Part shown: positions 1-64,000 of the stretch, piece after piece | Position numbering within the stretch: position 1 is the first letter of the stretch | Layout: each line of letters opens with the position of its first letter | Assembly: GCA_040218535.1 (NCBI GenBank) | Contig: JAVJRG010000012.1 | Coordinates: 992,001-1,056,000, forward strand | Length of the DNA stretch: 64,000 bases | DNA from: Lacipirellulaceae bacterium | Lineage (GTDB): Bacteria > Planctomycetota > Planctomycetia > Pirellulales > Lacipirellulaceae | Direction: 5' to 3' | Position numbers and translations under genes: made by a program | The notes under the pieces: generated by a model | What the model saw: the letters and a program-made list of their open reading frames with translations, nothing else | What the model was told of the DNA's origin: nothing | Database searches by the model: none

Positions 1-617
1 GGCAGGTCGACCACGGCAGCGCTTCCCTGCTTGGAAAGCACTTGCTGCCCACGGAGTTTCAGCACAGGTTGGCCTGGGGTGTCGCCACGCATCACCAGGA
101 CGCGAACAACCCGCGGCTTGATAAGGGTGATCGTGACTCGCTCACGTCCCTTCTTCAGAAGCTGCTTATCGCCGTAGGCTTTGACCACGGCTTGTGCAGT
201 CTGCTGGATCGTCAGTCCGGTTACGGGGATCGGATCGATCAGTGGAAGGTAGAGATTTCCATCCGCGGAAACTTCCACAGGCACGCCCGTCGAAGGGGAA
301 TCCGAAAGACCATTTGGCGGATAGTAGATATTCGATTGGAACCGTTCGGGGTGAATGATGGTCTGCTCATCATTGGGGGGCAACACGCCGAAAACGTAGA
401 TGCCTAAATGATCCCCTGCCCCCACAATATGTTGATCCGGCGGAGTCTGACGTAGGGCAGCCAGATTGATGGGTACCTTAGCGGTTTCTGATTCCCCCAA
501 CAGGTTGACCGGGACCCGACCTGCTGGAACCGCTTTGTTAGCGAATGTCGTGCAACCGACATGACAAGCAGTCAAGACAGCGAGCAGAGTTCCGATAAGT
601 TTTTGCGTCGTGGCCAT
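1..617 (-). CDS. Polysaccharide export lipoprotein, Wza type (partial)
   Basis: The reading frame starts at the ATG complementary to 615-617 and runs off the left edge, so about 205 N-terminal residues are visible and the C-terminus is missing. The N-terminus is a lipoprotein signal (MATTQKLIGTLLAVLTAC, with a second Cys at HVGC), so the mature protein should be tethered to the outer membrane. Residues about 60-150 read as a polysaccharide export (Poly_export) domain: an IVGAGDHLGIYVFG start, an YYPPNG stretch, then DGNLYLPLIDPIPVTGLTI, followed by TITLIKPRVVRVLV entering an SLBB-like region. Proteins of this family form the outer-membrane part of capsule or exopolysaccharide export channels. 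The proline-rich lipoprotein gene lies 94 bases upstream in the same direction and is probably co-transcribed. No ordinary polymerase, flippase or glycosyltransferase gene is inside the window. Confidence 0.75.
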   Translation of the reverse strand, partial: MATTQKLIGTLLAVLTACHVGCTTFANKAVPAGRVPVNLLGESETAKVPINLAALRQTPPDQHIVGAGDHLGIYVFGVLPPNDEQTIIHPERFQSNIYYPPNGLSDSPSTGVPVEVSADGNLYLPLIDPIPVTGLTIQQTAQAVVKAYGDKQLLKKGRERVTITLIKPRVVRVLVMRGDTPGQPVLKLRGQQVLSKQGSAAVVDL

Positions 618-710
618 CCTTGGTACGCTCTTCGAATTTGGAGAATCTTGTGGGAGACAGCATCCGTGCTGTGTTTCAAGTCGCCCGTTCACTGAGTTCA
701 GCGGGAATTT

Positions 711-2279
711 CTAGCGGAGGCGAATCGATGATCGACCGGACGAGATGCGATAGTTTCGCTTCACTCGATCTTGTTCGACGATCACTTCCTCGCGAATCGG
801 TTCTGTCGTCGTTTTTCGCTTGACGATTCTCAATTGTGTTGGTGAATTGCTAACGATTTTTTCCACGGGCTCGTGACCCATCAGTACGAGTTTCGAGCGT
901 CCGGCTGAAGTCGGTTGAAAAGTGGAGTTGCTCTCACCATGCCAACGGACAGGCGTTTGAGAGCGATTAGCCAAGGGGGCTTGCATCTCTTCCTTGGCAG
1001 GGATTGATTCGAGGCGGGCGACGGGCCGAGCCTCTTCCGCCGCCTTGACCGCGTGTTGCCATGCGTTCTGCCCTTGGCGAGTGACCGCTTCGAGCGATCG
1101 CCAAGCGACCGTGACTTCACGCTTCAACCCGGCTGTTTCTAAGCGGAACGGTTTGGTCGTACGCTTCTTCGCGACGACCTTTCTGGCTTTCTGTGGCCGG
1201 TTGATCTTTAACGTTGTCTTGCTGGGGTTAGGCAAGGCCTGAGCGAAGGTATTCTTCTTGGTTTCCGTAGTTGGTGACTCTAATTTGATTTGGCGAGTCT
1301 CAACTTTAGCGACGCGTACTTCCGCAGGCTTCACTACAGGTAAGCTCTGCTCGATTTTCGTTGAGGGTGCCGTCACCGACACGCTGGCGTCGCGATATTC
1401 GATCGGAGCATATTTGACGAACGCGGCTTCCAACTGATCGTTGATTTTCTGCATCGCTTGCTTATCTGTAACGGGAGCAGCCGGTTTCTTTGCAGCGACT
1501 TCTGGCGTGGGCTGACGGGCTTGGAAATTCTTGCTTACCGCGGGAAGTCGGTAGAGAGATTCCTGGTAGGGCTCGGGGTCGACGATGCTTGGTAACTGCT
1601 CGAGCACGAGCGACTGACGGTTGGGAATCTGTTCATTGGAAACTTTGGGCGCGGCAACTGGGCTTGCAGGAAGTTGCTCGACCTCGGGTGCTTGAGGAGC
1701 GGTCGGTTCGGCGGGCTCAGCCTTTGGATTGCCTGCGGGTACGGGCTCAGTAGTCTCCTGTGGAAGGACATTCTCTGGAGCCTGAGGAACGTAGGGAGCC
1801 ACGCCAGGGTTCTGAGCAGGAGGATCCTGAACAGCATGGACGGTTGGTGGTTCGTGATAGACTCCAGCGCACTCTTGGCAAGGCTGGGTTGGCAGAGCGG
1901 CATTGCAGGAAGTTGGCACGGGATTCCATGTGTTCACGCACGTTGCTTGAGCAACCACGACACCCTCCTGATACCCTCGGTACCAGGTAGCGACTTGGTC
2001 GCGACCACCGGGCGTTTGGTATCTTGCTTTCCAGTATCGTTTTGGGGGAACTGGAGGAAGCTTCCCGCATCCGCCTGTTGCAACTGAGTAGTACCCCTCT
2101 TTCCAGCCATCTTTGTAGTGTGCCGGGTGGCAAGGGCTGGTTCCTCCGCTACATTTCCAGGCGCTATGCGTCTTGAAGTGCTTTGCAACTCGGTACTGGA
2201 GGTCATGGCACGTAGCACAACCGGCAAGCTGAACGCACACCAAAGCACAGAGGATACGGAGCTTATTCATAGGAGTCAT
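711..2279 (-). CDS. Proline-rich lipoprotein of unknown function
   Basis: A 522-residue protein with a lipoprotein signal (MNKLRILCALVCVQLAGC). Residues about 25-130 form a small Cys- and Trp/Tyr-rich domain containing the string HYKDGWKEGYYSVATGG and GYQEGVVVAQATC. A long Pro/Glu/Ala-rich linker follows (about 135-250), then a basic, low-complexity C-terminal half rich in Lys, Arg, Ser and Thr. This looks like a lipid-anchored envelope protein with an extended, disordered tail, possibly binding acidic polysaccharide or cell-surface material; that role is inference. It lies upstream of the Wza-type export gene on the same strand. I do not recognise a named family. The start could equally be the ATG three codons downstream (2270). 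Neither start has a clear ribosome-binding site. Confidence 0.7.
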   Translation of the reverse strand: MTPMNKLRILCALVCVQLAGCATCHDLQYRVAKHFKTHSAWKCSGGTSPCHPAHYKDGWKEGYYSVATGGCGKLPPVPPKRYWKARYQTPGGRDQVATWYRGYQEGVVVAQATCVNTWNPVPTSCNAALPTQPCQECAGVYHEPPTVHAVQDPPAQNPGVAPYVPQAPENVLPQETTEPVPAGNPKAEPAEPTAPQAPEVEQLPASPVAAPKVSNEQIPNRQSLVLEQLPSIVDPEPYQESLYRLPAVSKNFQARQPTPEVAAKKPAAPVTDKQAMQKINDQLEAAFVKYAPIEYRDASVSVTAPSTKIEQSLPVVKPAEVRVAKVETRQIKLESPTTETKKNTFAQALPNPSKTTLKINRPQKARKVVAKKRTTKPFRLETAGLKREVTVAWRSLEAVTRQGQNAWQHAVKAAEEARPVARLESIPAKEEMQAPLANRSQTPVRWHGESNSTFQPTSAGRSKLVLMGHEPVEKIVSNSPTQLRIVKRKTTTEPIREEVIVEQDRVKRNYRISSGRSSIRLR

Positions 2280-2792
2280 CTAGTCGTTACGAGCAGTGAT
2301 GGTGCCACTTCAGCCACAAGAGCTGCATGTCATAGCTTCGTATCGAAACGCGTGCAGGGAATTTTTATGAGAACACGATTGGTCCAAACAGACGGCATAA
2401 TCGTCTTCAGCCGTCTCCATACAGAGCGGCTACGCACTAGGATCGGTTTCAGCCGAGCTGAATCACCGATAAATGCCAGACAGGCGGAGCGACCTGAGTA
2501 TTCAGTCGAATCCCAGAAATCGGAAAAGTTTAACAGGGAGCCCATTCAGGTAGACTCAGGCACCGAATGGTGAAGTCTCCGCAACTGTTAAGGTCACGCG
2601 AACAGCATGCGTTGGTCGTGCGGCGTTGAGAATGCCGTTGTATCATGCGAAAAACCTAGTCATTCGCTTCATTATTCGAGACCTAAGTCCTGCCCACAAA
2701 AAAACTTGCGGTGCGAAGTGGCTGCTTCTAGGATGGCAGGAGAGGCCAAGGTCGGCTTTCCCCAGAAAATCCGTCTCGACTGCCACCTTTTT
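2280..2792. other. Intergenic region, divergent promoters
   Basis: About 510 bases between the divergent lipoprotein and radical SAM genes. It holds an imperfect hairpin at 2444-2468 (arms TTCAGC/GCTGAA around CGA, no T tract). Open frames crossing it have no ribosome-binding site or family resemblance. The frame of the radical SAM gene stays open up to 2607, so part of this region could be coding if that gene starts earlier (for example ATG 2733). Confidence 0.4.
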
Positions 2793-4535
2793 ATGACTTC
2801 CATTGCTGGGAATCCGAATTCTGAAGGCCCGAGAGGCTCGAAGTCGCTAGCATCGCGAGGGCCTGAAGAAGCGCTCCGCTGCCTGATCGTGCAGCCACAG
2901 TTTTCTCAGCACAATTACTGGAACTACACAACCGTCGCCGAGGCTCTGGGAGCAAAAACACCCGCCGCCCCACTGGGTTTGCTCACGGTAGCGGCTCTCT
3001 TGCCGCAACATTGGACGTTCGAGCTCGTGGACCTTAACGTCTGCGAACTAACCGATGAGCAATGGGACGCGGCCGACTTGGTTTGCGTGGGGGGGATGCT
3101 CCCGCAGCAGGCAGGAATTCTAGAAATAATCCAGCGAGCGAACGACAGCGATAAGTTTCTGGCTGTCGGAGGTCCCGACCCTACCAGCCAGCCGGAGGTT
3201 TACCAGCATGCGGACGCCCAGATTATTGGAGAGGGGGAAAATGTCATCCCGCTGTGGCTTGAGTCTTGGCGAGCCGGGCAGCCCGCGGGGCTCTTCGAAC
3301 ATGCGGATCGCCCGGATGTTACGACCGCACCGATTCCACGATTCGATCTGATCGATTTTAAAGACTACGTTCACATCGGTGTGCAGTATTCGCGTGGTTG
3401 TCCGTTCAATTGCGAGTTCTGCGACATCATCGAACTTTACGGTCGAGTGCCTCGAAGTAAAACAAGCGAACAGTTCCTTGCGGAGATCAACCGTCTCTAC
3501 GAGCTCGGCTACCGAGGTTGGGTGGATATCGTGGACGACAATTTCGTCGGCAATAAGCGAGTCGTGAAACCGATGCTGCGCGACTTGAAAGCGTGGCTTC
3601 AGGAACGCAAGCATCCGTTCTTTTTCTCGACCGAAGCGACAATGAACTTGGCCGACGATGAAGAGATGCTCAAGCTGATGAGCGATGTCGAGTTCCGCTA
3701 TGTGTTCATGGGAATTGAGACGCCCGATCCCGAACTTCTGGCGTTGACCCAGAAACGGGTCAACGCGATGACGCCGATCGTCGATCGGGTGAACAAAGTC
3801 TATGATCATGGCATCGCGATCACCGCCGGTTTTATCCTTGGATTCGATAACGAAAAGACCGGCAATGGACGCATGCTTGCCAGTTGCATCGAAGAGACCG
3901 GCATCGTTTTAGCGATGGTGGGACTGTTGGTGGCGCTGCCCAATACGCAACTTGCTCGGCGCTTACAGAACGAGAAGCGTCTTCTCACGCCCGAGGCTGA
4001 ACTAGCAGAAGGAGATGAACCCTACAGGCTCGTCACCGCAGGAACGAACGCGGAGGGCACTGATCAGTCGATGGGATTGAACTTTATCACAACCCGTGAT
4101 CGAGTTGAGATCTACGAAGAGTATCGAGGGGTGATCGATACGGTCTACAATGCCAACGCTTACTTGGATCGCGTTCTCTCGACGGCTCAGCGGTTGAAGC
4201 CACGGCCCCACTATCGAACGGGCCCTCGCGAGACGCTGCGTGATCTTAAGGGGCTAGCTCGGCTCGCCTGGTGGATGACTCGAAACCGAGAGACACGTCT
4301 CCGTTACTGGCGGAATTCTTTCAAGACGGCGTTTATGGGGCGAGGCCGCTTTAAGTACGCCCAGGCGGCGATGATGATGTACATGCACTTCGCTCGCCAG
4401 TCCCAGCACGTCTTGCTGCAACTTGATGCGAGCATTCACTTCGCAAAGCACGAGGCGAATTACCCACGAAAACTTGAAGCAGAGAATTCGAAGATCGAAC
4501 TACCGATCGCCGAACCTGTGGAATCGGCGTCTTAA
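2793..4535 (+). CDS. B12-binding radical SAM protein (HpnP-like, DUF4070)
   Basis: About 580 residues from ATG 2793. The N-terminal 150 residues look like a cobalamin-binding Rossmann domain (LIVQPQFSQHNYWNYTTV opening, VGGPDPTSQPEVY, IIGEGENVIP). The radical SAM cluster motif is RGCPFNCEFC, with Cys203, Cys207 and Cys210 binding the [4Fe-4S] cluster, followed by DIIELYGRVPR, which is also characteristic of the HpnP hopanoid C-2 methylase branch. The C-terminal 150 residues match the DUF4070 type of extension. The enzyme should therefore be a cytosolic B12-dependent radical methyltransferase or a close relative; the substrate is not shown by the sequence. No hopanoid biosynthesis genes are nearby, so a hopanoid role is only one possibility. 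The frame is open upstream to 2607, and the start was chosen just before conserved sequence. Its TAA overlaps the stop codon of the convergent neighbour. Confidence 0.75.
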   Translation: MTSIAGNPNSEGPRGSKSLASRGPEEALRCLIVQPQFSQHNYWNYTTVAEALGAKTPAAPLGLLTVAALLPQHWTFELVDLNVCELTDEQWDAADLVCVGGMLPQQAGILEIIQRANDSDKFLAVGGPDPTSQPEVYQHADAQIIGEGENVIPLWLESWRAGQPAGLFEHADRPDVTTAPIPRFDLIDFKDYVHIGVQYSRGCPFNCEFCDIIELYGRVPRSKTSEQFLAEINRLYELGYRGWVDIVDDNFVGNKRVVKPMLRDLKAWLQERKHPFFFSTEATMNLADDEEMLKLMSDVEFRYVFMGIETPDPELLALTQKRVNAMTPIVDRVNKVYDHGIAITAGFILGFDNEKTGNGRMLASCIEETGIVLAMVGLLVALPNTQLARRLQNEKRLLTPEAELAEGDEPYRLVTAGTNAEGTDQSMGLNFITTRDRVEIYEEYRGVIDTVYNANAYLDRVLSTAQRLKPRPHYRTGPRETLRDLKGLARLAWWMTRNRETRLRYWRNSFKTAFMGRGRFKYAQAAMMMYMHFARQSQHVLLQLDASIHFAKHEANYPRKLEAENSKIELPIAEPVESAS

Positions 4536-5743
4536 CGCGAGCTTGGAACCTTGGAGTCGATCAGGTCGTCAAGCAAAAGATTCAAGTTCTTCAGCGGTCC
4601 TCCCTCCCACGCTTGGTTTTCCGCGTAAGACTCTAAGGCAGCCATCGAATACACTGCCTTATCGTTGAACTGAGAATCGCGCGTTGCGGTTTCGCTCGGG
4701 TAAAGACCTGCGTGCGAATATTCGGTCACCTGAACCATCGTCTTGATGCTGCAGTCGTCGGTGTCATTGGGTCGCTCGTCAAGATTCAAGTGATGCAGCA
4801 CCGTGCGATCATTGGTGGTGGCGAAAGTGTGCAACTCGAGCTTCTCTGGATCGAGTCGATCGCGTCTAGCTCGGATAAAGACAAATTCAAATTTTTCCCT
4901 TTCTACGCCTTGGTCATCTTTCTTCTCGCCGCGATGCAAGAGAACGAGCGTACGCAAGTTACTCGGCGTTGGGCGTTCGCCTTCGGGGAGGAACAGACCC
5001 AGGCTGCGGTAGTTTCCTAAAGAGGAGGCAATGCCTTGCGTCGGCTCCTGCGTTAGCCGCGTACCTTTATACTTAGCTACGCACGCGATTGGTCGATGAT
5101 GCAAGAAGAGCTCTTCCGAAACAGGTTCCTTTTGGATACGCACCTGCAGGCAGATGTAATGGTTGTCCATATAGCTAACGATCTTTCTTCCGCTGAGCGT
5201 GGGGAGATCGCGCTTGTCGAGGCTATACATGTCGAGCCCGACCGAGAAGATGGGCCGGCGCGTGCTAAGTGCGGGGACATCCTCAGCGTACTCCCGATAG
5301 TCGCGCCGTGTGAGATAGGGTTGAAAGCCGCTGACCAGAACGGCTTCTCCAACAGGCAACGCTTCGCACGCATCCTTACGGGCCTGATCGTGTGCAGTTG
5401 CAAGCTCGAAGTCCTTATCAGGCAAGCTGGAAAGCGTCTTTACCCAGCGGACCGTTTCTCGTGTGGTGCTTTCTGGGATGGCCTCTGCAGATTTTTCGTT
5501 GGCAGCGCTGTCGCGTTTCTCCAGCGCGGCCTGTGCCGCTGCCTCAACTTCCGCTTCGGTTAGTTGTGTCTGCTCTTCAGAGGACTCAATGCCGTGCAAG
5601 TCGCCGCGCAGCTTTGGCAGCCAAACGGCCATCGCGATCAACAGCAGAACGAGAGGAACTGCAACAAGAGCCACCTTTGCACGAGGGTCTTTGCCAAGGG
5701 CACTTGTTGAGCCGCTGCCGGTATTCTTCGTCGTTTCGGACAT
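4532..5743 (-). CDS. Membrane-anchored protein of unknown function
   Basis: Read from the ATG at 5743 (MSETTKNTGSGS) the protein has about 403 residues. A single membrane segment (KVALVAVPLVLLLIAMAVWL, about residues 22-41) follows a short polar N-terminus, so most of the protein should face the periplasm. A Glu/Ala-rich stretch (EEQTQLTEAEVEAAAQAALEKRDSA) may form a short helix or coiled coil. The rest is a mixed-charge globular region with no motif I recognise. A longer in-frame start at 5782 would only add 13 residues. The stop codon shares the palindrome TTAA (4532-4535) with the stop of the convergent radical SAM gene, so there is no terminator space between them. Confidence 0.6.
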   Translation of the reverse strand: MSETTKNTGSGSTSALGKDPRAKVALVAVPLVLLLIAMAVWLPKLRGDLHGIESSEEQTQLTEAEVEAAAQAALEKRDSAANEKSAEAIPESTTRETVRWVKTLSSLPDKDFELATAHDQARKDACEALPVGEAVLVSGFQPYLTRRDYREYAEDVPALSTRRPIFSVGLDMYSLDKRDLPTLSGRKIVSYMDNHYICLQVRIQKEPVSEELFLHHRPIACVAKYKGTRLTQEPTQGIASSLGNYRSLGLFLPEGERPTPSNLRTLVLLHRGEKKDDQGVEREKFEFVFIRARRDRLDPEKLELHTFATTNDRTVLHHLNLDERPNDTDDCSIKTMVQVTEYSHAGLYPSETATRDSQFNDKAVYSMAALESYAENQAWEGGPLKNLNLLLDDLIDSKVPSSR

Positions 5744-5899
5744 GATCCTATCGATCGTGACTCGTCGGTCGCCCCGAGTCAAGTTTTGGGGCTTGGCGGC
5801 TTCGATTGAAGCTCCTCTCTAGTTGGGAGAAGTGTGGCACGTGAACTCTTCCCCAAAATAGAACTAGAAGCAATGCCAGAGGGGTTCGAGAAGAGCTCC

Positions 5900-6382
5900 C
5901 TATCGGAAATCCACAACGAACTTCACATCGTTTTGCTCTTTCGCTTCAACGGTGCAGGAGAGCTCGCTGGTCTCGGGTGAGGCGTGCTTGAGCGAAACCA
6001 CGTCGATCCGCCCGCCGTGGGCTGCGTGTTCCTCACCTAGCTTGCGCACGTGCTCAGCACCGCGCGGTGGTAGCACTTGAATAACCACGACACGATAGTC
6101 GCCTGCTGGAGCGCCGTCGGCGTTTTCGTAAGTGCCAAGCTTGAACTTCCCCTCTGTGTCAGTCTTACCGCGGGGTGAAGGACCGGGGGATTCTGGAATG
6201 AATTCGACACTGGCTTGGCGAACGGGCTGGCCATCTCTGTAAGCGATGGTTCCGTGGACAGGATACAGAGCCGGTCGCCCGTCACCGCAACCCGTGCTGA
6301 TAGATATTAGCCAGAGAACAACACAAAAATGGTGACTGACGATCTGCACATTAGAGGGAAATCGAGCTCTCATCCGATGCAT
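5900..6382 (-). CDS. Transthyretin-like lipoprotein
   Basis: About 160 residues with a hydrophobic leader ending in a lipobox-like SISTGC, followed by a single small beta domain (YPVHGTIAYRDGQPVRQASV, then TDTEGKFKLGTY and GAPAGDYRVVV). This is the carboxypeptidase-regulatory or transthyretin-like fold found in many small planctomycete lipoproteins. Such genes usually sit directly downstream of a DUF1559 gene, as here: the DUF1559 stop is 28 bases away on the same strand, implying one transcript. The exact function of the pair is unknown. The family suggests a structural or ligand-binding role at the cell envelope. The start was placed at ATG 6382; a TTG at 6397 and an ATG at 6373 are alternatives. 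Confidence 0.75.
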   Translation of the reverse strand: MHRMRARFPSNVQIVSHHFCVVLWLISISTGCGDGRPALYPVHGTIAYRDGQPVRQASVEFIPESPGPSPRGKTDTEGKFKLGTYENADGAPAGDYRVVVIQVLPPRGAEHVRKLGEEHAAHGGRIDVVSLKHASPETSELSCTVEAKEQNDVKFVVDFR

Positions 6383-6409
6383 TGCTAGACCCGTCAACTA
6401 CCGAGTCGA

Positions 6410-7441
6410 TCACCTATTGTTGTCTTCGGTGGGCGTGTAATTGTACTCGATTTGATAGTCGTCATCGCGACGGCAGAGTTTCGCCAGCGTCTGGGTATCA
6501 ATCTCATTGGCAACCAACCGCAGCGATCCGTCTGCCATGACAAAGGGACAAACCCCGGGATGCCAACTTCCGAAACCGATCACAGGAACGTTTAAGTCCG
6601 AAGGGCCACGGGCGATTCCGATTCCCACGCCACCGACGCGAGCGAAGGCAGTTAAGTCTTGGCCATTGTAGATGGGGCCATTCTCTGGCACTTTTGCCAA
6701 GCGGCCATCAGGAACATGCATCTCACCGACCAACACCGTGTTGCTGGCACCATCGACGAGGTCCTTGTTGCGAATCTTGTCTTTCCAGCCTGTGGGCTGG
6801 TTGTTCTTGCAGAGCGGCCGACTGGAAATAATCACTCCCGTACCATTGCCCCCCCGCCAATAGGCGTATTCGTCGTCGAACGATCCGCCAGTCAAGTCGC
6901 CATGATTGCCTGCGTAGTCACCAACGGCCCCGCCAATCATTTGAACGAGTTCCGAATAGCTACAACCACACGGGAAAGTGTACTCTTGCTCAATGAGTTC
7001 TGACTCAATAACCGCCTCATTGGGGCTTCGTCGCGTAGGGCAAACATAGGCGGAGGGAATATGCTCTCGCACCTCGGGCCGGTGCAAAGAATAGACGCTG
7101 TACAAATCCCACTGCGAGGCGAAGGTCTGTTGTTCGAGGTAAGGAAGAATTCGCACCAACCAGGAAGGTTGAGTCGTCTCGCAGGCATACATGCTGTAAT
7201 CGTCGCGGGCACGTAGGCGCGCCGGGGGGAAGGCCTCGGTTGCATCATGCAGGTTGAGCGTCGCCAGACCGATCTGCCGCAAGTGACTTTCGCATTGCGC
7301 AAGACGCGCTGCTTCGCGGGCTGCCTGAACCGCGGGGAGCAGTAGGCCGATGAGCGTGCCGATGATTGCGATGACAACCAGCAACTCGACGAGCGTAAAG
7401 CCGCGAGCCGAGTGAAATCGATACGAGTTACGGGAAGTCAT
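6410..7441 (-). CDS. DUF1559 protein with type IV pilin-like N-terminus
   Basis: A 343-residue protein beginning with a prepilin-type cleavage and methylation motif ([20 protein letters not shown]) followed by [14 protein letters not shown], the hallmark of the large DUF1559 family of planctomycetes. The centre has the family string for an asparagine-rich SGNHG-like section ([22 protein letters not shown]), and the end has the usual MADGSLRLV motif before the C-terminus. The protein is expected to be processed by a prepilin peptidase and exported by a type II secretion or pilus-like system. No pilus machinery is in the window. Its own -10-like TATAAT lies about 47 bases upstream on the minus strand. 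Confidence 0.92.
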
Positions 7442-7487
7442 GTGATGCGTTGTAGTATCGGTTGTCGATTGCGATGCTCAATAATTT

Positions 7488-7493
7488 ATTATA
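7488..7493 (-). promoter_or_regulatory. Possible -10 element for the DUF1559 gene
   Basis: On the minus strand the sequence GGCTATAATAAATT contains a perfect TATAAT 47 bases before the DUF1559 start codon. No good -35 hexamer is visible at 16-18 bases further upstream, so this is only a candidate. Confidence 0.35.
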
Positions 7494-7659
7494 GCCCACA
7501 ACGACGATGATCGCCTACTCGTTTGCTTTCCGATGAATCAGGCTCGAAAAGTAGCTTAGCCGCAAGCATTCTAATCTGTTCAACAACGGTAATCTCGGTG
7601 ACAGCACTTCACTTTAGGAACAGTGGCTGAAGTGAGAATCAGCCAGTTCCTGTCTGGAC

Positions 7660-8898
7660 TCATCTCCCCTCGGGATGTTTGGTGTTGCCAAGTCCCTGGC
7701 GGAAATAGACATCCGGCTTGTGCCACACTCCAGTCTTTTTGAATTGCGGTCGATTCGCGTCCAGACTCAAGTCGCAATCGAACCGCGCTATAATGGAATG
7801 GTTCTTTCTGGGAGTTCCCGCGTTGGTGAAGTGTGACAAGCCCCACGTGAATCCTCTGCCGTCATTCGAGTCCGTAAAGGCATCCGCGCAGTATGGCGCC
7901 GCGGCGATGGGCGGCAGTGATAAGCAGGACGCGATTTCGAAGTTGACGCCATCTTTCGAATACTGCGTGGTATTGCGTTCGTTCCCGTCTTTGATTGCTA
8001 GGGCAGCTACCCCGTCTTGGAACGGGAAGTACGTCGTTTCATGGCCCGAGTTTAACACAGGATTGAGCGGGTGCTTCTTGAAAGGGCCTAGAGGATCGTC
8101 CGCGATGGCCAGACCATGAGCGACGGCATACTTGTCGCGAATGTCCGGCCACTTGTTATAGGCAGCCTTGTAATAAAGATAGATCTTGCTTTTGTAGACG
8201 ATGGGCTGTGGGTCGTGTGTTGCGTCCTGGTCCCACTCGCCCTTCTCGCCGAAAGGTATCACGGCATCTCCACCATGCGTCCACGGCCCATCGGGTGATT
8301 CTGCGGAAGAGACAGACACCGGGCACCAGTCGCCGCGCAAGCCGCTAGGCTCTTCGAAGGCCTGGTAGTAGAGATAGTACTTCCCTTTCCAAACCAAAAT
8401 GTCTGGGGTACACACCGACCGCCAACCGGGATTGGGTTTCGCAGGCCTCGAGACAGCAACGCCTTGTTCTTCCCAAATAAAACCGTCATCGCTGGTTGCG
8501 TACCAGACATCGCACAGATCCCAATCGGTCGAGGGGATATCATCGGTGGCCTCATCCGCGCGGTTCCAACCAATGGGGGGAACTACCGTTTGCCGTTTCG
8601 TGTACCAGACATAGAACTTGCCGTTGACTTTGATCGGTCTTGAGGGATCTCTTCGAGAAACGGTGCCATCGCCGTTGCTGTCGTCGAATCCTTTCAGTCG
8701 CGTGTACTTGAATTGTGACCAAAGCTCGTTGTCTTGCACTCGTGGTGCAGGATAGTCAAACATCCGCTCAATCGCTGCGCTTAACGGCATGTCCGGCTTT
8801 TGGGTCGGCATCTTGTGCGGAAAGACAGGCTCTTTGCCTACGCAAGGTTGTGAGAGGCACAAAATGAGTAGGGCGACGACTGCTTGAAAGTGTTTCAT
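7660..8898 (-). CDS. Glycoside hydrolase, GH117-like beta-propeller
   Basis: A 412-residue exported protein with a signal peptide (MKHFQAVVALLILCLSQPCVG). The remainder is a beta-propeller glycosidase: SQFKYTRLKGFDDSNGDGTV, SRRDPSRPIKVNGKFYVWYT, DWDLCDVWYATSDDGFIWEE, TPDILVWKGKYYLYYQAF and ATHDPQPIVYKSKIYLYYK are blade sequences resembling GH117. Members of that family remove 3,6-anhydro-L-galactose from neoagaro-oligosaccharides, and related proteins act on other algal sugars. The acidic residues in DGTVSRRDPS, TPDI and HDPQP are the likely catalytic and substrate-binding positions. The gene stands alone, with no sulfatase, transporter or agarase nearby, so the substrate is uncertain. GH43-like activity is the main alternative. 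Confidence 0.72.
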   Translation of the reverse strand: MKHFQAVVALLILCLSQPCVGKEPVFPHKMPTQKPDMPLSAAIERMFDYPAPRVQDNELWSQFKYTRLKGFDDSNGDGTVSRRDPSRPIKVNGKFYVWYTKRQTVVPPIGWNRADEATDDIPSTDWDLCDVWYATSDDGFIWEEQGVAVSRPAKPNPGWRSVCTPDILVWKGKYYLYYQAFEEPSGLRGDWCPVSVSSAESPDGPWTHGGDAVIPFGEKGEWDQDATHDPQPIVYKSKIYLYYKAAYNKWPDIRDKYAVAHGLAIADDPLGPFKKHPLNPVLNSGHETTYFPFQDGVAALAIKDGNERNTTQYSKDGVNFEIASCLSLPPIAAAPYCADAFTDSNDGRGFTWGLSHFTNAGTPRKNHSIIARFDCDLSLDANRPQFKKTGVWHKPDVYFRQGLGNTKHPEGR

Positions 8899-9053
8899 AT
8901 TTCGCTTTGGTAAGTAGGCGCTCTTGAGGATAGCTTTGGATGTTGAACTGTTCGCCTCAGTGAAATTACTACTTTACACACTCGCTGCGACAAACTGTTA
9001 TAGTGAATTGGAAATCAGGATCGTTTTCTTTACCAGTAGACCCTCAGACTCTC

Positions 9054-12000
9054 ATGTCGAAGCGTTCGGCAGATTCTGCCGTCAAAACAACATCGAAAGT
9101 TCCTTGGGTGCTGCTGGCGGTTGCCGTCATCGTGGCGGTCGGATGGTGGTTCGCTAGTTCGAATCAAGCTGACCAGGAGGAGAAGCGCGCAGCCAACGAT
9201 ACCGAGTTAAGCGGGGTAGACGCTTCGGAGCGAGGCGATACTGACCGATTGCCGCAAGTTTCTAACGCAACCGGTAGCGGCACCAAGCCGGTCATCATGC
9301 CGGCTACCGCACAGCAGCGAGATGACCTGCAGTCTATCCACCGAGGTCTCGATCCAACGTCGGTAGGTTGGCAATCAGAAGCTTTCAACGACTACGCCTC
9401 GAAGCAGCTCAAGCTCTTGGCCCATGCGATTGAACAGCCCGAGCAGGTCAGCGCAGACGAACTTTCCTCCCTTGTTGCTGACGACTTCCACACCACACGG
9501 TTGTGCCCTGCTAACCTTGTGGAAGCGTTTCGCGACACGACGACCTTGGTTCGGCGAGCGAGTAACTCAGACGACTTCTCACCGATGCCCGAGCAAGGGT
9601 CGAAGGCGCTCTCGCAAGCGATTCAGACTCTTCCACAGCCCAAGCCGGCCGGCGGCTTTCACGTCAAGTTCAAGGTAGTCAGTGTCGATGCTGATCGCGA
9701 AGCTGGGCGAGTAACCACACGCGTCTATGCAGAAGGAGGAGGCCCTGGGGAGGATGGCTTGACTCAGTGGCGAGCGATGTGGACTTGTCACTGGAAAACG
9801 GAGTCCGGTGGCAAACCCAAGCTGCAGGAGCTTTCTGTCGCTGATTATGAACAAGTTGATTCACTCGTGGGTGAAGGACCTTGGCTCGTCGATTGTGCAC
9901 CAGCCGTCCTGAGGGCAGAGAAAAGTTACCGCGAACAGTTTTCACACGGCATGGAATACTGGTTGCGTCGCCTTGAAGGCCGTTTGGGGATGAGCCGTCT
10001 GGGGCACAATGGCATCGCCTTGGGCGACGTGAACAATGATGGTCGCGACGACCTGTACGTGTGTCAGTCGGGGGGGCTGCCGAACCGACTGTTTGTTGCT
10101 CAGCCCGACGGCACCGCTCGGGATATTGCCCGTGAGGCGGGGGTGGACATTCTGGACGATTCTACCTGCGCTCTGTTTGTCGATCTCGATAATGATGGCA
10201 ACCAAGATCTGGCGCTGATGACCGAGTCTGGCGGATTCATTTTCTCAGGCGACGGTTCCGGGAAGTTCGTGCCCCGCACGATACTCGCTGAGTGTCGAAA
10301 CGCCTTCTCCCTCACAGCCGCCGATTACGATAATGACAAACTTCTCGACCTCTATGTCGGTCGCTATTGGCCGACGCGCGAAAGCCGTGGGGATATTGCG
10401 ATTCCTGTTCCGTATTACGACGCCCAGAATGGCGGAAAGAATCTGCTGTTCCGCAATCGAGGTTCTTTGGAGTTTGAAGACGTTACGAAGCAGACGGGAT
10501 TGGACGAGGAAAACACTCGCTACACGATGGCCGCAGCTTGGAATGATTTCAACCAGGATGGACGGATTGATCTCTATGTGGCGAACGATTTCGGTCGCAA
10601 TTGTCTCTATCGAAACGAAGGAGGCAAGTTTACCAACGTCGCCGCTGAGGCGGGTGTGGAAGACTCTGCTTCGGGAATGTCCGTAACCCTTTCCGACTAC
10701 GATCATGATGGGCTCGAGGATATTTACGTTAGCAACATGTTCTCTTCAGCAGGCAGCCGCACGACCTACCAACGCCAGTACGAGGAACGCTTCGGGGAGG
10801 AGGGCGTCCGCAAGATGCAACGAATGGCTCGAGGGAATACTTTGTTTCGCAACTTGGGCGAAGGAAAGTACCAGGATGTCAGCTTGCCGGCAGACGTGAC
10901 GATGGGACGCTGGGCCTGGGGATCTCTGTTCGCTGATTTTAACAACGATGGTTGGGACGACCTTGCCGTATTGAACGGCAACATTACGACTGAAGACACA
11001 GGCGATTTGTGAAGTTTCTTCTGGCGGCAGGTCGTGTCGCAATCACCCACCGAAGCGGCGAGCATCTCGCCTGAGCATCCGTACGCGCAAGGAGCCGCTC
11101 AGCTCAACCGTCTGGTGCGCGAAGGCCGCTCATTCAGCGGTAAGGAGCGCAACTGCGCTTATTTGAATACCCGTGGCGAGCGGTTCGCCAATGTTTCGAC
11201 GGTCAGCGGACTCGATTTCCCCGACGATGGACGTGCCATTGCCGCGGGCGACTGGGATTTCGATGGGGATGTTGACTTTTGGGTAGCCAACCGCACGGGT
11301 CCTCAGCTTCGCTGGATGAGGAACGACTTACCGACCGAACACCACTTCGTTGCCCTACGTCTCATTGGCAAGCAGTCCAATCGTGACGGCATTGGCGCGA
11401 CGGTGCGCCTCTACCTTCCAGGCAATAAGGTTCCGCTGACGAAGAGCTTGCGCGCCGGAGAGGGCTACTTGGCCCAGGGTTCGAAGTGGCTGCACTTCGG
11501 ATTGGGAGATCAGCAGAAGGTAGAAACGCTAGAGATTCAGTGGCCATCGGGAGCCGTCGATCGAGTCGAAGGACTCAATGCTGATGGGTTCTATAAGCTT
11601 GTAGAGGGCCAGGAGAAGGCAATTGCATGGGAGCCTCCGCGTTTTGATGTTGTAGACGCGCCCAAATCAAGAGAGGGACTTCCTTCGGAAAGCTCGAGTA
11701 CCCAAGTCCTGTTGAGTCTTAGCGCCCCGCTGCCACCGTTGCGGTATGATTCCCCAAACGGTGAAAGCTTGGACGCCTCGCAGACGCAGGACCGGCCACG
11801 GTTAGTGAATCTCTGGGCGACTTGGTGCCAACCTTGTTTGGTGGAACTCAAAGAATGGTCGAAGTACGAGTCTGAGTTTGAAGCGGCAGGCCTGGATATT
11901 TTGGCCCTTTCGGTGGACGCGATTGCTCAAGACCAATCGAAAAGCCAGGCCGCCCCCGCCCGAGTTCTAGAAAGACTTGGTTTTCCTTATGAATCGGGCA

Positions 12001-13418
12001 CCGCGACGACCGAGTTATTGGACATCTTGCAGTTGGTTAACAACGCAATCTTTCGTGACGACCATCGCCGTCTGCCAGTTCCAACTAGCTTATTGATTGA
12101 TGGCGAAGGCAATCTGGCTGCCGTCTACAAGGGCGGCGTCGATGTGGACCGTCTCCTTGCGGACGTGAGAATGCTCTCCATAAGCTCCAATGAGCGAGAG
12201 CGTGCCACCCTGCCCTTTGCTGGTCGTTGGATGGGCCTTCCCGGGCCGTACCGCATGGCTCAATTAGTGGATCAGATGTGGGAGAAGGAATTCGAGGACG
12301 AGGCTGTCCAACTTGCGAGTCGGATGCCCATCTCCAGGTCTGACGACCAACGGGCAACCGATGAGAAACTGAAGGTTCTCAGGTTACTTAGCCGTCGCTT
12401 CCAAGCGAAAGGGCAAACTGAAGCGGCGAGCAAACTGCTTCGCTCGGCACTCGAAATCCGCCAAACTGACGGCCAATCGGCTCTGCAGCTAGGAACCTTA
12501 GCCGCAGAGCAAGGAGAGATTCAGCAAGCGATTCGCTACTTTGAAATCGCGGTTGAGCAAATCGATCCACCCCAGGTTGCGGCTCATCTGAATCTGGCGA
12601 TGGCTTACCGTAAAGTAAAGCAGCCAGAGAAGGCAGAGGAGCAATACCGCCAGTCACTTCTTATCGACTCCAAATCAGCGAGCGCTCACTCAGGTTTAGG
12701 TTTACTACTAGCGGAGCAAGCGAAGTTCTCCGAAGCGGCCCAGAGTTTCGCGAAGGCCGTAGAAGCGGAGCCTGCGAACACGCAGCATCGAATGAATCTG
12801 GCAACGGCCTACCTTCAACTTAGACAACCAGAAGCGGCACTGGAGGCATTCGACGAGTTGCTTGAGATTCAGCCAGAATCACTCCAAGCCCAATCCTACG
12901 CGGCGGAAGCATTGGCTAGCTTAGGCAAATTGGAAGAGGCAGTTGCGCGACTAGAAAAAATTGTGGCGTTGGAACCTAAGGCGACCCAGGTTTGGTATCG
13001 AATGGGTCAACTGGCGATGCAAGGTGGCAAGATGGCCGATGCCGTTGAGTTTCTGGAACGCACTCACGAGCTCGCTCCTAAGGATCCAACGATTGCTGGC
13101 AACCTTGCTTGGATTCTGGCGACCGCACCGGACGACTCAGTAAGGAATGGCAAGCGTGCTGTCGAACTGGCCTCGATGGCAGTTGAAGCTACCGGCCGTC
13201 AGTCGGCTCAACTGCTCGACGCCCTAGCCACAGCCCATGCCGAAGCGGCTGAGTTCGAAGCCGCCCAGCGATTGGCAAATGAAGCTCTTCAACGAGTGGG
13301 CAAAGACCCCGCCCAGCGCGGGCTGGCCGACGCGATTCGAGAGCGGCTTGAGCGATTCAAGCGTGGTGAGCCTTTTCGACTTGAGCTGCCGGAAGCTCCT
13401 GAGGCTTCGGCGAAATAG
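9054..13418 (+). CDS. FG-GAP/UnbV/thioredoxin/TPR protein with in-frame TGA, candidate selenoprotein
   Basis: One continuous frame of 1455 codons broken only by a TGA at codon 653 (11010-11012). Order of parts: short N-terminus, membrane segment (VPWVLLAVAVIVAVGWWF, about residues 17-34), an unassigned region to about 320, then six FG-GAP/VCBS repeats with Ca-binding loops (DVNNDGRDDLYV, DLDNDGNQDLALM, DYDNDKLLDLYV, DFNQDGRIDLYV, DYDHDGLEDIYV, DFNNDGWDDLAV) up to about residue 640. The sequence NGNITTEDTGDL is followed by the TGA and then SFFWRQVVSQSP. A further Ca loop (DWDFDGDVDFWV), the ASPIC/UnbV domain, a thioredoxin-like domain and TPR repeats follow. The domain order across the TGA is that of an intact CRTAC1-type protein, so the two halves belong to one product. 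Decoding as selenocysteine is supported by a hairpin after the TGA; a nonsense mutation or sequence error is the alternative. The start was placed at ATG 9054; an earlier TTG-type frame start at 9003 is less likely. Confidence 0.75.
11013..11040 (+). promoter_or_regulatory. Candidate bacterial SECIS hairpin after in-frame TGA
   Basis: Directly after TGA 11010-11012 the RNA can form a stem GCGGC (11024-11028) with GTCGC (11036-11040), five pairs including one G-U, closing a seven-base loop AGGTCGT (11029-11035). The loop begins 17 bases after the TGA, and G is in its first two positions. The string GCAGGTC also occurs in the loop region of the Escherichia coli fdhF SECIS element as I remember it. 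These are the properties expected of a bacterial selenocysteine insertion element. A five-pair stem can arise by chance, so this is support and not proof. Confidence 0.5.
11034..13418 (+). CDS. C-terminal half of the FG-GAP protein (UnbV, thioredoxin, TPR)
   Basis: If the TGA at 11010-11012 really stops translation, this half would have to start at GTG 11034 or later, and no ribosome-binding site precedes that codon (the bases before it encode conserved SFFWRQV). It holds an ASPIC/UnbV domain (about 100 residues, HFVALRLIGKQSNRDGIGA to LEIQWPSGAVDRVEG), a thioredoxin-like domain with a WATWCQPC active site (Cys925 and Cys928 in full-length numbering) and DILALSVDAI, then about nine TPR-like helical repeats to the end. 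It carries no signal peptide of its own, which again says it is the downstream part of the membrane-anchored product and not a separate gene. The redox-active pair suggests an oxidoreductase role on the outside of the membrane. Confidence 0.6.
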   Translation: MSQSPTEAASISPEHPYAQGAAQLNRLVREGRSFSGKERNCAYLNTRGERFANVSTVSGLDFPDDGRAIAAGDWDFDGDVDFWVANRTGPQLRWMRNDLPTEHHFVALRLIGKQSNRDGIGATVRLYLPGNKVPLTKSLRAGEGYLAQGSKWLHFGLGDQQKVETLEIQWPSGAVDRVEGLNADGFYKLVEGQEKAIAWEPPRFDVVDAPKSREGLPSESSSTQVLLSLSAPLPPLRYDSPNGESLDASQTQDRPRLVNLWATWCQPCLVELKEWSKYESEFEAAGLDILALSVDAIAQDQSKSQAAPARVLERLGFPYESGTATTELLDILQLVNNAIFRDDHRRLPVPTSLLIDGEGNLAAVYKGGVDVDRLLADVRMLSISSNERERATLPFAGRWMGLPGPYRMAQLVDQMWEKEFEDEAVQLASRMPISRSDDQRATDEKLKVLRLLSRRFQAKGQTEAASKLLRSALEIRQTDGQSALQLGTLAAEQGEIQQAIRYFEIAVEQIDPPQVAAHLNLAMAYRKVKQPEKAEEQYRQSLLIDSKSASAHSGLGLLLAEQAKFSEAAQSFAKAVEAEPANTQHRMNLATAYLQLRQPEAALEAFDELLEIQPESLQAQSYAAEALASLGKLEEAVARLEKIVALEPKATQVWYRMGQLAMQGGKMADAVEFLERTHELAPKDPTIAGNLAWILATAPDDSVRNGKRAVELASMAVEATGRQSAQLLDALATAHAEAAEFEAAQRLANEALQRVGKDPAQRGLADAIRERLERFKRGEPFRLELPEAPEASAK

Positions 13419-13856
13419 GGCCAGCTATCGGCACAAGGCACAAATGCTCTAAACCTAGTCAGGCATTTGATTTGCGACTTCATGGTCTGTGTCGGCTCAG
13501 CAGGTCTCCCATGCACGAAAGCGATAGAAGTCGTACTCAGGCGGGATCGTCTTATCAAGCTTTCAGCCCAAGTTTTTCGCTGTTTTTTGTATGCAATGTT
13601 TGAGTTTGGTAAGGAATACCGCTAGAATCGCGACAGTCAGAAGGCGTTCAGGTGGTAGGTTTTCCGCAGCTCATCATTTGAGGCGGAAACATTAGGTTCG
13701 TAACTGGCCACCTCATCGACCCGACGCCAAGTTTCTCGTCATCGCTTCCAACTCAGGAGGACACTCAGGGAATACTCTCTTCATTGTGAGTTCTTCGCAA
13801 TGAATCATTTTGGCCAATACACTCTTCAGATTCTTTTCAATGGGAGGTTGAGAAAA
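13419..13856. other. Intergenic region upstream of a PEP-CTERM gene
   Basis: About 440 bases. It contains a hairpin at 13659-13690 (GTTTTCCGC with GCGGAAAC, one bulged T) about 170 bases before the next start codon, and the ribosome-binding site GGGAGG at 13842-13847. An AT-richer stretch near 13580-13620 may carry the promoter. No small gene is convincing. Confidence 0.4.
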
Positions 13857-15188
13857 ATGAGTTTCCATTACACCCGTCGTATCTCTTTTGCTGCGGCGAC
13901 GTTTGCGTTGGGGCTATTTGTTAGCTCGTCTTCGCAAGCTGTTGTCTTTCAAGCTGATCCAGGAGCCGGTCCTGGACAGGCATTGTATGGGGAATTTGGT
14001 TCCGACGTAGGCAACACAGGTACCTACGACAACTATCGCAAAGGTGGCGTTTCGACACCTCCTGGTTTGCCAGTTGCTGCCGATGACGGCAACAATCTTA
14101 CCGCCACTTGGACCAACGCCACGCACGGTGGTCCCAACCCTTGTTGTGGCAACCCTGGCATGTTCTTTGGTCAGACCGCTTCGTCAAGCTCCTATGACGA
14201 CTCGCAGCTTTTCTTGCGTAGCAACACTGAAGCGGGCAACGCCAACAATGGCGACAGCACTGGACGTCGCCAGTTTGATGTCCGTTTCGGATTCACTGAG
14301 GACCCATCAGCATGGCAAGCAGGTAAGGGCGCCAACACTGGTGAGTGGGATCTCTGGACTGCTGATCACGGCAGCGACACGATTTACTTACAGGCTCAAG
14401 TAGGAGCAACCGACACACCGGCGCTACTAGCCCCCGCTTCCACATGGCAAAACAATGCAACGCCTGATACCAACCAGTTTGTTTACATCAATCAGTCTTT
14501 GATGGGTCAATCGGGTAACACTCCAGCAAGTTCACTTAGAGACGAGCGAGATCGCGACCGTTTCTTTAAGGTGAATAGCACTACCTGGACCGAGAATCCT
14601 GAAGTTCTCGACAACGCCGACTCGACCAATTACGTCCTCACGGGCGTAGGCCCTGCTAATGCAACTTTTGATACGAACGTTGCCTATGATGGTGATGTGG
14701 CAATCAACTGGGGCATGGAACTCAACGATCCAGGCGCGACTCCTGGAACGCAAGAGGCTCGAGAAGTGAAATTCACGATTAACTTCGGCGATATTCAATT
14801 CTCCCAAGTCTTTGATCCAGGAGATGCCGGTAATGCGGTCACTCCGAATCCCACTTTTGATGGTGGTAATACTTTCCAAGATGGATTCTTCGATTGGCAG
14901 AACTCCTATCCGGTGTTCTTTGTCGCTCCGAATGGTGGAGCCACCGGTGCTACGATGATCATGGGCTTCACCAACGAAGCAACGACGCCTGGCGATGCCA
15001 ATGGCGATGGCAACATCGACGGTGCTGACTTCCTGCAGTACCAGCGGGACGGTGACGCGGGCGGAATTGCCGATTGGGTAGGAAACTATGGCAATTCCTT
15101 AGCTTCTGTGGGTGCCGTGCCGGAGCCAACCAGTTGCGTCTTGTTCGCTCTGGGTGCTCTAAGCCTTGCAGCACGCCGCCGCAAATAG
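13857..15188 (+). CDS. Exported PEP-CTERM protein with dockerin-like repeat
   Basis: Starts at ATG 13857 with GGGAGG ten bases before it; the 19 codons open upstream are unlikely to be used. The 443-residue product has a signal peptide (SFAAATFALGLFVSSSSQA), a large beta-rich extracellular region with no family I recognise, then a dockerin-like Ca-binding stretch (GDANGDGNIDGADFLQYQR) about 75 residues from the end, and a PEP-CTERM sorting signal (VPEPTSCVLFALGALSLAAR with a basic tail RRRK). PEP-CTERM signals direct cleavage and surface attachment by an exosortase. The single half dockerin is a common planctomycete variation. The gene stands between the giant FG-GAP protein and a sugar dehydrogenase-like gene. 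It is followed by a strong inverted repeat. Confidence 0.85.
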   Translation: MSFHYTRRISFAAATFALGLFVSSSSQAVVFQADPGAGPGQALYGEFGSDVGNTGTYDNYRKGGVSTPPGLPVAADDGNNLTATWTNATHGGPNPCCGNPGMFFGQTASSSSYDDSQLFLRSNTEAGNANNGDSTGRRQFDVRFGFTEDPSAWQAGKGANTGEWDLWTADHGSDTIYLQAQVGATDTPALLAPASTWQNNATPDTNQFVYINQSLMGQSGNTPASSLRDERDRDRFFKVNSTTWTENPEVLDNADSTNYVLTGVGPANATFDTNVAYDGDVAINWGMELNDPGATPGTQEAREVKFTINFGDIQFSQVFDPGDAGNAVTPNPTFDGGNTFQDGFFDWQNSYPVFFVAPNGGATGATMIMGFTNEATTPGDANGDGNIDGADFLQYQRDGDAGGIADWVGNYGNSLASVGAVPEPTSCVLFALGALSLAARRRK

Positions 15189-15198
15189 GCTTTCGATT

Positions 15199-15247
15199 AT
15201 TGAACCGAAGCCGCAGGCTACCAAGGTAGCCTGCGGCGAAGTTCAAT
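15199..15247 (+). terminator. Long hairpin after PEP-CTERM gene
   Basis: A perfect 13-bp stem (GCCGCAGGCTACC, 15210-15222, with its complement 15225-15237) closes a two-base loop AA, and an outer 7-bp stem (ATTGAAC with GTTCAAT) flanks it. It begins 10 bases after the stop codon. There is no T tract, so it may stop transcription with help from Rho, protect the transcript end, or be a mobile palindrome. Confidence 0.55.
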
Positions 15248-15401
15248 CAGTATTGCAGTGGTTCGTAATGAACTAGAACTCTGCGCGTCAAACGACTTCC
15301 GGGGCAGGAGCCTCGTCTCTATGGCGGGGCTGTGCGGTCGTCTAGGTGACATGCAGGGTTCTTTTTTTTGCTCACACATTTTTGCTATCGAGATATATTC
15401 C

Positions 15402-17206
15402 ATGCGTTTTGTCAAAGAAATCCGACTTTGGTTGCTTGCAAGCTTGTCGCTGGTGTTTGCTCTCTGTCCAAATCTTTCCCAGGCCAATCTTCCAATCGCT
15501 GACCCGATTAGCGGCGACATCGGCACAACTTCTTGGTCGGTTGCTCTAGAAGATGTGATCACCATTCCCAACAGTTCAGGCAATAATCGCCCTCGATTGG
15601 AATTTATGACTGGTGGTGGAGCTGCTGGCCTAGCCTATGTGATCGATCAGCGAGGCAAGATCTATAGCTTCGATCCTACGGCCAGTAACCCAAGTTCTTC
15701 TCTTTTCTTTGACGTCTCAACAGCCGTGCCTAACTTTAGAGATGGTGGGCAAATGGGGGTGCGTGGCTTGGCGTTCCATCCCGATTTCAATAACCAGGGC
15801 ACCGACGGGTACCGCAAGTTCTATACATCACACAGTCGTTTTTTTGGTACTGGTATTGTCGGTAATCCAACCACTTTTGCTGACCCTGGATTCAACAATC
15901 ACTACTCTGTGCTCGGTGAGTGGACAACCAATGCAAATGGAACCGTGAACACCGGCTCTTACCGTGAACTCATGCGTGTCGCTCAACCGATGGGTGATCA
16001 CAACATCGGTCAGATTGGCTTTAACCCTAACGCCACCAACTCCAGCCATGCTGACTATGGAAATCTCTACATCACCATGGGGGACGGCGGAAGCAATGCC
16101 TTTCCGCAGACTGCAACGGACGTAAACAACCATGGTCAGGGCCTTGATGAAGTGTTCGGATCCATTCTGAGGATCGACCCGTTGGCGTCTGGCGGTAGTC
16201 CCTATTCCGTCGTGACCGACAATGCGCTGAATGTAAACACCAGCATTACCAATCCACGCAACTTGGTTTGGGCCTACGGGCTACGGAATCCTCATCGCTT
16301 CAGTTTCGATACCGGTGGCGAGCAGGGGATGTATATCTCGGATATCGGGCAGGGGAACATCGAGGAGGTCAACTTAGGAGCCAACGGTGCGAATTTCGGC
16401 TGGGGAGTTCGCGAGGGAACATTCGTTGACACGAAGGACCCATTCATTAACAACATCAACCAACTTGATACTCTGCCTGCCAATCATACGACGGACGCCT
16501 TCACCTATCCGGTTGCCCAATACGATCACCAAAACCAAGCGGTAGGAACCAGCAACCCTGCACAACCAGGCAATGGGGCGATTGCCGGTGGCGAAGTTTA
16601 CCGCGGTTCCGCTGTTCCACAGTTGAAGGGCATGTTCATCTTCGGCGACTTCGCGAATAATTCGGCCCGCTCTTTGCTGTTGACGTTGATGAACTTGTTC
16701 AGCGTGAGGACTTCACAGACCTGAGCAATCTCGACGGTGGGAACTTGGCCCCTTACGAGGAGCTGCGACTGACCTTTGGCGGCGTCGAGAAAACGATGCT
16801 TCAAGCCATTCGCGACGCTAGCGGAAACCAGGGGCTGGGTCGCACAGATATTCGGCTGAACATCGGCCCGGACGGCGAGTTCTACGTGTTGAACAAACGC
16901 GACGGGCGCATCCGCCGGCTTGTCTCCGTGACTGGGGTGCTGGACGGGGACACCGACCGCGGTGGTGAAGTCAACGGTGGCGACTTCTTGACCTGGCAGC
17001 AAGGCAACGGCGCGAGTGACGCCTGGAGCGACGGCAACTTCAATGGGGACGATGTGATCGACGGGGCCGACTTGACAATCTGGGGCAATAACTACGGAAG
17101 CACTTCAGCAGTAGCTAGTTCGTCTCAGGTGCCCGAACCGTCAACGGTTGCGCTGCTTGTCAGTGCATTGCTGATAGCTTTCTGCGCTCGACCCGGGAAA
17201 TCGTAA
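15402..17206 (+). pseudogene. PQQ-type sugar dehydrogenase-like PEP-CTERM protein, one-base frameshift
   Basis: Start ATG 15402 gives a signal peptide (MRFVKEIRLWLLASLSLVFA). The product is a glucose/sorbosone dehydrogenase-like beta-propeller: GVRGLAFHPDF, GDHNIGQIGFNPNA, DYGNLYITMGDGG, GSILRIDPLAS, WAYGLRNPHRFSFD and GNIEEVNLGANGANFGWGVRE. Near 16666-16675 the frame slips by one base: after GDFANNSAR the natural continuation LFAVDVDELVQRED is found in the -1 frame, which then runs to 17206. That C-terminus has dockerin-like repeats (DGDTDRGGEVNGGDFLTWQQ, DDVIDGADLTIWGNN) and a PEP-CTERM tail (VPEPSTVALLVSAL). The convergent neighbour is an intact paralogue and fixes where the frame should be. 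A one-base deletion explains it; no clear slippery heptamer is visible, so programmed frameshifting is unlikely. A sequencing error remains possible. Family members oxidise aldose sugars with PQQ. Confidence 0.75.
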
Positions 17207-17219
17207 GCTGAACGAGTGT

Positions 17220-18806
17220 CTAAGTTCGTCGACGGCTTGCAACTGTAAGACAGAGTGCTCCTAGCATTATCACGGCAGTGGCTGGCTCAGGGATAGGCGT
17301 GCCTATGAATCGTCGGATAGTGCCGTCCTTCTTGCTGCTGATGTAGATTTCGCCGTTTTCGTCGATTCCGAATCGCATATCGGTGCGATTCTGCCCAAAG
17401 TTCCCACTCTTCTGCCGCACAAGTTGCAAGAACGAGACGGGCTGTCCGTTGCCGTCCACCAGCTGAAGCCGCTGGATAGGTGCTAGGAATTCGTCGTGGA
17501 ACGTGGCGAGATTTGTGAGATCGTCCCGAAGTTGAAGTTGATCAACATCAACAACATAGATGTCTTGAAAGGCCGTAGATGATCCAAAATTACCAAAAAC
17601 ATACTTCCCACGAAGCTCGGAAACTTGTGTGCCCCGATACACGAAACCGCCAGCGATTGCCGCATTGTCTTGGCCGCTGTTGTTGAAGTCGTGATCGTAC
17701 TGCACGACCGGATACGTGTAGGGGTCGCTCGGATGATTCGCCGGCAACACATCGGCGGCAATCGGGTTGCCCGGGAGTTTGCCTGTCATGTCGAAGGTGC
17801 CTTCACGGACGGCCCAACCATAGTTGGCTCCCGGCACGCCGATATTTACTTCTTCGATGTTGCTTTGGCCAATGTCGGCGATCAACATCTCGCCGTTCCC
17901 GCCTGTATCCCAGCTGAATTGGTGAGGGTTTCTCAGGCCGTATGCCCAGATCTCAGGGTTGATTCCCGCCTCTCCAACGAAGGGATTATCCGCTGGCACC
18001 GTGTAAGCTCCCGCCCTAGTCGGCAACGGGTTGATTCTCAGTATCGAGCCCAAGAAGTTAGTAGTATTTTGGCCGTTGGGATTGAGCGTCGTATCGCCTC
18101 GATCGGTGCGGTAGTTCCCGCCATCGCCAAACGAGATATAGAGATTACCATAGTCAGCATCGGTAGGCGAAAGATTGGGATTGAAACCCAGCTTCCCGAT
18201 ATTGTGATCTCCTCGTGGCTGCGACTGCGTGAGCAGATCTCGCTTACTACCGGCTTCGACGCCAGTTCCGCCTGTGTTCAAGGTCCATTCGCTCACCACT
18301 GATCGATGGCTTTCTGTTCCGTTGGTTGCAGTAATCTCGTGAGCGGTATACATCTTGCGATACCCTGGAGCATTCGGGCTTCCAAAGGCGTTTGGGTGGA
18401 AGGCGAAGCCTCGCAAACCCGACTGTTGATTTCCGTTGGCGAAGTTCGGAATGTTCGCACCAAAGTCAAAAAACAGCGTGGGGTTGGCATCACCTGGAGT
18501 AAACGTGTAAACCCTTCCCCGCTGATCTGCTGTGATCATGCGGCCAGAACCATCCTCTAAGGGCGACGTTTGCTCGACACGGGCGAAACGATTACTGCCC
18601 CCTGCACTGTCAGGCAATTGAATTACTTCCTCAAGTTGCAGGGTGAAAGTGGTCGCTGGAATAGTCCCCGAGATAGGATTTGCAGGTGTCAGTGTCTGAG
18701 CGGTTGCCATACTGCAACCAAGCACCAAAGTCAGAAAAACGATCGCTCCGAAAAATCGCGTCTCGATGAAGTGATGGCATTGTTTCGCTACTTGAGTTGA
18801 AAGCAT
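17220..18806 (-). CDS. PQQ-dependent sugar dehydrogenase-like PEP-CTERM protein
   Basis: A 528-residue intact paralogue of the frameshifted convergent gene. It has a signal peptide (IVFLTLVLGCSMATAQ), then the beta-propeller strings GLRGFAFHPNAFGS, GDHNIGKLGFNPNLSPTDAD, YGNLYISFGDGG, GSILRINPLP, WAYGLRNPHQFSWDTGG and EEVNIGVPGANYGWAVREG typical of glucose/sorbosone dehydrogenases, and an IPEPATAVIMLGAL PEP-CTERM tail with RRR end. Unlike its relative it lacks a dockerin-like insert. The product should be exported, cleaved by an exosortase and kept at the surface, oxidising sugars if it binds PQQ. No pqq synthesis gene is in the window. Its stop is 13 bases from that of its convergent relative, which suggests an inverted duplication. 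Confidence 0.85.
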   Translation of the reverse strand: MLSTQVAKQCHHFIETRFFGAIVFLTLVLGCSMATAQTLTPANPISGTIPATTFTLQLEEVIQLPDSAGGSNRFARVEQTSPLEDGSGRMITADQRGRVYTFTPGDANPTLFFDFGANIPNFANGNQQSGLRGFAFHPNAFGSPNAPGYRKMYTAHEITATNGTESHRSVVSEWTLNTGGTGVEAGSKRDLLTQSQPRGDHNIGKLGFNPNLSPTDADYGNLYISFGDGGNYRTDRGDTTLNPNGQNTTNFLGSILRINPLPTRAGAYTVPADNPFVGEAGINPEIWAYGLRNPHQFSWDTGGNGEMLIADIGQSNIEEVNIGVPGANYGWAVREGTFDMTGKLPGNPIAADVLPANHPSDPYTYPVVQYDHDFNNSGQDNAAIAGGFVYRGTQVSELRGKYVFGNFGSSTAFQDIYVVDVDQLQLRDDLTNLATFHDEFLAPIQRLQLVDGNGQPVSFLQLVRQKSGNFGQNRTDMRFGIDENGEIYISSKKDGTIRRFIGTPIPEPATAVIMLGALCLTVASRRRT

Positions 18807-18863
18807 AGGTGGTTCTCTGAGTTGAAGAGTTCGGGATTTACAGAAGAGGTTATGTGAGAAGGG

Positions 18864-20000
18864 TTAAGCGAGTCGTTTCATCATCGAACGACGGCTCCTG
18901 GATGAGAGAAACAGCCCGGCGGTGAGGATCAGTGTGATTGACGCGGGCTCTGGAATCGCACCAAACGTGTAAGTACGAGACCAAGCGATCGTATTGCCTG
19001 GGTCGAGCGAGAGCAGAACAAATTGTTCAGGAGAAAACTGAATCCCGCTGTTGTCGTTCCAAGTGGAGATTACTAAAGGACTTGCCTCGGCACCCGGGAT
19101 CGAGTCTGGAAGCTCAGCCGAGGCGATGTATTGCTCGTTAAGGTTCGTCTGTCGCACGGTGAACTCGTACGGTGAGTCCCCGAGGTTATCAACAGGAATC
19201 GTCGGTTTCCGCCCTCGCGGATTGTTCACGTAGACAAGTTTGTTGCCTTGCTGGGTAAGAGCCCCAGATAAGTTGCCTTGGGCTGTGAACGACCAAGGGA
19301 CCTCAATCTCGGAACTGGTGCTGGGTTGCTCGCCACCGATGGCTGTGAAATTGTGCAGGTATTGCGCTGTTTGAAATGACTTCGATCCGTTGTTCGTTAG
19401 CTCGTAGTCAAAGAGAAGTCGGTTGCCGTGAACTCGCATTTTGGTTTCGAGCTCGTAACGGTATCCGGTATCTGACTCTCGCGGCAGAGACTGAGTAAAA
19501 GTGGCGCGGTCTGTTTCCCAGCTGACATGCGTTTCTGCCCCAACAAACGCATAAGCGTTGCTTTGGTGGTAGTTTCCGCTGACGGTCTTGCGGAGGATGC
19601 CAACTCCGATCTTGATGAACTCTTGTTCGACTCCACCATTGGCGATTTCGTCGAAGCCTGGGGGCCTCACATCGAAATCTCCCAAATCAAATTCCATCGG
19701 TGAGCCGGCGGGATAACGATTGGGATCACTGTTCCAGGGAGGAGCAGTCGGATTCGTTGGAGCGTAGAAGTAATCAACATCATTCACGTTGGCCTGAATC
19801 ACCCACGCCATCGGCGAGAATCGGACGAAGCGGTCTTGGCGATCCGGGGCAACAGGGTCCATCACCTCCACGCTGAGCGTACTGCTACGAAGCACGTGGG
19901 TATTGCCAAACACAGGGGTAAAAGAATAGGCCACCCGAGAGGGGAAAGTGGCTAGGATCAGAATGGCTAGTGCTAGGAGATTTCGAATGAAGCCATGCAT
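18864..20000 (-). CDS. Exported PEP-CTERM protein of unknown function
   Basis: 378 residues with a signal peptide (NLLALAILILATFPSRVAYS) and a PEP-CTERM tail (AIPEPASITLILTAGLFLSS, then basic RSRRSMMKRLA). The body is beta-rich. The stretch YLHNFTAIGGEQPS, preceded by RLLFDYELTNNGSKSFQ, recalls the sugar-binding core of galactose mutarotase-like proteins, but the similarity is too weak to assign a reaction. It lies 58 bases upstream of the sugar dehydrogenase on the same strand and may be co-transcribed with it, which fits a role in handling extracellular sugar. Confidence 0.7.
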   Translation of the reverse strand: MHGFIRNLLALAILILATFPSRVAYSFTPVFGNTHVLRSSTLSVEVMDPVAPDRQDRFVRFSPMAWVIQANVNDVDYFYAPTNPTAPPWNSDPNRYPAGSPMEFDLGDFDVRPPGFDEIANGGVEQEFIKIGVGILRKTVSGNYHQSNAYAFVGAETHVSWETDRATFTQSLPRESDTGYRYELETKMRVHGNRLLFDYELTNNGSKSFQTAQYLHNFTAIGGEQPSTSSEIEVPWSFTAQGNLSGALTQQGNKLVYVNNPRGRKPTIPVDNLGDSPYEFTVRQTNLNEQYIASAELPDSIPGAEASPLVISTWNDNSGIQFSPEQFVLLSLDPGNTIAWSRTYTFGAIPEPASITLILTAGLFLSSRSRRSMMKRLA

Positions 20001-20798
20001 ACGTTTTTCGCTTAACTGATAACTGGAATAATGGAGAGAGAAAAGTACATCAACCTTGTTAAGGCTGGACGCGAGATAATCGCCCGATGAAGAGGGCGAC
20101 GTTGGCCAGAAAGAAGAACCTGTTATCGCATTAAGCGATTTAGGTAAGGGCCGTTCTCTTTGAAGAAATCAGTAGATCAGTACCGTACGCGAGGAGACAC
20201 TCTTTTTGCGTCTATTTGACGCTAGGTGTTCATCAACATAATGTCCTCTGAAGCCTAAGCAACCAATAAAAATCCAGAAAACCAAGAGTCAAAGGTTCGA
20301 GAACCATTTGCATACGCTTGCAGCGGAACCTGACACTGAGAGATTGGAATAGATGCCGAGTCCCTAATGTATTATCGGGTAACGATTTACGGCGCAACTT
20401 TCGTGCTCTCTGCAGTCTCTAAGGGAAGCCTTCGCTGCTGTTGGGGAGCGGCAGCGAACACTTTGCTGTACTTTCGCCAATTCCAGCACGAAAGCGTTAT
20501 CAGGAATCACTAGCGATCCTAAACAGGACGGGCACGCGAATCTTCATCGCTTGCCCTTTGATCGCTTCAACGATAAGAAGCAATTGGAACACCGAGGCCG
20601 CTTTTCCGAATGTCAATTCGACACTCAACTCTCATCTTTTTGATCGGAGGGCGTCATGCGTTGCTTTTCTGGCATTGCTGCACCTTCTTAGTGCAGCGTG
20701 AGTCGTTGACAGCATTTCATGTTTCTATGGCGTAGTGTTCCGACAGCTCGGAGCCATGCTTTCCGCATTATGCGCTCAACTCAAGAGAGGAGGCAGGG
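20001..20798. other. Long intergenic region, no clear gene
   Basis: About 800 bases between divergent genes, the longest gap in the window. Small hairpins occur at 20081-20099 (CGCCC/GGGCG) and near 20115-20132 (ATCGC/GCGAT). An 86-codon frame at 20441-20701 lacks a ribosome-binding site and family resemblance and was not called. A good Shine-Dalgarno (GAGAGGAGG, 20785-20793) serves the downstream membrane protein. Otherwise I see nothing specific. The size leaves room for a small RNA. Confidence 0.4.
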
Positions 20799-22496
20799 AT
20801 GATGCCTACCCATCAACAAACAACGAAGTGGTGGTGGAGATTCCTAGCGACTCATAATCCCTTTTACGTGATAAGTGCGTTGCTGACACTCTACGGTCTG
20901 CACATTTCCTTTCGCGACAACATCGATCCCACTCAAGGTTGGCTGCAACTGCAATTATTCATCGGCTACATGTCGTTGCTTGCTCTCACCGGCATACTTG
21001 TCGTGCGATTCGGCCAAGTTTGGGAAGATGCACGAACACTATTCTTATTGTTGCTGCTTTTGATGGTTGCTCTCTCGGTCAGCTTCGACCGAGTTTGCCT
21101 CGATGACGAGTACCTCGGTCTTCGATTCCTTTCGGTTGGGCTCGCAGCGAGTGTGGCACTGTGCGAAGTGTTGCTGAGAGTCGTCAAGGTAAGTCTGCCG
21201 TGGCGATATCGAGCCGTGTTGTACCTCCAGCTTGCAATTCTTTTCAGTTATCCGGCGTGGCTAGGGCACCTTTCGTTGACGGATCAGTTGACTCCCTTGG
21301 CTTGGTGGACGATGGCATTTCCTACCGTGGTAGCTGGAAGCCTTGTCTTGTTGATTCCGGCGGCTCTGAGTGGTGCAACCAAAGTCAAGGAGAACGGAAC
21401 GCCATGGAGCTGGCCACTATACCCTTGGACCCTCTTCGTGATCTTGGGGATCGGCTTGGCGATCCGCTCCGTATCCCTAACGTTCTCCTTCGATCCAACG
21501 AAAGGCTTCACCAGCGGGTTCCAGGCGTATTTCCTAGTGCCGATGTTGCTTGCTGTGATGTTACTGCTTGCTGTCAGTACCGTTCGTCGTGGCGATGGTA
21601 GATCGTGGTGGCGATTCGTCGTGGCTCCCTTGGTTTTGATAGCTTTAGCACTGCCAGGAGCTCCTCAGTCTGTTTCGCAGGCAAGGTACTTGGAGCTGTT
21701 GCAAGAGGCTCTTGGGTCGCCCGTGCAAATAACGGCAACGCTGTTGCTCGCCTACTTTGTCTTCTTGCTAGTTCTCGGCTTGCGGAATGCGGAATGGGGA
21801 ATCTTGGCGAGTCTCGCCGTGTTCTCGGTCGTTGACCGTCAGACGCTCGGCCTAAATATGCTAGCAGAGATTCAACTTGCGCCGGCGACGCTTGCGCTCT
21901 TGCTGCTTGCCATCAGTGCCGTAGCCAGACGTAGCACAGCAAGGCTTGCACTGGCGACAGTTGGTTTGGTAGGAGCTGCTACCTACGCCCTGTCGGAAAC
22001 CGAGTTTGTCGCCGATCAATACTATGTCCCCATCCACCTAACAACGATTTCCCTCGCATTGGTGGGATTCATTTACGACGACCCTCTTGGCCAGTGGATC
22101 CGACGAAATATTTCCATGTTCCTAGGCTCGGTCACTGTCCTAAGTATTTTGGCATATCGTTTTCTATTTCCCTCTCACCTCATTGCTTGGCATGCATTGG
22201 TTGCATTGCTCTTTTCTGGAGTCATTGTCATCGCTTGGAAAAAGAACCACAGTTTGCGAGATTTTCTTTTGCTCGTACTCTGCGTTAGCATCTCGGGATG
22301 CCATTTGGCGGAATACTACTTTGGTTCGCACACCATCTTGGGCTACCTGCCGGGAAGAAGTTGGATCCTTTGGGGAACCGGATTCCTGATGCTGGGCCTC
22401 CTCGTAAGCTTTGCGAAAGGAGGGCAGATTCGGCGCTGGTATCGAGCGATTCAACAGTGGCATTTGGCGATCGAGCAACCACCGAACGGGCCGTAG
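20799..22496 (+). CDS. Polytopic membrane protein of unknown function
   Basis: 565 residues preceded by GAGAGGAGG at an ideal distance; ATGATG gives two possible adjacent starts. Apart from a polar N-terminus (MMPTHQQTTKWWWRFLATH) almost the whole chain is hydrophobic, with about 14 candidate membrane helices separated by short loops, for example LFLLLLLLMVALSVSF, LLAVMLLLAVSTV and TLALLLLAISAVA. There are few charged residues within the membrane parts and no transporter signature I recognise. The C-terminal tail (IRRWYRAIQQWHLAIEQPPNGP) is cytosolic if the positive-inside rule holds. I cannot name a family. Both neighbours point toward it or away from it, so it forms its own transcription unit. 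Confidence 0.75.
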   Translation: MMPTHQQTTKWWWRFLATHNPFYVISALLTLYGLHISFRDNIDPTQGWLQLQLFIGYMSLLALTGILVVRFGQVWEDARTLFLLLLLLMVALSVSFDRVCLDDEYLGLRFLSVGLAASVALCEVLLRVVKVSLPWRYRAVLYLQLAILFSYPAWLGHLSLTDQLTPLAWWTMAFPTVVAGSLVLLIPAALSGATKVKENGTPWSWPLYPWTLFVILGIGLAIRSVSLTFSFDPTKGFTSGFQAYFLVPMLLAVMLLLAVSTVRRGDGRSWWRFVVAPLVLIALALPGAPQSVSQARYLELLQEALGSPVQITATLLLAYFVFLLVLGLRNAEWGILASLAVFSVVDRQTLGLNMLAEIQLAPATLALLLLAISAVARRSTARLALATVGLVGAATYALSETEFVADQYYVPIHLTTISLALVGFIYDDPLGQWIRRNISMFLGSVTVLSILAYRFLFPSHLIAWHALVALLFSGVIVIAWKKNHSLRDFLLLVLCVSISGCHLAEYYFGSHTILGYLPGRSWILWGTGFLMLGLLVSFAKGGQIRRWYRAIQQWHLAIEQPPNGP

Positions 22497-22548
22497 CTGC
22501 GTAGGAGAGGCAGCTAGCCGGCGCTCGTTGCAAACGCTAGCTTTGCCA

Positions 22549-24126
22549 CTATGGCACGAGGAAGACCGAGCCGGTTACGAACATCGACTCGTAAACGAGC
22601 CCTCGTGTGCTGACTTCGGGGATAAATCGAGTCCGCGGGGTGCAGTTCCCTGGGCGCCAGTGCCCGAGAGTGTAGTCGCAGGACAGTGGCGGGTGGGCCC
22701 CGATCTTGTAAGGCAACAGAGGAATACTCCCGAAGAAGTGTGCAGCTGAGAGCACCGACTGGACACAGTTGCCGTGAACGTAATGTCCATGACGTTCCAG
22801 CATCGGCTGTTCAAAGTACAGCGGCTGATGATGGAATTGCGGAGCCGCCCACAGCATGACGTTACCGTTGCAGTAGCGGCGACAGCCGGTGCCCAGTTGC
22901 GGGCCGTTGTCTAGTGAACCGCGAGCGGCAAGGGCACGATCTTTGGGCAACCTTCCGGAGTAGGGACCTTCGATGATCGAATCGTTGCTCTTGCTGCGTG
23001 TCTGCGGTCTTAAGTCGACATCGATGTCGTTCATGAGAGTCGCATCTACCGACTGCATGAAAGCATGCGGACAGTTGAGCGAACAAGAGGTCTGTTGAAT
23101 GGAGCCGCCTTCATCACTCTCATTGCCAGTTGGCCGGCCAAGGGACTCTGCTGGTGCCGCAAGTACCAGTTCTTCACCCTCGATGAGTGTGGAGGGGGCA
23201 AACGACAGTTCGACTTCACCGATGGATGTGTCTGTTTGGGTTTCTTCCTGGGCCTCATCGATTGCGTTGTATGGAGTAGAGTTCTCTTGAATAGGTGTCG
23301 GTTGAAATGTTCCGACAAAACGATTGGCCGTCTCGTCCATCGACACTGCCAACTCGCTGATGTCAATCGACGGTGTTTCCGATTCGCCTGCTTCGGGGTC
23401 TGCGAGAGAGTGGGCACTTGTTTCAGACGCGATTTGCCGCTCTGCAGGTTGCGCCCCATCCATCTGGTCGACCTTTTTGCCGGAATTGAACCATTCAGCC
23501 AAATCATACTCTTTGGGAGGCACAGAAGTCACTTTGTCAGGTGCGGAAACCGGTGTCGGAGAATTCGCCACGAACGGATTGATCACGGCAGTCAAAGGTT
23601 CCGCAATCGAAATCGTCGACGAAGGTGGGGAGCCCCCATTTTGCAAGTATGAATTCTCAACCACGAGAGCTGAAGTTGATCCAGCCGGCTTCTCAGTCCC
23701 TTCAGGAATCCTCAGGTCGATGCCAATGTCTGCGCTGCGATTATCACCCACTAGGACTGTGCTCGAAGCGACTTCCGGCAGAAACTTGAGCTTCGTGCTT
23801 GTTCGGAACGGGTTCTCTACCAGTGGAGCCTCTGGCGTTTTTAACTTGATTGAAGAACGCTGGTTTAATGGGGCTTTGTTCACCCAACCTGCCGAACTTG
23901 TTTGCGTTCTTGCCTGAGTTGCTACCGGCGCATTCACAAGAAGAATGCTATTTTGAGAAGCAGAACTTGCTTTGACGAATTCGGCTTCACCCGCTGCAAC
24001 CACCTGACAGCATGAAAACGCTGTTCCAAGTGTAAGCAGCGCTGCGTAGGCAATTCGTTTTTCACACCTAGATTTAGTGAGTGCTATTTCTAACAACTGT
24101 CGTGATTTCGAGCCAAGCAATTTCAT
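22549..24126 (-). CDS. Exported protein of unknown function
   Basis: Read from ATG 24126 (MKLLGSKSRQLLEIALTKSR) the product has 525 residues with a likely signal (RIAYAALLTLGTAFSCCQVV). The middle 300 residues are a low-complexity, Ser/Thr/Glu/Pro-rich linker, probably disordered. The C-terminal 110 residues are compact and Cys/His/aromatic-rich: LGTGCRRYCNGNVMLWAAPQ, HHQPLYFEQPMLERHGHY, HGNCVQSVLSAAHFFGS and PLLPYKIGA. This resembles a small domain seen at the end of other planctomycete envelope proteins, which I can recognise but not name. The longer in-frame version begins with a TTG at 24240 and would add a basic extension, so I prefer the ATG. Function is unknown. Confidence 0.65.
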   Translation of the reverse strand: MKLLGSKSRQLLEIALTKSRCEKRIAYAALLTLGTAFSCCQVVAAGEAEFVKASSASQNSILLVNAPVATQARTQTSSAGWVNKAPLNQRSSIKLKTPEAPLVENPFRTSTKLKFLPEVASSTVLVGDNRSADIGIDLRIPEGTEKPAGSTSALVVENSYLQNGGSPPSSTISIAEPLTAVINPFVANSPTPVSAPDKVTSVPPKEYDLAEWFNSGKKVDQMDGAQPAERQIASETSAHSLADPEAGESETPSIDISELAVSMDETANRFVGTFQPTPIQENSTPYNAIDEAQEETQTDTSIGEVELSFAPSTLIEGEELVLAAPAESLGRPTGNESDEGGSIQQTSCSLNCPHAFMQSVDATLMNDIDVDLRPQTRSKSNDSIIEGPYSGRLPKDRALAARGSLDNGPQLGTGCRRYCNGNVMLWAAPQFHHQPLYFEQPMLERHGHYVHGNCVQSVLSAAHFFGSIPLLPYKIGAHPPLSCDYTLGHWRPGNCTPRTRFIPEVSTRGLVYESMFVTGSVFLVP

Positions 24127-24334
24127 CGATGAACCGTTTCGAAAAGAAGAGCGCAGGCGTCTCGGAGCTGCAGATACCGATCTCTCCTGGTGGCAAGAGG
24201 CAGCGATCGTTGCGATTAATCGGGCAGTGCTGAGCTTCAATCGTTACATCGGCAGTTAGAACCTAACTTGTGCAACGATGACGGTGCAGAAAAGAGATCG
24301 ACAGCTAGCAGTGCTGTCAGTCGGTCGAGGCTTT

Positions 24335-24661
24335 CTAGCTCCCTCGGTACGTCGAGTATCCAAATGGCGACAGCAATAGGGGCACGTGATAGTGCGCTTC
24401 TCCCTCCGTGACCTCGAAGGTGATGTCGACGAACGGATAGAAGGCGGCCGTCGAACTTTTCGCGAGATACTCAGCCACTTCGAAACGAATCCGGTAGGTT
24501 CCCGGATTCATATCGCCCTCAGGCAGCAAGTCGGTGACACGACCATCGGAGTTCGTCTCGCCTCGGCCAATTTCAGTTTCTCCCGAATAGAGAATCACCG
24601 AGATGCCAGCAGCTGGCTTTCCGAGAGCCGTATCGAGTATATGGGTAGTGATTGGGCTCAT
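24335..24661 (-). CDS. uraH: 5-hydroxyisourate hydrolase
   Basis: A 108-residue transthyretin-related enzyme that opens 5-hydroxyisourate to OHCU, the step after uricase. The diagnostic features are all present: N-terminal THILDTALGKPA with the catalytic His7, the central TYRIRFEV strand with its Arg, and the C-terminal HYHVPLLLSPFGYSTYRGS ending in the YRGS tetrapeptide. It has no signal peptide, so it acts in the cytosol. Third gene of a minus-strand operon with the allantoinase and OHCU decarboxylase genes, 13 bases from its neighbour. Confidence 0.95.
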   Translation of the reverse strand: MSPITTHILDTALGKPAAGISVILYSGETEIGRGETNSDGRVTDLLPEGDMNPGTYRIRFEVAEYLAKSSTAAFYPFVDITFEVTEGEAHYHVPLLLSPFGYSTYRGS

Positions 24662-24674
24662 GATGTTTTCTTGA

Positions 24675-25187
24675 TCAGAGGTTCATTTTTTGTAGTCTTA
24701 GTTGGGTGATCTTCTTCTGCTCACCGCTGGCGATGGCAAGTTCGGTGTCAGGGTCATTCTGGAGGCGGTCTTCCAGCATAGCCAGCATCTCCGCCGCTGA
24801 CTTGCCCGTTGCACACACAATGAAAATGTAACCAAATCGTTTTTCGTATTCCTCATTCGCTTGCGCAAACCTCAGGAGTGTGTCCTCTTCCACTCCCGCC
24901 ATTCCTGCTTGTTCGCCTGAAGACCATTGGCGGTTTCCGGCGAACTTCATTTTCAAGGACTCCAGATCGCCGATCTTCGGGTGGCAGGCGAACGCTTCGA
25001 GCCAAGCCTCTCGAGGCATTGCTGCGAAGCCTTGCTCGACGGCTGTTTGAAGTTTTGATTCGTTTTCAAAGGGTCGCGCGGCAGCGACTTCCTGACACCA
25101 CCACTTTGAGCTGCAGCATTGCCGGAGTAAGCCCTGCGCTTCTTCGGATGAAACGCTGTTGAGGTTTGCAAGAACTTGTTCGTTCAC
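24675..25187 (-). CDS. uraD: OHCU decarboxylase
   Basis: A 170-residue enzyme that decarboxylates 2-oxo-4-hydroxy-4-carboxy-5-ureidoimidazoline to S-allantoin. The active-site string AFACHPKIGD has the catalytic His, with WSSGEQAGM (the substrate-binding Ser/Glu region) and FGYIFIVCATGKSAAEML as further family signatures. It starts at a GTG that overlaps the allantoinase stop by four bases, so the two are translationally coupled. Length matches stand-alone UraD. It completes, with UraH, the conversion of the uricase product to the correct allantoin enantiomer. Confidence 0.95.
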   Translation of the reverse strand: MNEQVLANLNSVSSEEAQGLLRQCCSSKWWCQEVAAARPFENESKLQTAVEQGFAAMPREAWLEAFACHPKIGDLESLKMKFAGNRQWSSGEQAGMAGVEEDTLLRFAQANEEYEKRFGYIFIVCATGKSAAEMLAMLEDRLQNDPDTELAIASGEQKKITQLRLQKMNL

Positions 25188-26503
25188 AGTGCTCGCCCCT
25201 TTCCTTGACTGGCTAGCTGGCCACGTAAGTAGGTTCGCAGGACGGCACCACTTAGCGTTCGATCTTCATAAGGCGTGATTGGATGACGGTGCTTCAGTTC
25301 TGCACCACATACTTTGAATTCCTTGTTCGGATCGAACACGACAAGATCAGCTTCATTTCCTTCGGCGATTCCGTTTTCTAATCCTACAAGAGCCGCTGGT
25401 TTTCGACTAAGCCAGTTGACGACGGTTGTCAGATCATGTCCTCGCTTGCTCGTCTCCGTCCAAGTGATGGGCAAAGTAAGTTGTAACGAGCTGATGCCGC
25501 CCCAAGCCAGGTCGAAGCGTCCTTCTTCTAGCTTCTTCATCTCCGGCGGACAGGGTGAATGATCCGAGGCGATGAAATCAATCACGCCCGCAGCTAGCCC
25601 TTCCCAGAGCGCTTCACGGTTCGCGGCATCTCGAATTGGTGGGGCACATTTGTATTGGGTAGCCCCGTCGGGAATCTCTTCGGCAGCAAAGGTGAGATAA
25701 TGCGGGCACGTTTCGACCGTCAGAGGCAGGCCTTCGTTGCGTGCTTCTTCGAGCATCGGCAAACACTCTGCGTCCGCAAGATGAACGATATGCGTGCGAC
25801 AGCCGGTTTCTCGACAGAGGCGGATCATCAGTTCAATCGCGTCGCGCTCGAACTTGCGAGGTCGGGTCGCCAAGTAGTTGGCGTAGTGAGTCGGGTTGGC
25901 CATCGGAGAGACGTCACTGACGATTTCTGCATGAACGAGTAGCGGAATGTCGTGTTCTGCCAAGAGCGGCATCACGGCTCGCAGTTCTTTCTCGGTTGCC
26001 GCTGGGAAATCGTCGATTCCGCTGTGACAGAGAAATGCTTTCACCCCGAGTACGTCGGCTTCAACCAAACCTTCGATCTCACTTTCGTTGCCAGGAACCA
26101 GCCCGCCGTGAAAGCCGACGTCGACTGCCAGCTTGCCCCCAGCGGCAGCCCGCTTTGCCTGCAAAGCCTCCGCGTTGGTTGTGACCGGCGTGCTATTGAG
26201 CGGCATGTCCACTAGCGTCGTCACGCCACCGGCAGCAGCAGCGGCGGTTCCTGTGAGAAAACCTTCCCAATCGGTCCTGCCGGGTTCGTTTAGATGAACG
26301 TGCGGGTCAACGAGCCCCGGCAAGATGGCCAGGTTTCCCAGGTCTTCCGTGGGGTCGTCGGTTGGCGGTGCGTCGTAGTCAGCGATTTCGTGAATCAAGC
26401 CATTTCGTACCACGAGCGAGGCAGGCCGTTCGCCCTCAGGCGTCACCACGCGGCGGCTGCGGAGGGAAAAGTCGGAAGAGTTCTTTGAATGATCGGCTGT
26501 CAC
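25184..26503 (-). CDS. allB: Allantoinase
   Basis: A 439-residue amidohydrolase that opens allantoin to allantoate in the cytosol. The binuclear-metal ligands are visible: DPHVHLNEPGR (His-x-His), GVKAFLCHSG (the Lys that is carboxylated), the LLVHAE and THIVHLAD histidines, and ASDHSPC (the Asp). The GGVTTLVDMPLN string is typical of allantoinases. It starts at GTG 26503 and is the first gene of the unit with uraD and uraH, divergent from uricase with 91 bases between the start codons, which must hold both promoters. A closely related dihydropyrimidinase is the alternative, but the neighbours make allantoinase nearly certain. Confidence 0.95.
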   Translation of the reverse strand: MTADHSKNSSDFSLRSRRVVTPEGERPASLVVRNGLIHEIADYDAPPTDDPTEDLGNLAILPGLVDPHVHLNEPGRTDWEGFLTGTAAAAAGGVTTLVDMPLNSTPVTTNAEALQAKRAAAGGKLAVDVGFHGGLVPGNESEIEGLVEADVLGVKAFLCHSGIDDFPAATEKELRAVMPLLAEHDIPLLVHAEIVSDVSPMANPTHYANYLATRPRKFERDAIELMIRLCRETGCRTHIVHLADAECLPMLEEARNEGLPLTVETCPHYLTFAAEEIPDGATQYKCAPPIRDAANREALWEGLAAGVIDFIASDHSPCPPEMKKLEEGRFDLAWGGISSLQLTLPITWTETSKRGHDLTTVVNWLSRKPAALVGLENGIAEGNEADLVVFDPNKEFKVCGAELKHRHPITPYEDRTLSGAVLRTYLRGQLASQGKGRAL

Positions 26504-26594
26504 GGCGAGCGGTTTCCATTATCTTGGTCGATACCATCAAGTTATCAGGAAATTTCCCCAAAGAAACAATCCCGAGAGACGGTTGAGCCCGAAT

Positions 26595-27449
26595 ATGGCT
26601 GTCAAGTTGAAGAGTCAAACCTACGGAAAACACAGTGTTCGCGTCAGCAAGGTACGTCGTCCTCGCCAAGCGGCACCCAACGAAGAGCTTCATGAATTCG
26701 TTGAGGCTTCTGTGAACATCGAACTCGAAGGCGACTTTGAAGCGGCATATACTGAGGCCGATAATCGCTCAGTCATAGCGACCGACACCTGTAAGAATAC
26801 CGTCTACGCGATTGCGAAAAATCATCCGCTCGACTCACTGGAGTCGTTCGGAGTGGCAATCGGAGAGCACTTTCTGGAGACTTATCCACAAGTCAGCCGT
26901 TGTCGCATCAGTCTATCCGGTCGAATTTGGCAGCGGTTGCTTGATTCGCCACACTGTTTCTCCGGGTGCGACAACCTCAAACCGACAGCGGAAGTTGTGT
27001 TGCGGCGAGATGCTCAGCCGACGGTGAGTGCTGGATTCGAGCATCTCATGATCGCAAAAACTACTGAGAGTGGGTTTACCGATTTTCAAGAAGGCGGATT
27101 CCGAACGCTTGCCGATACGGAGGATCGCATCCTGGCGAGCGAAGTTTCTGCTTCGTGGCGCTACGCTGGATCCTCACTCGACTACACTGAATGCCGCGGG
27201 AAAGTCCTCGCTGCGCTGTTGAACCGCTTCACGGATCATTACAGCCGTAGCGTGCAGGAAACGCTCTACAAAATGGCAGAAGCCGCGTTGGACGTCTGTG
27301 GTGAAGCGACAGAGATTACTCTCACGATGCCGAATAAGCATCATCTGTTGGTCGATCTTTCTCCGTTTGATTTAGAGAATGAGAACGAGGTGTTCTGCGT
27401 GACGGACGAACCTTTCGGGTACATCTCGGCGACAATCGAACGAGGGTAG
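26595..27449 (+). CDS. Urate oxidase (uricase)
   Basis: A 284-residue cofactor-free uricase that oxidises urate to 5-hydroxyisourate. The start is ATG 26595; four further codons upstream are open only from a TTG. Family signatures: SQTYGKHSVRVSKV (the active-site Lys), SVIATDTCKNTVYAIAKNHP (the conserved Thr), EHLMIAKTTESGFTDFQ, and NKHHLLVDLSPF with the catalytic His. Two T-fold domains are expected, giving a tetramer. It runs opposite to allB from a shared short promoter region. Stop codon 27449 is followed by a 96-base palindromic element before the convergent amidohydrolase gene. Confidence 0.95.
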   Translation: MAVKLKSQTYGKHSVRVSKVRRPRQAAPNEELHEFVEASVNIELEGDFEAAYTEADNRSVIATDTCKNTVYAIAKNHPLDSLESFGVAIGEHFLETYPQVSRCRISLSGRIWQRLLDSPHCFSGCDNLKPTAEVVLRRDAQPTVSAGFEHLMIAKTTESGFTDFQEGGFRTLADTEDRILASEVSASWRYAGSSLDYTECRGKVLAALLNRFTDHYSRSVQETLYKMAEAALDVCGEATEITLTMPNKHHLLVDLSPFDLENENEVFCVTDEPFGYISATIERG

Positions 27450-27468
27450 AGAGTAAAGCCGCCATGCA

Positions 27469-27564
27469 TGTCATTCCGACGGGAGGCTAGCCGACCGAGG
27501 AATCCGGCATGCACAAGAGTTCGGACTCGATTCCTCGGTCGCTGGAAGCTCGGTCGGAATGACA
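27469..27564. repeat. Nested palindromic repeat element
   Basis: An element of 96 bases between convergent stop codons. The outer arms TGTCATTCCGAC (27469-27480) and GTCGGAATGACA (27553-27564) are perfectly complementary, and inner arms GACCGAGGAATC (27493-27504) and GATTCCTCGGTC (27529-27540) are too. GTCATTCCGA next to GAGGAATC recalls a palindromic repeat dispersed in many bacterial genomes. It may act as a bidirectional terminator or be a non-autonomous mobile repeat. Confidence 0.75.
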
Positions 27565-27575
27565 CAAAGAGCAAG

Positions 27576-28829
27576 TCAGCTAGCCAACTCAGCCATTGTC
27601 AAAGCCAAAGTTTCCACCCCCGCTTTGATCTGCTCCGGCGAGCTGTATTCGTCACCACGGTGGGACACACCGCCTCGACAAGGAATGAAAATCATTCCCA
27701 TCGGCGCGATACGAGCCATGAACAGCGAGTCGTGATAGGCACGGCTAATCATTTTTTGGTACTCATACCCCAGTGATTCAGTCGCCTTCACCGCAGCCTG
27801 CACAACCGGCCCGCCAGCTTCAGCGGGCGGGTCGGCATTTAAGATCGTACTATTCACCGAAACCCCGCGTCGCTCCGCGATTTCCGCAACGGACCGATCG
27901 ATCGCACGAAGCACCGCATCACGATTCGCCCCATCAATGTCCCGCAGATCGAGCGTGAACCGAATTCGACTGGGGATCGAATTGATCGCTCCTGGATGCA
28001 CATCCAGGCAACCGACCGTTGCCACGATATGAGGGCTTTCATTCGTTAGTGCTTGCGATTCAATCTCTTGAACCAACTCGGCTGCTGCGGCCAAAGCATC
28101 GCGGCGTTTCGGCATCAGAACGGCCCCCGCGTGTCCTCCTTCGCCAGTGACGATGAACTCGGCTGTAGCGGGGGCCGCAATCGCGGTCACAACACCGATG
28201 GGCAGATTGGCGGCTTCCAGCTCGGGACCTTGCTCGATGTGTAGTTCGACGAATGCGCTGTAGTAGTCATCGGAAAGTCTGACGCTCTGAAGCTTGCCCG
28301 AGAAACCGGCTCGCTGGCGCACGACATCGTAATTGTCGCCTTGCTCGTCAGTGAGCGAACACAAGTCGGCAGGCGTCATGGCCCCACTCATCATGCGGCT
28401 TCCTGTGCAGCCGACGCCGAAGCGGGTCGGCTCTTCGGAAGTGAACATCACCACTTCCAGTGAACGTCGCGGCTGGAAGCCAGCACGCTGCAGGCTGCGA
28501 ATCGCTTCTAACCCGCCAAGCACGCCAACAGTTCCGTCATACATGCCTGCGTGGGGAATGGCATCGGTATGCGAGCCGGTTCCCACCGCAGGCAGGTCGG
28601 GCTCGGAACCTTCCCAGCGAGCATACGTGTTACCAATGGCATCAACGCGAACGGTCAGCCCTGCCGCCTCGTAGAGCGATTTCAGATATTCTCGCGCACG
28701 AAGGTCAGTTTCGGTGAAAACAACACGAGTGACGGTTGGCGGTGGTTCCGGACAATCGCTAATCGCCGCTAGCGACTCGAGTTCGCCAACGAGCTTTTCG
28801 ATATCGACTTCGACAGACGGAGCGCTCAC
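27576..28829 (-). CDS. Ureidoglycolate amidohydrolase (M20 family)
   Basis: A 417-residue metallo-amidohydrolase of the M20/AllC family. Metal-binding parts are GTGSHTDAIPHAGMYDG, FTSEEPTRFG, FVELHIEQGPELE and the C-terminal HDSLFMARI. The C-terminal string ISRAYHDSLFMARIAPMGMI, with SHRGDEYSSPEQ, resembles plant ureidoglycolate amidohydrolase and not bacterial allantoate amidohydrolase, so I assign the last ureide step: ureidoglycolate to glyoxylate, CO2 and ammonia. It starts at GTG and overlaps the AllE stop by four bases, so it is coupled to the enzyme that makes its substrate. The assignment from residues alone is inference; the other M20 enzyme here would otherwise compete for it. Confidence 0.8.
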   Translation of the reverse strand: MSAPSVEVDIEKLVGELESLAAISDCPEPPPTVTRVVFTETDLRAREYLKSLYEAAGLTVRVDAIGNTYARWEGSEPDLPAVGTGSHTDAIPHAGMYDGTVGVLGGLEAIRSLQRAGFQPRRSLEVVMFTSEEPTRFGVGCTGSRMMSGAMTPADLCSLTDEQGDNYDVVRQRAGFSGKLQSVRLSDDYYSAFVELHIEQGPELEAANLPIGVVTAIAAPATAEFIVTGEGGHAGAVLMPKRRDALAAAAELVQEIESQALTNESPHIVATVGCLDVHPGAINSIPSRIRFTLDLRDIDGANRDAVLRAIDRSVAEIAERRGVSVNSTILNADPPAEAGGPVVQAAVKATESLGYEYQKMISRAYHDSLFMARIAPMGMIFIPCRGGVSHRGDEYSSPEQIKAGVETLALTMAELAS

Positions 28830-29608
28830 GCCAGCTCACCCTGACTCGCAATCAGCGGATCGCGATGGATGTCCTTGTAGTAAACGTACTGGGCAGGCTC
28901 TTTGCCCATCGCGACGAACCATTGCGGACAGTACGAAGCCATCCAGATCGAATCCCCTTTTGCCACGGGATACCAAGAATCGCCCAAACGGTACACGCCT
29001 TGCCCGGCACACATGTAGAGTCCGTGCTCCATGATGTGAGTTTCGACGAAGGGCAAGGCTGCTCCCGGCTGGTAGGTAAACACGTTGACCGCCATGTCAA
29101 AATTTGGCTCGATAGGCAATAGCGTGGCGAGCATCGCATCCGGGTCCCCCATGAAAGGTTCCGTCGGTGCGTCGCTCAGGCGACCGACGATTCGCTTGGG
29201 AGTATCAAGGCCTGCGAGTGATTCGTAGGGTTTTTCAAAGACCAGGAGTTGGGAATCTTCTTCAGAAATGAGTTCGTAGGTCTCCTCTGGCGGAAGCCAA
29301 GCGAATTCTTCGGGGCCAAGCGCAGAACCGTCCAATGAGGCTTTTCCAGAGAGAACATAGATCAATCGTTGCACGCCGGGGGCTGCTCCGGAAGACTTGC
29401 CTTTGCCATTGATCAGATACTGTGTGAACCTCGGTCCTCCAGCACCGGTGCCCATGACGGGGCTGATGAGTACCACACCCTCGGCCTCTTCCCATCCGAA
29501 GATCGGTGAAGTGACATGACCGTCAGGAGCAATCAAAGCGTGATTCAGTTCAACTCGTGTGCGTGTTTCGCCGAAGACTTGATTCATTTCGTAATGCTCG
29601 GTGGTCAC
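28826..29608 (-). CDS. allE: (S)-ureidoglycine aminohydrolase
   Basis: A 260-residue bicupin that converts ureidoglycine to ureidoglycolate with release of ammonia. The C-terminal cupin has the metal-ligand pattern LPFVETHIMEHGLYMCAGQ and KGDSIWMASYCPQWF, and the tail AQYVYYKDIHRDP is typical of AllE/YlbA. The N-terminal cupin begins FGETRTRVELNHALIAPDGH. It lies between the two M20 hydrolases, 33 bases after the allantoate gene and overlapping the ureidoglycolate gene by four bases, which puts enzymes in pathway order. The start used is GTG 29608; an ATG 7 codons inside is possible. Cytosolic. Confidence 0.9.
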   Translation of the reverse strand: MTTEHYEMNQVFGETRTRVELNHALIAPDGHVTSPIFGWEEAEGVVLISPVMGTGAGGPRFTQYLINGKGKSSGAAPGVQRLIYVLSGKASLDGSALGPEEFAWLPPEETYELISEEDSQLLVFEKPYESLAGLDTPKRIVGRLSDAPTEPFMGDPDAMLATLLPIEPNFDMAVNVFTYQPGAALPFVETHIMEHGLYMCAGQGVYRLGDSWYPVAKGDSIWMASYCPQWFVAMGKEPAQYVYYKDIHRDPLIASQGELA

Positions 29609-29640
29609 AGAACGCCACGGAGAGCGTTCCCTACAGTTGG

Positions 29641-30891
29641 TTACTCAGCGCAACGGGCAAGGCGTTTGACGAAGTGGCTCAAGACATCCAAGGCGACCGC
29701 CACATCGTCACGCTCGACGCGTTCATCAGGATGATGACTAATGCCTCCAGGATGCCGTAAGAACAGCATAGCAATCGGAAAGCACTTTGCCATCATCACG
29801 GCATCGTGACCGGCTCCGCTGGGCAACTCGGTAACGGCATATCCCGTCTCGGCTACCGCTTTGCCTAGCAGGTCACTCAATTGCGAATCCATTGCAACAG
29901 CAGCTTCAGGCGTGTGTTCAAGGACTTCGAACTCGACCCCATCAGCGCTGGCAATACGCTCTCCAAGGGTCAACAACTCGGTGACGGTCTGTTCGCGCAC
30001 TTCGTCTTCCGCGTGACGAACGTCAAGCGATAGCTCCACTCGGCCTGGAATGACATTGGGTGCGTTGGGCATGACCTTCAGGCGGCCAACCGTCGCTCTC
30101 AGACCTTCGACTCGCGTGCCAAGTTCTCGGACGGCGCGGATGAACTCAGCACTACTCACCAGAGCGTCGTGCCTGCCTTGCATGGGGGTCGTCCCGGCGT
30201 GGCCCATCTGTCCGGTGAACGCCAACCGGAGTCGGCTTTGTCCAGCGATAGCGGTTACCAGTCCTACCGGTGAGCCACACGACTCTAACAGGGGGCCCTG
30301 TTCCAGATGCGGTTCGATGAACCCGATCACCTCTTCAGTGCTGTAAGCCGCGTCACCTAAACAATCGGGTGCGAGGCCAAACTCAACAATCGCCTCGCGT
30401 AGCGTGGTTCCCTCAGCATCAACACGCTCCAGCCACTCAGTCTCAAAGCGTCCGGCTACCGCGCTACTGCCAAGGTACGGCTTGCTGAACCGCACCCCCT
30501 CTTCTTCGCTGAATCCAATGATGTCGAGATGGAAGGGGAGATTCACACCTTCGAGCGCTTCAATCAATGCTAAGCCGAGCAGCACGCCCAACACGCCGTC
30601 GTAGCGACCACCCCCGGGCACTGAATCGAGATGCGATCCGAGCAGCAAAGTCCTTGGAGACTCGCCAGCAGTGATTGATTGGCCCTCAAGACGCCCGATG
30701 AGGTTCCCCGCATTATCGATGCGCGTCGACAGACCAGCGGACCGCATCCAAGCGGCGAGTCGATCATGCACATCATGCATGGGCTTAGAGAGAAATCGTC
30801 GTGTGATCTGGCCCGGCTCTTCCGAACAGTGCCCAAGTTCATCGCACCGCGCCATGACAAGATCGGCTAAGGCAACGGTCTGCGGGCTCAT
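29641..30891 (-). CDS. allC: Allantoate amidohydrolase
   Basis: A 416-residue M20-family amidohydrolase that should hydrolyse allantoate to ureidoglycine, CO2 and ammonia. Metal ligands appear in LLGSHLDSVPGGGRYDG, FSEEEGVRFSKPY and GFIEPHLEQGPLLES, and the C-terminal LPSGAGHDAVMMAK and HPGGISHHPDERV strings are those of allantoate amidohydrolases and N-carbamoyl amino acid hydrolases. It is the first gene of the minus-strand unit, divergent from xdhA across about 230 bases containing a palindrome. Hydantoinase-linked N-carbamoylase is the family alternative, but the genes around it favour allantoate. Confidence 0.88.
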   Translation of the reverse strand: MSPQTVALADLVMARCDELGHCSEEPGQITRRFLSKPMHDVHDRLAAWMRSAGLSTRIDNAGNLIGRLEGQSITAGESPRTLLLGSHLDSVPGGGRYDGVLGVLLGLALIEALEGVNLPFHLDIIGFSEEEGVRFSKPYLGSSAVAGRFETEWLERVDAEGTTLREAIVEFGLAPDCLGDAAYSTEEVIGFIEPHLEQGPLLESCGSPVGLVTAIAGQSRLRLAFTGQMGHAGTTPMQGRHDALVSSAEFIRAVRELGTRVEGLRATVGRLKVMPNAPNVIPGRVELSLDVRHAEDEVREQTVTELLTLGERIASADGVEFEVLEHTPEAAVAMDSQLSDLLGKAVAETGYAVTELPSGAGHDAVMMAKCFPIAMLFLRHPGGISHHPDERVERDDVAVALDVLSHFVKRLARCAE

Positions 30892-30990
30892 GGGTGGTTC
30901 TCAGAGTTTCAGTGCAGGGAATAGATACCCGGCAGTGATTCCCCTCTGCCAAAGTTTTCATTCTTCTAGGATATGGTTATAGTGGTGAAT

Positions 30991-31013
30991 GTAGAGGATT
31001 TCGTGTCCTCTAC
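30991..31013. promoter_or_regulatory. Perfect palindrome, possible operator of the purine genes
   Basis: GTAGAGGA (30991-30998) and TCCTCTAC (31006-31013) are perfectly complementary around a 7-base spacer, in the middle of the divergent allC/xdhA promoter region (100 bases before allC, 106 before xdhA). An 8-bp dyad in this position suits a dimeric repressor or activator controlling both directions. A transcript hairpin is the alternative. No regulator gene is nearby. Confidence 0.45.
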
Positions 31014-31118
31014 CAGGGCCTGCGGATGGTATCCGGGAGCTGAGGCGGTCATTGCAAAGAAACTATTGTGCTTGAAGCCTGAAGGCGTTCGGCCCTAACA
31101 GTTGGATTTACCACTGTC

Positions 31119-32612
31119 ATGCGAGACCATCTCGTTTTTTTCATCAATGGCACGCGACACGAAGTTCGTGGTCAGGCTGCGGCTTTAACGCTTTCGGATT
31201 ACCTTCGCGACGATCTGCGGCTAACCGGTACGAAAATCGTTTGCGCCGAGGGTGACTGCGGCGCTTGCTCAGTTCTTGTGGGCTCGCCGGACGAATCGCA
31301 TGAGCGGTTTGACTACCAGTCGATTGATGCTTGCATTGCCTTCATCTACCAGATGGACCGCAAGCACATTGTTACCGCTGAAGGTTTGCAGCGTGATGAC
31401 CAACTGACGGAAGTTCAATCGGCCATGGTTGATTGCCACGGCAGCCAGTGCGGATTCTGCACGCCGGGGTTCGTCGTGACGATGCATGGCCTCTGCGAAG
31501 AACAACGCAATGTGACTGGACAACTCACCGAAGATGAGCTTCGGCTTGGTCTCTCGGGCAACCTCTGCCGTTGTACGGGGTACTCACAAATCATCAACGC
31601 GGGACAGGCCTTTGATCCCTCCACGGTAGAGAGTATTGCTGATCGTTACGACACGGCATCAATGCTGTCAGAATTCAAGTCGCTGGGGGCGGAGATAGTC
31701 CACGTTAATCCGCCGACGTCGGTCGAAGCCAACGGTCATGCAATCCGACAGGCTCCTCCTGAAATCTACTTGCCAACAACGCTTGAGGAGCTTCTCACTC
31801 GCCGCGCGGATCGACCTGAGGCAACGCTCGTGAGCGGCGCGACGGACTTGGGCGTGCAGCACAACCATGGCAAGATTTCGCCTCGCGATATTCTGTTTAC
31901 CAAGAGCGTCGCCGAGCTGAACCAGTTGGAAGTCATCGACGGCAACCTCGTGATCGGTGCTGCGGTGACTTGGGCGGAGATTGAAGCCTTCTCACGGGAA
32001 GAACTCCCCGAGTACTACGACATCATCACGCGCTTTGGCAGCCCGCAGATTCGCCACGCGGGCACGCTGGTCGGCAATTTGGCCAATGCTTCGCCGATTG
32101 CTGACTCGATACCGTTCCACTATGTCGCCGAGTCAACGCTCCGTTTGGCGAGCGTTCGTGGCGAACGGGAAGTTCCAATCCAGCAATTCTACTTAGGTTA
32201 CAAACAGCTCGATCTTCAGCCAGACGAAGTGATTGTGAGCGTCAGTACCCCTTTGCCAAAGGAAACGATACGGCTGAAGCTTTACAAAATCTCAAAACGT
32301 CGTGACATGGACATCAGCACGGTCACCTTGGCATTTTGGTTGGAGATGGACGGCGATACGGTCCGCGAAGCCTGCCTTGCAACGGGTGGCGTTGGTCCGA
32401 CAGTCGTCCGATTGCCGCTGGCCGAAGAACTCATCGAAGGAAAGCCGCTGGACCTTGAGGCGATGCGTTCGGCAGGACGAAAAGCACGGGAAGAAATCTC
32501 GCCGATCTCCGACGTGCGTGGGAGTGCGGACTATCGATTGCAACTGGTCGAGAACCTGTTCGCGAAATGCTACTACGATCTTTCGCCTTCGACTCGTGTG
32601 GAGGTTGCCTAG
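31119..32612 (+). CDS. xdhA: Xanthine dehydrogenase small subunit (FeS and FAD)
   Basis: A 497-residue subunit that takes electrons from the molybdenum centre to NAD. The N-terminal [2Fe-2S] domain has CAEGDCGACSVLVG and the second [2Fe-2S] domain has CGFCTPGFVVTMHGL and CRCTGYSQIINA, eight cysteines in all. The C-terminal two thirds are the FAD domain (LPTTLEELLTRR, VSGATDLGVQHNHGK, GSPQIRHAGTLVGNLANASP). Fusion of the FeS and FAD domains is the XdhA arrangement. The stop codon is one base before the start of the large subunit gene, so the two are in one operon with xdhC. Confidence 0.95.
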   Translation: MRDHLVFFINGTRHEVRGQAAALTLSDYLRDDLRLTGTKIVCAEGDCGACSVLVGSPDESHERFDYQSIDACIAFIYQMDRKHIVTAEGLQRDDQLTEVQSAMVDCHGSQCGFCTPGFVVTMHGLCEEQRNVTGQLTEDELRLGLSGNLCRCTGYSQIINAGQAFDPSTVESIADRYDTASMLSEFKSLGAEIVHVNPPTSVEANGHAIRQAPPEIYLPTTLEELLTRRADRPEATLVSGATDLGVQHNHGKISPRDILFTKSVAELNQLEVIDGNLVIGAAVTWAEIEAFSREELPEYYDIITRFGSPQIRHAGTLVGNLANASPIADSIPFHYVAESTLRLASVRGEREVPIQQFYLGYKQLDLQPDEVIVSVSTPLPKETIRLKLYKISKRRDMDISTVTLAFWLEMDGDTVREACLATGGVGPTVVRLPLAEELIEGKPLDLEAMRSAGRKAREEISPISDVRGSADYRLQLVENLFAKCYYDLSPSTRVEVA

Positions 32613-32613
32613 G

Positions 32614-34971
32614 ATGCCATCCGTCGGAAAAGCTCTGCCGCACGATTCTGCTACTGGTCACGTTACTGGTGGGGCTCGTTACATTGACGATTTGCCGCGG
32701 CTAGCTGGAGAGTTGTGCATTGAGCTGGTTGGCGCCCCTGTGTCAGCAGGCAAGCTCGGTAGCATCGATTTCGCGAAGGCACGCGAGCTTCCCGGCGTCG
32801 TTTGTATTCTGACGCATGAAGACCTTAAGGTACCAAACCACTTTGGACCGATTTTTCCTGATGAGCCCTTCTTAGTTGATGACGAGATCGCTTACTTGGG
32901 CCAGCCCGTAGCGATTGTCGCTGCGGAGAATCCGCGGGCTGCCAAACAAGCCCGAGATGCTGTCGAGATCGAATGTCAAGCGACGACTCCCATTCTCACG
33001 ATTGAGCAAGCTCGCGATGCGGATTCTCTCATCGGTCCCGAATTGAAGATCGCAACCGTCAGTCAAGAAGAGATTGAGGATACATTCGAATCAGCACCAC
33101 ATACCCTCAGCGGCCAATTTCACTCTCAAGGGCAAGAGCAGTTCTACTTCGAGACCCAAGCTGCTATCGCTCAGCCGGGCGAAGCCGAGGATGTGAAAGT
33201 CATTTCCTCGACGCAGAACCCCACCGAGACGCAAGCGGTGGTTGCCGAGGCGCTTGGGCTGAAGTTCCACCAAGTGGTCTGCGAGTGCATTCGCATGGGA
33301 GGCGGCTTCGGAGGTAAGGAGACGCAGTCCGCGCTCACGGCTGTCGCCGTTGCTTTGGTCGCTCAGCAAACAGGTCGCCCAGCCCGGCTTGTCCTAGAAC
33401 GCAGTGTCGATATGCAGATCACTGGTAAAAGGCACGAGTACCTCTCCGATTATCGCGTTGCTTTCAACAAGCAGGGTCGACTGCTGGCTGCGGAGTTTCA
33501 GTTCTACTCGAATGGGGGAGCGTTTGCCGATCTTTCAACGGCCGTGCTGGAGCGAACGATGCTTCACGCGGAAAACGCTTATCACATTCCGCAGATGCGC
33601 GTGACCGGCCAAGTTTGCCGAACGAACCTACCGCCGAACACCGCCTTCCGTGGCTTTGGCGGACCGCAGGGAATCGCAGTGATTGAAAGTTGCCTGCAAG
33701 ATATCGCTCGTGTCGTCGAACGCGATGCCTTGGAAGTGCGAAGAGAAAATCTCTATCGCGACGGGGACCCCGAGCGAAGTGTGACCCATTACGGTCAGAT
33801 TGTTCGGGACCATGTTCTGGAGGAAACGTTTGACCAACTCGCCGCAAGTTCCGATTATCAACGGCGGCTTGACGCGGTGAACAAATTTAACGAGACGAGT
33901 CCGACGCATCTGAAGGGAATCGCCATTTCAGCGGTAAAGTTTGGCATCTCGTTCACGTCGAAGTTTCTCAATCAGGCGAATGCCCTGGTCAACGTCTACA
34001 CCGACGGTACCGTTCAAGTCTCCACTGGCGGCACGGAGATGGGGCAAGGCTTGAACACCAAGATTCGCCAAGTTGTCGCCGATGAGTTTGGCTTGCCACC
34101 AGACGACGTACGACTGATGGTGACCTCGACCGAGAAAAACAACAACACGTCGCCCACTGCTGCCAGCGCGGGAACGGATCTCAATGGTGCCGCGGCAGTA
34201 GATGCTTGTCAGAAGATCAAGGCGAACATGGTGGCGTTTGCCGCGGAGTTGCTGGCAAATGTCGAGCTGGGTTACTCGCCTTCGCCAGCACACATTCGCA
34301 TTGATGGCGGCTATGTTTTCGATACGCGTAATCCCGATCCGACTTGTCGGATCGCATTCCCTGACTTCTGCGCACGTGCCCGTCGCGAGCGTGTCGATCT
34401 CGGTGCCCGTGGCTTCTACGCAACGCCTGGTGTGGATTACAACCGTGAGACAGGCCGTGGCAACCCGTTCTTCTATTACACCACGGGGGCAGCAATCGCT
34501 GAGGTCACGATTGACCGCTTCACGGGCGAACTCGTTTTTGACCGGGCCGATCTGCTGATGGATGTCGGCAAGATGATTAATCCAGGCATTGATCGCGGAC
34601 AAGTGATCGGCGGCTTCATTCAAGGCGTCGGCTGGGTGACTAACGAAGACCTGCGTTACGAGGAAGACGGACGGCTACTTTCCACCGGCCCGACCACCTA
34701 TAAAATCCCCAACGTGACTGACCTGCCTCGTGAGTTCAACGTGAACTTCATTGAAAACGCGAAACACACGAAGAACATTCGTCGCAGCAAGGCAGTAGGT
34801 GAACCGCCGTTGATGCTTGGTGTCTGTGTTTGGATGGCAGCGAAGCACGCCCTCTCATTTCTTAGTAATGAGGAGCCGGTGAAGCTCTCAATTCCTGCAA
34901 CGGGTGAAGAACTTCTCATGCGCATGACGGAGATGACTTCCTCGGTTGCTCAAGAGCCCTCTCCTGCGTGA
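32614..34971 (+). CDS. xdhB: Xanthine dehydrogenase molybdopterin subunit
   Basis: A 785-residue catalytic subunit that hydroxylates hypoxanthine and xanthine to urate at a molybdenum-cytosine or molybdopterin centre. The start is ATG 32614 with GGAGG eight bases ahead; the frame is open further upstream inside xdhA, but those codons overlap coding sequence. Signatures: EQFYFETQAAIA, CIRMGGGFGGKETQ, LPPNTAFRGFGGPQG, TEMGQGLNTKIRQV, SAGTDLNGAAA and the KAVGEPPLML string with the catalytic Glu. The subunit lies between xdhA and xdhC, in the order seen in many bacteria. Confidence 0.95.
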   Translation: MPSVGKALPHDSATGHVTGGARYIDDLPRLAGELCIELVGAPVSAGKLGSIDFAKARELPGVVCILTHEDLKVPNHFGPIFPDEPFLVDDEIAYLGQPVAIVAAENPRAAKQARDAVEIECQATTPILTIEQARDADSLIGPELKIATVSQEEIEDTFESAPHTLSGQFHSQGQEQFYFETQAAIAQPGEAEDVKVISSTQNPTETQAVVAEALGLKFHQVVCECIRMGGGFGGKETQSALTAVAVALVAQQTGRPARLVLERSVDMQITGKRHEYLSDYRVAFNKQGRLLAAEFQFYSNGGAFADLSTAVLERTMLHAENAYHIPQMRVTGQVCRTNLPPNTAFRGFGGPQGIAVIESCLQDIARVVERDALEVRRENLYRDGDPERSVTHYGQIVRDHVLEETFDQLAASSDYQRRLDAVNKFNETSPTHLKGIAISAVKFGISFTSKFLNQANALVNVYTDGTVQVSTGGTEMGQGLNTKIRQVVADEFGLPPDDVRLMVTSTEKNNNTSPTAASAGTDLNGAAAVDACQKIKANMVAFAAELLANVELGYSPSPAHIRIDGGYVFDTRNPDPTCRIAFPDFCARARRERVDLGARGFYATPGVDYNRETGRGNPFFYYTTGAAIAEVTIDRFTGELVFDRADLLMDVGKMINPGIDRGQVIGGFIQGVGWVTNEDLRYEEDGRLLSTGPTTYKIPNVTDLPREFNVNFIENAKHTKNIRRSKAVGEPPLMLGVCVWMAAKHALSFLSNEEPVKLSIPATGEELLMRMTEMTSSVAQEPSPA

Positions 34972-34981
34972 GTGCCTTGGA

Positions 34982-35770
34982 ATGCGAGATCAAGATTTCC
35001 TCAGTCGCTGTGAAGAGCTTACTGCCGCAGGAACGCCCTACGTTCAAGTCACGCTGGTGGAAGCCACAGGCTCAACGCCACAGGACGTCGGCGCACGCAT
35101 GCTCGTCACGGCAGAAGGGCTGGCAGGCGGAACCGTCGGCGGGGGACGCATCGAGGCAAAGGCCATCGAGCAAGCTCAAACCGCCTTGCGAGAGAAGGCC
35201 GAGCCGACTCTCGTCGATTGGAGCCTCAAAGCCGACGTGGGAATGACCTGTGGCGGTCGAGTGAAGCTCTTCTTCCAGAGCTTTGCCGTGGCGAGCTGGG
35301 AGGTTGTCGTTTTTGGCGCGGGTCATGTTGCCCAGGCACTAACGCGGTTGCTCATCACCTTGCCGGCCTGTCGCGTCACGTGCATCGATCCTCGGAGTGA
35401 ATGGCTAGCGAAACTGCCAGAAGGTGTACTTACCAAAGAAACTGAGAATCCTGCTGACGAAGTCGGTACACTTCCCGAGGAGACCTTCGTTCTCTGCATG
35501 ACGCGCGGTCACAGCAGCGACCTGCCCGTCTTGAAAGCGATCTTCGAGACGAATCGACAGTTTCCATTCCTAGGAGTTATCGGCAGCAAGGCGAAAGCTA
35601 CCGTCCTTCGCAAAGAACTTCTTGAGGCGGGCATCTCCGCCGAGCGAGTACAATTCCACTGCCCAGTCGGATTGCCCATTGGTTCCAACCACCCGGCGGA
35701 AATCGCGGTGAGTATTGTGGCGCAACTCCTTGAGGTTCGCGATCAATTGAACCACGAATTGCACGAATAA
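34982..35770 (+). CDS. xdhC: XdhC, molybdenum cofactor insertion protein
   Basis: A 262-residue accessory protein that binds, sulfurates and inserts the molybdenum cofactor into XdhB. Characteristic strings are GGTVGGGRIEAKAIEQA, MTCGGRVKLFFQS with the conserved Cys, the Rossmann start VVVFGAGHVAQAL, GVIGSKAKATVLRKEL and HCPVGLPIGSNHPAEIAVSI. It starts at ATG 34982, 10 bases after xdhB, with only a weak ribosome-binding site. Its last six residues and stop (NHELHE) are encoded by a dispersed-looking palindromic repeat that continues into the intergenic region, so the C-terminus was probably altered by repeat insertion. Confidence 0.92.
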   Translation: MRDQDFLSRCEELTAAGTPYVQVTLVEATGSTPQDVGARMLVTAEGLAGGTVGGGRIEAKAIEQAQTALREKAEPTLVDWSLKADVGMTCGGRVKLFFQSFAVASWEVVVFGAGHVAQALTRLLITLPACRVTCIDPRSEWLAKLPEGVLTKETENPADEVGTLPEETFVLCMTRGHSSDLPVLKAIFETNRQFPFLGVIGSKAKATVLRKELLEAGISAERVQFHCPVGLPIGSNHPAEIAVSIVAQLLEVRDQLNHELHE

Positions 35771-35835
35771 TTATCGATTGATTTTTTATCGACGAATTCT
35801 CAACCCATTCGTGTAATTCGTGAGTATTCGTGGTT
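35750..35835. repeat. Palindromic repeat overlapping the end of xdhC
   Basis: Arm AACCACGAATTGCACGAAT (35750-35768) is largely complementary to the arm ATTCGTGTAATTCGTGAGT continuing to ATTCGTGGTT (35807-35835). Sequences of the ACCACGAATTACACGAAT type are common dispersed repeats in planctomycetes and other bacteria. The centre holds a small TCGAT/ATCGA hairpin with a T6 run (35782-35787). Confidence 0.6.
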
Positions 35836-35948
35836 AAAAAACTATCGCGCGAATGATAGCAATTGCTGCTTGTTCCCTACCGGTAGACCTTTGTGTTGGG
35901 CGTGCTTTAACATGTTCGGTAGGCACGTAACAGCGAAGGCAGTGATTG

Positions 35949-38900
35949 GTGAGTGAGCAATCCCCTCAACCCGCGGTGGAACTTCAGCCCGTCTTGGACG
36001 AGGTGGTGGGTTATCTGAACTTTTCGTCAGGAAACAGCGACCCTCACTTCTTGGAGAATCTGAGCCGGCTTGCTGAAGCGATTGAAGGTTCAGAGACGAT
36101 CGCTGCCGGTGATGCTCAGTGGACGGAAATACTTAAGGTTTGGCTCACTGGTGCGATCCAGCGACTGCAAGCTGAGGGCAAGGCATTTCGCGATGCCTCA
36201 CAAGCGACTGCATTAGTCGAGCTGATGTTCAAGGAGTTCTTGCCCGCCTATCGAGAATTCCACCGCGATCTGCTCCACCATCAGACAGAACAAGACCTGT
36301 GGCGGCCTTACTTTTTAGGCCGTGCTTGGGAAACACTGCTGCGGCAGGGTGGGTCTTGGGATGAGTCGGACAGGATCGTTACCGTGGCTCTTTCCCAGCT
36401 GAACGACTACGTCGGCTATCGTCCGACACCGGCGCTGACCTCGGGGAATCGTTCTGACCCCTACCCGAACGAATTCGTTCGTCCTATTCCCCTCTATGTC
36501 CGTGGTGCCGGCGTGGCAGCCGGACGATATGACCGTTTGCTTTCGCGTACACTGGAGATTCTCCGTGAAACCGATCCAGAGATCCTGCAACGGGCTTGGT
36601 TCGACCTAGATCGCCTTGAGGAGATTGCTCTCGACCCGCGAGCATACGACTTCGACCATCCCGTCAATCGTCGTCCCAACCATCATTTCGGTCAGTGGGA
36701 TCCTCGCCACATTGATGGAGCGGGCTACTACACTCGTTTTGTTATGCAGGAAGTGACGCTTGCCGCACTGCTCGCGCGCGTGGAAGCCGCGAACGAAGAT
36801 CCGCAAGAACAGGAGCACCGACTTTACGAAGCGGCAGCGGTGCTCGCCGGTACGATTCTCATGGCGTCGGGCACCAGCGGCGATGCCCCTGGGTGCCACG
36901 ACTCAACGGTTACACTCTCGACACTTCTGCCGCATATCGCTGCTTATCGCGACGATTTCTATCAACAATTGTTGACCAGTGCCGTGGGGGCATTGGGGGA
37001 ACGACTCCTTGAGGATGCGCAAAAGCGGAGGCAGCCGTTTGGTGCGGCAAGACAGCACCTGAATCACGAACTTTCGCGGCGACGTGCCTTGCAGTTACAA
37101 AGGGTTCACCTCGCGCTACTGTTCGCTCGCATGGGTTACCAAGACTCAGCCTTGAAGCAGGCGGGTTCAGTGCGCGTCGCTTCAGCACGGATGTTGACGG
37201 CTCTCTATTGTCGACTCACCTCGGGGCATGATTCGATTGATGCGGGCAAGCTCGACTTGGTTTCCGATGATCTCTTGCAGATTGAAGACCTATTGCATCG
37301 TGCGATCGAATGCGGAGCGCTCGTCGACCCCTGGAGCGTCGTGGGTTTTGCCGCCAACTTTAGTTTGTTTCCAGCGCTTGAGAACACTGTCCATGACTGG
37401 CGTGTTGATGAGCTGATCGAGCTTGTCCGACAAATCCTCGACCTAGCGGCCCGCGCTTGGAGCGAAGCTGCGGCCGTCGACGACTCGAAACATGAACGTC
37501 TATTCGAATCAATCTTGCAAAGACTCACACGGTGGTGGGACCAGCATGCTACGGCAACGGTTGAAGGCGTCGACCGACTCGTTGCCAAAGAGATCGAAGT
37601 CTCGGCCAACCTCGTCTCTGGCGCTCTCAACGCCTGGCACAAAGCGGGGGCTGCTTCGGGGGATATCGCCTTTTGGCAGATGTTTGTCGAAGAGTTTGAT
37701 TCATCCAAAGCTTTTCAGATGGTGATCGAAGCGCTGCTCGATCACGGTGACACGGTTGCCTCGCGTGCTTTGATGATGCAGTGGGTCAATCAGAGAGATC
37801 GAACACCTTTGGACGATGGAGACGCGGACCTGGGACCTTTGGCGTTCCGTTGGCTGGCAACCGTTGAGGCGCAGCAACATGCGGCTCCCGAAGAGAGTTC
37901 AGAGAAGGATCGGTGGCCTCAAGTCGCCAAGTTTTTCGCTTACTTGGAAGCAAATGCCGAGGAGTATTGGCAGCCACCCGAACTCACGATGGATGGTTCG
38001 ACTTCGGCCCGGCGAATCTCCGATGATGAAATTCCTTTTGGCGATCCCGATGGCGAGGATGACGACTACGGCGAGGACTTCGATACCGACGGCTTGGAAG
38101 AATCACTGGCGGACGAATTCGATGACGCGCTCGACGATGCTCTCGACAGAGAATTGGGCGATGGCGAGTACGACTACCCCTATGACGAGGAGAGCTCCGA
38201 CAGCGAATACGATTACGATGAGGAAGAAAGTGAAGTCTTCGGGGCTGCCTATGAGGAGATGGTCTACCGAGACAGCACCGACGATGGCAACGAGGGAGAT
38301 CTCGCTGATGATGGAGCCGACCCGCTTTACACCGAGTGGGAATATGAAGCCGACCGCATCGATCAGCGGCTGAGCTTCCTCAACACGGTTGCTCGATTAT
38401 GGAAGCACACGGCGATCACTTGGGGTGGCAACGGTGAGGATCGCCGCGAGACCTTCGATAGTTGGTTGCACCAAGCTGCGGATAATTATCGACGCCTGAT
38501 TGAACTGTTGGAGTCGGTCCACGAGTATCGTTTCGCAAAGCCCTCTCCCTCGCACGAATCGCTCGTCGAATACGATCGTTTGCGAATGATCAAGGAACAA
38601 CTTGTTCAAGCGATTATCGGTACTTGTGTCGAAACCGCGGTCGCCGCCCGCTTGCTAATGGCCTCTCGCGGAAAAGACGTGCAGCAAGAGTCAGCACCGA
38701 AACAGACGTTTGATGCAGAAATTGATCAGGTAGCGATACCCCTGCTGCGATCTGTCTTGGCGGGAGATACCGCAGGCGTTCGCGAAGTGTGGCCTTTCTT
38801 TCTGGAGGTGCTCTCGAAGCGGCCGCTGCTGTACGTGCCTCACTCACGGGGAGGGAAGCCTCGTAAAATTGTCGCGACACGCGGACTGCAACGATTACTT

Positions 38901-40088
38901 CACGACTTGCTCGGGTGGCTTCCCAAGCTAGGGATGGTGCGAGAGACTTGCCAGTTGCTCGATTTAGCCCAGCAACTAGAGAAAGACTTTCCCATGGAAA
39001 GCGCGGTCACGGAGTTCGATCGCCTGTTTGAGAACGGTTATCAGGCGATCGTCCGCTCGATGGTCGCTTCGGCAGAGGCGTGGGACAACCGCATTCCACC
39101 TGAACGAGCTCGCCAAGCGGACCACATGCTCGTCGATGCGTTGCAGATGCTTACCGAACGGCAGCTTGACCGTTGGTTGGATCATAGCCATACCCTACGT
39201 CTGAGTGTCGTCGAGCGACTTGGGGATGAGGAAGATTGGGAAAAGTTCAAAGCGTTTGTTGAAGCCTATGGAGAGCAACTCTTCACGCAGAAGTTCCTGG
39301 GCAGCCTTGGCAATCTCAGGGGGATTTTGCACCAGGGGGTCGACGCCTGGCTCGCGCAACTCGAGGAGAACCCTGACGCCATCGAGCAGATCAAGCTACT
39401 GACCGACCTCGCCGACGGTGCTCCTCGACAGGCTGTTGTCGAAATGCTGACGCTGACACTAGAAATCGTTGTCGAGAACTATCGCGCCTATCGGGATTAC
39501 AACACGACGACAACGCAAAGCGATCACGGCGAGCTGCTGTATAACTTTGTCGATTTCATTCGTTTGCGGGCTGAGTATGACCGGGTTGCCTGGAAATTAA
39601 GGCCCGTCGTCTGGGCTCACGAGATCCTTGTGAGGCATGGTCGCACATTAGCCGCTGAGATGTGGCGGCAGGCCTTCGTCGAACGGACCAATGACGTCGC
39701 TGAAGATCACCTCCAACGGCTGATTCAACTTGGCGAACAATATGGGATGCAGTTGCCGACGATTTCCGATCGCTTAGAAGAACGGTTTATCCGTCCGCTG
39801 GTGATCGACCAAGTTCGCGCCTTGGTCGGTCCTGCGATGAGTGCAGATGCTGAGGAGAAACGCTTGGCGTTTGCAGCCCTAGAGCAAGAAATCGCCGGAC
39901 TTGCCAGCCAACCTCACGGCGCCGGATTCGAGGCACCAGATTGGCTGACTGCCCTCGAAGAAGAAGTCACCGAGGCCCGTTCTCGCATGAGTCACGTTTC
40001 TTCTTCGGACCGATTGGCTCGAAGAATTGGACAAGTGCAACTCTCTTGGAGCGAGTTGTTAGAGCAGTTGTCGGGGAAAGAAAGCTAA
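35949..40088 (+). CDS. Large protein of unknown function with an acidic segment
   Basis: A product of 1379 residues from GTG 35949 (or 1380 from the TTG at 35946; GAAGG lies seven to ten bases upstream). There is no signal peptide, membrane segment or motif I recognise. The chain is predicted largely helical with many Leu/Trp/Arg heptad-like stretches, recalling alpha-solenoid or scaffold proteins. Residues about 680-790 are extremely acidic (for example GDPDGEDDDYGEDFDTDGLE and EESSDSEYDYDEEESEVFG), which splits the protein into two helical halves. Such an acidic insert often binds basic partners or forms a flexible hinge. It lies just after the purine operon but shows no link to it. Conserved planctomycete proteins of this size without function are plausible relatives, but I cannot name one. 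Confidence 0.7.
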   Translation: MSEQSPQPAVELQPVLDEVVGYLNFSSGNSDPHFLENLSRLAEAIEGSETIAAGDAQWTEILKVWLTGAIQRLQAEGKAFRDASQATALVELMFKEFLPAYREFHRDLLHHQTEQDLWRPYFLGRAWETLLRQGGSWDESDRIVTVALSQLNDYVGYRPTPALTSGNRSDPYPNEFVRPIPLYVRGAGVAAGRYDRLLSRTLEILRETDPEILQRAWFDLDRLEEIALDPRAYDFDHPVNRRPNHHFGQWDPRHIDGAGYYTRFVMQEVTLAALLARVEAANEDPQEQEHRLYEAAAVLAGTILMASGTSGDAPGCHDSTVTLSTLLPHIAAYRDDFYQQLLTSAVGALGERLLEDAQKRRQPFGAARQHLNHELSRRRALQLQRVHLALLFARMGYQDSALKQAGSVRVASARMLTALYCRLTSGHDSIDAGKLDLVSDDLLQIEDLLHRAIECGALVDPWSVVGFAANFSLFPALENTVHDWRVDELIELVRQILDLAARAWSEAAAVDDSKHERLFESILQRLTRWWDQHATATVEGVDRLVAKEIEVSANLVSGALNAWHKAGAASGDIAFWQMFVEEFDSSKAFQMVIEALLDHGDTVASRALMMQWVNQRDRTPLDDGDADLGPLAFRWLATVEAQQHAAPEESSEKDRWPQVAKFFAYLEANAEEYWQPPELTMDGSTSARRISDDEIPFGDPDGEDDDYGEDFDTDGLEESLADEFDDALDDALDRELGDGEYDYPYDEESSDSEYDYDEEESEVFGAAYEEMVYRDSTDDGNEGDLADDGADPLYTEWEYEADRIDQRLSFLNTVARLWKHTAITWGGNGEDRRETFDSWLHQAADNYRRLIELLESVHEYRFAKPSPSHESLVEYDRLRMIKEQLVQAIIGTCVETAVAARLLMASRGKDVQQESAPKQTFDAEIDQVAIPLLRSVLAGDTAGVREVWPFFLEVLSKRPLLYVPHSRGGKPRKIVATRGLQRLLHDLLGWLPKLGMVRETCQLLDLAQQLEKDFPMESAVTEFDRLFENGYQAIVRSMVASAEAWDNRIPPERARQADHMLVDALQMLTERQLDRWLDHSHTLRLSVVERLGDEEDWEKFKAFVEAYGEQLFTQKFLGSLGNLRGILHQGVDAWLAQLEENPDAIEQIKLLTDLADGAPRQAVVEMLTLTLEIVVENYRAYRDYNTTTTQSDHGELLYNFVDFIRLRAEYDRVAWKLRPVVWAHEILVRHGRTLAAEMWRQAFVERTNDVAEDHLQRLIQLGEQYGMQLPTISDRLEERFIRPLVIDQVRALVGPAMSADAEEKRLAFAALEQEIAGLASQPHGAGFEAPDWLTALEEEVTEARSRMSHVSSSDRLARRIGQVQLSWSELLEQLSGKES

Positions 40089-40115
40089 TTGCATGAAACA
40101 CACTATTGTTTAGTA

Positions 40116-40754
40116 ATGAAACTGCCGTTTAGATCAAACGCTACTTCGCTCCTGGAGAGTGAGCTTATTGTTCTCGATGCGTTATTTGATAGTGCATGCG
40201 AGTTTCAAACTTTGCGAAACACGGGCTTTAGAGTCCGATGGAACTTACCTTACTCCCACGATTTAAGTGATGAGAATCTGCAATGCACCCTTGATTCCTT
40301 GCTTGATCGAGAGATTCTAACAACTAAAACATGCGAACATCGCAAATATTTTCTCTTCACCAGCAATGGTGGCAAAGAGTGGTCTTTGGAGCGAAGGCCA
40401 GATTGGAATCGATATTGTACAGAGCGTTATAAAACAACATCGCAGAATCGCACCTTAATGTCGGTCGCATGCGTTTCCGAAGACATTCGTAATGACTTCA
40501 TGCGATTGTGGACTCCACAAACAGCGAACAAGCGATCAGCAATCATCTCTGATTGCGACCTTATCTACTGGCATCCTTTCGAGGCCCTCTACGTGGGGTT
40601 GGCAACCTACCGTGAGAAGTATGAATGGTCTCCAAAGGAGTTCGAAGTGCACGTCAAAGAAGAAGAGCAACGTTGGGCCTCGATACGCAAACACCGTACT
40701 TGGTGGAGAAACGTATCCGAGCTCCAACGTTTCATAAATGACCAATCCGGTTAA
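40116..40754 (+). CDS. Hypothetical protein, low GC
   Basis: A protein of 212 residues from ATG 40116; the frame extends 9 codons up to a TTG immediately after the previous stop. It has no signal peptide, and is rich in charged and aromatic residues (for example [18 protein letters not shown]). The first 90 residues could be a winged-helix-like fold ([52 protein letters not shown]), which would make it a DNA-binding or toxin/immunity-type protein, but this is inference. Its base composition is visibly more AT-rich than its neighbours, with many TTA, AAT and TTT codons, suggesting horizontal acquisition. It is followed by the yebC gene after 50 bases. Confidence 0.55.
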
Positions 40755-40804
40755 TGCGTGAATTCAGAATCAGACTAACGAACTTACTGAGGAAATTAAC
40801 TCTC

Positions 40805-41527
40805 ATGGGAAGAGCTTTCGAAGTCCGCAAATCCTCAATGGCCAAGACGGCCGCGGCAAAAACCAAGGTCTACTCGAAGTACGGCAAGCAACTCTACGTG
40901 GCGGCCAAGAGCGGCGGGCCGGACCCTGAGAACAACCTGACGCTGCGCAATTTGATTGATAAAGCCAAACGCGATCAGGTTCCGGCGCATGTCATCGACA
41001 AGGCCATTGAAAAGGCGAAAGGCGTGGGCGGCGAGGACTACTCCGCCTCGCGGTACGAAGGCTTTGGCCCTGGGGGGTGCTCAGTAATCGTTGATTGCCT
41101 CACGGACAATGCCAACCGGACGATCACGGATGTACGGAACTGCTTCACGAAGGCTAAATGTAAGATTGGCGCTCAGGGGTCGGTTGCCCATGTGTTCGAG
41201 CATCTGGCAGTGTTCTCATTCCCAGGCGACGATGGCGACGCGGTTCTTGAAGTTTTGCTGAACGCCGACGTCGACGTGAACGATGTCGAGTGCGAAGAAG
41301 GAAAGGTGACCGCCTTCGCCCCAGCAACTGAGTTCGACAAGGCACGCCAGGCACTCACGGACGCAATGCCCGAAGCGGAGTTTGAAGTCGCCGAAATCAC
41401 CTACGTTTCATTGAACACTGTTGATATCCCCGCCGACGAGGTGCCCACGTTCGAAAAGTTCATGGCAATGCTGGAAGAGTGCGAGGATGTGCAGGATGTG
41501 TATCACAATGGCGTCCTGCCTAGCTAA
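40805..41527 (+). CDS. yebC: YebC/PmpR family protein
   Basis: A 240-residue protein beginning at ATG 40805 (GAGGA 12 bases ahead), [20 protein letters not shown], followed by the conserved [47 protein letters not shown] and the acidic-loop and C-terminal strings [20 protein letters not shown] and VYHNGVLP. The family is a universally conserved bacterial factor proposed to act as a transcription regulator or in ribosome stalling relief, working in the cytosol. It has its own transcription unit here. Confidence 0.93.
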
Positions 41528-41591
41528 CGCGTCAGCTTGTTGCGACATGCAGCTGCTGTCAGCTCATTTCTGCTAATTTCGGGGCAGTACC

Positions 41592-41621
41592 GCAAGACGT
41601 AGTTGTTATCCACCGTCTTGC
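41592..41621 (+). terminator. Hairpin after yebC
   Basis: An 8-bp perfect stem GCAAGACG (41592-41599) with CGTCTTGC (41614-41621) around a 14-base loop, 65 bases after the yebC stop. There is no U-tract, so termination is only possible. Confidence 0.3.
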
Positions 41622-41772
41622 CTTAGGGCATAAACCCACTCGGTTTCGTGCGTGTTCCAGATGCGCGGGAGATAGCGATTAGGCCCTGAAAAACTCGCTC
41701 TCGCTGCTTGCTTCCGCCAGGGGGTAACGCATATTTCTCTGGGTTTCACCGTGTTACGCGTAGGGGCAGACG

Positions 41773-43116
41773 ATGAGCGTACATATCCTTAATTCTTTAG
41801 CCATGCGCCGGTCACTTAGCCGTCGATTCGTGGTCGCGCTTCTGATTGTGGTTGCGACCACTGTCGGCTCGTTTCTGGCGGTGCACTGGCAGTTGCACAA
41901 GAGTGATCACGATGGGTATCTGATCAATATCAGCGGTCGTCAGCGGATGCTGTCACAGCGAATCGCCCTGCTTGCCTCCCGCTTAGATGCGTCGGGTGAA
42001 GGTACTGAAGCCCAGAGCACACTGATCGATTTGCACAGCGCTATCAAACGGATGAGCGCAGCACACGAGCGTCTGCGGGAGAGTGCGACAGCGGCTCCAG
42101 AACTCCAATCGCTGTTCGCTGGAAGTGACGGAATCGATGAGTCCGTGCTGGGCTACTTGGACCTTGCTCGTTCGTTAATCAACAAGACAGCAGCAGAGCC
42201 ATCTCTGGTGATCGAAGATCTCGTAGAAACGGCCGCCGATGGCAATCTGTTGGCGAAACTCGATGCCTACGTTGAAGCACTGGAAGACCTCTACGATTCG
42301 AAGCTCTCGACGTTTCAAATCGTTTTACTCGTTCTTGCACTCCTGTCGATCGCTGCACTGCTGGTCATGGCCTTTGCAATCTTCAAGCCGACCATCGAGC
42401 TTGTCACCGAGAACCAGAAGCGTCTCGAACAGTCAAACACAGAGCTGATGGAGTTCTCGTATCGAATCTCTCATGATCTCCGAGCGCCGGTAGTAGCAGC
42501 TACTGGCGTCGTTGAGATCGCGAGAGATTCGCTTGATTTGGGAGACCACGAGACGACTACTGGGTGCCTCGAACGGGTCTCCGATTCTCTCGCTAAGGTT
42601 GCAGGGACGATTGAAGACATTGTAAGCCTTATTAAAAACCAGATGACCGATGCTGAGCCCGAAGTATTCTTCGTTTCCAAATTACTTGAGCAATCCATGG
42701 AAACGGTACGAAACATGGATGGATTCGAAGAAGTTGATTTCGAGATCTACTGCCCGAAAGACTTAGCGGTACGGAACAAACGAGTTTATCTCAAACAATC
42801 CTTAGATAATCTTATCTCAAACGCATTAAAGTACCGTGACCCGGATGAGAAGCAATCAAGGGTCAGTATCGACGCTGCCAAAGTGGGGGCAGAGGTGAAA
42901 ATTTCCATTGCGGATAACGGCCTGGGAATCGACGAGGCTTTCCACGATAAGCTCTTCGGCATGTTTCAGCGATTCCATCCCCGGGCTGCGTTTGGAACGG
43001 GCTTAGGCTTGTATCTGGTATCGAAGAATGCTGCTGCCATGGATGGTGACGTTTCGTTCAAGGCGTTAGAAAAGGGTTCTCAATTCGACATTTCATTTCC
43101 ATCATTAGGGGCATAA
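41773..43116 (+). CDS. PilJ-type sensor histidine kinase
   Basis: A 447-residue membrane histidine kinase. Two membrane segments (RFVVALLIVVATTVGSFLAV, about 20-40, and FQIVLLVLALLSIAALLVMAF, about 180-200) enclose a periplasmic sensor domain of the type IV pili/methyl-accepting (PilJ) kind, marked by INISGRQRMLSQRIALLA. The dimerisation domain has the phosphoacceptor His234 in FSYRISHDLRAPVVA. The ATP-binding domain shows NLISNALKYRDP (N box), IADNGLGIDE (G1) and GTGLGLYLVSK (G2). Its response regulator starts one base after its stop (43118), so the two form a two-component pair. The stimulus is unknown. PilJ-type sensors often read surface contact or nitrate-like ligands. Confidence 0.88.
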   Translation: MSVHILNSLAMRRSLSRRFVVALLIVVATTVGSFLAVHWQLHKSDHDGYLINISGRQRMLSQRIALLASRLDASGEGTEAQSTLIDLHSAIKRMSAAHERLRESATAAPELQSLFAGSDGIDESVLGYLDLARSLINKTAAEPSLVIEDLVETAADGNLLAKLDAYVEALEDLYDSKLSTFQIVLLVLALLSIAALLVMAFAIFKPTIELVTENQKRLEQSNTELMEFSYRISHDLRAPVVAATGVVEIARDSLDLGDHETTTGCLERVSDSLAKVAGTIEDIVSLIKNQMTDAEPEVFFVSKLLEQSMETVRNMDGFEEVDFEIYCPKDLAVRNKRVYLKQSLDNLISNALKYRDPDEKQSRVSIDAAKVGAEVKISIADNGLGIDEAFHDKLFGMFQRFHPRAAFGTGLGLYLVSKNAAAMDGDVSFKALEKGSQFDISFPSLGA

Positions 43117-43117
43117 G

Positions 43118-43534
43118 ATGAAGACTGTTCTTGTAGTTGATGATGATGAGGTATTCCACTACCTTTGCGAGCGTGTCTTCGCGAAAACGAGATGTGACTA
43201 TGAGCTACTTAGTGCCTTTGATGGTGTTGAGGCTCTAGAGGTTCTAGAGAAAGCTGAAACCCCTCCCGACGTCATTCTGCTGGACATCAACATGCCACGT
43301 ATGAATGGCCATGAGTTCTTGAAGGAATACTCCAAGTTCTGCCCATCAGAAATTCCCGTCGTGGCGATGCTGACGAGCTCCGATCAAAAAGAAGACCGCG
43401 TCAACGCGATGAGCTATCAGTTCGTCAAGGATTATCTCCTCAAGCCTATCCGTGAGGAAGACATCGAGCGACTGAAGGTGGCCTACGACGACCTCCAGGC
43501 TATGCGATTTGAGGGAGAGCAGTGCGCAATCTGA
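43118..43534 (+). CDS. Response regulator, receiver domain only
   Basis: 138 residues made of one CheY-like receiver: VVDDDEVFHYLCERV with the acidic pocket, VILLDINMPRMNGHEFL with phosphoacceptor Asp56, MLTSSDQKEDRV and the KDYLLKPI Lys loop. There is no output domain, so it passes the signal by protein contact, as in Rcp1- or CheY-like proteins. It is translated together with the PilJ-type histidine kinase upstream (stop and start codons separated by a single base) and presumably is its partner. Confidence 0.9.
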   Translation: MKTVLVVDDDEVFHYLCERVFAKTRCDYELLSAFDGVEALEVLEKAETPPDVILLDINMPRMNGHEFLKEYSKFCPSEIPVVAMLTSSDQKEDRVNAMSYQFVKDYLLKPIREEDIERLKVAYDDLQAMRFEGEQCAI

Positions 43535-43611
43535 GGGCGACTTGCGATAAATGGCAAAGCGTGACATATTGATGGGTAGACGCCTGTTCATCATCAGGAA
43601 GGATCCCCCGA

Positions 43612-45231
43612 ATGTCGCGAGTATTGCAAGACGCTGAGTCTTATTCTGCCGAAGCCCAGCACGAAGAACCGACGCTGCCGTTCGCCGTTCATCTCGACTT
43701 GAAGGTGATCGATCCCGACACGATTCGCGAGCTGACTCAGCATCGCGAAGGCGCGGACCGCGACGAATTTGCTTTGGAAGCATTGAAAATCGGGGTACTC
43801 GCTCTGCGACGTGCCTCGAGCGCTTTCGACGCAGATTACATCAAGCGCGAAACCGATCGCCTGCTGGATACGATGCGTCGTCAGTTGGAGGACCATAGTC
43901 GGGGGGCTCAAGAGAAGCTCGCCGGAGCGCTGAAACACTATTTCGACCCAGAGAGCGGCCAGTTCAATCGGCGCGTGCAACAGCTCACCAGCAAAGATGG
44001 AGAACTCTCGACACTGTTGGCGAGTTCGCTTGACGGGGAAGATTCGCAGTTGTCGAAGACACTGTTCTCGCACTTCGGCGAGCAGAGCCCCTTGATGAAA
44101 CTGCTCAGCCCCGACCAATCACAAGGGCTGCTTGCTACCCTTCGCAATAACGTCGAAACCGAACTCGGCAAACAACGTGAGCGCATTCTTCAAGAATTCT
44201 CGCTCGACAATCCGCAGAGCGCGTTGACACGCCTGATCGAGCAACTCACCAATAAACACGGCAGCCTGTCGAAGGATCTGCAGGGCAAAATCGACGAGGT
44301 GATCAAAGAGTTTTCGTTGGATAAAGAGGATTCGGCTCTCAATCGGCTCGTGCAACGGGTTAGCAAAGCTCAGGAGACGATCACGCGTGAGTTCTCACTC
44401 GATAACGATCAGTCGGCACTCAAGCGGATGAAGGGCGAGCTAACGACAATCCTAGAAGCTCACGTCAAGACAAACGCGGAGTTTCAAGAAGAAGTGAAAA
44501 TCGCCCTTGAGAAACTCAGCACGAAACGAGAGGAAGAACAGCGGAGCACGATTCACGGGCACACGTTCGAGGATGCTGTGTTTACGTTCGTCCAGAACGA
44601 GGCTCAAAAACGCGGCGATACGGCAGAGGCAACTGGAAATAGCACAGGGCTCAAAAAGAACTGCAAGAAGGGGGACGCGGTCATTCAACTTGGCCCCGAA
44701 CACGCCGCTGCTGGGGCAAGAATTGTCGTCGAAGCAAAAGAAGATGCTAGTTATGCTCTCCGCAAAGCACTCGACGAATTAGCCGAAGCCCGCCCCAACC
44801 GCGATGCCCAGCAAGGGGTATTCGTTTTCTCCTCGCGTACTGCGCCTGAGGGATTGGAGCCGGTTGCCAGGTACGGCAACGATGTCTGCGTGGTGTGGGA
44901 CGCTGAGAATCCACAAACCGATGCCTACTTCAAGGCGGCATTGGAAATCAGCCGCGCCATGTGCTTGCGGGCCAATGCCAGCCCGAAGCGGGACTTGATC
45001 GATTGGACACCCATCGATAAGGCCATTCCCGATATTCAGAAACGGGCTGAGAACCTCGATAAGATTCGCACGTCCGCTGAGACCATTCTCTCGTCAAGTA
45101 ACAATATCATCAAACGTGTCGATATCGATCAGAAAGCACTCGAGAAACAGATTGATGTTCTCAGCGAGGCCATGCGTGACATCAAAGACCTGCTCGGCGA
45201 GGACGAGGGCGAAGCAGTTGCTCAGCCTTAG
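43612..45231 (+). CDS. Coiled-coil repeat protein with a PD-(D/E)xK-like domain
   Basis: 539 residues with AAGGAT ahead of the start. Residues 1-300 are charged and helical, with three copies of an EFSLDxxxSALxR unit (starting at about 195, 233 and 260) and a related DGELSTLLASSL section before them, implying a long coiled coil. Residues about 318-420 carry the pattern of a PD-(D/E)xK nuclease: Glu320 in HTFEDAVF, Asp355 in KKGDAVIQL, and Glu374-x-Lys376 in RIVVEAKED. A further helical tail follows. I infer a DNA-related enzyme, possibly of the RmuC-like or restriction-like fold, but no named family fits. It is cytosolic and stands alone. Confidence 0.65.
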   Translation: MSRVLQDAESYSAEAQHEEPTLPFAVHLDLKVIDPDTIRELTQHREGADRDEFALEALKIGVLALRRASSAFDADYIKRETDRLLDTMRRQLEDHSRGAQEKLAGALKHYFDPESGQFNRRVQQLTSKDGELSTLLASSLDGEDSQLSKTLFSHFGEQSPLMKLLSPDQSQGLLATLRNNVETELGKQRERILQEFSLDNPQSALTRLIEQLTNKHGSLSKDLQGKIDEVIKEFSLDKEDSALNRLVQRVSKAQETITREFSLDNDQSALKRMKGELTTILEAHVKTNAEFQEEVKIALEKLSTKREEEQRSTIHGHTFEDAVFTFVQNEAQKRGDTAEATGNSTGLKKNCKKGDAVIQLGPEHAAAGARIVVEAKEDASYALRKALDELAEARPNRDAQQGVFVFSSRTAPEGLEPVARYGNDVCVVWDAENPQTDAYFKAALEISRAMCLRANASPKRDLIDWTPIDKAIPDIQKRAENLDKIRTSAETILSSSNNIIKRVDIDQKALEKQIDVLSEAMRDIKDLLGEDEGEAVAQP

Positions 45232-45246
45232 TGTCCATCTTAAGTC

Positions 45247-45283
45247 CGCTCTCCTGCTTGCGGGAGAGGGCTAGGGTGAGGGT
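45247..45283. repeat. Dispersed-type intergenic hairpin repeat
   Basis: A hairpin CTCTCC (45249-45254) with GGAGAG (45263-45268) followed by GGCTAGGGTGAGGGT. This CTCTCC...GGGAGAGGG(C/T)TAGGGTGAGGG form is a repeat seen in many unrelated bacterial genomes. It lies between two convergent stop codons and could terminate transcription from both sides. Confidence 0.6.
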
Positions 45284-45303
45284 AGGAGAACGCTTCTAGG
45301 CAC

Positions 45304-46134
45304 TTAGTTGGCGGCAACGAAGCTCAGTGACGCGAAAGCAGCTTCAATCGTTTCCACCCGAACTTGTTCCGCTTGCTCCGCGGCACCAGCAATCAGAGCT
45401 TGTTCGGCAAGGCGATTCACGCGGCGGGGGATTCCTTCAGCCAAAGCATGAAGGGCTCCCAAAGCCTCTTGATCAAACGCGGGACGGTCGCAGCCGGCCT
45501 CGAAGAGGGCCATCTGTAGGTAGCCGATCGTTTCTTCCTCGGTCCAGTTCTCAAGATCGATCTGCAGGTCCACTGCCTCTAACAGCGAAGCCTGAAGTCG
45601 GCCAGCCGCCTGAGTCTCAGAGACCAGTACCAACGCCAACCAATTGGCTGGAGCAGGTAGCCGCATAAGCCGGATGAGCTGCGTTTGGAGATCGGGTCCG
45701 GCTTGGTCGGCATTATCGACGATCAAGATCGTCGGCGGGTTCGTACCATGCGTGAACGCAAAGTCGGCGAGTTGACGAAAGAGAGCGACCTGAGTTTCGT
45801 GTTTTCCAGGCCCGATGGCCAATGCTGAGGACGTTTGCCAGAGCAGCTCAGTCGGCGAAAGCCCTGCTGCGTCAACCACGGCGACCGAGCGATTCTGACC
45901 CCGTGAAGTCTGCGCGAAGCGGTTCACCAGGAGCGTTTTCCCAGACCCCCTCTCGCCCAACAGCAAAGCTGCTTGCCTGGTGCCGCTTGCTAAGAACCTC
46001 AGTCGAGCTTCAGCCTCAGCGAGTCCGGCGGTCTCGTGATGAAACGCCGGCTGGAGCCCGCTCGCGAAGGGCGGCCTTTCAAGTCCCCAGAAACTCCAAT
46101 AGTTGGGAGAATGGATGGCCGATTCGACGGACAT
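45304..46134 (-). CDS. ExeA/GspA-like AAA ATPase
   Basis: A 276-residue ATPase of the ExeA/GspA class (AAA_22). It begins with the usual YWSFWGLERPPF string of planctomycete ExeA-like proteins. Walker A is GERGSGKT (residues 60-67) and Walker B is PTILIVDNADQA. The Arg-rich second region (GIPRRVNRLAEQALIAGAAE) is the family's C-terminal helical lid. Members assist type II secretion or pilus assembly by inserting the secretin through the peptidoglycan. The gene stands alone here, with no peptidoglycan-binding domain or partner gene, so its target is unknown. It is divergent from rsmE. Confidence 0.85.
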   Translation of the reverse strand: MSVESAIHSPNYWSFWGLERPPFASGLQPAFHHETAGLAEAEARLRFLASGTRQAALLLGERGSGKTLLVNRFAQTSRGQNRSVAVVDAAGLSPTELLWQTSSALAIGPGKHETQVALFRQLADFAFTHGTNPPTILIVDNADQAGPDLQTQLIRLMRLPAPANWLALVLVSETQAAGRLQASLLEAVDLQIDLENWTEEETIGYLQMALFEAGCDRPAFDQEALGALHALAEGIPRRVNRLAEQALIAGAAEQAEQVRVETIEAAFASLSFVAAN

Positions 46135-46269
46135 TGAAGACCTACAGAGAAAGGCTTAGGTTGAAGGGTAAATTCTATCGAGTCCCTCTACCAGCATCGT
46201 CGTTTCTGCCAGCGGAACTTTCGCTTGCTCCGTGCTAGCAGTCTCAAAAAAAGCGCTCTTTCCGGATCT

Positions 46270-46980
46270 ATGCCAACACTACTTCGCCGCTGCTACTCCT
46301 CACGACCCGTCGTCGACCGGGCGGTGACCATCGAGGGGCAAGAGGCCCATCACTTGCTACACGTCTTGCGAGTGCAGACAGGTGACTCACTAACGGTTTT
46401 CGATGGGAGCGGTCAGGAATTCCAGTGCGAAGTTGCCGAATGCCGTCGTGCGGAGGTAGTCCTGGAGGTCCTTTCGCTTGATGAAGTGAACCGGGAGTTG
46501 CCTTTTCTGCTTGAACTCGGCGTGGCGATGCCCAAAGGGGACCGCTCTCGTTGGTTGGTCGAAAAGTGCGTTGAGCTAGGTGTCAGTCGGTTGGTGCCGC
46601 TATCCACCAAATTCTGGGACGTCAAAGCAAAGCGAGATTCGCACAAGAAACTGCATCGCTATGTGATTGAAGCGAGTAAGCAGTGCGGGCGGAATCAATT
46701 GATGGAGATCGAAAACCTCACCTCGTTCGAGGTTTGGATCCAAAGCTCTCAAGAAGAGAAAACGACCCAACTAATCGCGCACCCGGGCGGTGAACTCATC
46801 GAGAACGCAATTGTAGTACAGGGAGGTCCTATCCGGCTAACGATTGGCCCCGAGGGTGGTTTCTCCGAGGCAGAAATCGAGATTGCTCAGCGATCCGGCT
46901 GGCGAGTTGTTGACCTCGGGCCGCGGATTCTTCGTGTCGAGACAGCTGCGTTGAAACTCATCTCAGCGATTACTGGCTGA
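46270..46980 (+). CDS. rsmE: 16S rRNA (uracil1498-N3)-methyltransferase
   Basis: A 236-residue SPOUT-class methyltransferase that methylates U1498 of 16S rRNA. The start is ATG 46270 (MPTLLRRCYSS), with 15 codons open upstream. The N-terminal PUA-like part contains EGQEAHHLLHVLRVQTGDSL and the C-terminal knot has LTIGPEGGFSEAEIE and DLGPRILRVETAALKLI. KGDRSRWLVEKCVELGVSRLV is also typical. The 3' end overlaps the convergent exported-protein gene by 11 bases. Confidence 0.93.
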   Translation: MPTLLRRCYSSRPVVDRAVTIEGQEAHHLLHVLRVQTGDSLTVFDGSGQEFQCEVAECRRAEVVLEVLSLDEVNRELPFLLELGVAMPKGDRSRWLVEKCVELGVSRLVPLSTKFWDVKAKRDSHKKLHRYVIEASKQCGRNQLMEIENLTSFEVWIQSSQEEKTTQLIAHPGGELIENAIVVQGGPIRLTIGPEGGFSEAEIEIAQRSGWRVVDLGPRILRVETAALKLISAITG

Positions 46981-47578
46981 CAGCCGGTTTTGGATTTGCT
47001 GCCGGCTTCACCTTTTCAGGAGCAGCGGCTTCCGCCTTTCGTTCACGGACGACTTTCCCGAACAAGTGGCCACCGTGGTCTCCTCCACTCCAGTAGCCAG
47101 CGTAGTGATCGCGAAAGATCATCACCCGGGCGTCAAACTGCCCCAGACCAATCACGGGAGCCTTGTCCACCGTAATCACGGGCGTATCGCCCGCCCAGAG
47201 AATTGGGAGCGTAAGCGGCACGGTGACGTCGTGCTCGCCGTATCGGATTCGTGCTTTGAACAGCCACTGATTGTTGCCCAAGTGTTTCACTGCGGCCAGT
47301 TCATAACGTTCAGGGGTCGGCAATCCGTCAGCTTTGCTGCTGTCGGTAAATCGCCCGACGAGTGCGGCACCGCTCAAGGTCTTTTCCAACTCTTCAAGCC
47401 GCGCACCTTGCGGGTCGACGATCTCTGCACACACTTTTTCAGAGCCATCCGCTGCGGTTGAAATGGTATCTTGCTTCTGATCTTGGGCGTCAGATGTGGG
47501 GTTGAGTACAACAAGAATCACTGCAGCGAGAAGATAACTCACTGCGGCAGAAAGTCGCTTAGTCAGCATGGTGTTCAT
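46970..47578 (-). CDS. Exported protein of unknown function
   Basis: A 202-residue protein with a signal peptide (MNTMLTKRLSAAVSYLLAAV to about residue 32). The mature part contains EEKTL-like helices, a beta-rich central region (FKARIRYGEHDVTVPLTLPI, VITVDKAPVIGLGQFDARVM), the aromatic-rich string FRDHYAGYWSGGDHGGHLFG, and a Lys/Ala/Pro-rich tail. This looks like a small conserved planctomycete exported protein. I cannot assign a function. It overlaps the end of rsmE. Confidence 0.7.
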   Translation of the reverse strand: MNTMLTKRLSAAVSYLLAAVILVVLNPTSDAQDQKQDTISTAADGSEKVCAEIVDPQGARLEELEKTLSGAALVGRFTDSSKADGLPTPERYELAAVKHLGNNQWLFKARIRYGEHDVTVPLTLPILWAGDTPVITVDKAPVIGLGQFDARVMIFRDHYAGYWSGGDHGGHLFGKVVRERKAEAAAPEKVKPAANPKPAVSQ

Positions 47579-47696
47579 TCACAAGATCTGGGCAAGATGA
47601 GTGCGAGACAGAACTGCTCGGCGTCAATGATTCATCTATTCTAACCCAAGCCAATAGGGGATACCAAGTTTTGGCCCCGAGGGACTAGGCAGCGGA

Positions 47697-48230
47697 TCAG
47701 CGGCGTTGCGGCTGCGAGTAATAGCCGCCTACGTTCATGAACTGAGTGCTATGGCCCGTCGTGGGCACCCCATTCGTAGCTGCGGGAGCACCGGGAAGGT
47801 TGACTGCAGAGACTTGCGACTGGAGTCGCTGGATTTGGGCATTCTGCTTTTGCTGCTGGTGGCTCTGCTCAAGTTGTGGTCGCACGTAAGCATGATAGTT
47901 GGGAATCGCGTTGGGTGAGGCCAGCAGATCGAGCGACAAGTACGGGCTGAGATTTGACTGCGGAGTCACATTCTCGAAGGGCTTTCTAATGGTTCGTGTC
48001 GTTGGTCGCGTAACCGGTGGCTGACGGAAAGCCGGTCTGCGCGGCGTCTGCGGTGTTGCTACGGCACCACTGGTGCCGAAATACCTCTGCGCGGGATTAC
48101 TGTGGCCCGTCGTTGAGCCGAAAGTCGCTTCACCAAAGGATCTGCCCCCGAAGGTCGCCCCTTGCTGCGCATGAGCAATAGTCGCCAGAAAGCAAACAGC
48201 GACAGTCAAGGCACCAGCAACAATACGCAT
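47697..48230 (-). CDS. Exported Gln/Pro-rich protein of unknown function
   Basis: Read from ATG 48230 (MRIVAGALTVAVCFLATIAHA, a good signal peptide) the product has 177 residues. It is rich in Gln, Ser, Thr, Pro and Gly (for example QSHQQQKQNAQIQRLQSQVS) and is mostly low-complexity; no domain is recognised. A 21-codon extension up to 48293 lacks support. It lies in its own unit between two other minus-strand genes. Confidence 0.6.
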   Translation of the reverse strand: MRIVAGALTVAVCFLATIAHAQQGATFGGRSFGEATFGSTTGHSNPAQRYFGTSGAVATPQTPRRPAFRQPPVTRPTTRTIRKPFENVTPQSNLSPYLSLDLLASPNAIPNYHAYVRPQLEQSHQQQKQNAQIQRLQSQVSAVNLPGAPAATNGVPTTGHSTQFMNVGGYYSQPQRR

Positions 48231-48426
48231 TGGAAAGCTCCTTCTCGAAAGTGAACGCAGACCTACTGCCTGCACTTCTTGACCAATCGGCAAAGTCGAC
48301 CTGCAAGCTAGAGTCGAATTCGCAGCGGCTGGTGCGTGCTAGCATGGATGCCTGCTGATGAGCATTCCGCAGGATGCTACTCGGTGCAAGCAAAGGCCGG
48401 CAATCAGTTCTCAGATTAGAGCTATC

Positions 48427-48936
48427 TTACGCAGCTTGGCGGGTGAGATACCCTAGTATGTCGCGAATCGAAATCACTCCGGTGAGCTTCTCCCCCTCCA
48501 TGACCGGCAGGTGTCGGAAGCCGCCGAGGTTCATGTGATGCAGGGCGAAGGCGATTTTGTCTTCCGCTTGGAGCGTGACTGGGTTGGTGGTCATGACGGT
48601 GCTAATGGGGCGCTTGCCCTGCGTGCCAGCATCCGCACCGAGTTTCGTGAGGGCGTCGCGTTCGGTGAAAATTCCGGCGAGTTTGTCCCCTTCGGTGATC
48701 ATCACGCAGCCAATGCGCTTCTCAAGCATGGTTGCCAGCACCTCGGCAATCGTTGCTTGTGGTGAAACCGCCAGCGGTGTGTTGGGCTCCAGCGAGGCGA
48801 TGCGGTCCTTAACGAGCCCTTTTTCAACTTCGTTTAAGGGTTCAGCAATGCCGACGTCGGTCAGCGAGTGCTGACAGTCGTCACACAGGTCGGCACCTTC
48901 GGTATTTTCTTTTCCACAGAACGGGCAAGTGATCAT
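48427..48936 (-). CDS. Zinc-ribbon and CBS-pair protein
   Basis: 169 residues. The N-terminus is a zinc ribbon (CPFCGKENTEGADLCDDCQ, four Cys), followed by two CBS repeats: ISTVMTTNPVTLQAEDKIA and the earlier LAVSPQATIAEVLATMLEKR, with GIFTERDALTKL and GVISIRDILGYL ends. CBS pairs sense adenosyl nucleotides. The gene overlaps the start of the KorB gene upstream of it by four bases on the same strand, so its product is made with the oxidoreductase and probably adjusts it. A second CBS gene lies at the other end of the same unit. Confidence 0.88.
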   Translation of the reverse strand: MITCPFCGKENTEGADLCDDCQHSLTDVGIAEPLNEVEKGLVKDRIASLEPNTPLAVSPQATIAEVLATMLEKRIGCVMITEGDKLAGIFTERDALTKLGADAGTQGKRPISTVMTTNPVTLQAEDKIAFALHHMNLGGFRHLPVMEGEKLTGVISIRDILGYLTRQAA

Positions 48937-49958
48937 GCGACGTCCCAGGTTTCGCCAGAGTTGAAGAGTTTATCGAGGTCGCCCTTGCCGTGTTGCTTCT
49001 GGGCTTCTTCGATTTGATCGTTGATCATGTCGTCGTATCGAGGTGCTTTCACAGAACGGAACACGCCGATCGGCTCTGGGAAGCCATCCTCGTAACGCAT
49101 TCGGCTGAGTAGGTAAGCGAGGCTTGGCTCGGGGCTCTTCTCGTCGTGGAAGAGGAGATCGTCTTCCTTGATGCCTTTGCCGAGTTCAACCACTTCGGGA
49201 TCGAGACCATTGAGCCGGATCCCTTTATCACGATCTTTTCCAAAGATCAGCGGCTTACCATGTTGCAGCTCCAGGGTCGTTTCCGTCTTGCTCTGACGAT
49301 CCGTCGCATACTGCCAAGCACCGTCATTGAAGACGTTGCAGTTCTGGTAGACCTCAAGGAAAGCGGTGCCACGATGTTCGGCCGCTCGGCTAAGCATCGC
49401 GCCAAGGTGCTTGATATTCGTGTCGATAGAGCGGGCGACAAAGGTCGCTTCAGCACCGATGGCAATCGAAAGCGGATGTAGCGGGTTGTCGATCGCTCCC
49501 ATCGGCGTGCTCTTTGTTTTCTTCCCCAAGGGTGAAGTCGGCGAGTACTGCCCTTTGGTGAGGCCATAGATGCGGTTGTTGAACAGAACAATGTTTAAGT
49601 CCATGTTCCGTCGGATGGCGTGCATGAGGTGGTTGCCGCCGATCGAAAGGCCATCGCCATCGCCTGTAATGACCCAGCATTGCAGATCGGGACGAACCGA
49701 CTTTAAGCCCGTTGCGACGGCAGGGGCACGTCCGTGGATGGAGTGCATGCCGTAGGTGTTCATGTAGTAAGGGAACCGACTCGAGCAACCGATGCCGCTG
49801 ATGAAGACGATTTTCTCTCGCGGCAAGCCGAGCGTCGGCATTACCTTCTTCATCTGAGCAAGGATCGAATAATCGCCGCAGCCGGGGCACCAACGGACAT
49901 CTTGATCGCTGGCAAAGTCAGCCGGCTTGAGAACGGGAAGTGGTGTTTCGATGGACAT
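48933..49958 (-). CDS. korB: 2-oxoacid:ferredoxin oxidoreductase, beta subunit
   Basis: A 341-residue thiamine diphosphate subunit. VRWCPGCGDYSILAQM and FISGIGCSSRFPYYM supply cysteines for the [4Fe-4S] cluster, and ITGDGDGLSIGGNHL with FNNRIYGLTKGQ is the ThDP/Mg binding motif. Together with the alpha subunit it oxidatively decarboxylates a 2-oxoacid (2-oxoglutarate in Kor, pyruvate in Por) to the acyl-CoA, reducing ferredoxin. The specificity cannot be read from the sequence; length and composition favour the 2-oxoglutarate type. Linked to korA (92 bases apart) and overlaps the CBS gene by four bases. Confidence 0.92.
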   Translation of the reverse strand: MSIETPLPVLKPADFASDQDVRWCPGCGDYSILAQMKKVMPTLGLPREKIVFISGIGCSSRFPYYMNTYGMHSIHGRAPAVATGLKSVRPDLQCWVITGDGDGLSIGGNHLMHAIRRNMDLNIVLFNNRIYGLTKGQYSPTSPLGKKTKSTPMGAIDNPLHPLSIAIGAEATFVARSIDTNIKHLGAMLSRAAEHRGTAFLEVYQNCNVFNDGAWQYATDRQSKTETTLELQHGKPLIFGKDRDKGIRLNGLDPEVVELGKGIKEDDLLFHDEKSPEPSLAYLLSRMRYEDGFPEPIGVFRSVKAPRYDDMINDQIEEAQKQHGKGDLDKLFNSGETWDVA

Positions 49959-50015
49959 GATAATTAGCTATTAGCTTTTAGCTGTTCGTAGATAGGGATA
50001 ATTCGTCGTTGTCTC

Positions 50016-50040
50016 GTGACTGAAAACTGAACACTGACTA
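50016..50040. repeat. Short ACTGAA-type repeat, downstream of korA
   Basis: GTGACTGAAAACTGAACACTGACTA is a run of ACTGAA-type units in the korA-korB gap. A related stretch in the opposite orientation lies on the other side of korA (51911-51948). Units of this kind are common intergenic filler in some planctomycetes and cyanobacteria. Confidence 0.45.
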
Positions 50041-50050
50041 ATGAAAACTT

Positions 50051-51910
50051 TTACACCATTTCGTTAATCTTCTCTGAAATCTCTGCAACACTGAATGGCT
50101 TTCCTTGCACCTTGTTCAAGCCTTTTGCGTCGATCAAGTAGCGGTCGCGGATGATGCTCCGTAGCTGCCCCATATTGAGCTCGGGGATCAGCACTTGCTT
50201 GAAGCCGCGGAGGATTCCTTCCAGATCTTTTGGGAACGGATTGATGTAGCGGAGGTGGCAGTGGCTGACCTTTTTGCCCGCCTTCTGCGCGTGACGGACT
50301 GCCGTAGTACAGCTACCGTAGGTGCCGCCCCAGCTTAGTACGAGGAGATCGCCCTCTTTTTCACCGAAGACTTTTTGCTCAGGAATATCATCGGCGACAA
50401 GATCGACTTTCTTCTGTCGCACGTCGGTCATGTGTTGGTGGTTAGCTGGGTCGTAGCTCACATTGCCGGTGCCGTCGGCTTTTTCCAAGCCGCCGAGGCG
50501 ATGCTCCAGCCCTGGCGTGCCTGGAATTGCCCACGGTCGGGCCAAGAGATCATCACGGGTGTAGGGTTGGAACTGCTCGAAGTCGTCAGCCGCAGAGTCA
50601 CGGGATTCAGGATGCTTGATTTCGATCTTAGGCAGGTCGGCCATCTTGGGAATTCGCCAAGGCTCAGAGCCGTTGGCGATATAGCCGTCGGTCAGGAAGA
50701 AGACCGGCATCATGTACTTCGAGGAGATTCGCCACGCTTCCTGGACTGCGTAGAAGCAATCGGCAGGACCGCTGGCGGCAATCACGCACATGGGGCACTC
50801 GCCATTGCGACCATACATAGCTTGCCACAGGTCAGACTGCTCAGTCTTGGTGGGAAGGCCCGTGGACGGGCCGCCACGCTGAACGTTGATAATGACCATC
50901 GGCAGTTCGGTGATTACTGCCAAGCCCAGCGCTTCACCCTTGAGCGCGATTCCTGGGCCGCTACTAGCGGTGACGGCCATCGCCCCAGCGAAGGAGGCGC
51001 CGATCGTGGAGGTCACCGCGGCAATTTCGTCTTCCGCTTGGAAAGTCAAAACATCGTAGTGCTTGTGCTTGGAAAGCTCGTGAAGTATGTCGCTCGCCGG
51101 GGTGATCGGGTATGCACCAAGGAACAGTCGCTTCTCCGATAACTGAGCTGCCGCCAACAGGCCCCAAGCCAGTGCCGTGTTGCCCATAATGTTGCGGTAC
51201 TTGCCGGGGGGAAGCACTGCAGGATCAACATGGTACTGGGTATTGATCGCTTCGACGGTCTCGCCGTAGTTGAAACCGGCTTTCAGAGCCGCTGTGTTTG
51301 CCTGAGCGATCTCCGGCTTTTTGCCGAATTTGGTCTCAATGAACCGTAGTGTTGGGTCGAGCGAACGGTCGTACAGCCAGAACACGAGGCCCATCGCGAA
51401 GAAGTTGCGGCAGCGGTCCGCTTCTTTCTGACTCAGTCCGAGCCCCTCAACGGCGAGCCGAACGAGCTTGGTCATTTCGACCGAGTGCAGTTTGTATTTC
51501 TCAAGGCTGCCATCTTCCAGCGGATTGGTCTCGTAACCGGCTTGCTCGAGACCCTTCTTATCAAAGGCGTCTTTGTTGACTAGCAAGATGCCGCCGTCGC
51601 GGAGGTCCTGTAGATTCGTGGCAAGGGCCGCCGGGTTCATGGCGACGAGCGAATCAACGGTATCGCCTGGCGTGTAAATCTCGTTGCTGGAGAAATGGAT
51701 CTGGAAACCCGAGACACCGGCCTTGGTGCCACGAGGGGCGCGAATCTCGGCGGGGAAGTCCGGGAAGGTTGCGACGTCGTTGCCCGCGAGCGCTGACGTA
51801 TTGGTGAACTGGGTACCAGCGAGCTGCATACCGTCGCCGGAGTCTCCACAGAATCGAACGGTGGCCTCTTCAACGTTGGCGAGCTGCTTTTCAGGCGTAG
51901 CGGTAGACAT
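50051..51910 (-). CDS. korA: 2-oxoacid:acceptor oxidoreductase, alpha subunit (gamma-alpha fusion)
   Basis: A 619-residue subunit with the gamma domain at the N-terminus ([36 protein letters not shown]) and the alpha domain from about residue 230, with [14 protein letters not shown] and [19 protein letters not shown] (the ThDP-pairing Glu), followed by [17 protein letters not shown]. The fused arrangement is that of the two-subunit 2-oxoglutarate/2-oxoacid:ferredoxin enzymes. The C-terminal third ([20 protein letters not shown]) carries the CoA-binding region. It pairs with the beta subunit downstream. Confidence 0.93.
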
Positions 51911-51948
51911 CAGTAGTTTTTCAGTTGCCAGTGTTCAGTGTTCAGTAA
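51911..51948. repeat. Short TTCAGTG-type repeat, upstream of korA
   Basis: TTTTTCAGTTGCCAGTGTTCAGTGTTCAGTAA, the reverse-complement form of the repeat on the other side of korA, placed directly against the korA start codon. Confidence 0.45.
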
Positions 51949-51988
51949 TTTCGCCGCGGCGCTTGTGCCGCGATAGGTAGTTTCGTGC

Positions 51989-52471
51989 CTAGGCACCTTC
52001 GCGCTCAGCAGGCGAACGACCAGGCTGAGGCGGAAGGTTGTAAATGGTATTTGGGAAGTGATCGACCAGATAGTGAACGATGCCACGCACCGCGATCACC
52101 CCCTCGGGTTGGTTGGTCTCAGAGAGGACGGGCAAATTGCGATAGCCCCCTTCGCTCATTTTGGTAATTGCCTCTTCGACAGTGGTTTTGGTGCTAACCG
52201 AAACGGGGCTTGCCGTCATCACCTCGGTAACACTGCGATCAAGCTTGCTATCTTCCTGACCGTTGGCAGCCGCGGAAATCGAGGCGAGCGCGTCACGTTC
52301 CGTGTAGATTCCGATCACGCCCGAGTCGTCGCAGACCAACACGCTACCGCCTCGCTGGGTACGCATTAACTGCAGGACCTCGCGAATGGTTGTTTCGGGA
52401 GAGACCAGCAGGGGCTCGTCAGGGTACGCCGCGGTAACCGTATCGGCGCTGAGGCTAAGATGAAAGCTCAC
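51989..52471 (-). CDS. CBS-pair protein
   Basis: 160 residues of two CBS repeats: PLLVSPETTIREVLQLMRTQ with GIYTERDALASI, and RSVTEVMTASPVSVSTKTTV with EGVIAVRGIVHYLV. It is most like the C-terminal part of its relative at the far end of the kor unit but lacks the zinc ribbon. The gene is 78 bases upstream of korA on the same strand, so the two CBS proteins frame the oxidoreductase genes. The product probably binds adenine nucleotides and reports energy state. Starts at a GTG. Confidence 0.85.
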   Translation of the reverse strand: MSFHLSLSADTVTAAYPDEPLLVSPETTIREVLQLMRTQRGGSVLVCDDSGVIGIYTERDALASISAAANGQEDSKLDRSVTEVMTASPVSVSTKTTVEEAITKMSEGGYRNLPVLSETNQPEGVIAVRGIVHYLVDHFPNTIYNLPPQPGRSPAEREGA

Positions 52472-52675
52472 GGCTTTGGTGCTACGATCCCAGTCTTGGG
52501 ATGCCTATTTCGGGGGATGCTTCTTCAGACACCCGGGTCGATCAACTTGCTGAAGAGATTCACACAATGGAGTCTCTTAACGCATTAATTTATCAGGTAG
52601 TTCCAGCCGTTAAAACAGGAAAAGTGCCGGTTTCCTGTCGGGTTTGCGCAATCTAGAGTTTTGTTGATGAACCGT

Positions 52676-53569
52676 TCATGGTTGTTCATCCGGCACCGTG
52701 GAGCCCGTACCTGACGGCTTGGCGTAGAACTTCTCCAGATCGATGCCGCCCCGTTGTTCCTCTTCGACCAACTTGAGGCGGGCTTCGAGTTGCTCAACAC
52801 GTCGAGCGAGCGTCGGCAGCAGCCTCTCCTCGGGGTCGAGTTCTGCCGGACGGGGTACCTCGGGATAACCCAGGTGCCGGTGTAAGGCGGCGAACAGGAG
52901 CAGCGGGTCTTTCCGTCGGTTTGCCCAAGCAATGCGACCCTCTTGGACTCCGAATAACAGTGGGACCGGCGAGCCCTGGTCCCGAATGTTCTGGTTCCGT
53001 TCCAATGCGAATTCACTTCGCACGTAGAGCAGATCTGCGAGATCAACGAGGCCAATTTGCCGTTGAACGGTGAAGATCCATTCCGACCAATCCGAGCCAT
53101 AACTCGGGTCAGCAGCCACGGCATCGAGGCCTTTGTCGTACCCCAAACGGTTCCGGCACAAGACTTCCAGTTGATAAATAAACAGGCCCTGTCGCGTTGC
53201 CCGATCGTGTCCTTCCTGGGCCCGGTAGGCGGCTTCTTTTGCGAGAATGTCGAGCGCTACTCGAAAATCGAAACGGCGACGATCGTTCTCCGCTTCGCTC
53301 ATCACGTAGCATTGAAACGGTGTGAAGTAGTGTCCCAGTCGGCTCATCCCTGACGCGAAGGAACCCGCGTGCTTCAGTTCGCTCAGTAGGAAGTCGATCG
53401 CCAAGGGAAGTTTGGTCGTAGCTAGGACTTCCTCGCGCACGGCAGCTAGCACTTCTTGCGCTGGCATATTCTCACGCATTCGTTCGCCAAGGACGCTGAA
53501 GAGATGATGCTGCTCGACGTACTCTTCGCGATCCAACGGCGAAAGTGGATCTGCGGTCGAATCGCTCAT
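52676..53569 (-). CDS. Hypothetical protein, conserved-looking
   Basis: 297 residues without signal or membrane segment. It is mainly helical with a charged coiled-coil-like C-terminus (LARRVEQLEARLKLVEEEQR). The string YFTPFQCYVMSEAENDRRRF and FVQR-like core (EWIFTVQRQIGLVDLADLLY, VRSEFALERNQNIRDQGSPV, PLLFGVQEGRIAWANRRKDP) look like a conserved domain, but I do not recognise the family. It overlaps the alpha/beta hydrolase gene by four bases on the same strand, so they are co-expressed. Confidence 0.7.
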   Translation of the reverse strand: MSDSTADPLSPLDREEYVEQHHLFSVLGERMRENMPAQEVLAAVREEVLATTKLPLAIDFLLSELKHAGSFASGMSRLGHYFTPFQCYVMSEAENDRRRFDFRVALDILAKEAAYRAQEGHDRATRQGLFIYQLEVLCRNRLGYDKGLDAVAADPSYGSDWSEWIFTVQRQIGLVDLADLLYVRSEFALERNQNIRDQGSPVPLLFGVQEGRIAWANRRKDPLLLFAALHRHLGYPEVPRPAELDPEERLLPTLARRVEQLEARLKLVEEEQRGGIDLEKFYAKPSGTGSTVPDEQP

Positions 53570-54474
53570 GGGCTGGCCCCGGCGGTCGCTTGGACGTGTT
53601 GAAGCTCAGACTTTAAGAATTCGACCGACTTATCGATGGCTGTGCGATCAAAAGCAGTGACGCTGTGTCCGCATTCGGGCGCAACGTAAAGCTCAGCTGG
53701 CACACCGACTTTGGTTAGCGAATCGACCAGATGCTTCGAACTATCCAAGGGAACGAGCCGATCCTTCTCGCCGTGGAATAAGAACATTGGCGGGTCGTCT
53801 TCGCTCGCGTAAACTACGGGAGAAGCGCGACGGTATTGTTCCGGCTTTTCGCGTCGGGTCCCTCCAAGCCAGAAAGAGAGCCAACGCTCGTCGGGCGGAA
53901 TCACCCGGAAATCTGAGGGAGTACCCCCTCCGGCGACGGCTTGCAGCCGGGTGCTCGCCTTGCTGTTAGACACGGGATCTTCGAGCCCGTCCTGCTCATC
54001 GCTTGTGCCCAGTAGCGCGACCAAGTGTGCCCCGGCTGAATAGCCAAAGCCGCCAATTCGCGTTGGGTCGATCTTCCACTCCTGGGCTTGCCTCCGCATC
54101 CACTCGACGGCTGCCTTGCAGTCTTCGATTTGAGCAGGAAATTTATGTTGCGGGGCAAGGCGGTAACTGATTGCCACGGCGGTGAATCCTTCGCGAGCGA
54201 GTCTTTGGGCGATTCCGCTGAGCTGAGCTCGACTCCCCATCCGCCACGCTCCGCCATGAACGACGAGAACTGCCGGGTGAGGGCCTTCGCCGGCAGGCAT
54301 GTAGACATCGGCCTTGAGCGGGCCCGACTCGCGTTTGGTGTAGGTCTGCCCGTACTTGACGACAATCTCGGGTTTCGCAGCTTTGGGTGCTTCGCCGTGC
54401 TCAGCTCTTGCCGTCGAGTGGAGCGTCCCAAAGACCACAAGCCCAAAAACCACAAGCGTTAATAAGCTTCTCAT
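53566..54474 (-). CDS. Exported alpha/beta hydrolase
   Basis: A 302-residue protein with a signal peptide (LLTLVVFGLVVFGTLHSTARA). The alpha/beta hydrolase parts are VLVVHGGAWRMGSR (oxyanion HGGAW), IGGFGYSAGAHLVALLG (nucleophile Ser), FHGEKDRLVPLDSS (Asp) and PECGHSVTAFD (His). This matches the carboxylesterase/lipase-like or xylan acetylesterase-like branch (BD-FAE type). The substrate is likely an acylated carbohydrate or lipid outside the cytosol. It overlaps the next minus-strand gene by four bases. Confidence 0.85.
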   Translation of the reverse strand: MRSLLTLVVFGLVVFGTLHSTARAEHGEAPKAAKPEIVVKYGQTYTKRESGPLKADVYMPAGEGPHPAVLVVHGGAWRMGSRAQLSGIAQRLAREGFTAVAISYRLAPQHKFPAQIEDCKAAVEWMRRQAQEWKIDPTRIGGFGYSAGAHLVALLGTSDEQDGLEDPVSNSKASTRLQAVAGGGTPSDFRVIPPDERWLSFWLGGTRREKPEQYRRASPVVYASEDDPPMFLFHGEKDRLVPLDSSKHLVDSLTKVGVPAELYVAPECGHSVTAFDRTAIDKSVEFLKSELQHVQATAGASP

Positions 54475-54617
54475 GTTTATCGGTTCCTAAGTCGAATTAT
54501 CTGCCGCGTGGTTCGTTTGAACTCTCCCAGGTATAATCGTGCGGGTAGACGATCCTGTGAACGTCAATCTGAGAAGCTAGCATAGGCTTATTCTACGAAA
54601 TGAACGGGAGTTAGAAG

Positions 54618-54668
54618 ATGTTTTTAATTCCTCGCCAATTTCGCAAACAGAAAGTGATTTCCTCTTGA
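54618..54668 (+). CDS. Short leader ORF coupled to ribBA
   Basis: A 16-codon frame, MFLIPRQFRKQKVISS, with GGGAG nine bases before its ATG. Its TGA stop (54666-54668) overlaps the TTG start of ribBA (54665-54667), as TTGA. The ribBA start itself has no Shine-Dalgarno of its own, so translation of this frame may deliver ribosomes to it. Too short to have any family resemblance. Confidence 0.4.
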   Translation: MFLIPRQFRKQKVISS

Positions 54669-55879
54669 GTATCGAATTCTCCACGATTGAAGAAGCTGTC
54701 GAGGCGATTGGCCAAGGTCGCGTGATCATCGTCGCTGATGCGGAGGACCGCGAAAACGAGGGGGATTTCATCTGCGCGGCCGAAAAAGTGACTCCTGAGA
54801 GTGTCAACTTCATGATCACGCACGGGCGGGGGCAGCTTTGCATGCCGATTCTGCCTGACGTGAGCGAGCGGCTCCAGTTGGCTCCGATGGTCGAAGCAAA
54901 TACGGCTCCGCTTGGCACCAATTATACCGTGCCGGTGGATCATCGGACCTCTCGGACGGGCATTACCGCGGGGGAACGAGCAAAAACGATCCAAGCGATC
55001 TGCGACCCGGCGAGCATCCCGAGCGATTTCCACCGACCAGGACACTTGTTCCCCCTCGTTGCAAAAGAAGGTGGCGTTTTGCGGAGGGCTGGTCATACCG
55101 AAGCGGCGGTTGATCTGGCACGCATGGCGGGGCTGATGCCCGCGGGGGCTCTCTGTGAAATTCTCGATGAGCAAGGTGACCGTGCGAGCCGACCGCGATT
55201 GTTGGAACTTTCCCGCGAATTCGATTTGCCGATTATCTCGATCGAGCAACTCATTGCGTATCGCCGCGTCCGAGAAAAGTTGGTCTACCGCCAGGCGGAG
55301 GCGAAGCTGCCAACCAAGTATGGCAAGGGAACGATCATCGCCTACGGCGTGAAGTACGAGACCCAAGAGCCAGTCGTTTATGTAATTGGCGACCCTACCA
55401 GCGTGGCGGCTCCACTGGTGCGATTGCATAGTTCGTGTTTCACCGGAGATCTCTTGGAATCGCTCCGCTGTGATTGTGGCGATCAACTGCACATGGCGCT
55501 TGACATGATCGGTCGTGAGGGTTGCGGTGTTCTGGTTTATCTTCCCCAGGAAGGTCGCGGGATCGGCCTTGTCGAGAAGATCAAGGCTTACGCGCTTCAA
55601 GATGAGGGACTCGACACCGTTGAAGCAAACCATGCCCTGGGCTTCAAGGCGGACCCAAGAGACTATGGCGTGGGCATCCAGCTTCTGAAAGATTTGGGCC
55701 TCTCAAAAGTTCGCTTGCTGACGAACAACCCAAAGAAAACCGACGCATTCATCTACGGAGGCTTTAACCTCCAAGTGGTTGATCAAGTGCCGATCGTTCC
55801 GCCGATCAACGAACACAATGCTGCTTACATGGCCACGAAGCGAGACAAAATGGGGCACGAATTGCCCGACGAGTCGTAG
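54665..55879 (+). CDS. ribBA: RibBA: DHBP synthase and GTP cyclohydrolase II
   Basis: A 404-residue bifunctional enzyme of riboflavin synthesis. The N-terminal half makes 3,4-dihydroxy-2-butanone 4-phosphate from ribulose 5-phosphate (VADAEDRENEGDFICAAE, HRTSRTGITAGERA, KEGGVLRRAGHTEAAVDL). The C-terminal half is GTP cyclohydrolase II with zinc cysteines in HSSCFTGDLLESLRCDCGDQ, then YLPQEGRGIGLVEKIKAYAL and VRLLTNNPKKTDA. The start is the TTG at 54665, the only start codon in frame near the conserved N-terminus, and it overlaps a short leader frame. I saw no FMN riboswitch upstream. Cytosolic. Confidence 0.95.
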   Translation: MSIEFSTIEEAVEAIGQGRVIIVADAEDRENEGDFICAAEKVTPESVNFMITHGRGQLCMPILPDVSERLQLAPMVEANTAPLGTNYTVPVDHRTSRTGITAGERAKTIQAICDPASIPSDFHRPGHLFPLVAKEGGVLRRAGHTEAAVDLARMAGLMPAGALCEILDEQGDRASRPRLLELSREFDLPIISIEQLIAYRRVREKLVYRQAEAKLPTKYGKGTIIAYGVKYETQEPVVYVIGDPTSVAAPLVRLHSSCFTGDLLESLRCDCGDQLHMALDMIGREGCGVLVYLPQEGRGIGLVEKIKAYALQDEGLDTVEANHALGFKADPRDYGVGIQLLKDLGLSKVRLLTNNPKKTDAFIYGGFNLQVVDQVPIVPPINEHNAAYMATKRDKMGHELPDES

Positions 55880-55911
55880 AGCTATCAACGATACGCCATG
55901 AATGCCGAATC

Positions 55912-56352
55912 ATGTTGAACTTTCGAACCAGCCTTTATGCTCGCCCCGAATCACTGATCGCGGGAGAGTTCACCAGCCTTCGTGGCTTTCAACTAAAGAC
56001 TCTTTGCGGCCCCGGCCCTCAAACGATTTTCGACGCTTACTTGCCGGTGACGTTTGAGGAAGCTTTGAAGAAGCTCCAGGAGCTCCCCCGCATGGATGCT
56101 GAGCCCGATGGTTTTTTTGTTTACTCAGGCGATTCTGAGGGAAAACGCTGGCAGATCGATGGGCACCTTTACGATTTCAACAACCAACTCCATCGAGTTG
56201 AGTTGAGCGGAAGTTGTCCCAAGAGCGTATTCAACCAACTGCTTGCCATCTTCGCCGCTGACGAGACCCCCGCCGCTTTTGAGTTGATCCGGGAGGGCGT
56301 GGTTCTTGATAAAGAGAATTTCGATCGTTGGGCCGGGGCTACAGAGGCTTAG
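55912..56352 (+). CDS. Small hypothetical protein
   Basis: 146 residues, no signal or membrane segment. It has an alternating beta and helical pattern ([72 protein letters not shown]). I do not recognise a family. It lies 32 bases downstream of ribBA on the same strand and may be in its transcript. The stop overlaps the end of the convergent dehydrogenase gene by four bases. Confidence 0.65.
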
Positions 56353-57269
56353 TCTCGAGTCTTCCAATCAATTCCAGAAACATCGGCAAGGGCATGGATC
56401 AGCGCTTGCGTCCCATTCTTGCCGTGGCCCGCAGCGGAGGCTTTTTCGTAGAGCTGGTGAGCCAGCTCGACCCCGGGCAGCTTCAGTTCGAGTCCCTTCG
56501 CCTCGGAGAGGACGATCCCCAGGTCCTTGATAAAGTGCTCGATGAAAAAGCCGGGGGCGTCATCACCGTCGATGATTCTGGGGGCGAGATTGGAAAACGC
56601 CCAACTCCCAGCCGCTCCTGAGGAGACGGACTCGTAGGCGGTATTCAGGTCGAGCCCCGCCTTGTAGGCATAAAGTAACGCTTCGCAAATACCAATCATC
56701 CCCGCGGCAACGAGTGTTTGGTTGACCATCTTCGTGTGTTGCCCGGCACCAGCTTCCCCTTGCCAGACCCATTTGGAACCCATCGCATCCCAGCAAGGCT
56801 GGAGTGCTTCGACGGTCTCCTTATCGCCTCCAATCATGATCGAGAGTGCACCGTTGCGTGCGCCCACATCGCCCCCCGAAACTGGCGCATCGATGGCGAT
56901 GACGTTTTGCTTTGAGGCCTTCTCGGCGATTTCTTCAGCTAGCGACGGCAGGCTGGTAGTCATGTCGACGAGGACATTGCGATCTGAACAGCCCGCGAGT
57001 GCGCCCTGCTCGCCGAGTATCACTTCGCGGACATCCGCAGGGTGACCAACGATCGAAAAGACAACGCGAGATTTTTCCGCCACTTCACGCGGTGTGTCTG
57101 CCCACTGCGCTCCAGCAGACAGCAGTGGCTCCGCCTTCTCACGAGTACGCGTCGTGAGCGTCATCGAATAGCCTGCGTCCATCAAATGACGGCACATGCT
57201 TGCCCCCATGACGCCTGTGCCGATCCATCCCAGTGGTGTCGTGCTTGGTGGAAAACTGATCGGGGACAT
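56349..57269 (-). CDS. 3-hydroxyisobutyrate dehydrogenase-type oxidoreductase
   Basis: A 306-residue NAD(P)-dependent beta-hydroxyacid dehydrogenase. The dinucleotide fold begins [20 protein letters not shown], the [19 protein letters not shown] string is the substrate loop, and [13 protein letters not shown] holds the catalytic Lys. Members oxidise 3-hydroxyisobutyrate, tartronate semialdehyde or similar acids. The true substrate is unknown. If glyoxylate from purine breakdown feeds tartronate semialdehyde this enzyme could be the reductase, but that link is pure inference; the gene is 26 kb from the purine island. Confidence 0.88.
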
Positions 57270-57776
57270 GATCGGATAAGCCTCGAACTTGAACCTAAGG
57301 GACGCATTCTATTCGGAATTCTGAACACCCGAATCCAAGAGACCAGTATTGCTACAGATGCGTAGCTGAGAAGAGCCACGGGTATCCCCAAAGCAACTCA
57401 CCGCAAGATCTGCCGGTCTAAGAATTGCCCTGCCTCAAGAGATGAATTCCGCTCGAACTTGTGCTTCTAGCGGAGTTCCTGCCCCAGTGTTCTATTGAGG
57501 CAGGGCGAATTCCTTAGGGTGTACGGTAAGACTTTTCCGTGAGACTTGCTCGTGTGAGTGCTTACTGGAAGGGTTGTGCTTGTACGGAAAAATCCTACAA
57601 GCCGTTCCGCGAGTAGGTCTTATCGGCTGTTAGAAGGCAGCTTCATGAGCAGATAAACACCCAAGGTATACGGCAACCCACCGTGCCGAAACAGGCAGTG
57701 CTGGCCTGCGGTTTCCTGTCGGCTTGGGCGTTGGCATGAAGTGCCAAGACGAATCGAGATGAGGCGAATGGCAGCC
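57270..57776. other. Intergenic region with a structured element
   Basis: About 500 bases between the hydroxyacid dehydrogenase and the FixJ-type regulator genes, both on the minus strand. It contains a long inverted repeat at 57418-57517 (listed separately) and a CTTGTA/TACAAG hairpin near 57570-57595. No convincing gene. Confidence 0.45.
57418..57517. repeat. Long inverted repeat with an inner hairpin
   Basis: The 5' arm CTAAGAATTGCCCTGCCTCAA (57418-57438) pairs with TTGAGGCAGGGCGAATTCCTTAG (57495-57517) through a perfect 12-bp core plus flanking pairs with two one-base bulges. Within the loop GAATTCCGCT pairs with AGCGGAGTTC as a second hairpin. It could be a structured RNA, a terminator for the regulator gene, or a mobile palindrome. 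Confidence 0.6.
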
Positions 57777-58472
57777 CTAGGTTTCCTTGAAGAACTGGGG
57801 TAGCGAGTTCGGTTGCGAAACCGAATTCGATCCTTTCGCTGCGCTCTCGCTTCCATCAAAACGAAGCACTAGCGTTACGAGTTCTGCCACCGAATTCACC
57901 TCGAGTTTTGTGAAAATGCTTCGTCGACGGTTTTCGATGGTTCGTAGGCTGACCTCTAACTCGCTTGCCATCGCCTTGTTCGCCTTCCCTTCGAGAACCC
58001 TTTCAAGGACGAGCCTTTCCTTCTGCGTGAGACTAGCCAAGCGATGGGCAACTTCTGCATGGCGAGCTACCTCTTCGCGTTGGCGCTTGTCTTCAGCAAG
58101 AGCAAAGCGTATCGCCTGCCACATTTCGTCATCACTATAGGGTTTGTCGAGGACCGTAATGGCACCGGACTTCACAGCCTGCACGGTCATCGCCGTGCGT
58201 GCGAAGGCAGTCACGATAATGATGGGAATGTTGTAGCCCTTTTCAAGCAACTGCGCTTGGAGCTCAAGGCCGGTGTATCCAACCAATCGATGATCTGTGA
58301 CGATACACCCTGGCTGGTCATCGTAGAAACTTAGAAACGACTCCGCGGAGTCAAAGCTCCGGGTCGGCACATTCATTGACTGGACTAATCGAGTCACAGC
58401 CTCGACACCGACAGGGTCGTCATCCACGATGTGGATCGTGGGAGGTGGGCTGGCTACGGTATTGCTGGCCAA
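57777..58472 (-). CDS. FixJ/NarL-type response regulator
   Basis: 231 residues. The receiver domain has IHIVDDDPVGVEAVTRLV, phosphoacceptor Asp60 in GCIVTDHRLVGYTGLE, IIIVTAFARTAM and the VLDKPYSDDEM Lys loop. The LuxR-type helix-turn-helix is about residues 147-200 (LTQKERLVLERVLEGKANKA, SLRTIENRRRSIFTKLEVNS). The output is transcriptional. The partner kinase is not adjacent. Its upstream region (58473-58520) holds a GAAGTC/GACTTC hairpin that could be an autoregulatory site. A serine-rich tail follows the DNA-binding domain. Confidence 0.9.
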   Translation of the reverse strand: MASNTVASPPPTIHIVDDDPVGVEAVTRLVQSMNVPTRSFDSAESFLSFYDDQPGCIVTDHRLVGYTGLELQAQLLEKGYNIPIIIVTAFARTAMTVQAVKSGAITVLDKPYSDDEMWQAIRFALAEDKRQREEVARHAEVAHRLASLTQKERLVLERVLEGKANKAMASELEVSLRTIENRRRSIFTKLEVNSVAELVTLVLRFDGSESAAKGSNSVSQPNSLPQFFKET

Positions 58473-58901
58473 AATAAACTCCTCAGCTATCTGAGAAGTC
58501 GCTATGAGCTGACTTCTTTCTTTAGTGACGCCCCAAAGTTTTTCGAGAGCGTGGTCCTGTATCTCACAGTCGCTTATGAGTTGAGTGATTCGAGGAAGCC
58601 CAAATCCTGAAACAACTTAGCTCACTAGCTAACGTCACTTCTCTGTTACATTAGCGTAATCAATCAGCCGTGAAAATCAAAACGATTACGTCTTATCTGC
58701 ATCGAGATACTGAGAAACAATCAAGCGAAGGTCTGTTGATGGTGATAACTTCGACGTGAATTGAAGGTCTAAGTTCATGGACGTTGTGTTAGCTGCTGGA
58801 GAAGGTGTCACAAAAGCCCAGCAAGGAATAGCCTAACGGTTAGCCGTCATCTAGCGCTCCTTTTAACACACTTCAGCTCTTGATTCCAAGGAAATCCCGT
58901 C
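58473..58901. other. Intergenic region, divergent promoters
   Basis: About 430 bases, AT-richer than the genes. A hairpin AGAAGTC/GACTTCT (58494-58517, 10-base loop, followed by TTCTTTA) lies in the upstream region of the FixJ-type gene. Many TTGA and AATCA tracts fit promoters or regulator binding. No gene of normal length. Confidence 0.4.
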
Positions 58902-59009
58902 ATGTATAAACATGCAAGCGATTTCAGCCCGATTTGGCGTGACGAATATGATTGTGAACAATACTTCCGCACCTGGTCGAACCCGTGCGATTGGTCATCC
59001 GAGATTTAA
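58902..59009 (+). CDS. Possible small ORF
   Basis: A 35-codon frame (MYKHASDFSPIWRDEYDCEQ...) with AAGGAA about 10 bases before its ATG. It is acidic and aromatic with two Cys. It precedes the small basic protein at 59043 by 33 bases in the same direction, so they may be co-transcribed. There is no family resemblance, and such a length can arise by chance. Confidence 0.35.
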   Translation: MYKHASDFSPIWRDEYDCEQYFRTWSNPCDWSSEI

Positions 59010-59042
59010 CGCACTTTGAAACGAGAGAAGGAAAACAGCAGC

Positions 59043-59279
59043 ATGCAATGGATGAGAGAACTTAGCCAGGTTACCCAGTCCGTAATTGCTCAGGCAAACC
59101 GTAGCGCACAGTTGTTGGCTGAGGATCTGCCCTTGTTGGCAGACCTTTCGCAAATGAATCGCAGGACGCGCAGAGCGCTGCGAAGCGGCCGCATTACGCG
59201 GGCCACTTACCTTTTGATGAAGCACCAGCGACGTCGTTACATGCGACGTCAAGAGATTCGAGCGCTTGTGGGAGAGTAG
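59043..59279 (+). CDS. Small basic protein of unknown function
   Basis: 78 residues from ATG 59043, with GAAGGA 13 bases upstream. The N-terminal 40 residues are neutral and helical (ELSQVTQSVIAQANRSAQLL), the rest is strongly basic (MNRRTRRALRSGRITRATYL, KHQRRRYMRRQEIRALVGE). It could bind nucleic acid. I do not recognise a family. An upstream TTG in frame (59016) would add nine residues. Confidence 0.5.
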   Translation: MQWMRELSQVTQSVIAQANRSAQLLAEDLPLLADLSQMNRRTRRALRSGRITRATYLLMKHQRRRYMRRQEIRALVGE

Positions 59280-59315
59280 CCTACAGCCAACCAGCGAGAG
59301 TCCGCCGCGGGTATT

Positions 59316-59591
59316 TTATTCCTGCTCAGGCACGTCGAAGACATACCGATCAATCACTGCGAGTACACCTAGCGCGATCGCGGACAAGATAAACCCGATG
59401 GCCGCTTTGGCTGCTGTGATCAGTAAGCCTTGTTGGAAAGCTAACTGCTGTGTGAACGTAACCCCTTCTTCAGGAACTAGGCCTACTGCCCACATCACGA
59501 CATTCCAAACTGCCCCGCCAAAGAAAACAAAGCCTAGAATGAAAGCACACCAAGCCGCCAACTCGATCGTTCGCTCGAATAGCCATTCCAT
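59316..59591 (-). CDS. Small membrane protein of unknown function
   Basis: 91 residues with two clear membrane segments (LAAWCAFILGFVFFGGAVW and GLLITAAKAAIGFILSAIAL, with VLAVID next) and a short acidic periplasmic or cytosolic tail (YVFDVPEQE). No family recognised. It lies on the minus strand 109 bases after the sulfite reductase gene, perhaps on the same transcript. Confidence 0.6.
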   Translation of the reverse strand: MEWLFERTIELAAWCAFILGFVFFGGAVWNVVMWAVGLVPEEGVTFTQQLAFQQGLLITAAKAAIGFILSAIALGVLAVIDRYVFDVPEQE

Positions 59592-59700
59592 CTCGTGTGC
59601 CCTATGTTAGAAGAGAATATTGCGATTGCATGATGCTATGCCGCGATAGCATAAACTTCTAGCAGCCATTATACCAGATACGCATTCCAAGACACGACGG

Positions 59701-61467
59701 CTAAGCGGGCGAGCCCTCCGAGTCGTCGCACTTGGCAAGCAGGCCCTCTTTGCCAATGCGGTGGCAGAAATCTCCGAACGACTCTTCACCTTGACGCTCG
59801 TCACGGAAAAAACGGAACACCTTGGCTAGTTCGGCGACAACTTCCTCGTCGGGAACCAGGTCCTTGTAGATGAAGTTCAGGCGATCACCTTCAATGCGGC
59901 CACCGAGAAATACCGTGTACTTGCCAGCCGTCTTACCAACGAGGCCAATGTCGGAGTTGTAAGGCCGGGCACAACCGTTCGGGCAGCCGGTCATCCGAGT
60001 GGTAAACTCTTCTTCGGCGAGGCCAAGCTTGGAAAGCTCTTCCTCAAGCTCATCCATCATGCTGGGAAGTCGCCGCTCGCTCTCAGTAATGGCTAAACCA
60101 CAGGTAGGAAGCGCGGGGCAAGCCATCGACCAACGTCGGACGGCACTTGTTTCCTCAGTAAGTGGCACGCCGTTGCGTCGCAGAATCTCTGTGAGGGTCG
60201 CATGGGCCGATTCTTCAAGATCACAAAAGATGATTCCCTGATGCGGCGTGAGTCGAAGTGGCGGATTGAGTGCCTTGGCGATCTCACGGAGTGCAGTTTT
60301 CAGCTTGTAGGGGCCTTCATCCTTGATGCGGCCGTTCTCGACGTTTAGTCCGTAAAAGAACCTGCCATCTCCCTGAGCATGCCAGCCCATCCCGTCGTTG
60401 TGGGCATTGATGTGAATCGCCCGCGGCGGTTGGAGTTCTTGGCCGTAGTATTCTTCGACTTTTTCCTTGAAGCGGTCGAGCCCCCAATTGCGGATGAGGT
60501 ACTTCATCCGGGCGACTTTGCGGTCGCTCCGATTGCCAAAGTCACGCTGAACTTTGATGATTGCCGTGGCAACGTCGATTGCTTGTGTTGGTGAGACGAA
60601 GCACATGGGCATCGCAATCGCAGGGAAGGTCTTCGCGGCGCTTGGCGTGGTGCCAAAGCCGCCCCCTACGAGTACGTTGTACCCAACGACATTCCAGTCC
60701 TCAGCAATGGCCATCAGACCCAGGTCTTGTGAGTAAATGTCAGCCGCATTGTCTCCAGGAAGCCCAATGCCGGTCTTGAACTTCCGTGGCAGATAGGTCG
60801 GCCCGTACAGCGGTTCGATCACTTCGTTGGGGTCGAGGCCACCACCAGCTAACGTCTTTTCGCCAGTGTCTTCGTCTTTCAGCCACAACTCGTGGTAAGC
60901 AGGAGTGCGTGGTTGTAAGTGCTTGGCTAGCCGATCTGCGAGGTCCTGCATCTGATCGTAAACAGGGTCGCCCTTGTAGGGTGCAGGAGAACACATCACG
61001 TTGCGTTCGACATCGCCGCAGGCGGCAAGTGTTGTGAGCTGGCTTTGGTTGATCTTCGCAATAACGGTCTTGAGATCGCCCTTGAGGACGCCGTGAAGCT
61101 GTAGCCCCTGCCGGGTTGTGATTCGCAGCGTCTGGTTGCCGACCTCGTCACAGAGGTCAAGTTGAGCCACCAACTGATCGCTTGTGAGCTTTCCCCCGGG
61201 AATGGCCGAACGAACCATAAAACTGAACTTCTTGCCATCCTTACCCCGCTCATCACGATTGTCCTGCTGGTAGGTCCCGTGGTGTTTGAGGAGCTGGATG
61301 CTCGCCTTGCCGAATTTGTCGGTCCCGTCGACAAGTTCCTCGGGGATGGGACCCAGAAGGTAATTGCTCTCCGTCTTGAAGCCCTCAACGGCACTCGGTT
61401 TGGCCTCTTTGTCCTTCGATTTGGAGGCTGAGGACTTGGCTTGCAAGGATTTGAGGACGTCAGACAT
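59701..61467 (-). CDS. Sulfite reductase hemoprotein
   Basis: A 588-residue siroheme/[4Fe-4S] enzyme that reduces sulfite to sulfide. Start ATG 61467 (MSDVLKSLQ); 21 further codons open upstream are unlikely to be used. The C-terminal cysteines CPALPTCGLAITESERRLP and TGCPNGCARPYNSDIGLVG bind the cluster and siroheme. The first repeat is marked by TLRITTRQGLQLHGVLKG and GDVERNVMCSPAPYKGDP. Length and order fit the assimilatory ferredoxin or NADPH (CysI-like) type. No flavoprotein partner or cys operon genes are in the window, so ferredoxin is the likely donor. Cytosolic. Confidence 0.92.
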   Translation of the reverse strand: MSDVLKSLQAKSSASKSKDKEAKPSAVEGFKTESNYLLGPIPEELVDGTDKFGKASIQLLKHHGTYQQDNRDERGKDGKKFSFMVRSAIPGGKLTSDQLVAQLDLCDEVGNQTLRITTRQGLQLHGVLKGDLKTVIAKINQSQLTTLAACGDVERNVMCSPAPYKGDPVYDQMQDLADRLAKHLQPRTPAYHELWLKDEDTGEKTLAGGGLDPNEVIEPLYGPTYLPRKFKTGIGLPGDNAADIYSQDLGLMAIAEDWNVVGYNVLVGGGFGTTPSAAKTFPAIAMPMCFVSPTQAIDVATAIIKVQRDFGNRSDRKVARMKYLIRNWGLDRFKEKVEEYYGQELQPPRAIHINAHNDGMGWHAQGDGRFFYGLNVENGRIKDEGPYKLKTALREIAKALNPPLRLTPHQGIIFCDLEESAHATLTEILRRNGVPLTEETSAVRRWSMACPALPTCGLAITESERRLPSMMDELEEELSKLGLAEEEFTTRMTGCPNGCARPYNSDIGLVGKTAGKYTVFLGGRIEGDRLNFIYKDLVPDEEVVAELAKVFRFFRDERQGEESFGDFCHRIGKEGLLAKCDDSEGSPA

Positions 61468-61575
61468 AGTGCTTCTCAAACGGGCAGGAGGGATCTTGGC
61501 CCTCTTTGCCCAAAAGGGATATTTTGACAACGAACCCTAATCATAGCTCGCAGAGGCTTGAGCGACCATATCGAA

Positions 61576-61661
61576 GCCTCACCCACCCTCCGAGCCGCGA
61601 GGCGTAAGCCCGCAGGTGAATCGGTGTGAGGCTCAACCCGCGGGCTGACGCCTCGCGGCTC
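61576..61661. repeat. Inverted repeat of GAGCCGCGAGGCGT type
   Basis: The arm GAGCCGCGAGGCGTAAGCCC (61592-61611, continuing GCAGGT) and the arm 61636-61661 are complementary at 24 of 26 positions. An outer GCCTCAC (61576-61582) pairs with GTGAGGC (61626-61632) as an alternative fold. The CCGCGAGGCGT(C)AGCCCGCGGG string is, to my knowledge, a repeat dispersed in planctomycete genomes. It lies between the sulfite reductase and pgpA promoters. Confidence 0.7.
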
Positions 61662-61694
61662 AGGCCCTCGTGTCAGGACGCGTCTCGCGGTACT

Positions 61695-62213
61695 ATGCCA
61701 ACCATGACACACGGTGGCACGAAAAAGTTCCAGGATCGCCTCGCATTATGGCTTGCCACGGGTTTAGGCGTGGGGCTCGCTTCGCCGGCTCCGGGTACCT
61801 TTGGCAGCCTATGGGGTTTGCCCTTGGCTCTCGCTCTAGGCTCGTTCCAGCAGCCGATGTCACAACTCGTATTTGCACTGGGGCTAGTCCTCTTGGCAAT
61901 TGTTATCGCCGATCGAGCGGCATCAGTTTTGGGTGGGACGAAAGATCCCCAAGCAATTGTGATCGACGAATTCGCGGCTCTGCCGATCGCCTTTTTGGGG
62001 GTTGGACCCTTGGGCTGGAATAAGTTGCTTCTGGGCTGGCTCTTGTTTCGCGTTTTCGACATTGCCAAGCCCCCGCCTTGTCAGAGGGCTGAGCAACTGT
62101 CTGGCGGGATCGGTATTGTTGCAGATGACGTTGTCGCTGCCGTGTACGCCTGCCTAAGTTTGCACGCCATAATTTGGCTCGATTCGACGCTTTCACTTGA
62201 GTACCTACAGTAA
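61695..62213 (+). CDS. pgpA: Phosphatidylglycerophosphatase A
   Basis: 172 residues from ATG 61695 (MPTMTHGG, or ATG 61704). It dephosphorylates phosphatidylglycerol phosphate to make phosphatidylglycerol at the inner membrane. Typical strings are SPAPGTFGSLWGLPLALAL, the metal-binding ADRAASVLGGTKDPQAIVID and DEFAALPIAFLGV, and FRVFDIAKPPPCQRAEQL with GIGIVADDVVAAVYA. Three or four membrane segments are visible. The upstream extension to 61626 is derived from the repeat element and is probably not translated. Confidence 0.9.
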   Translation: MPTMTHGGTKKFQDRLALWLATGLGVGLASPAPGTFGSLWGLPLALALGSFQQPMSQLVFALGLVLLAIVIADRAASVLGGTKDPQAIVIDEFAALPIAFLGVGPLGWNKLLLGWLLFRVFDIAKPPPCQRAEQLSGGIGIVADDVVAAVYACLSLHAIIWLDSTLSLEYLQ

Positions 62214-62216
62214 AGG

Positions 62217-62355
62217 CTTCGCGCAGAGACACGGAGCCGCAGAGGCACGTAAGGCTAGGCGATAACATGTTGCAAACGTAGTTCTTGGCCGCTATCTCAA
62301 CAATCTAGAACCCTAAAACTGTTCCCCTCCGCGTCTTTGCGACTCTGCGCGAGAC
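62217..62355. repeat. Inverted CGCAGAGACGCGG-type repeat
   Basis: The stretch TTCGCGCAGAGACACGGAGC (62218-62237, continuing CGCAGAGGC) and, about 90 bases later, CCTCCGCGTCTTTGCGACTC (62327-62346, continuing TGCGCGAG) are similar in opposite directions. The unit resembles the CGCAGAGACGCAGAG family of dispersed repeats. Between pgpA and folD. Confidence 0.5.
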
Positions 62356-62376
62356 TACAAATATCGCCTAAAAGCC

Positions 62377-63240
62377 ATGCCCGCCAAACTCCTCGACGGT
62401 AAAGCCCTTGCCAAGACCATTCGCGAAGAACTCGCCGTGGAAGTGGTCGAGTTCATTCAACAGACGGAAGTCGTCCCCTCTCTGGCCGCTGTGCTCGTTG
62501 GCGACGATCCGGCGAGTGAAGTCTATGTGCGAATGAAACGTAAAGATTGCGAACAGGTGGGCATCCATAGCGTGATGCATCGGCTGCCGGAAGCAACCAG
62601 CGAGACGGAGTTATTGACGCTCGTCGACGAGTTGAATGCCGATTCGTCAATCCACGGCATCCTCGTTCAGCTTCCCTTGCCGAAGCAGATCAACGAGCAG
62701 GCGATTCTCGATGCGATCTCACCCGATAAGGATGTCGACGCGTTTCACCCCTCGAACGTCGGTCTGATGGTCCAGGGCCGACCGCGTTTTCTACCGTGTA
62801 CCCCCAGCGGCGTGCAGCAGTTGCTCATTCGTGAAGGGATTGAAACCGCCGGCAAGCACGTTGTGGTGGTAGGGCGTAGTGAGATTGTTGGTAAGCCACT
62901 CTCGGTGATGATGGCCCTGCGTGGTCCCGGAGGCGATGCGACCGTGACGATTTGCCACAGTCGGACTAAAGACCTAGCGGCGGTCACAAAGGAGGCAGAC
63001 ATTCTGATCGTCGCGATTGGAAAGCCCGAATTCGTCACGGGCGACATGGTGAAACCGGGCGCGGTGGTGATCGACGTTGGTGTGAATCGCACCGAGGCAG
63101 GACTTGTCGGCGATGTCGATTTCAAGGCTGTTGGTGAAGTTGCTAGTTGCCTGACACCCGTTCCTGGCGGTGTGGGGCCCCTGACGCGGGTGATGCTCCT
63201 GGTGAACACACTCACGGCGGCTCGGCAAGCAAGCAGCTAG
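62377..63240 (+). CDS. folD: Bifunctional methylenetetrahydrofolate dehydrogenase/cyclohydrolase
   Basis: A 287-residue cytosolic enzyme interconverting methylene-, methenyl- and formyl-tetrahydrofolate. The catalytic Tyr50 and Lys54 lie in SEVYVRMKRK, and the further signatures ILVQLPLPKQIN, DVDAFHPSNVG, PCTPSGVQQLL, VVGRSEIVGKPL and PVPGGVGPLTRVML are complete. Length is normal. It lies alone between two repeat-rich intergenic regions. Confidence 0.96.
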   Translation: MPAKLLDGKALAKTIREELAVEVVEFIQQTEVVPSLAAVLVGDDPASEVYVRMKRKDCEQVGIHSVMHRLPEATSETELLTLVDELNADSSIHGILVQLPLPKQINEQAILDAISPDKDVDAFHPSNVGLMVQGRPRFLPCTPSGVQQLLIREGIETAGKHVVVVGRSEIVGKPLSVMMALRGPGGDATVTICHSRTKDLAAVTKEADILIVAIGKPEFVTGDMVKPGAVVIDVGVNRTEAGLVGDVDFKAVGEVASCLTPVPGGVGPLTRVMLLVNTLTAARQASS

Positions 63241-63416
63241 TTGCTCTCTAGGGCTTTTTCGCGGTTTGAAAAAACTTCGGCAAACAACTTGTGTTCAACT
63301 ACAAATGTAGCTATAAATTCGATTGTGGGCCAAGAGGTTTCTGCTGGTAAGCGTTTTCTGGGACCGCCCTTCCACGACTTGCCAGCTTTCCTTTCAGGTC
63401 AGGAGAAGTGCTCGCC

Positions 63417-64000
63417 ATGAAATTATCAATTCGCACAACGATCGCAGGCATGGTAGCAGCAGCTTGTGTCTCGGCTTGGACTCCTGCCGCACAAGCTCAG
63501 GACCTGCCCGAAGAGCTTGTAGCTCTTTTCGAGCAGTTGGGGATTCCTTACGGCGATGCAGCAACTCCAGCTGCTGACGTCCCAGAGACACCGAGTTCGC
63601 AGCCAACGCCCACGGACCAACCTGTAAACGAGCCAATCGATATTTTTGAAATCTTGGGATTGGACCCTGCAGACTATCCTCCCACGAGCAACCCGGTCGA
63701 GCCCGATCCGCAGCCCAAGGTCGACCCTGAAGTCGTCGAGCCTGTGGGACTTTCGGAAGATGAGATCGAGTTCTTCCGAATGATAGGAATCGAAATTACG
63801 GCATCTGGAGAAGTCATCCCACCGCAGAATCCCGGCCCTGCTGAGCCTGTGGAGATTATCGATACAGAAGAGGAATTGCAGGACTTCTTTACGAGCGTAG
63901 GAATCACGATTGATGAAAACGGCTCGCCGGTAACTTCTACGCCAACCGAGTTGCCACCTGCAACCCCCTCCGACATTAACGAGCTACTCAGTTCATTGGG
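63417..64000 (+). CDS. Exported repeat protein of unknown function (partial)
   Basis: The gene starts at ATG 63417 with GGAGAAG 11 bases before it and runs past the right edge; 194 residues are visible. A signal peptide (TTIAGMVAAACVSAWTPAAQA) is followed by short, acidic and Pro-rich repeats of a pattern like (D/E)hxxFFxxhGI, seen five times: LVALFEQLGIPYG, DIFEILGLDPADY, IEFFRMIGIEITAS, LQDFFTSVGITIDENG and DINELLSSLG. The linkers are Pro/Glu/Thr-rich. This is a modular exported protein I do not recognise. The C-terminus may hold a sorting signal outside the window. Confidence 0.7.
   Translation, partial: MKLSIRTTIAGMVAAACVSAWTPAAQAQDLPEELVALFEQLGIPYGDAATPAADVPETPSSQPTPTDQPVNEPIDIFEILGLDPADYPPTSNPVEPDPQPKVDPEVVEPVGLSEDEIEFFRMIGIEITASGEVIPPQNPGPAEPVEIIDTEEELQDFFTSVGITIDENGSPVTSTPTELPPATPSDINELLSSL

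Follow-up and report, generated by a model that had tools for sequence, protein, structure and literature searches.

A probable selenocysteine codon in a CRTAC1-like propeller protein family of Planctomycetota, Verrucomicrobiota and Acidobacteriota

A very long reading frame in the genome of a Lacipirellulaceae bacterium is interrupted once, by an in-frame TGA within a predicted β-propeller. The question raised by this locus is whether the codon is a genuine stop, an error, or a site at which selenocysteine (Sec) is inserted. The gene lies in a 64,000-nucleotide stretch of contig JAVJRG010000012.1, hereafter the window, and a first-pass annotation had proposed that it encodes a membrane-anchored selenoprotein of a new family.

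Architecture of the interrupted gene

Direct reading places an ATG at 9054, a TAG at 13416–13418 and a single TGA at 11010–11012, which is codon 653 of 1455, with the frame open beyond it as originally described. The product has 1454 residues if the UGA is read as Sec. The features are as follows.

9054..13418, + strand: whole coding frame, with N-terminal anchor, FG-GAP propeller, UnbV/ASPIC, thioredoxin and TPR regions (direct reading, translation, Pfam)
9102..9155, + strand: hydrophobic N-terminal stretch, residues 17–34, likely a membrane anchor (translation; presumed topology)
9924..11636, + strand: CRTAC1-like FG-GAP propeller and UnbV/ASPIC, containing the UGA (Pfam, AlphaFold2 model, CRTAC1 fold match)
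11007..11042, + strand: helix of the predicted Sec insert, residues 652–663, model residues 362–373 (AlphaFold2 model)
11010..11012, + strand: UGA codon 653, putatively read as selenocysteine (conserved column, Sec machinery in the genome)
11024..11040, + strand: SECIS-like hairpin GCGGCA-GGUCG-UGUCGC, 11 nt past the UGA, loop starting after 17 nt
11388–11591, + strand: UnbV (Pfam)
11751..12122, + strand: TlpA/ResA-like thioredoxin domain, AhpC-TSA, residues 900–1023 (Pfam; solved relatives TlpA 1jfu and ResA)
11826..11837, + strand: CQPC, residues 925–928, proposed Sec partner (CxxC tracks with TGA among homologues)
12366..13313, + strand: TPR repeats (domain profile matches)

The FG-GAP repeats, the UnbV_ASPIC domain and the CRTAC1 fold place the protein in the CRTAC1/UnbV FG-GAP group, and a CxxC and cis-proline within a thioredoxin fold place its later domain among the TlpA/ResA-type thioredoxins. 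In the AlphaFold2 model (pLDDT 90.7, pTM 0.92), the Sec position is the second residue of a helix inserted in the CRTAC1-like propeller. Besides CRTAC1, the fold search returned largely other propeller proteins by title, with no functional hint.

Conservation of the UGA codon

Comparison of relatives reveals that the interruption is a family trait. First, two further paralogues in the same genome contain one TGA each, in the same column as 11010–11012, and at least 184 TGA copies, these three included, were collected from Planctomycetota, Verrucomicrobiota and Acidobacteriota. Second, the frame continues past the TGA in 127 copies with enough sequence, L078 excepted, such that the in-frame UGA is flanked on both sides by homologous coding sequence, a criterion for bacterial selenoproteins. 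In a single assembly, a lone TGA may be erroneous, and the window by itself is compatible with a nonsense mutation or a sequencing error, the alternatives named in the first-pass annotation, or with a pseudogene, but the homologues refute this explanation for TGA 11010–11012 and leave it a negligible probability.

Within the phylum of the window, the column codon is TGA in 108 of 132 matches examined, a non-random set drawn from the matches listed, with the 24 that lacked a stop and a subset of the TGA-bearing ones; TGA is confined to this one column throughout the set, again with the exception of L078. At 80 named loci, TGA occupies the column in 76 of 81 matches, also a non-random set (the best 80 of 289 relatives, with the control L017 left out). 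One genome, G260, contains eight family matches with one TGA each, and on the tree the TGA label must have changed at least five times along well-supported branches.

The annotation had proposed checking whether codon 653 is Cys or TGA in relatives. This holds for the TGA copies and for a single distant clade, on a long branch, in which five genes (L077/L253, the second gene of L182, L288, L307 and L289) have Cys at the Sec column, as is expected of some homologues of a selenoprotein; it does not hold for most other homologues without TGA, which have Glu, Ala or Asn. In two genomes of the Cys clade, neither SelB nor tRNA-Sec passed the thresholds applied.

No conserved operon was found among 70 neighbouring ORFs of TGA loci (147 found), the commonest neighbours being Laminin_G_3 in 7 and UnbV in 5 of these 70 ORFs. 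Three weak matches turned up in plasmid records, each of them covering less than 80% of the query.

Capacity for selenocysteine decoding

The genome containing the window encodes the genes that the first-pass annotation had named as a check on its proposal and that are expected of a selenoprotein producer: a tRNA-Sec with anticodon TCA, SelA (538 bits, above the cut-off), SelB (378.7 bits, cut-off 242) and a SelD-type gene, all inside one 17-kb stretch. The SelD domain scores 292 bits, above the cut-off of TIGR00476; the ‘fusion_not_SelD’ model gives this gene a higher raw score, 450.6, yet one under its own cut-off of 700. The frame would also be open under a genome-wide code that gives UGA a sense meaning, but such reassignment has next to no chance of being correct and is rejected: tRNA-Sec and SelB are present, TGA occurs at only one column of the 132-match set save in L078, and UGA is an ordinary stop in the window, where it terminates 12 of 38 long mechanical ORFs, including the ORF of the 9054 frame and the DUF1559 gene at 6410–7441.

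At the threshold used, 61 of 294 genomes of the phylum contain the TGA form, and SelB is present in 59 of these 61 versus 113 of the 233 others (p = 1e-13). Neither SelB nor tRNA-Sec was found in genome G008, which has the TGA form, or in the named assemblies G296, G319 and G320, which also have it. Formate dehydrogenase alpha was considered as a reason for Sec use here and rejected, as the search yielded 16 matches, all below the cut-off and all free of internal stops.

A putative SECIS element

The hairpin follows an 11-nt spacer at 11013–11023. It had been described as a 5-bp stem starting 11 bases past the TGA, with a loop that begins after 17 bases and has G in its first positions, and the sequence agrees; counting the closing A-U pair, the 5-bp stem and 7-nt loop become a 6-bp stem and a 5-nt GGUCG loop, with a stem-loop energy of -8.7 kcal/mol. 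Published limits for bSECIS elements are a loop of 3–9 nt with G in the first two places, a stem of 4–16 bp, a loop start 16–37 nt after the UGA and an energy of at most -7.5 (PMC13188914), and the window hairpin lies within them (6 bp, GGUCG, 17 nt, -8.7 kcal/mol). The sequence of the window alone proves no SECIS, because in single-sequence folding the 51 nt from the TGA have no advantage over shuffled versions (z = +0.78), of which 160 in 200 fold no worse. The case for a putative SECIS is thus a comparative one, single-sequence folding being uninformative.

Comparisons among relatives provide this evidence. A hairpin in either of two registers is present in 95 of 108 TGA forms versus 1 of 24 others, while synonymous redraws fit these registers 8.8 times on average and 18 at most; the registers were picked after the data had been seen. 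The test was repeated with the published limits, which are passed by 124 of 177 distinct TGA stretches (at most 30 in synonymous redraws) and by 11 of 29 stretches without TGA. The remaining 13 of the 108 hairpins fall outside both registers, and a lenient rule that sets no limit on energy detects a different stem in 21 of the 22 distinct misfits. A register starting at 9 with 4 bp, which had the highest mean pairing, barely exceeded synonymous redraws and was dropped (67 observed, redraw mean 55, redraw maximum 67). Compensatory change is also evident, with a covariation score of 0.466 versus 0.191 for shuffled data in an alignment of 28 rows chosen from the fully paired sequences plus the window. 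Two of five covariation measures are unremarkable: 51 of 500 shuffles are as high for pair changes on both sides, and 153 of 500 for further pair types.

A thioredoxin motif that accompanies the UGA

Sec and the CQPC site had been suggested to work together, and the way in which the two occur, or are missing, jointly lends this strong support. All 37 full-length TGA proteins have a CxxC, versus 1 of 23 homologues without TGA. Among 127 testable TGA proteins, 114 have a later CxxC and no Cys just past Sec, and 12 have no later CxxC but a Cys just past Sec; 126 thus have one or the other, with one exception. The sense homologues retain the cis-proline of the thioredoxin domain in 19 of 23 cases and the CxxC in one only, and L228 combines AAC at the column with a retained CxxC.

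These patterns bear on two further explanations. UGA in bacteria can be leaky, and the codon could be a regulated stop or a readthrough site without Sec that yields a short and a long product. However, the short product would miss part of the propeller because the UGA sits inside it, the TGA form co-occurs with SelB, the hairpin is within bSECIS limits, Sec and CxxC come and go together, and Cys takes the column in a clade with two genomes in which neither SelB nor tRNA-Sec reached threshold; we consider leaky readthrough very improbable. Alternatively, and overlapping with the Sec reading, Sec may be inserted and be non-catalytic, serving in metal binding or in chemistry apart from the thioredoxin domain. 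FG-GAP propellers bind calcium, and many homologues have Glu, Asn or Ala at the site, as would suit such a role. Against it stand the sense homologues, 19 of 23 with the cis-proline and only one with the CxxC, and the 12 TGA proteins in which a Cys just past Sec accompanies the absence of a later CxxC. This reading of Sec is unlikely.

Proposed mechanism

TGA 11010–11012 is thus very probably a selenocysteine codon, as its sequence context and relatives suggest, and the original selenoprotein proposal is borne out by the machinery, the TGA at the same codon in relatives and the Cys in one distant clade. Computation shows that the UGA is conserved, that the machinery is present, that the hairpin has undergone compensatory change and that Sec and CxxC co-occur; from this we infer Sec insertion, redox chemistry, an internal relay, a location and a substrate. 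The gene would encode a membrane-anchored or exported selenoprotein, in which SelB and Sec-tRNA would decode UGA 653 under the direction of the hairpin at 11024–11040. At the start of a helix in the propeller, Sec would be placed where the helix dipole favours a reactive selenolate, which most likely reacts with an oxidized substrate, for example a peroxide or a disulfide. The thioredoxin domain on that chain would then use its CxxC to reduce the selenenyl form; in subfamilies that lack this domain, a Cys located two or five residues past Sec would resolve it instead. Such a redox relay between Sec and its own thioredoxin domain is probable. It is somewhat likely that the family as a whole represents widespread, often multi-copy exported selenoenzymes of Planctomycetota, Verrucomicrobiota and Acidobacteriota, with a propeller Sec recharged by the same-chain thioredoxin and with sense sites in proteins that lack the CxxC.

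Novelty and implications

The family was not found catalogued; with its members in three phyla, it appears to be both a large group of selenoproteins and a new scaffold for Sec. The claim of novelty agrees with a 2026 inventory of 119 prokaryotic selenoprotein families and subfamilies, whose whole table contains no FG-GAP, UnbV or CRTAC1 entry; inventory families lacking an NCBIfam model were set apart from the window family by name alone. Over the Sec region, the NCBIfam searches, one of them with 25 of 34 hits listed, gave only XAC2610_fam, below its cut-off. Among open-licence papers, no title ties a bacterial selenoprotein to UnbV, FG-GAP, CRTAC1 or ASPIC.

The homology filter of deep-Sep, a current finder, would be prone to overlook the family, because it retains a candidate only if a Sec-containing homologue is known or if Cys homologues rank among its top hits. 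According to the deep-Sep authors, every known selenoprotein now seems to have Cys homologues. The sites without Sec described here, which are usually Glu, Ala or Asn with the CxxC gone as well, would run against the idea of universal close Cys counterparts. If the Sec reading is correct, families without close Cys counterparts evade searches based on Cys homologues, and annotation has probably split each gene of this family into two broken ORFs. The family may also be one reason why these three phyla keep Sec decoding; it is not the sole reason, because 113 genomes encode SelB yet, at the threshold used, lack the TGA form. For UnbV/CRTAC1-type proteins, Sec paired with either a CxxC domain or a nearby Cys offers a redox mechanism that is directly testable.

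Comparison with known systems

The propeller and UnbV domain resemble murine CRTAC1 (PDB 9etn; Z 36.1, rmsd 2.3, 441 residues aligned, 20% identity), which aligns to model residues 1–563 only and not to the thioredoxin domain. That domain is similar to TlpA and ResA (1jfu, 1st9) in its CxxC and cis-proline, although here it is fused behind a propeller predicted to bear Sec; the NCBIfam TlpA/ResA models shown score below their own cut-offs. NF041054 (WAxxUGC) likewise combines Sec with a thioredoxin-like domain and matches the thioredoxin part weakly (31.4 bits, cut-off 300). However, by its name it has Sec in the thioredoxin motif, whereas in the window protein that motif is CxxC and the predicted Sec lies in another domain.

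The insertion element of Escherichia coli fdhF has an 11-nt spacer and a stem length that probably differs from that of the window family. It also has GCAGGTC at the top of its hairpin, as in the window. This shared string had been pointed out in the first-pass annotation and is present in a 34-nt fdhF stretch that matches 5368 of 5426 E. coli genomes, with fdhF named in the three rows shown. Unlike the E. coli element, the hairpin of the window family has inner stem pairs that vary and covary.

Frame and domains of the gene

The frame in which selenocysteine (Sec) was proposed runs from ATG at 9054 to TAG at 13418; read from the sequence, its sole interruption is the TGA at 11010–11012, codon 653, and the predicted product has 1454 residues.

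Features of the gene and its product
9054–13418 (+), interrupted reading frame
11024–11040 (+), hairpin GCGGCA-GGUCG-UGUCGC, following an 11-nt spacer after the TGA
N-terminus, hydrophobic stretch
FG-GAP repeats (Pfam)
Residues 779–846, UnbV_ASPIC (Pfam)
Residues 900–1023, AhpC-TSA/thioredoxin domain (Pfam)
Residues 925–928, CQPC, inside the thioredoxin domain
TPR repeats (Pfam)

A DUF1559 gene (6410–7441) lies upstream, and two glucose/sorbosone dehydrogenase-like genes, 15258–16724 (+) and 17220–18806 (-), lie downstream. The longest uninterrupted open frame in the window, 1380 codons, is at 35946–40088 (+).

Conservation of the TGA

Searching the same genome with residues 540–762 of the product gives three near-full matches, the gene itself and paralogues at C5:1548930 (60% identity) and C12:1478826 (43%), with one TGA apiece; two further weak matches fall in repeats of these genes. 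The TGA occupies the same place in all three (DLUSFFWRQVV, DLUSFFWRQVV and DLUSNFWRTVV), and the stem of the third differs yet pairs (CGCAC-GGUC-GUGCG). At E 1e-25, a profile built on the three has matches in 70 of 294 phylum genomes. The phylum is taken to be Planctomycetota: SelB has identical place and score in its genome G107 and in G317 (locus L187, titled Planctomycetota bacterium), as does tRNA-Sec in its genome G292 and in G336 (L233). The 132 matches examined (three own, 29 automatic loci and 100 fetched) are a non-random set, comprising 24 stop-free and part of the TGA-bearing genes among the matches listed; the aligned codon is TGA in 108 of them, and the remaining 24 have GAG (11), GCG (3), GCC (2), CGC (2), or AAC, GAC, GAA, CAG, AAT and TGT (one each). 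A second collection, the best 80 of 289 named relatives, whose record titles indicate Planctomycetota, Verrucomicrobiota and Acidobacteriota groups, yields 81 matches, with TGA in 76, AAC in four and TGC in one. The two collections overlap; together they supply 184 TGA copies, including the own three, and 177 distinct 48-nt stretches.

Individual loci show further features. At locus L078 (genome G016), TGA recurs in frame at +21 and +25 from the Sec column, which may reflect additional Sec, a damaged gene or an error. Locus L225, a Thermoanaerobaculia copy, may be broken or wrongly assembled, since an in-frame TAG lies 65 codons ahead of the Sec column. Genome G260 holds eight matches, each with one in-frame TGA. 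Among 70 neighbouring ORFs of TGA loci, seven have a Laminin_G_3 domain and five are other UnbV genes; no conserved operon is seen among them.

Hairpin following the TGA

Of the 108 TGA forms, 82 share a 5-nt loop closed by six base pairs, the stem starting 11 nt past the TGA; 13 have a 5-bp stem one base further with a GGUC or AGUU loop, and 13 match neither register. One of the 24 sense homologues fits either register. Synonymous-codon redraws of the TGA forms keep the hairpin in 8.8 on average (maximum 18), and shuffles of the 3’ arm keep pairing in 27 of the 82 on average (maximum 40). Changes in stem pairing accompany amino acid changes (WRQVVS, WRHVVA, WRRVAS, WRTVVR). For an alignment of 29 sequences, 28 of them chosen as fully paired, the covariation score is 0.466 versus 0.191 in shuffles, with both sides changed in 22 cells, and two of five covariation measures do not stand out. 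Published bSECIS limits (loop 3–9 nt with G in the first two places and 16–37 nt after the UGA, stem 4–16 bp, energy <= -7.5; PMC13188914) are passed by 124 of the 177 distinct TGA stretches and by 30 at most in 50 redraws. Because 11 of 29 stretches without TGA also pass, these limits discriminate TGA forms well from redraws and just moderately from sense homologues. Under a lenient rule with no energy limit, 21 of 22 distinct TGA stretches outside both registers have another stem.

Selenocysteine machinery

The assembly containing the gene (5.36 Mb, 13 contigs, completeness 95.8%) encodes a tRNA-Sec scoring 72.2 bits (cut-off 47), which ARAGORN also calls tRNA-Sec, with anticodon TCA; at 47.7 bits one further match exceeds the cut-off, and ARAGORN identifies it as tRNA-Leu. 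SelB (378.7 bits, cut-off 242), SelA (538, cut-off 268) and a SelD domain (292, cut-off 125) are on the same contig as the tRNA-Sec, all within 17 kb. The SelD domain forms a fusion with a pyridine nucleotide-disulfide oxidoreductase domain; the fusion gene, L022:7202–9451 (-), adjoins tRNA-Sec, selB and selA. The model ‘fusion_not_SelD’ scores it at 450.6 bits, yet below its own cut-off of 700; thus, this gene likely, though not certainly, acts as SelD. No formate dehydrogenase alpha subunit exceeds the cut-off in this genome, and none of 16 matches has an internal stop; therefore, that common bacterial selenoprotein does not explain Sec use there.

Across the 294 phylum genomes, SelB is above threshold in 172 and a TGA form occurs in 61, counted among the matches listed. 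SelB is found in 59 of these 61 versus 113 of the 233 others (Fisher p = 1e-13). Outside the 59, G292 has a tRNA-Sec, and G008 is the sole TGA-form phylum genome with neither SelB nor tRNA-Sec found. Counting any family match, 65 genomes have both match and SelB, five the match alone, 107 SelB alone and 117 neither; SelB is present in six of the nine with matches and no TGA form. G290, the only listed genome of the Lacipirellulaceae, has neither the family protein nor SelB at the thresholds used. Machinery was also sought in 43 of the 59 named genomes behind the 80 loci, at least two of which are also in the 294-genome set. SelB is found in 33 of 39 with TGA forms and tRNA-Sec in three more; G296, G319 and G320, whose assembly completeness is not stated, have neither. 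All four named genomes with the AAC form have SelB.

Joint distribution of Sec and CxxC

Cys 925, Cys 928 and Pro 1010 are invariant in 37 full-length TGA proteins, of which 34 come from the 76 named matches and three are the own genes. For comparison, 23 of the 25 sense homologues at hand were used, two truncated ones being excluded: one has the CxxC (L228, AAC), and 19 have Pro at the 1010 position, the domain there being absent in four. Pfam detects AhpC-TSA in 34 of the 37 TGA proteins versus three of the 23 sense homologues. A wider set comprises 185 distinct TGA members, including five picked by the sequence pattern around the TGA; 58 were excluded for a short tail, leaving 127. Of these, 114 have a CxxC 200–400 residues past Sec and no Cys within six residues; 12 instead have a near Cys, which is the second residue after Sec in ten (PDGUxC) and the fifth in two (USEFWC, USQFWC). 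L078, truncated by its second TGA, is the sole exception.

After removal of near-copies, 195 of 215 rows entered a tree, which was built by a quick method with an arbitrary root and does not give the direction of change. In it the five +2-Cys rows group together in a single supported clade, apart from the +5-Cys pair. On this arbitrarily rooted tree the TGA label requires seven changes, at least five of them on starred branches. Given these changes and the joint distribution, we read Sec and CxxC as having been lost together repeatedly, with L228, which retains CxxC, as a possible intermediate. Five genes with Cys at the Sec column (L077/L253, the second gene of L182, L288, L307 and L289; motif DYCTxFW) form a single clade on a long branch of the same tree. 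In two of the genomes with Cys forms, G003 and G267, no SelB or tRNA-Sec passes the thresholds applied.

Relation to described selenoproteins

A 2026 review tabulates 119 selenoprotein families or subfamilies, and FG-GAP, UnbV or CRTAC1 is absent as a family name from the whole table (PMC13188914). The terms sought for this family are likewise absent from the main text of PMC9312934 and PMC4807772. The literature covered being the main text of open-licence papers, priority is not certain. Elsewhere, candidates were retained if known Sec homologues or Cys homologues exist, and all known selenoproteins are said now to seem to possess Cys homologues (PMC12013277).

Predicted structure and proposed mechanism

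An AlphaFold2 model of residues 291–1062, built from 35 sequences (pLDDT 90.7, pTM 0.92), places Sec as the second residue of a helix (652–663) with propeller strands on both sides, and the CxxC at the beginning of a helix in the thioredoxin domain. From the comparison of homologues, we propose that Sec and CxxC are coupled. The product is proposed to be an exported or membrane-anchored selenol oxidoreductase, in which Sec would first react with an oxidised substrate; its resolution and reduction would then fall to the chain's own CxxC or to a near Cys, the presumed direction of transfer. The modelled propeller and UnbV part aligns with murine CRTAC1 (9etn) over 441 residues, with Z 36.1 and rmsd 2.3.
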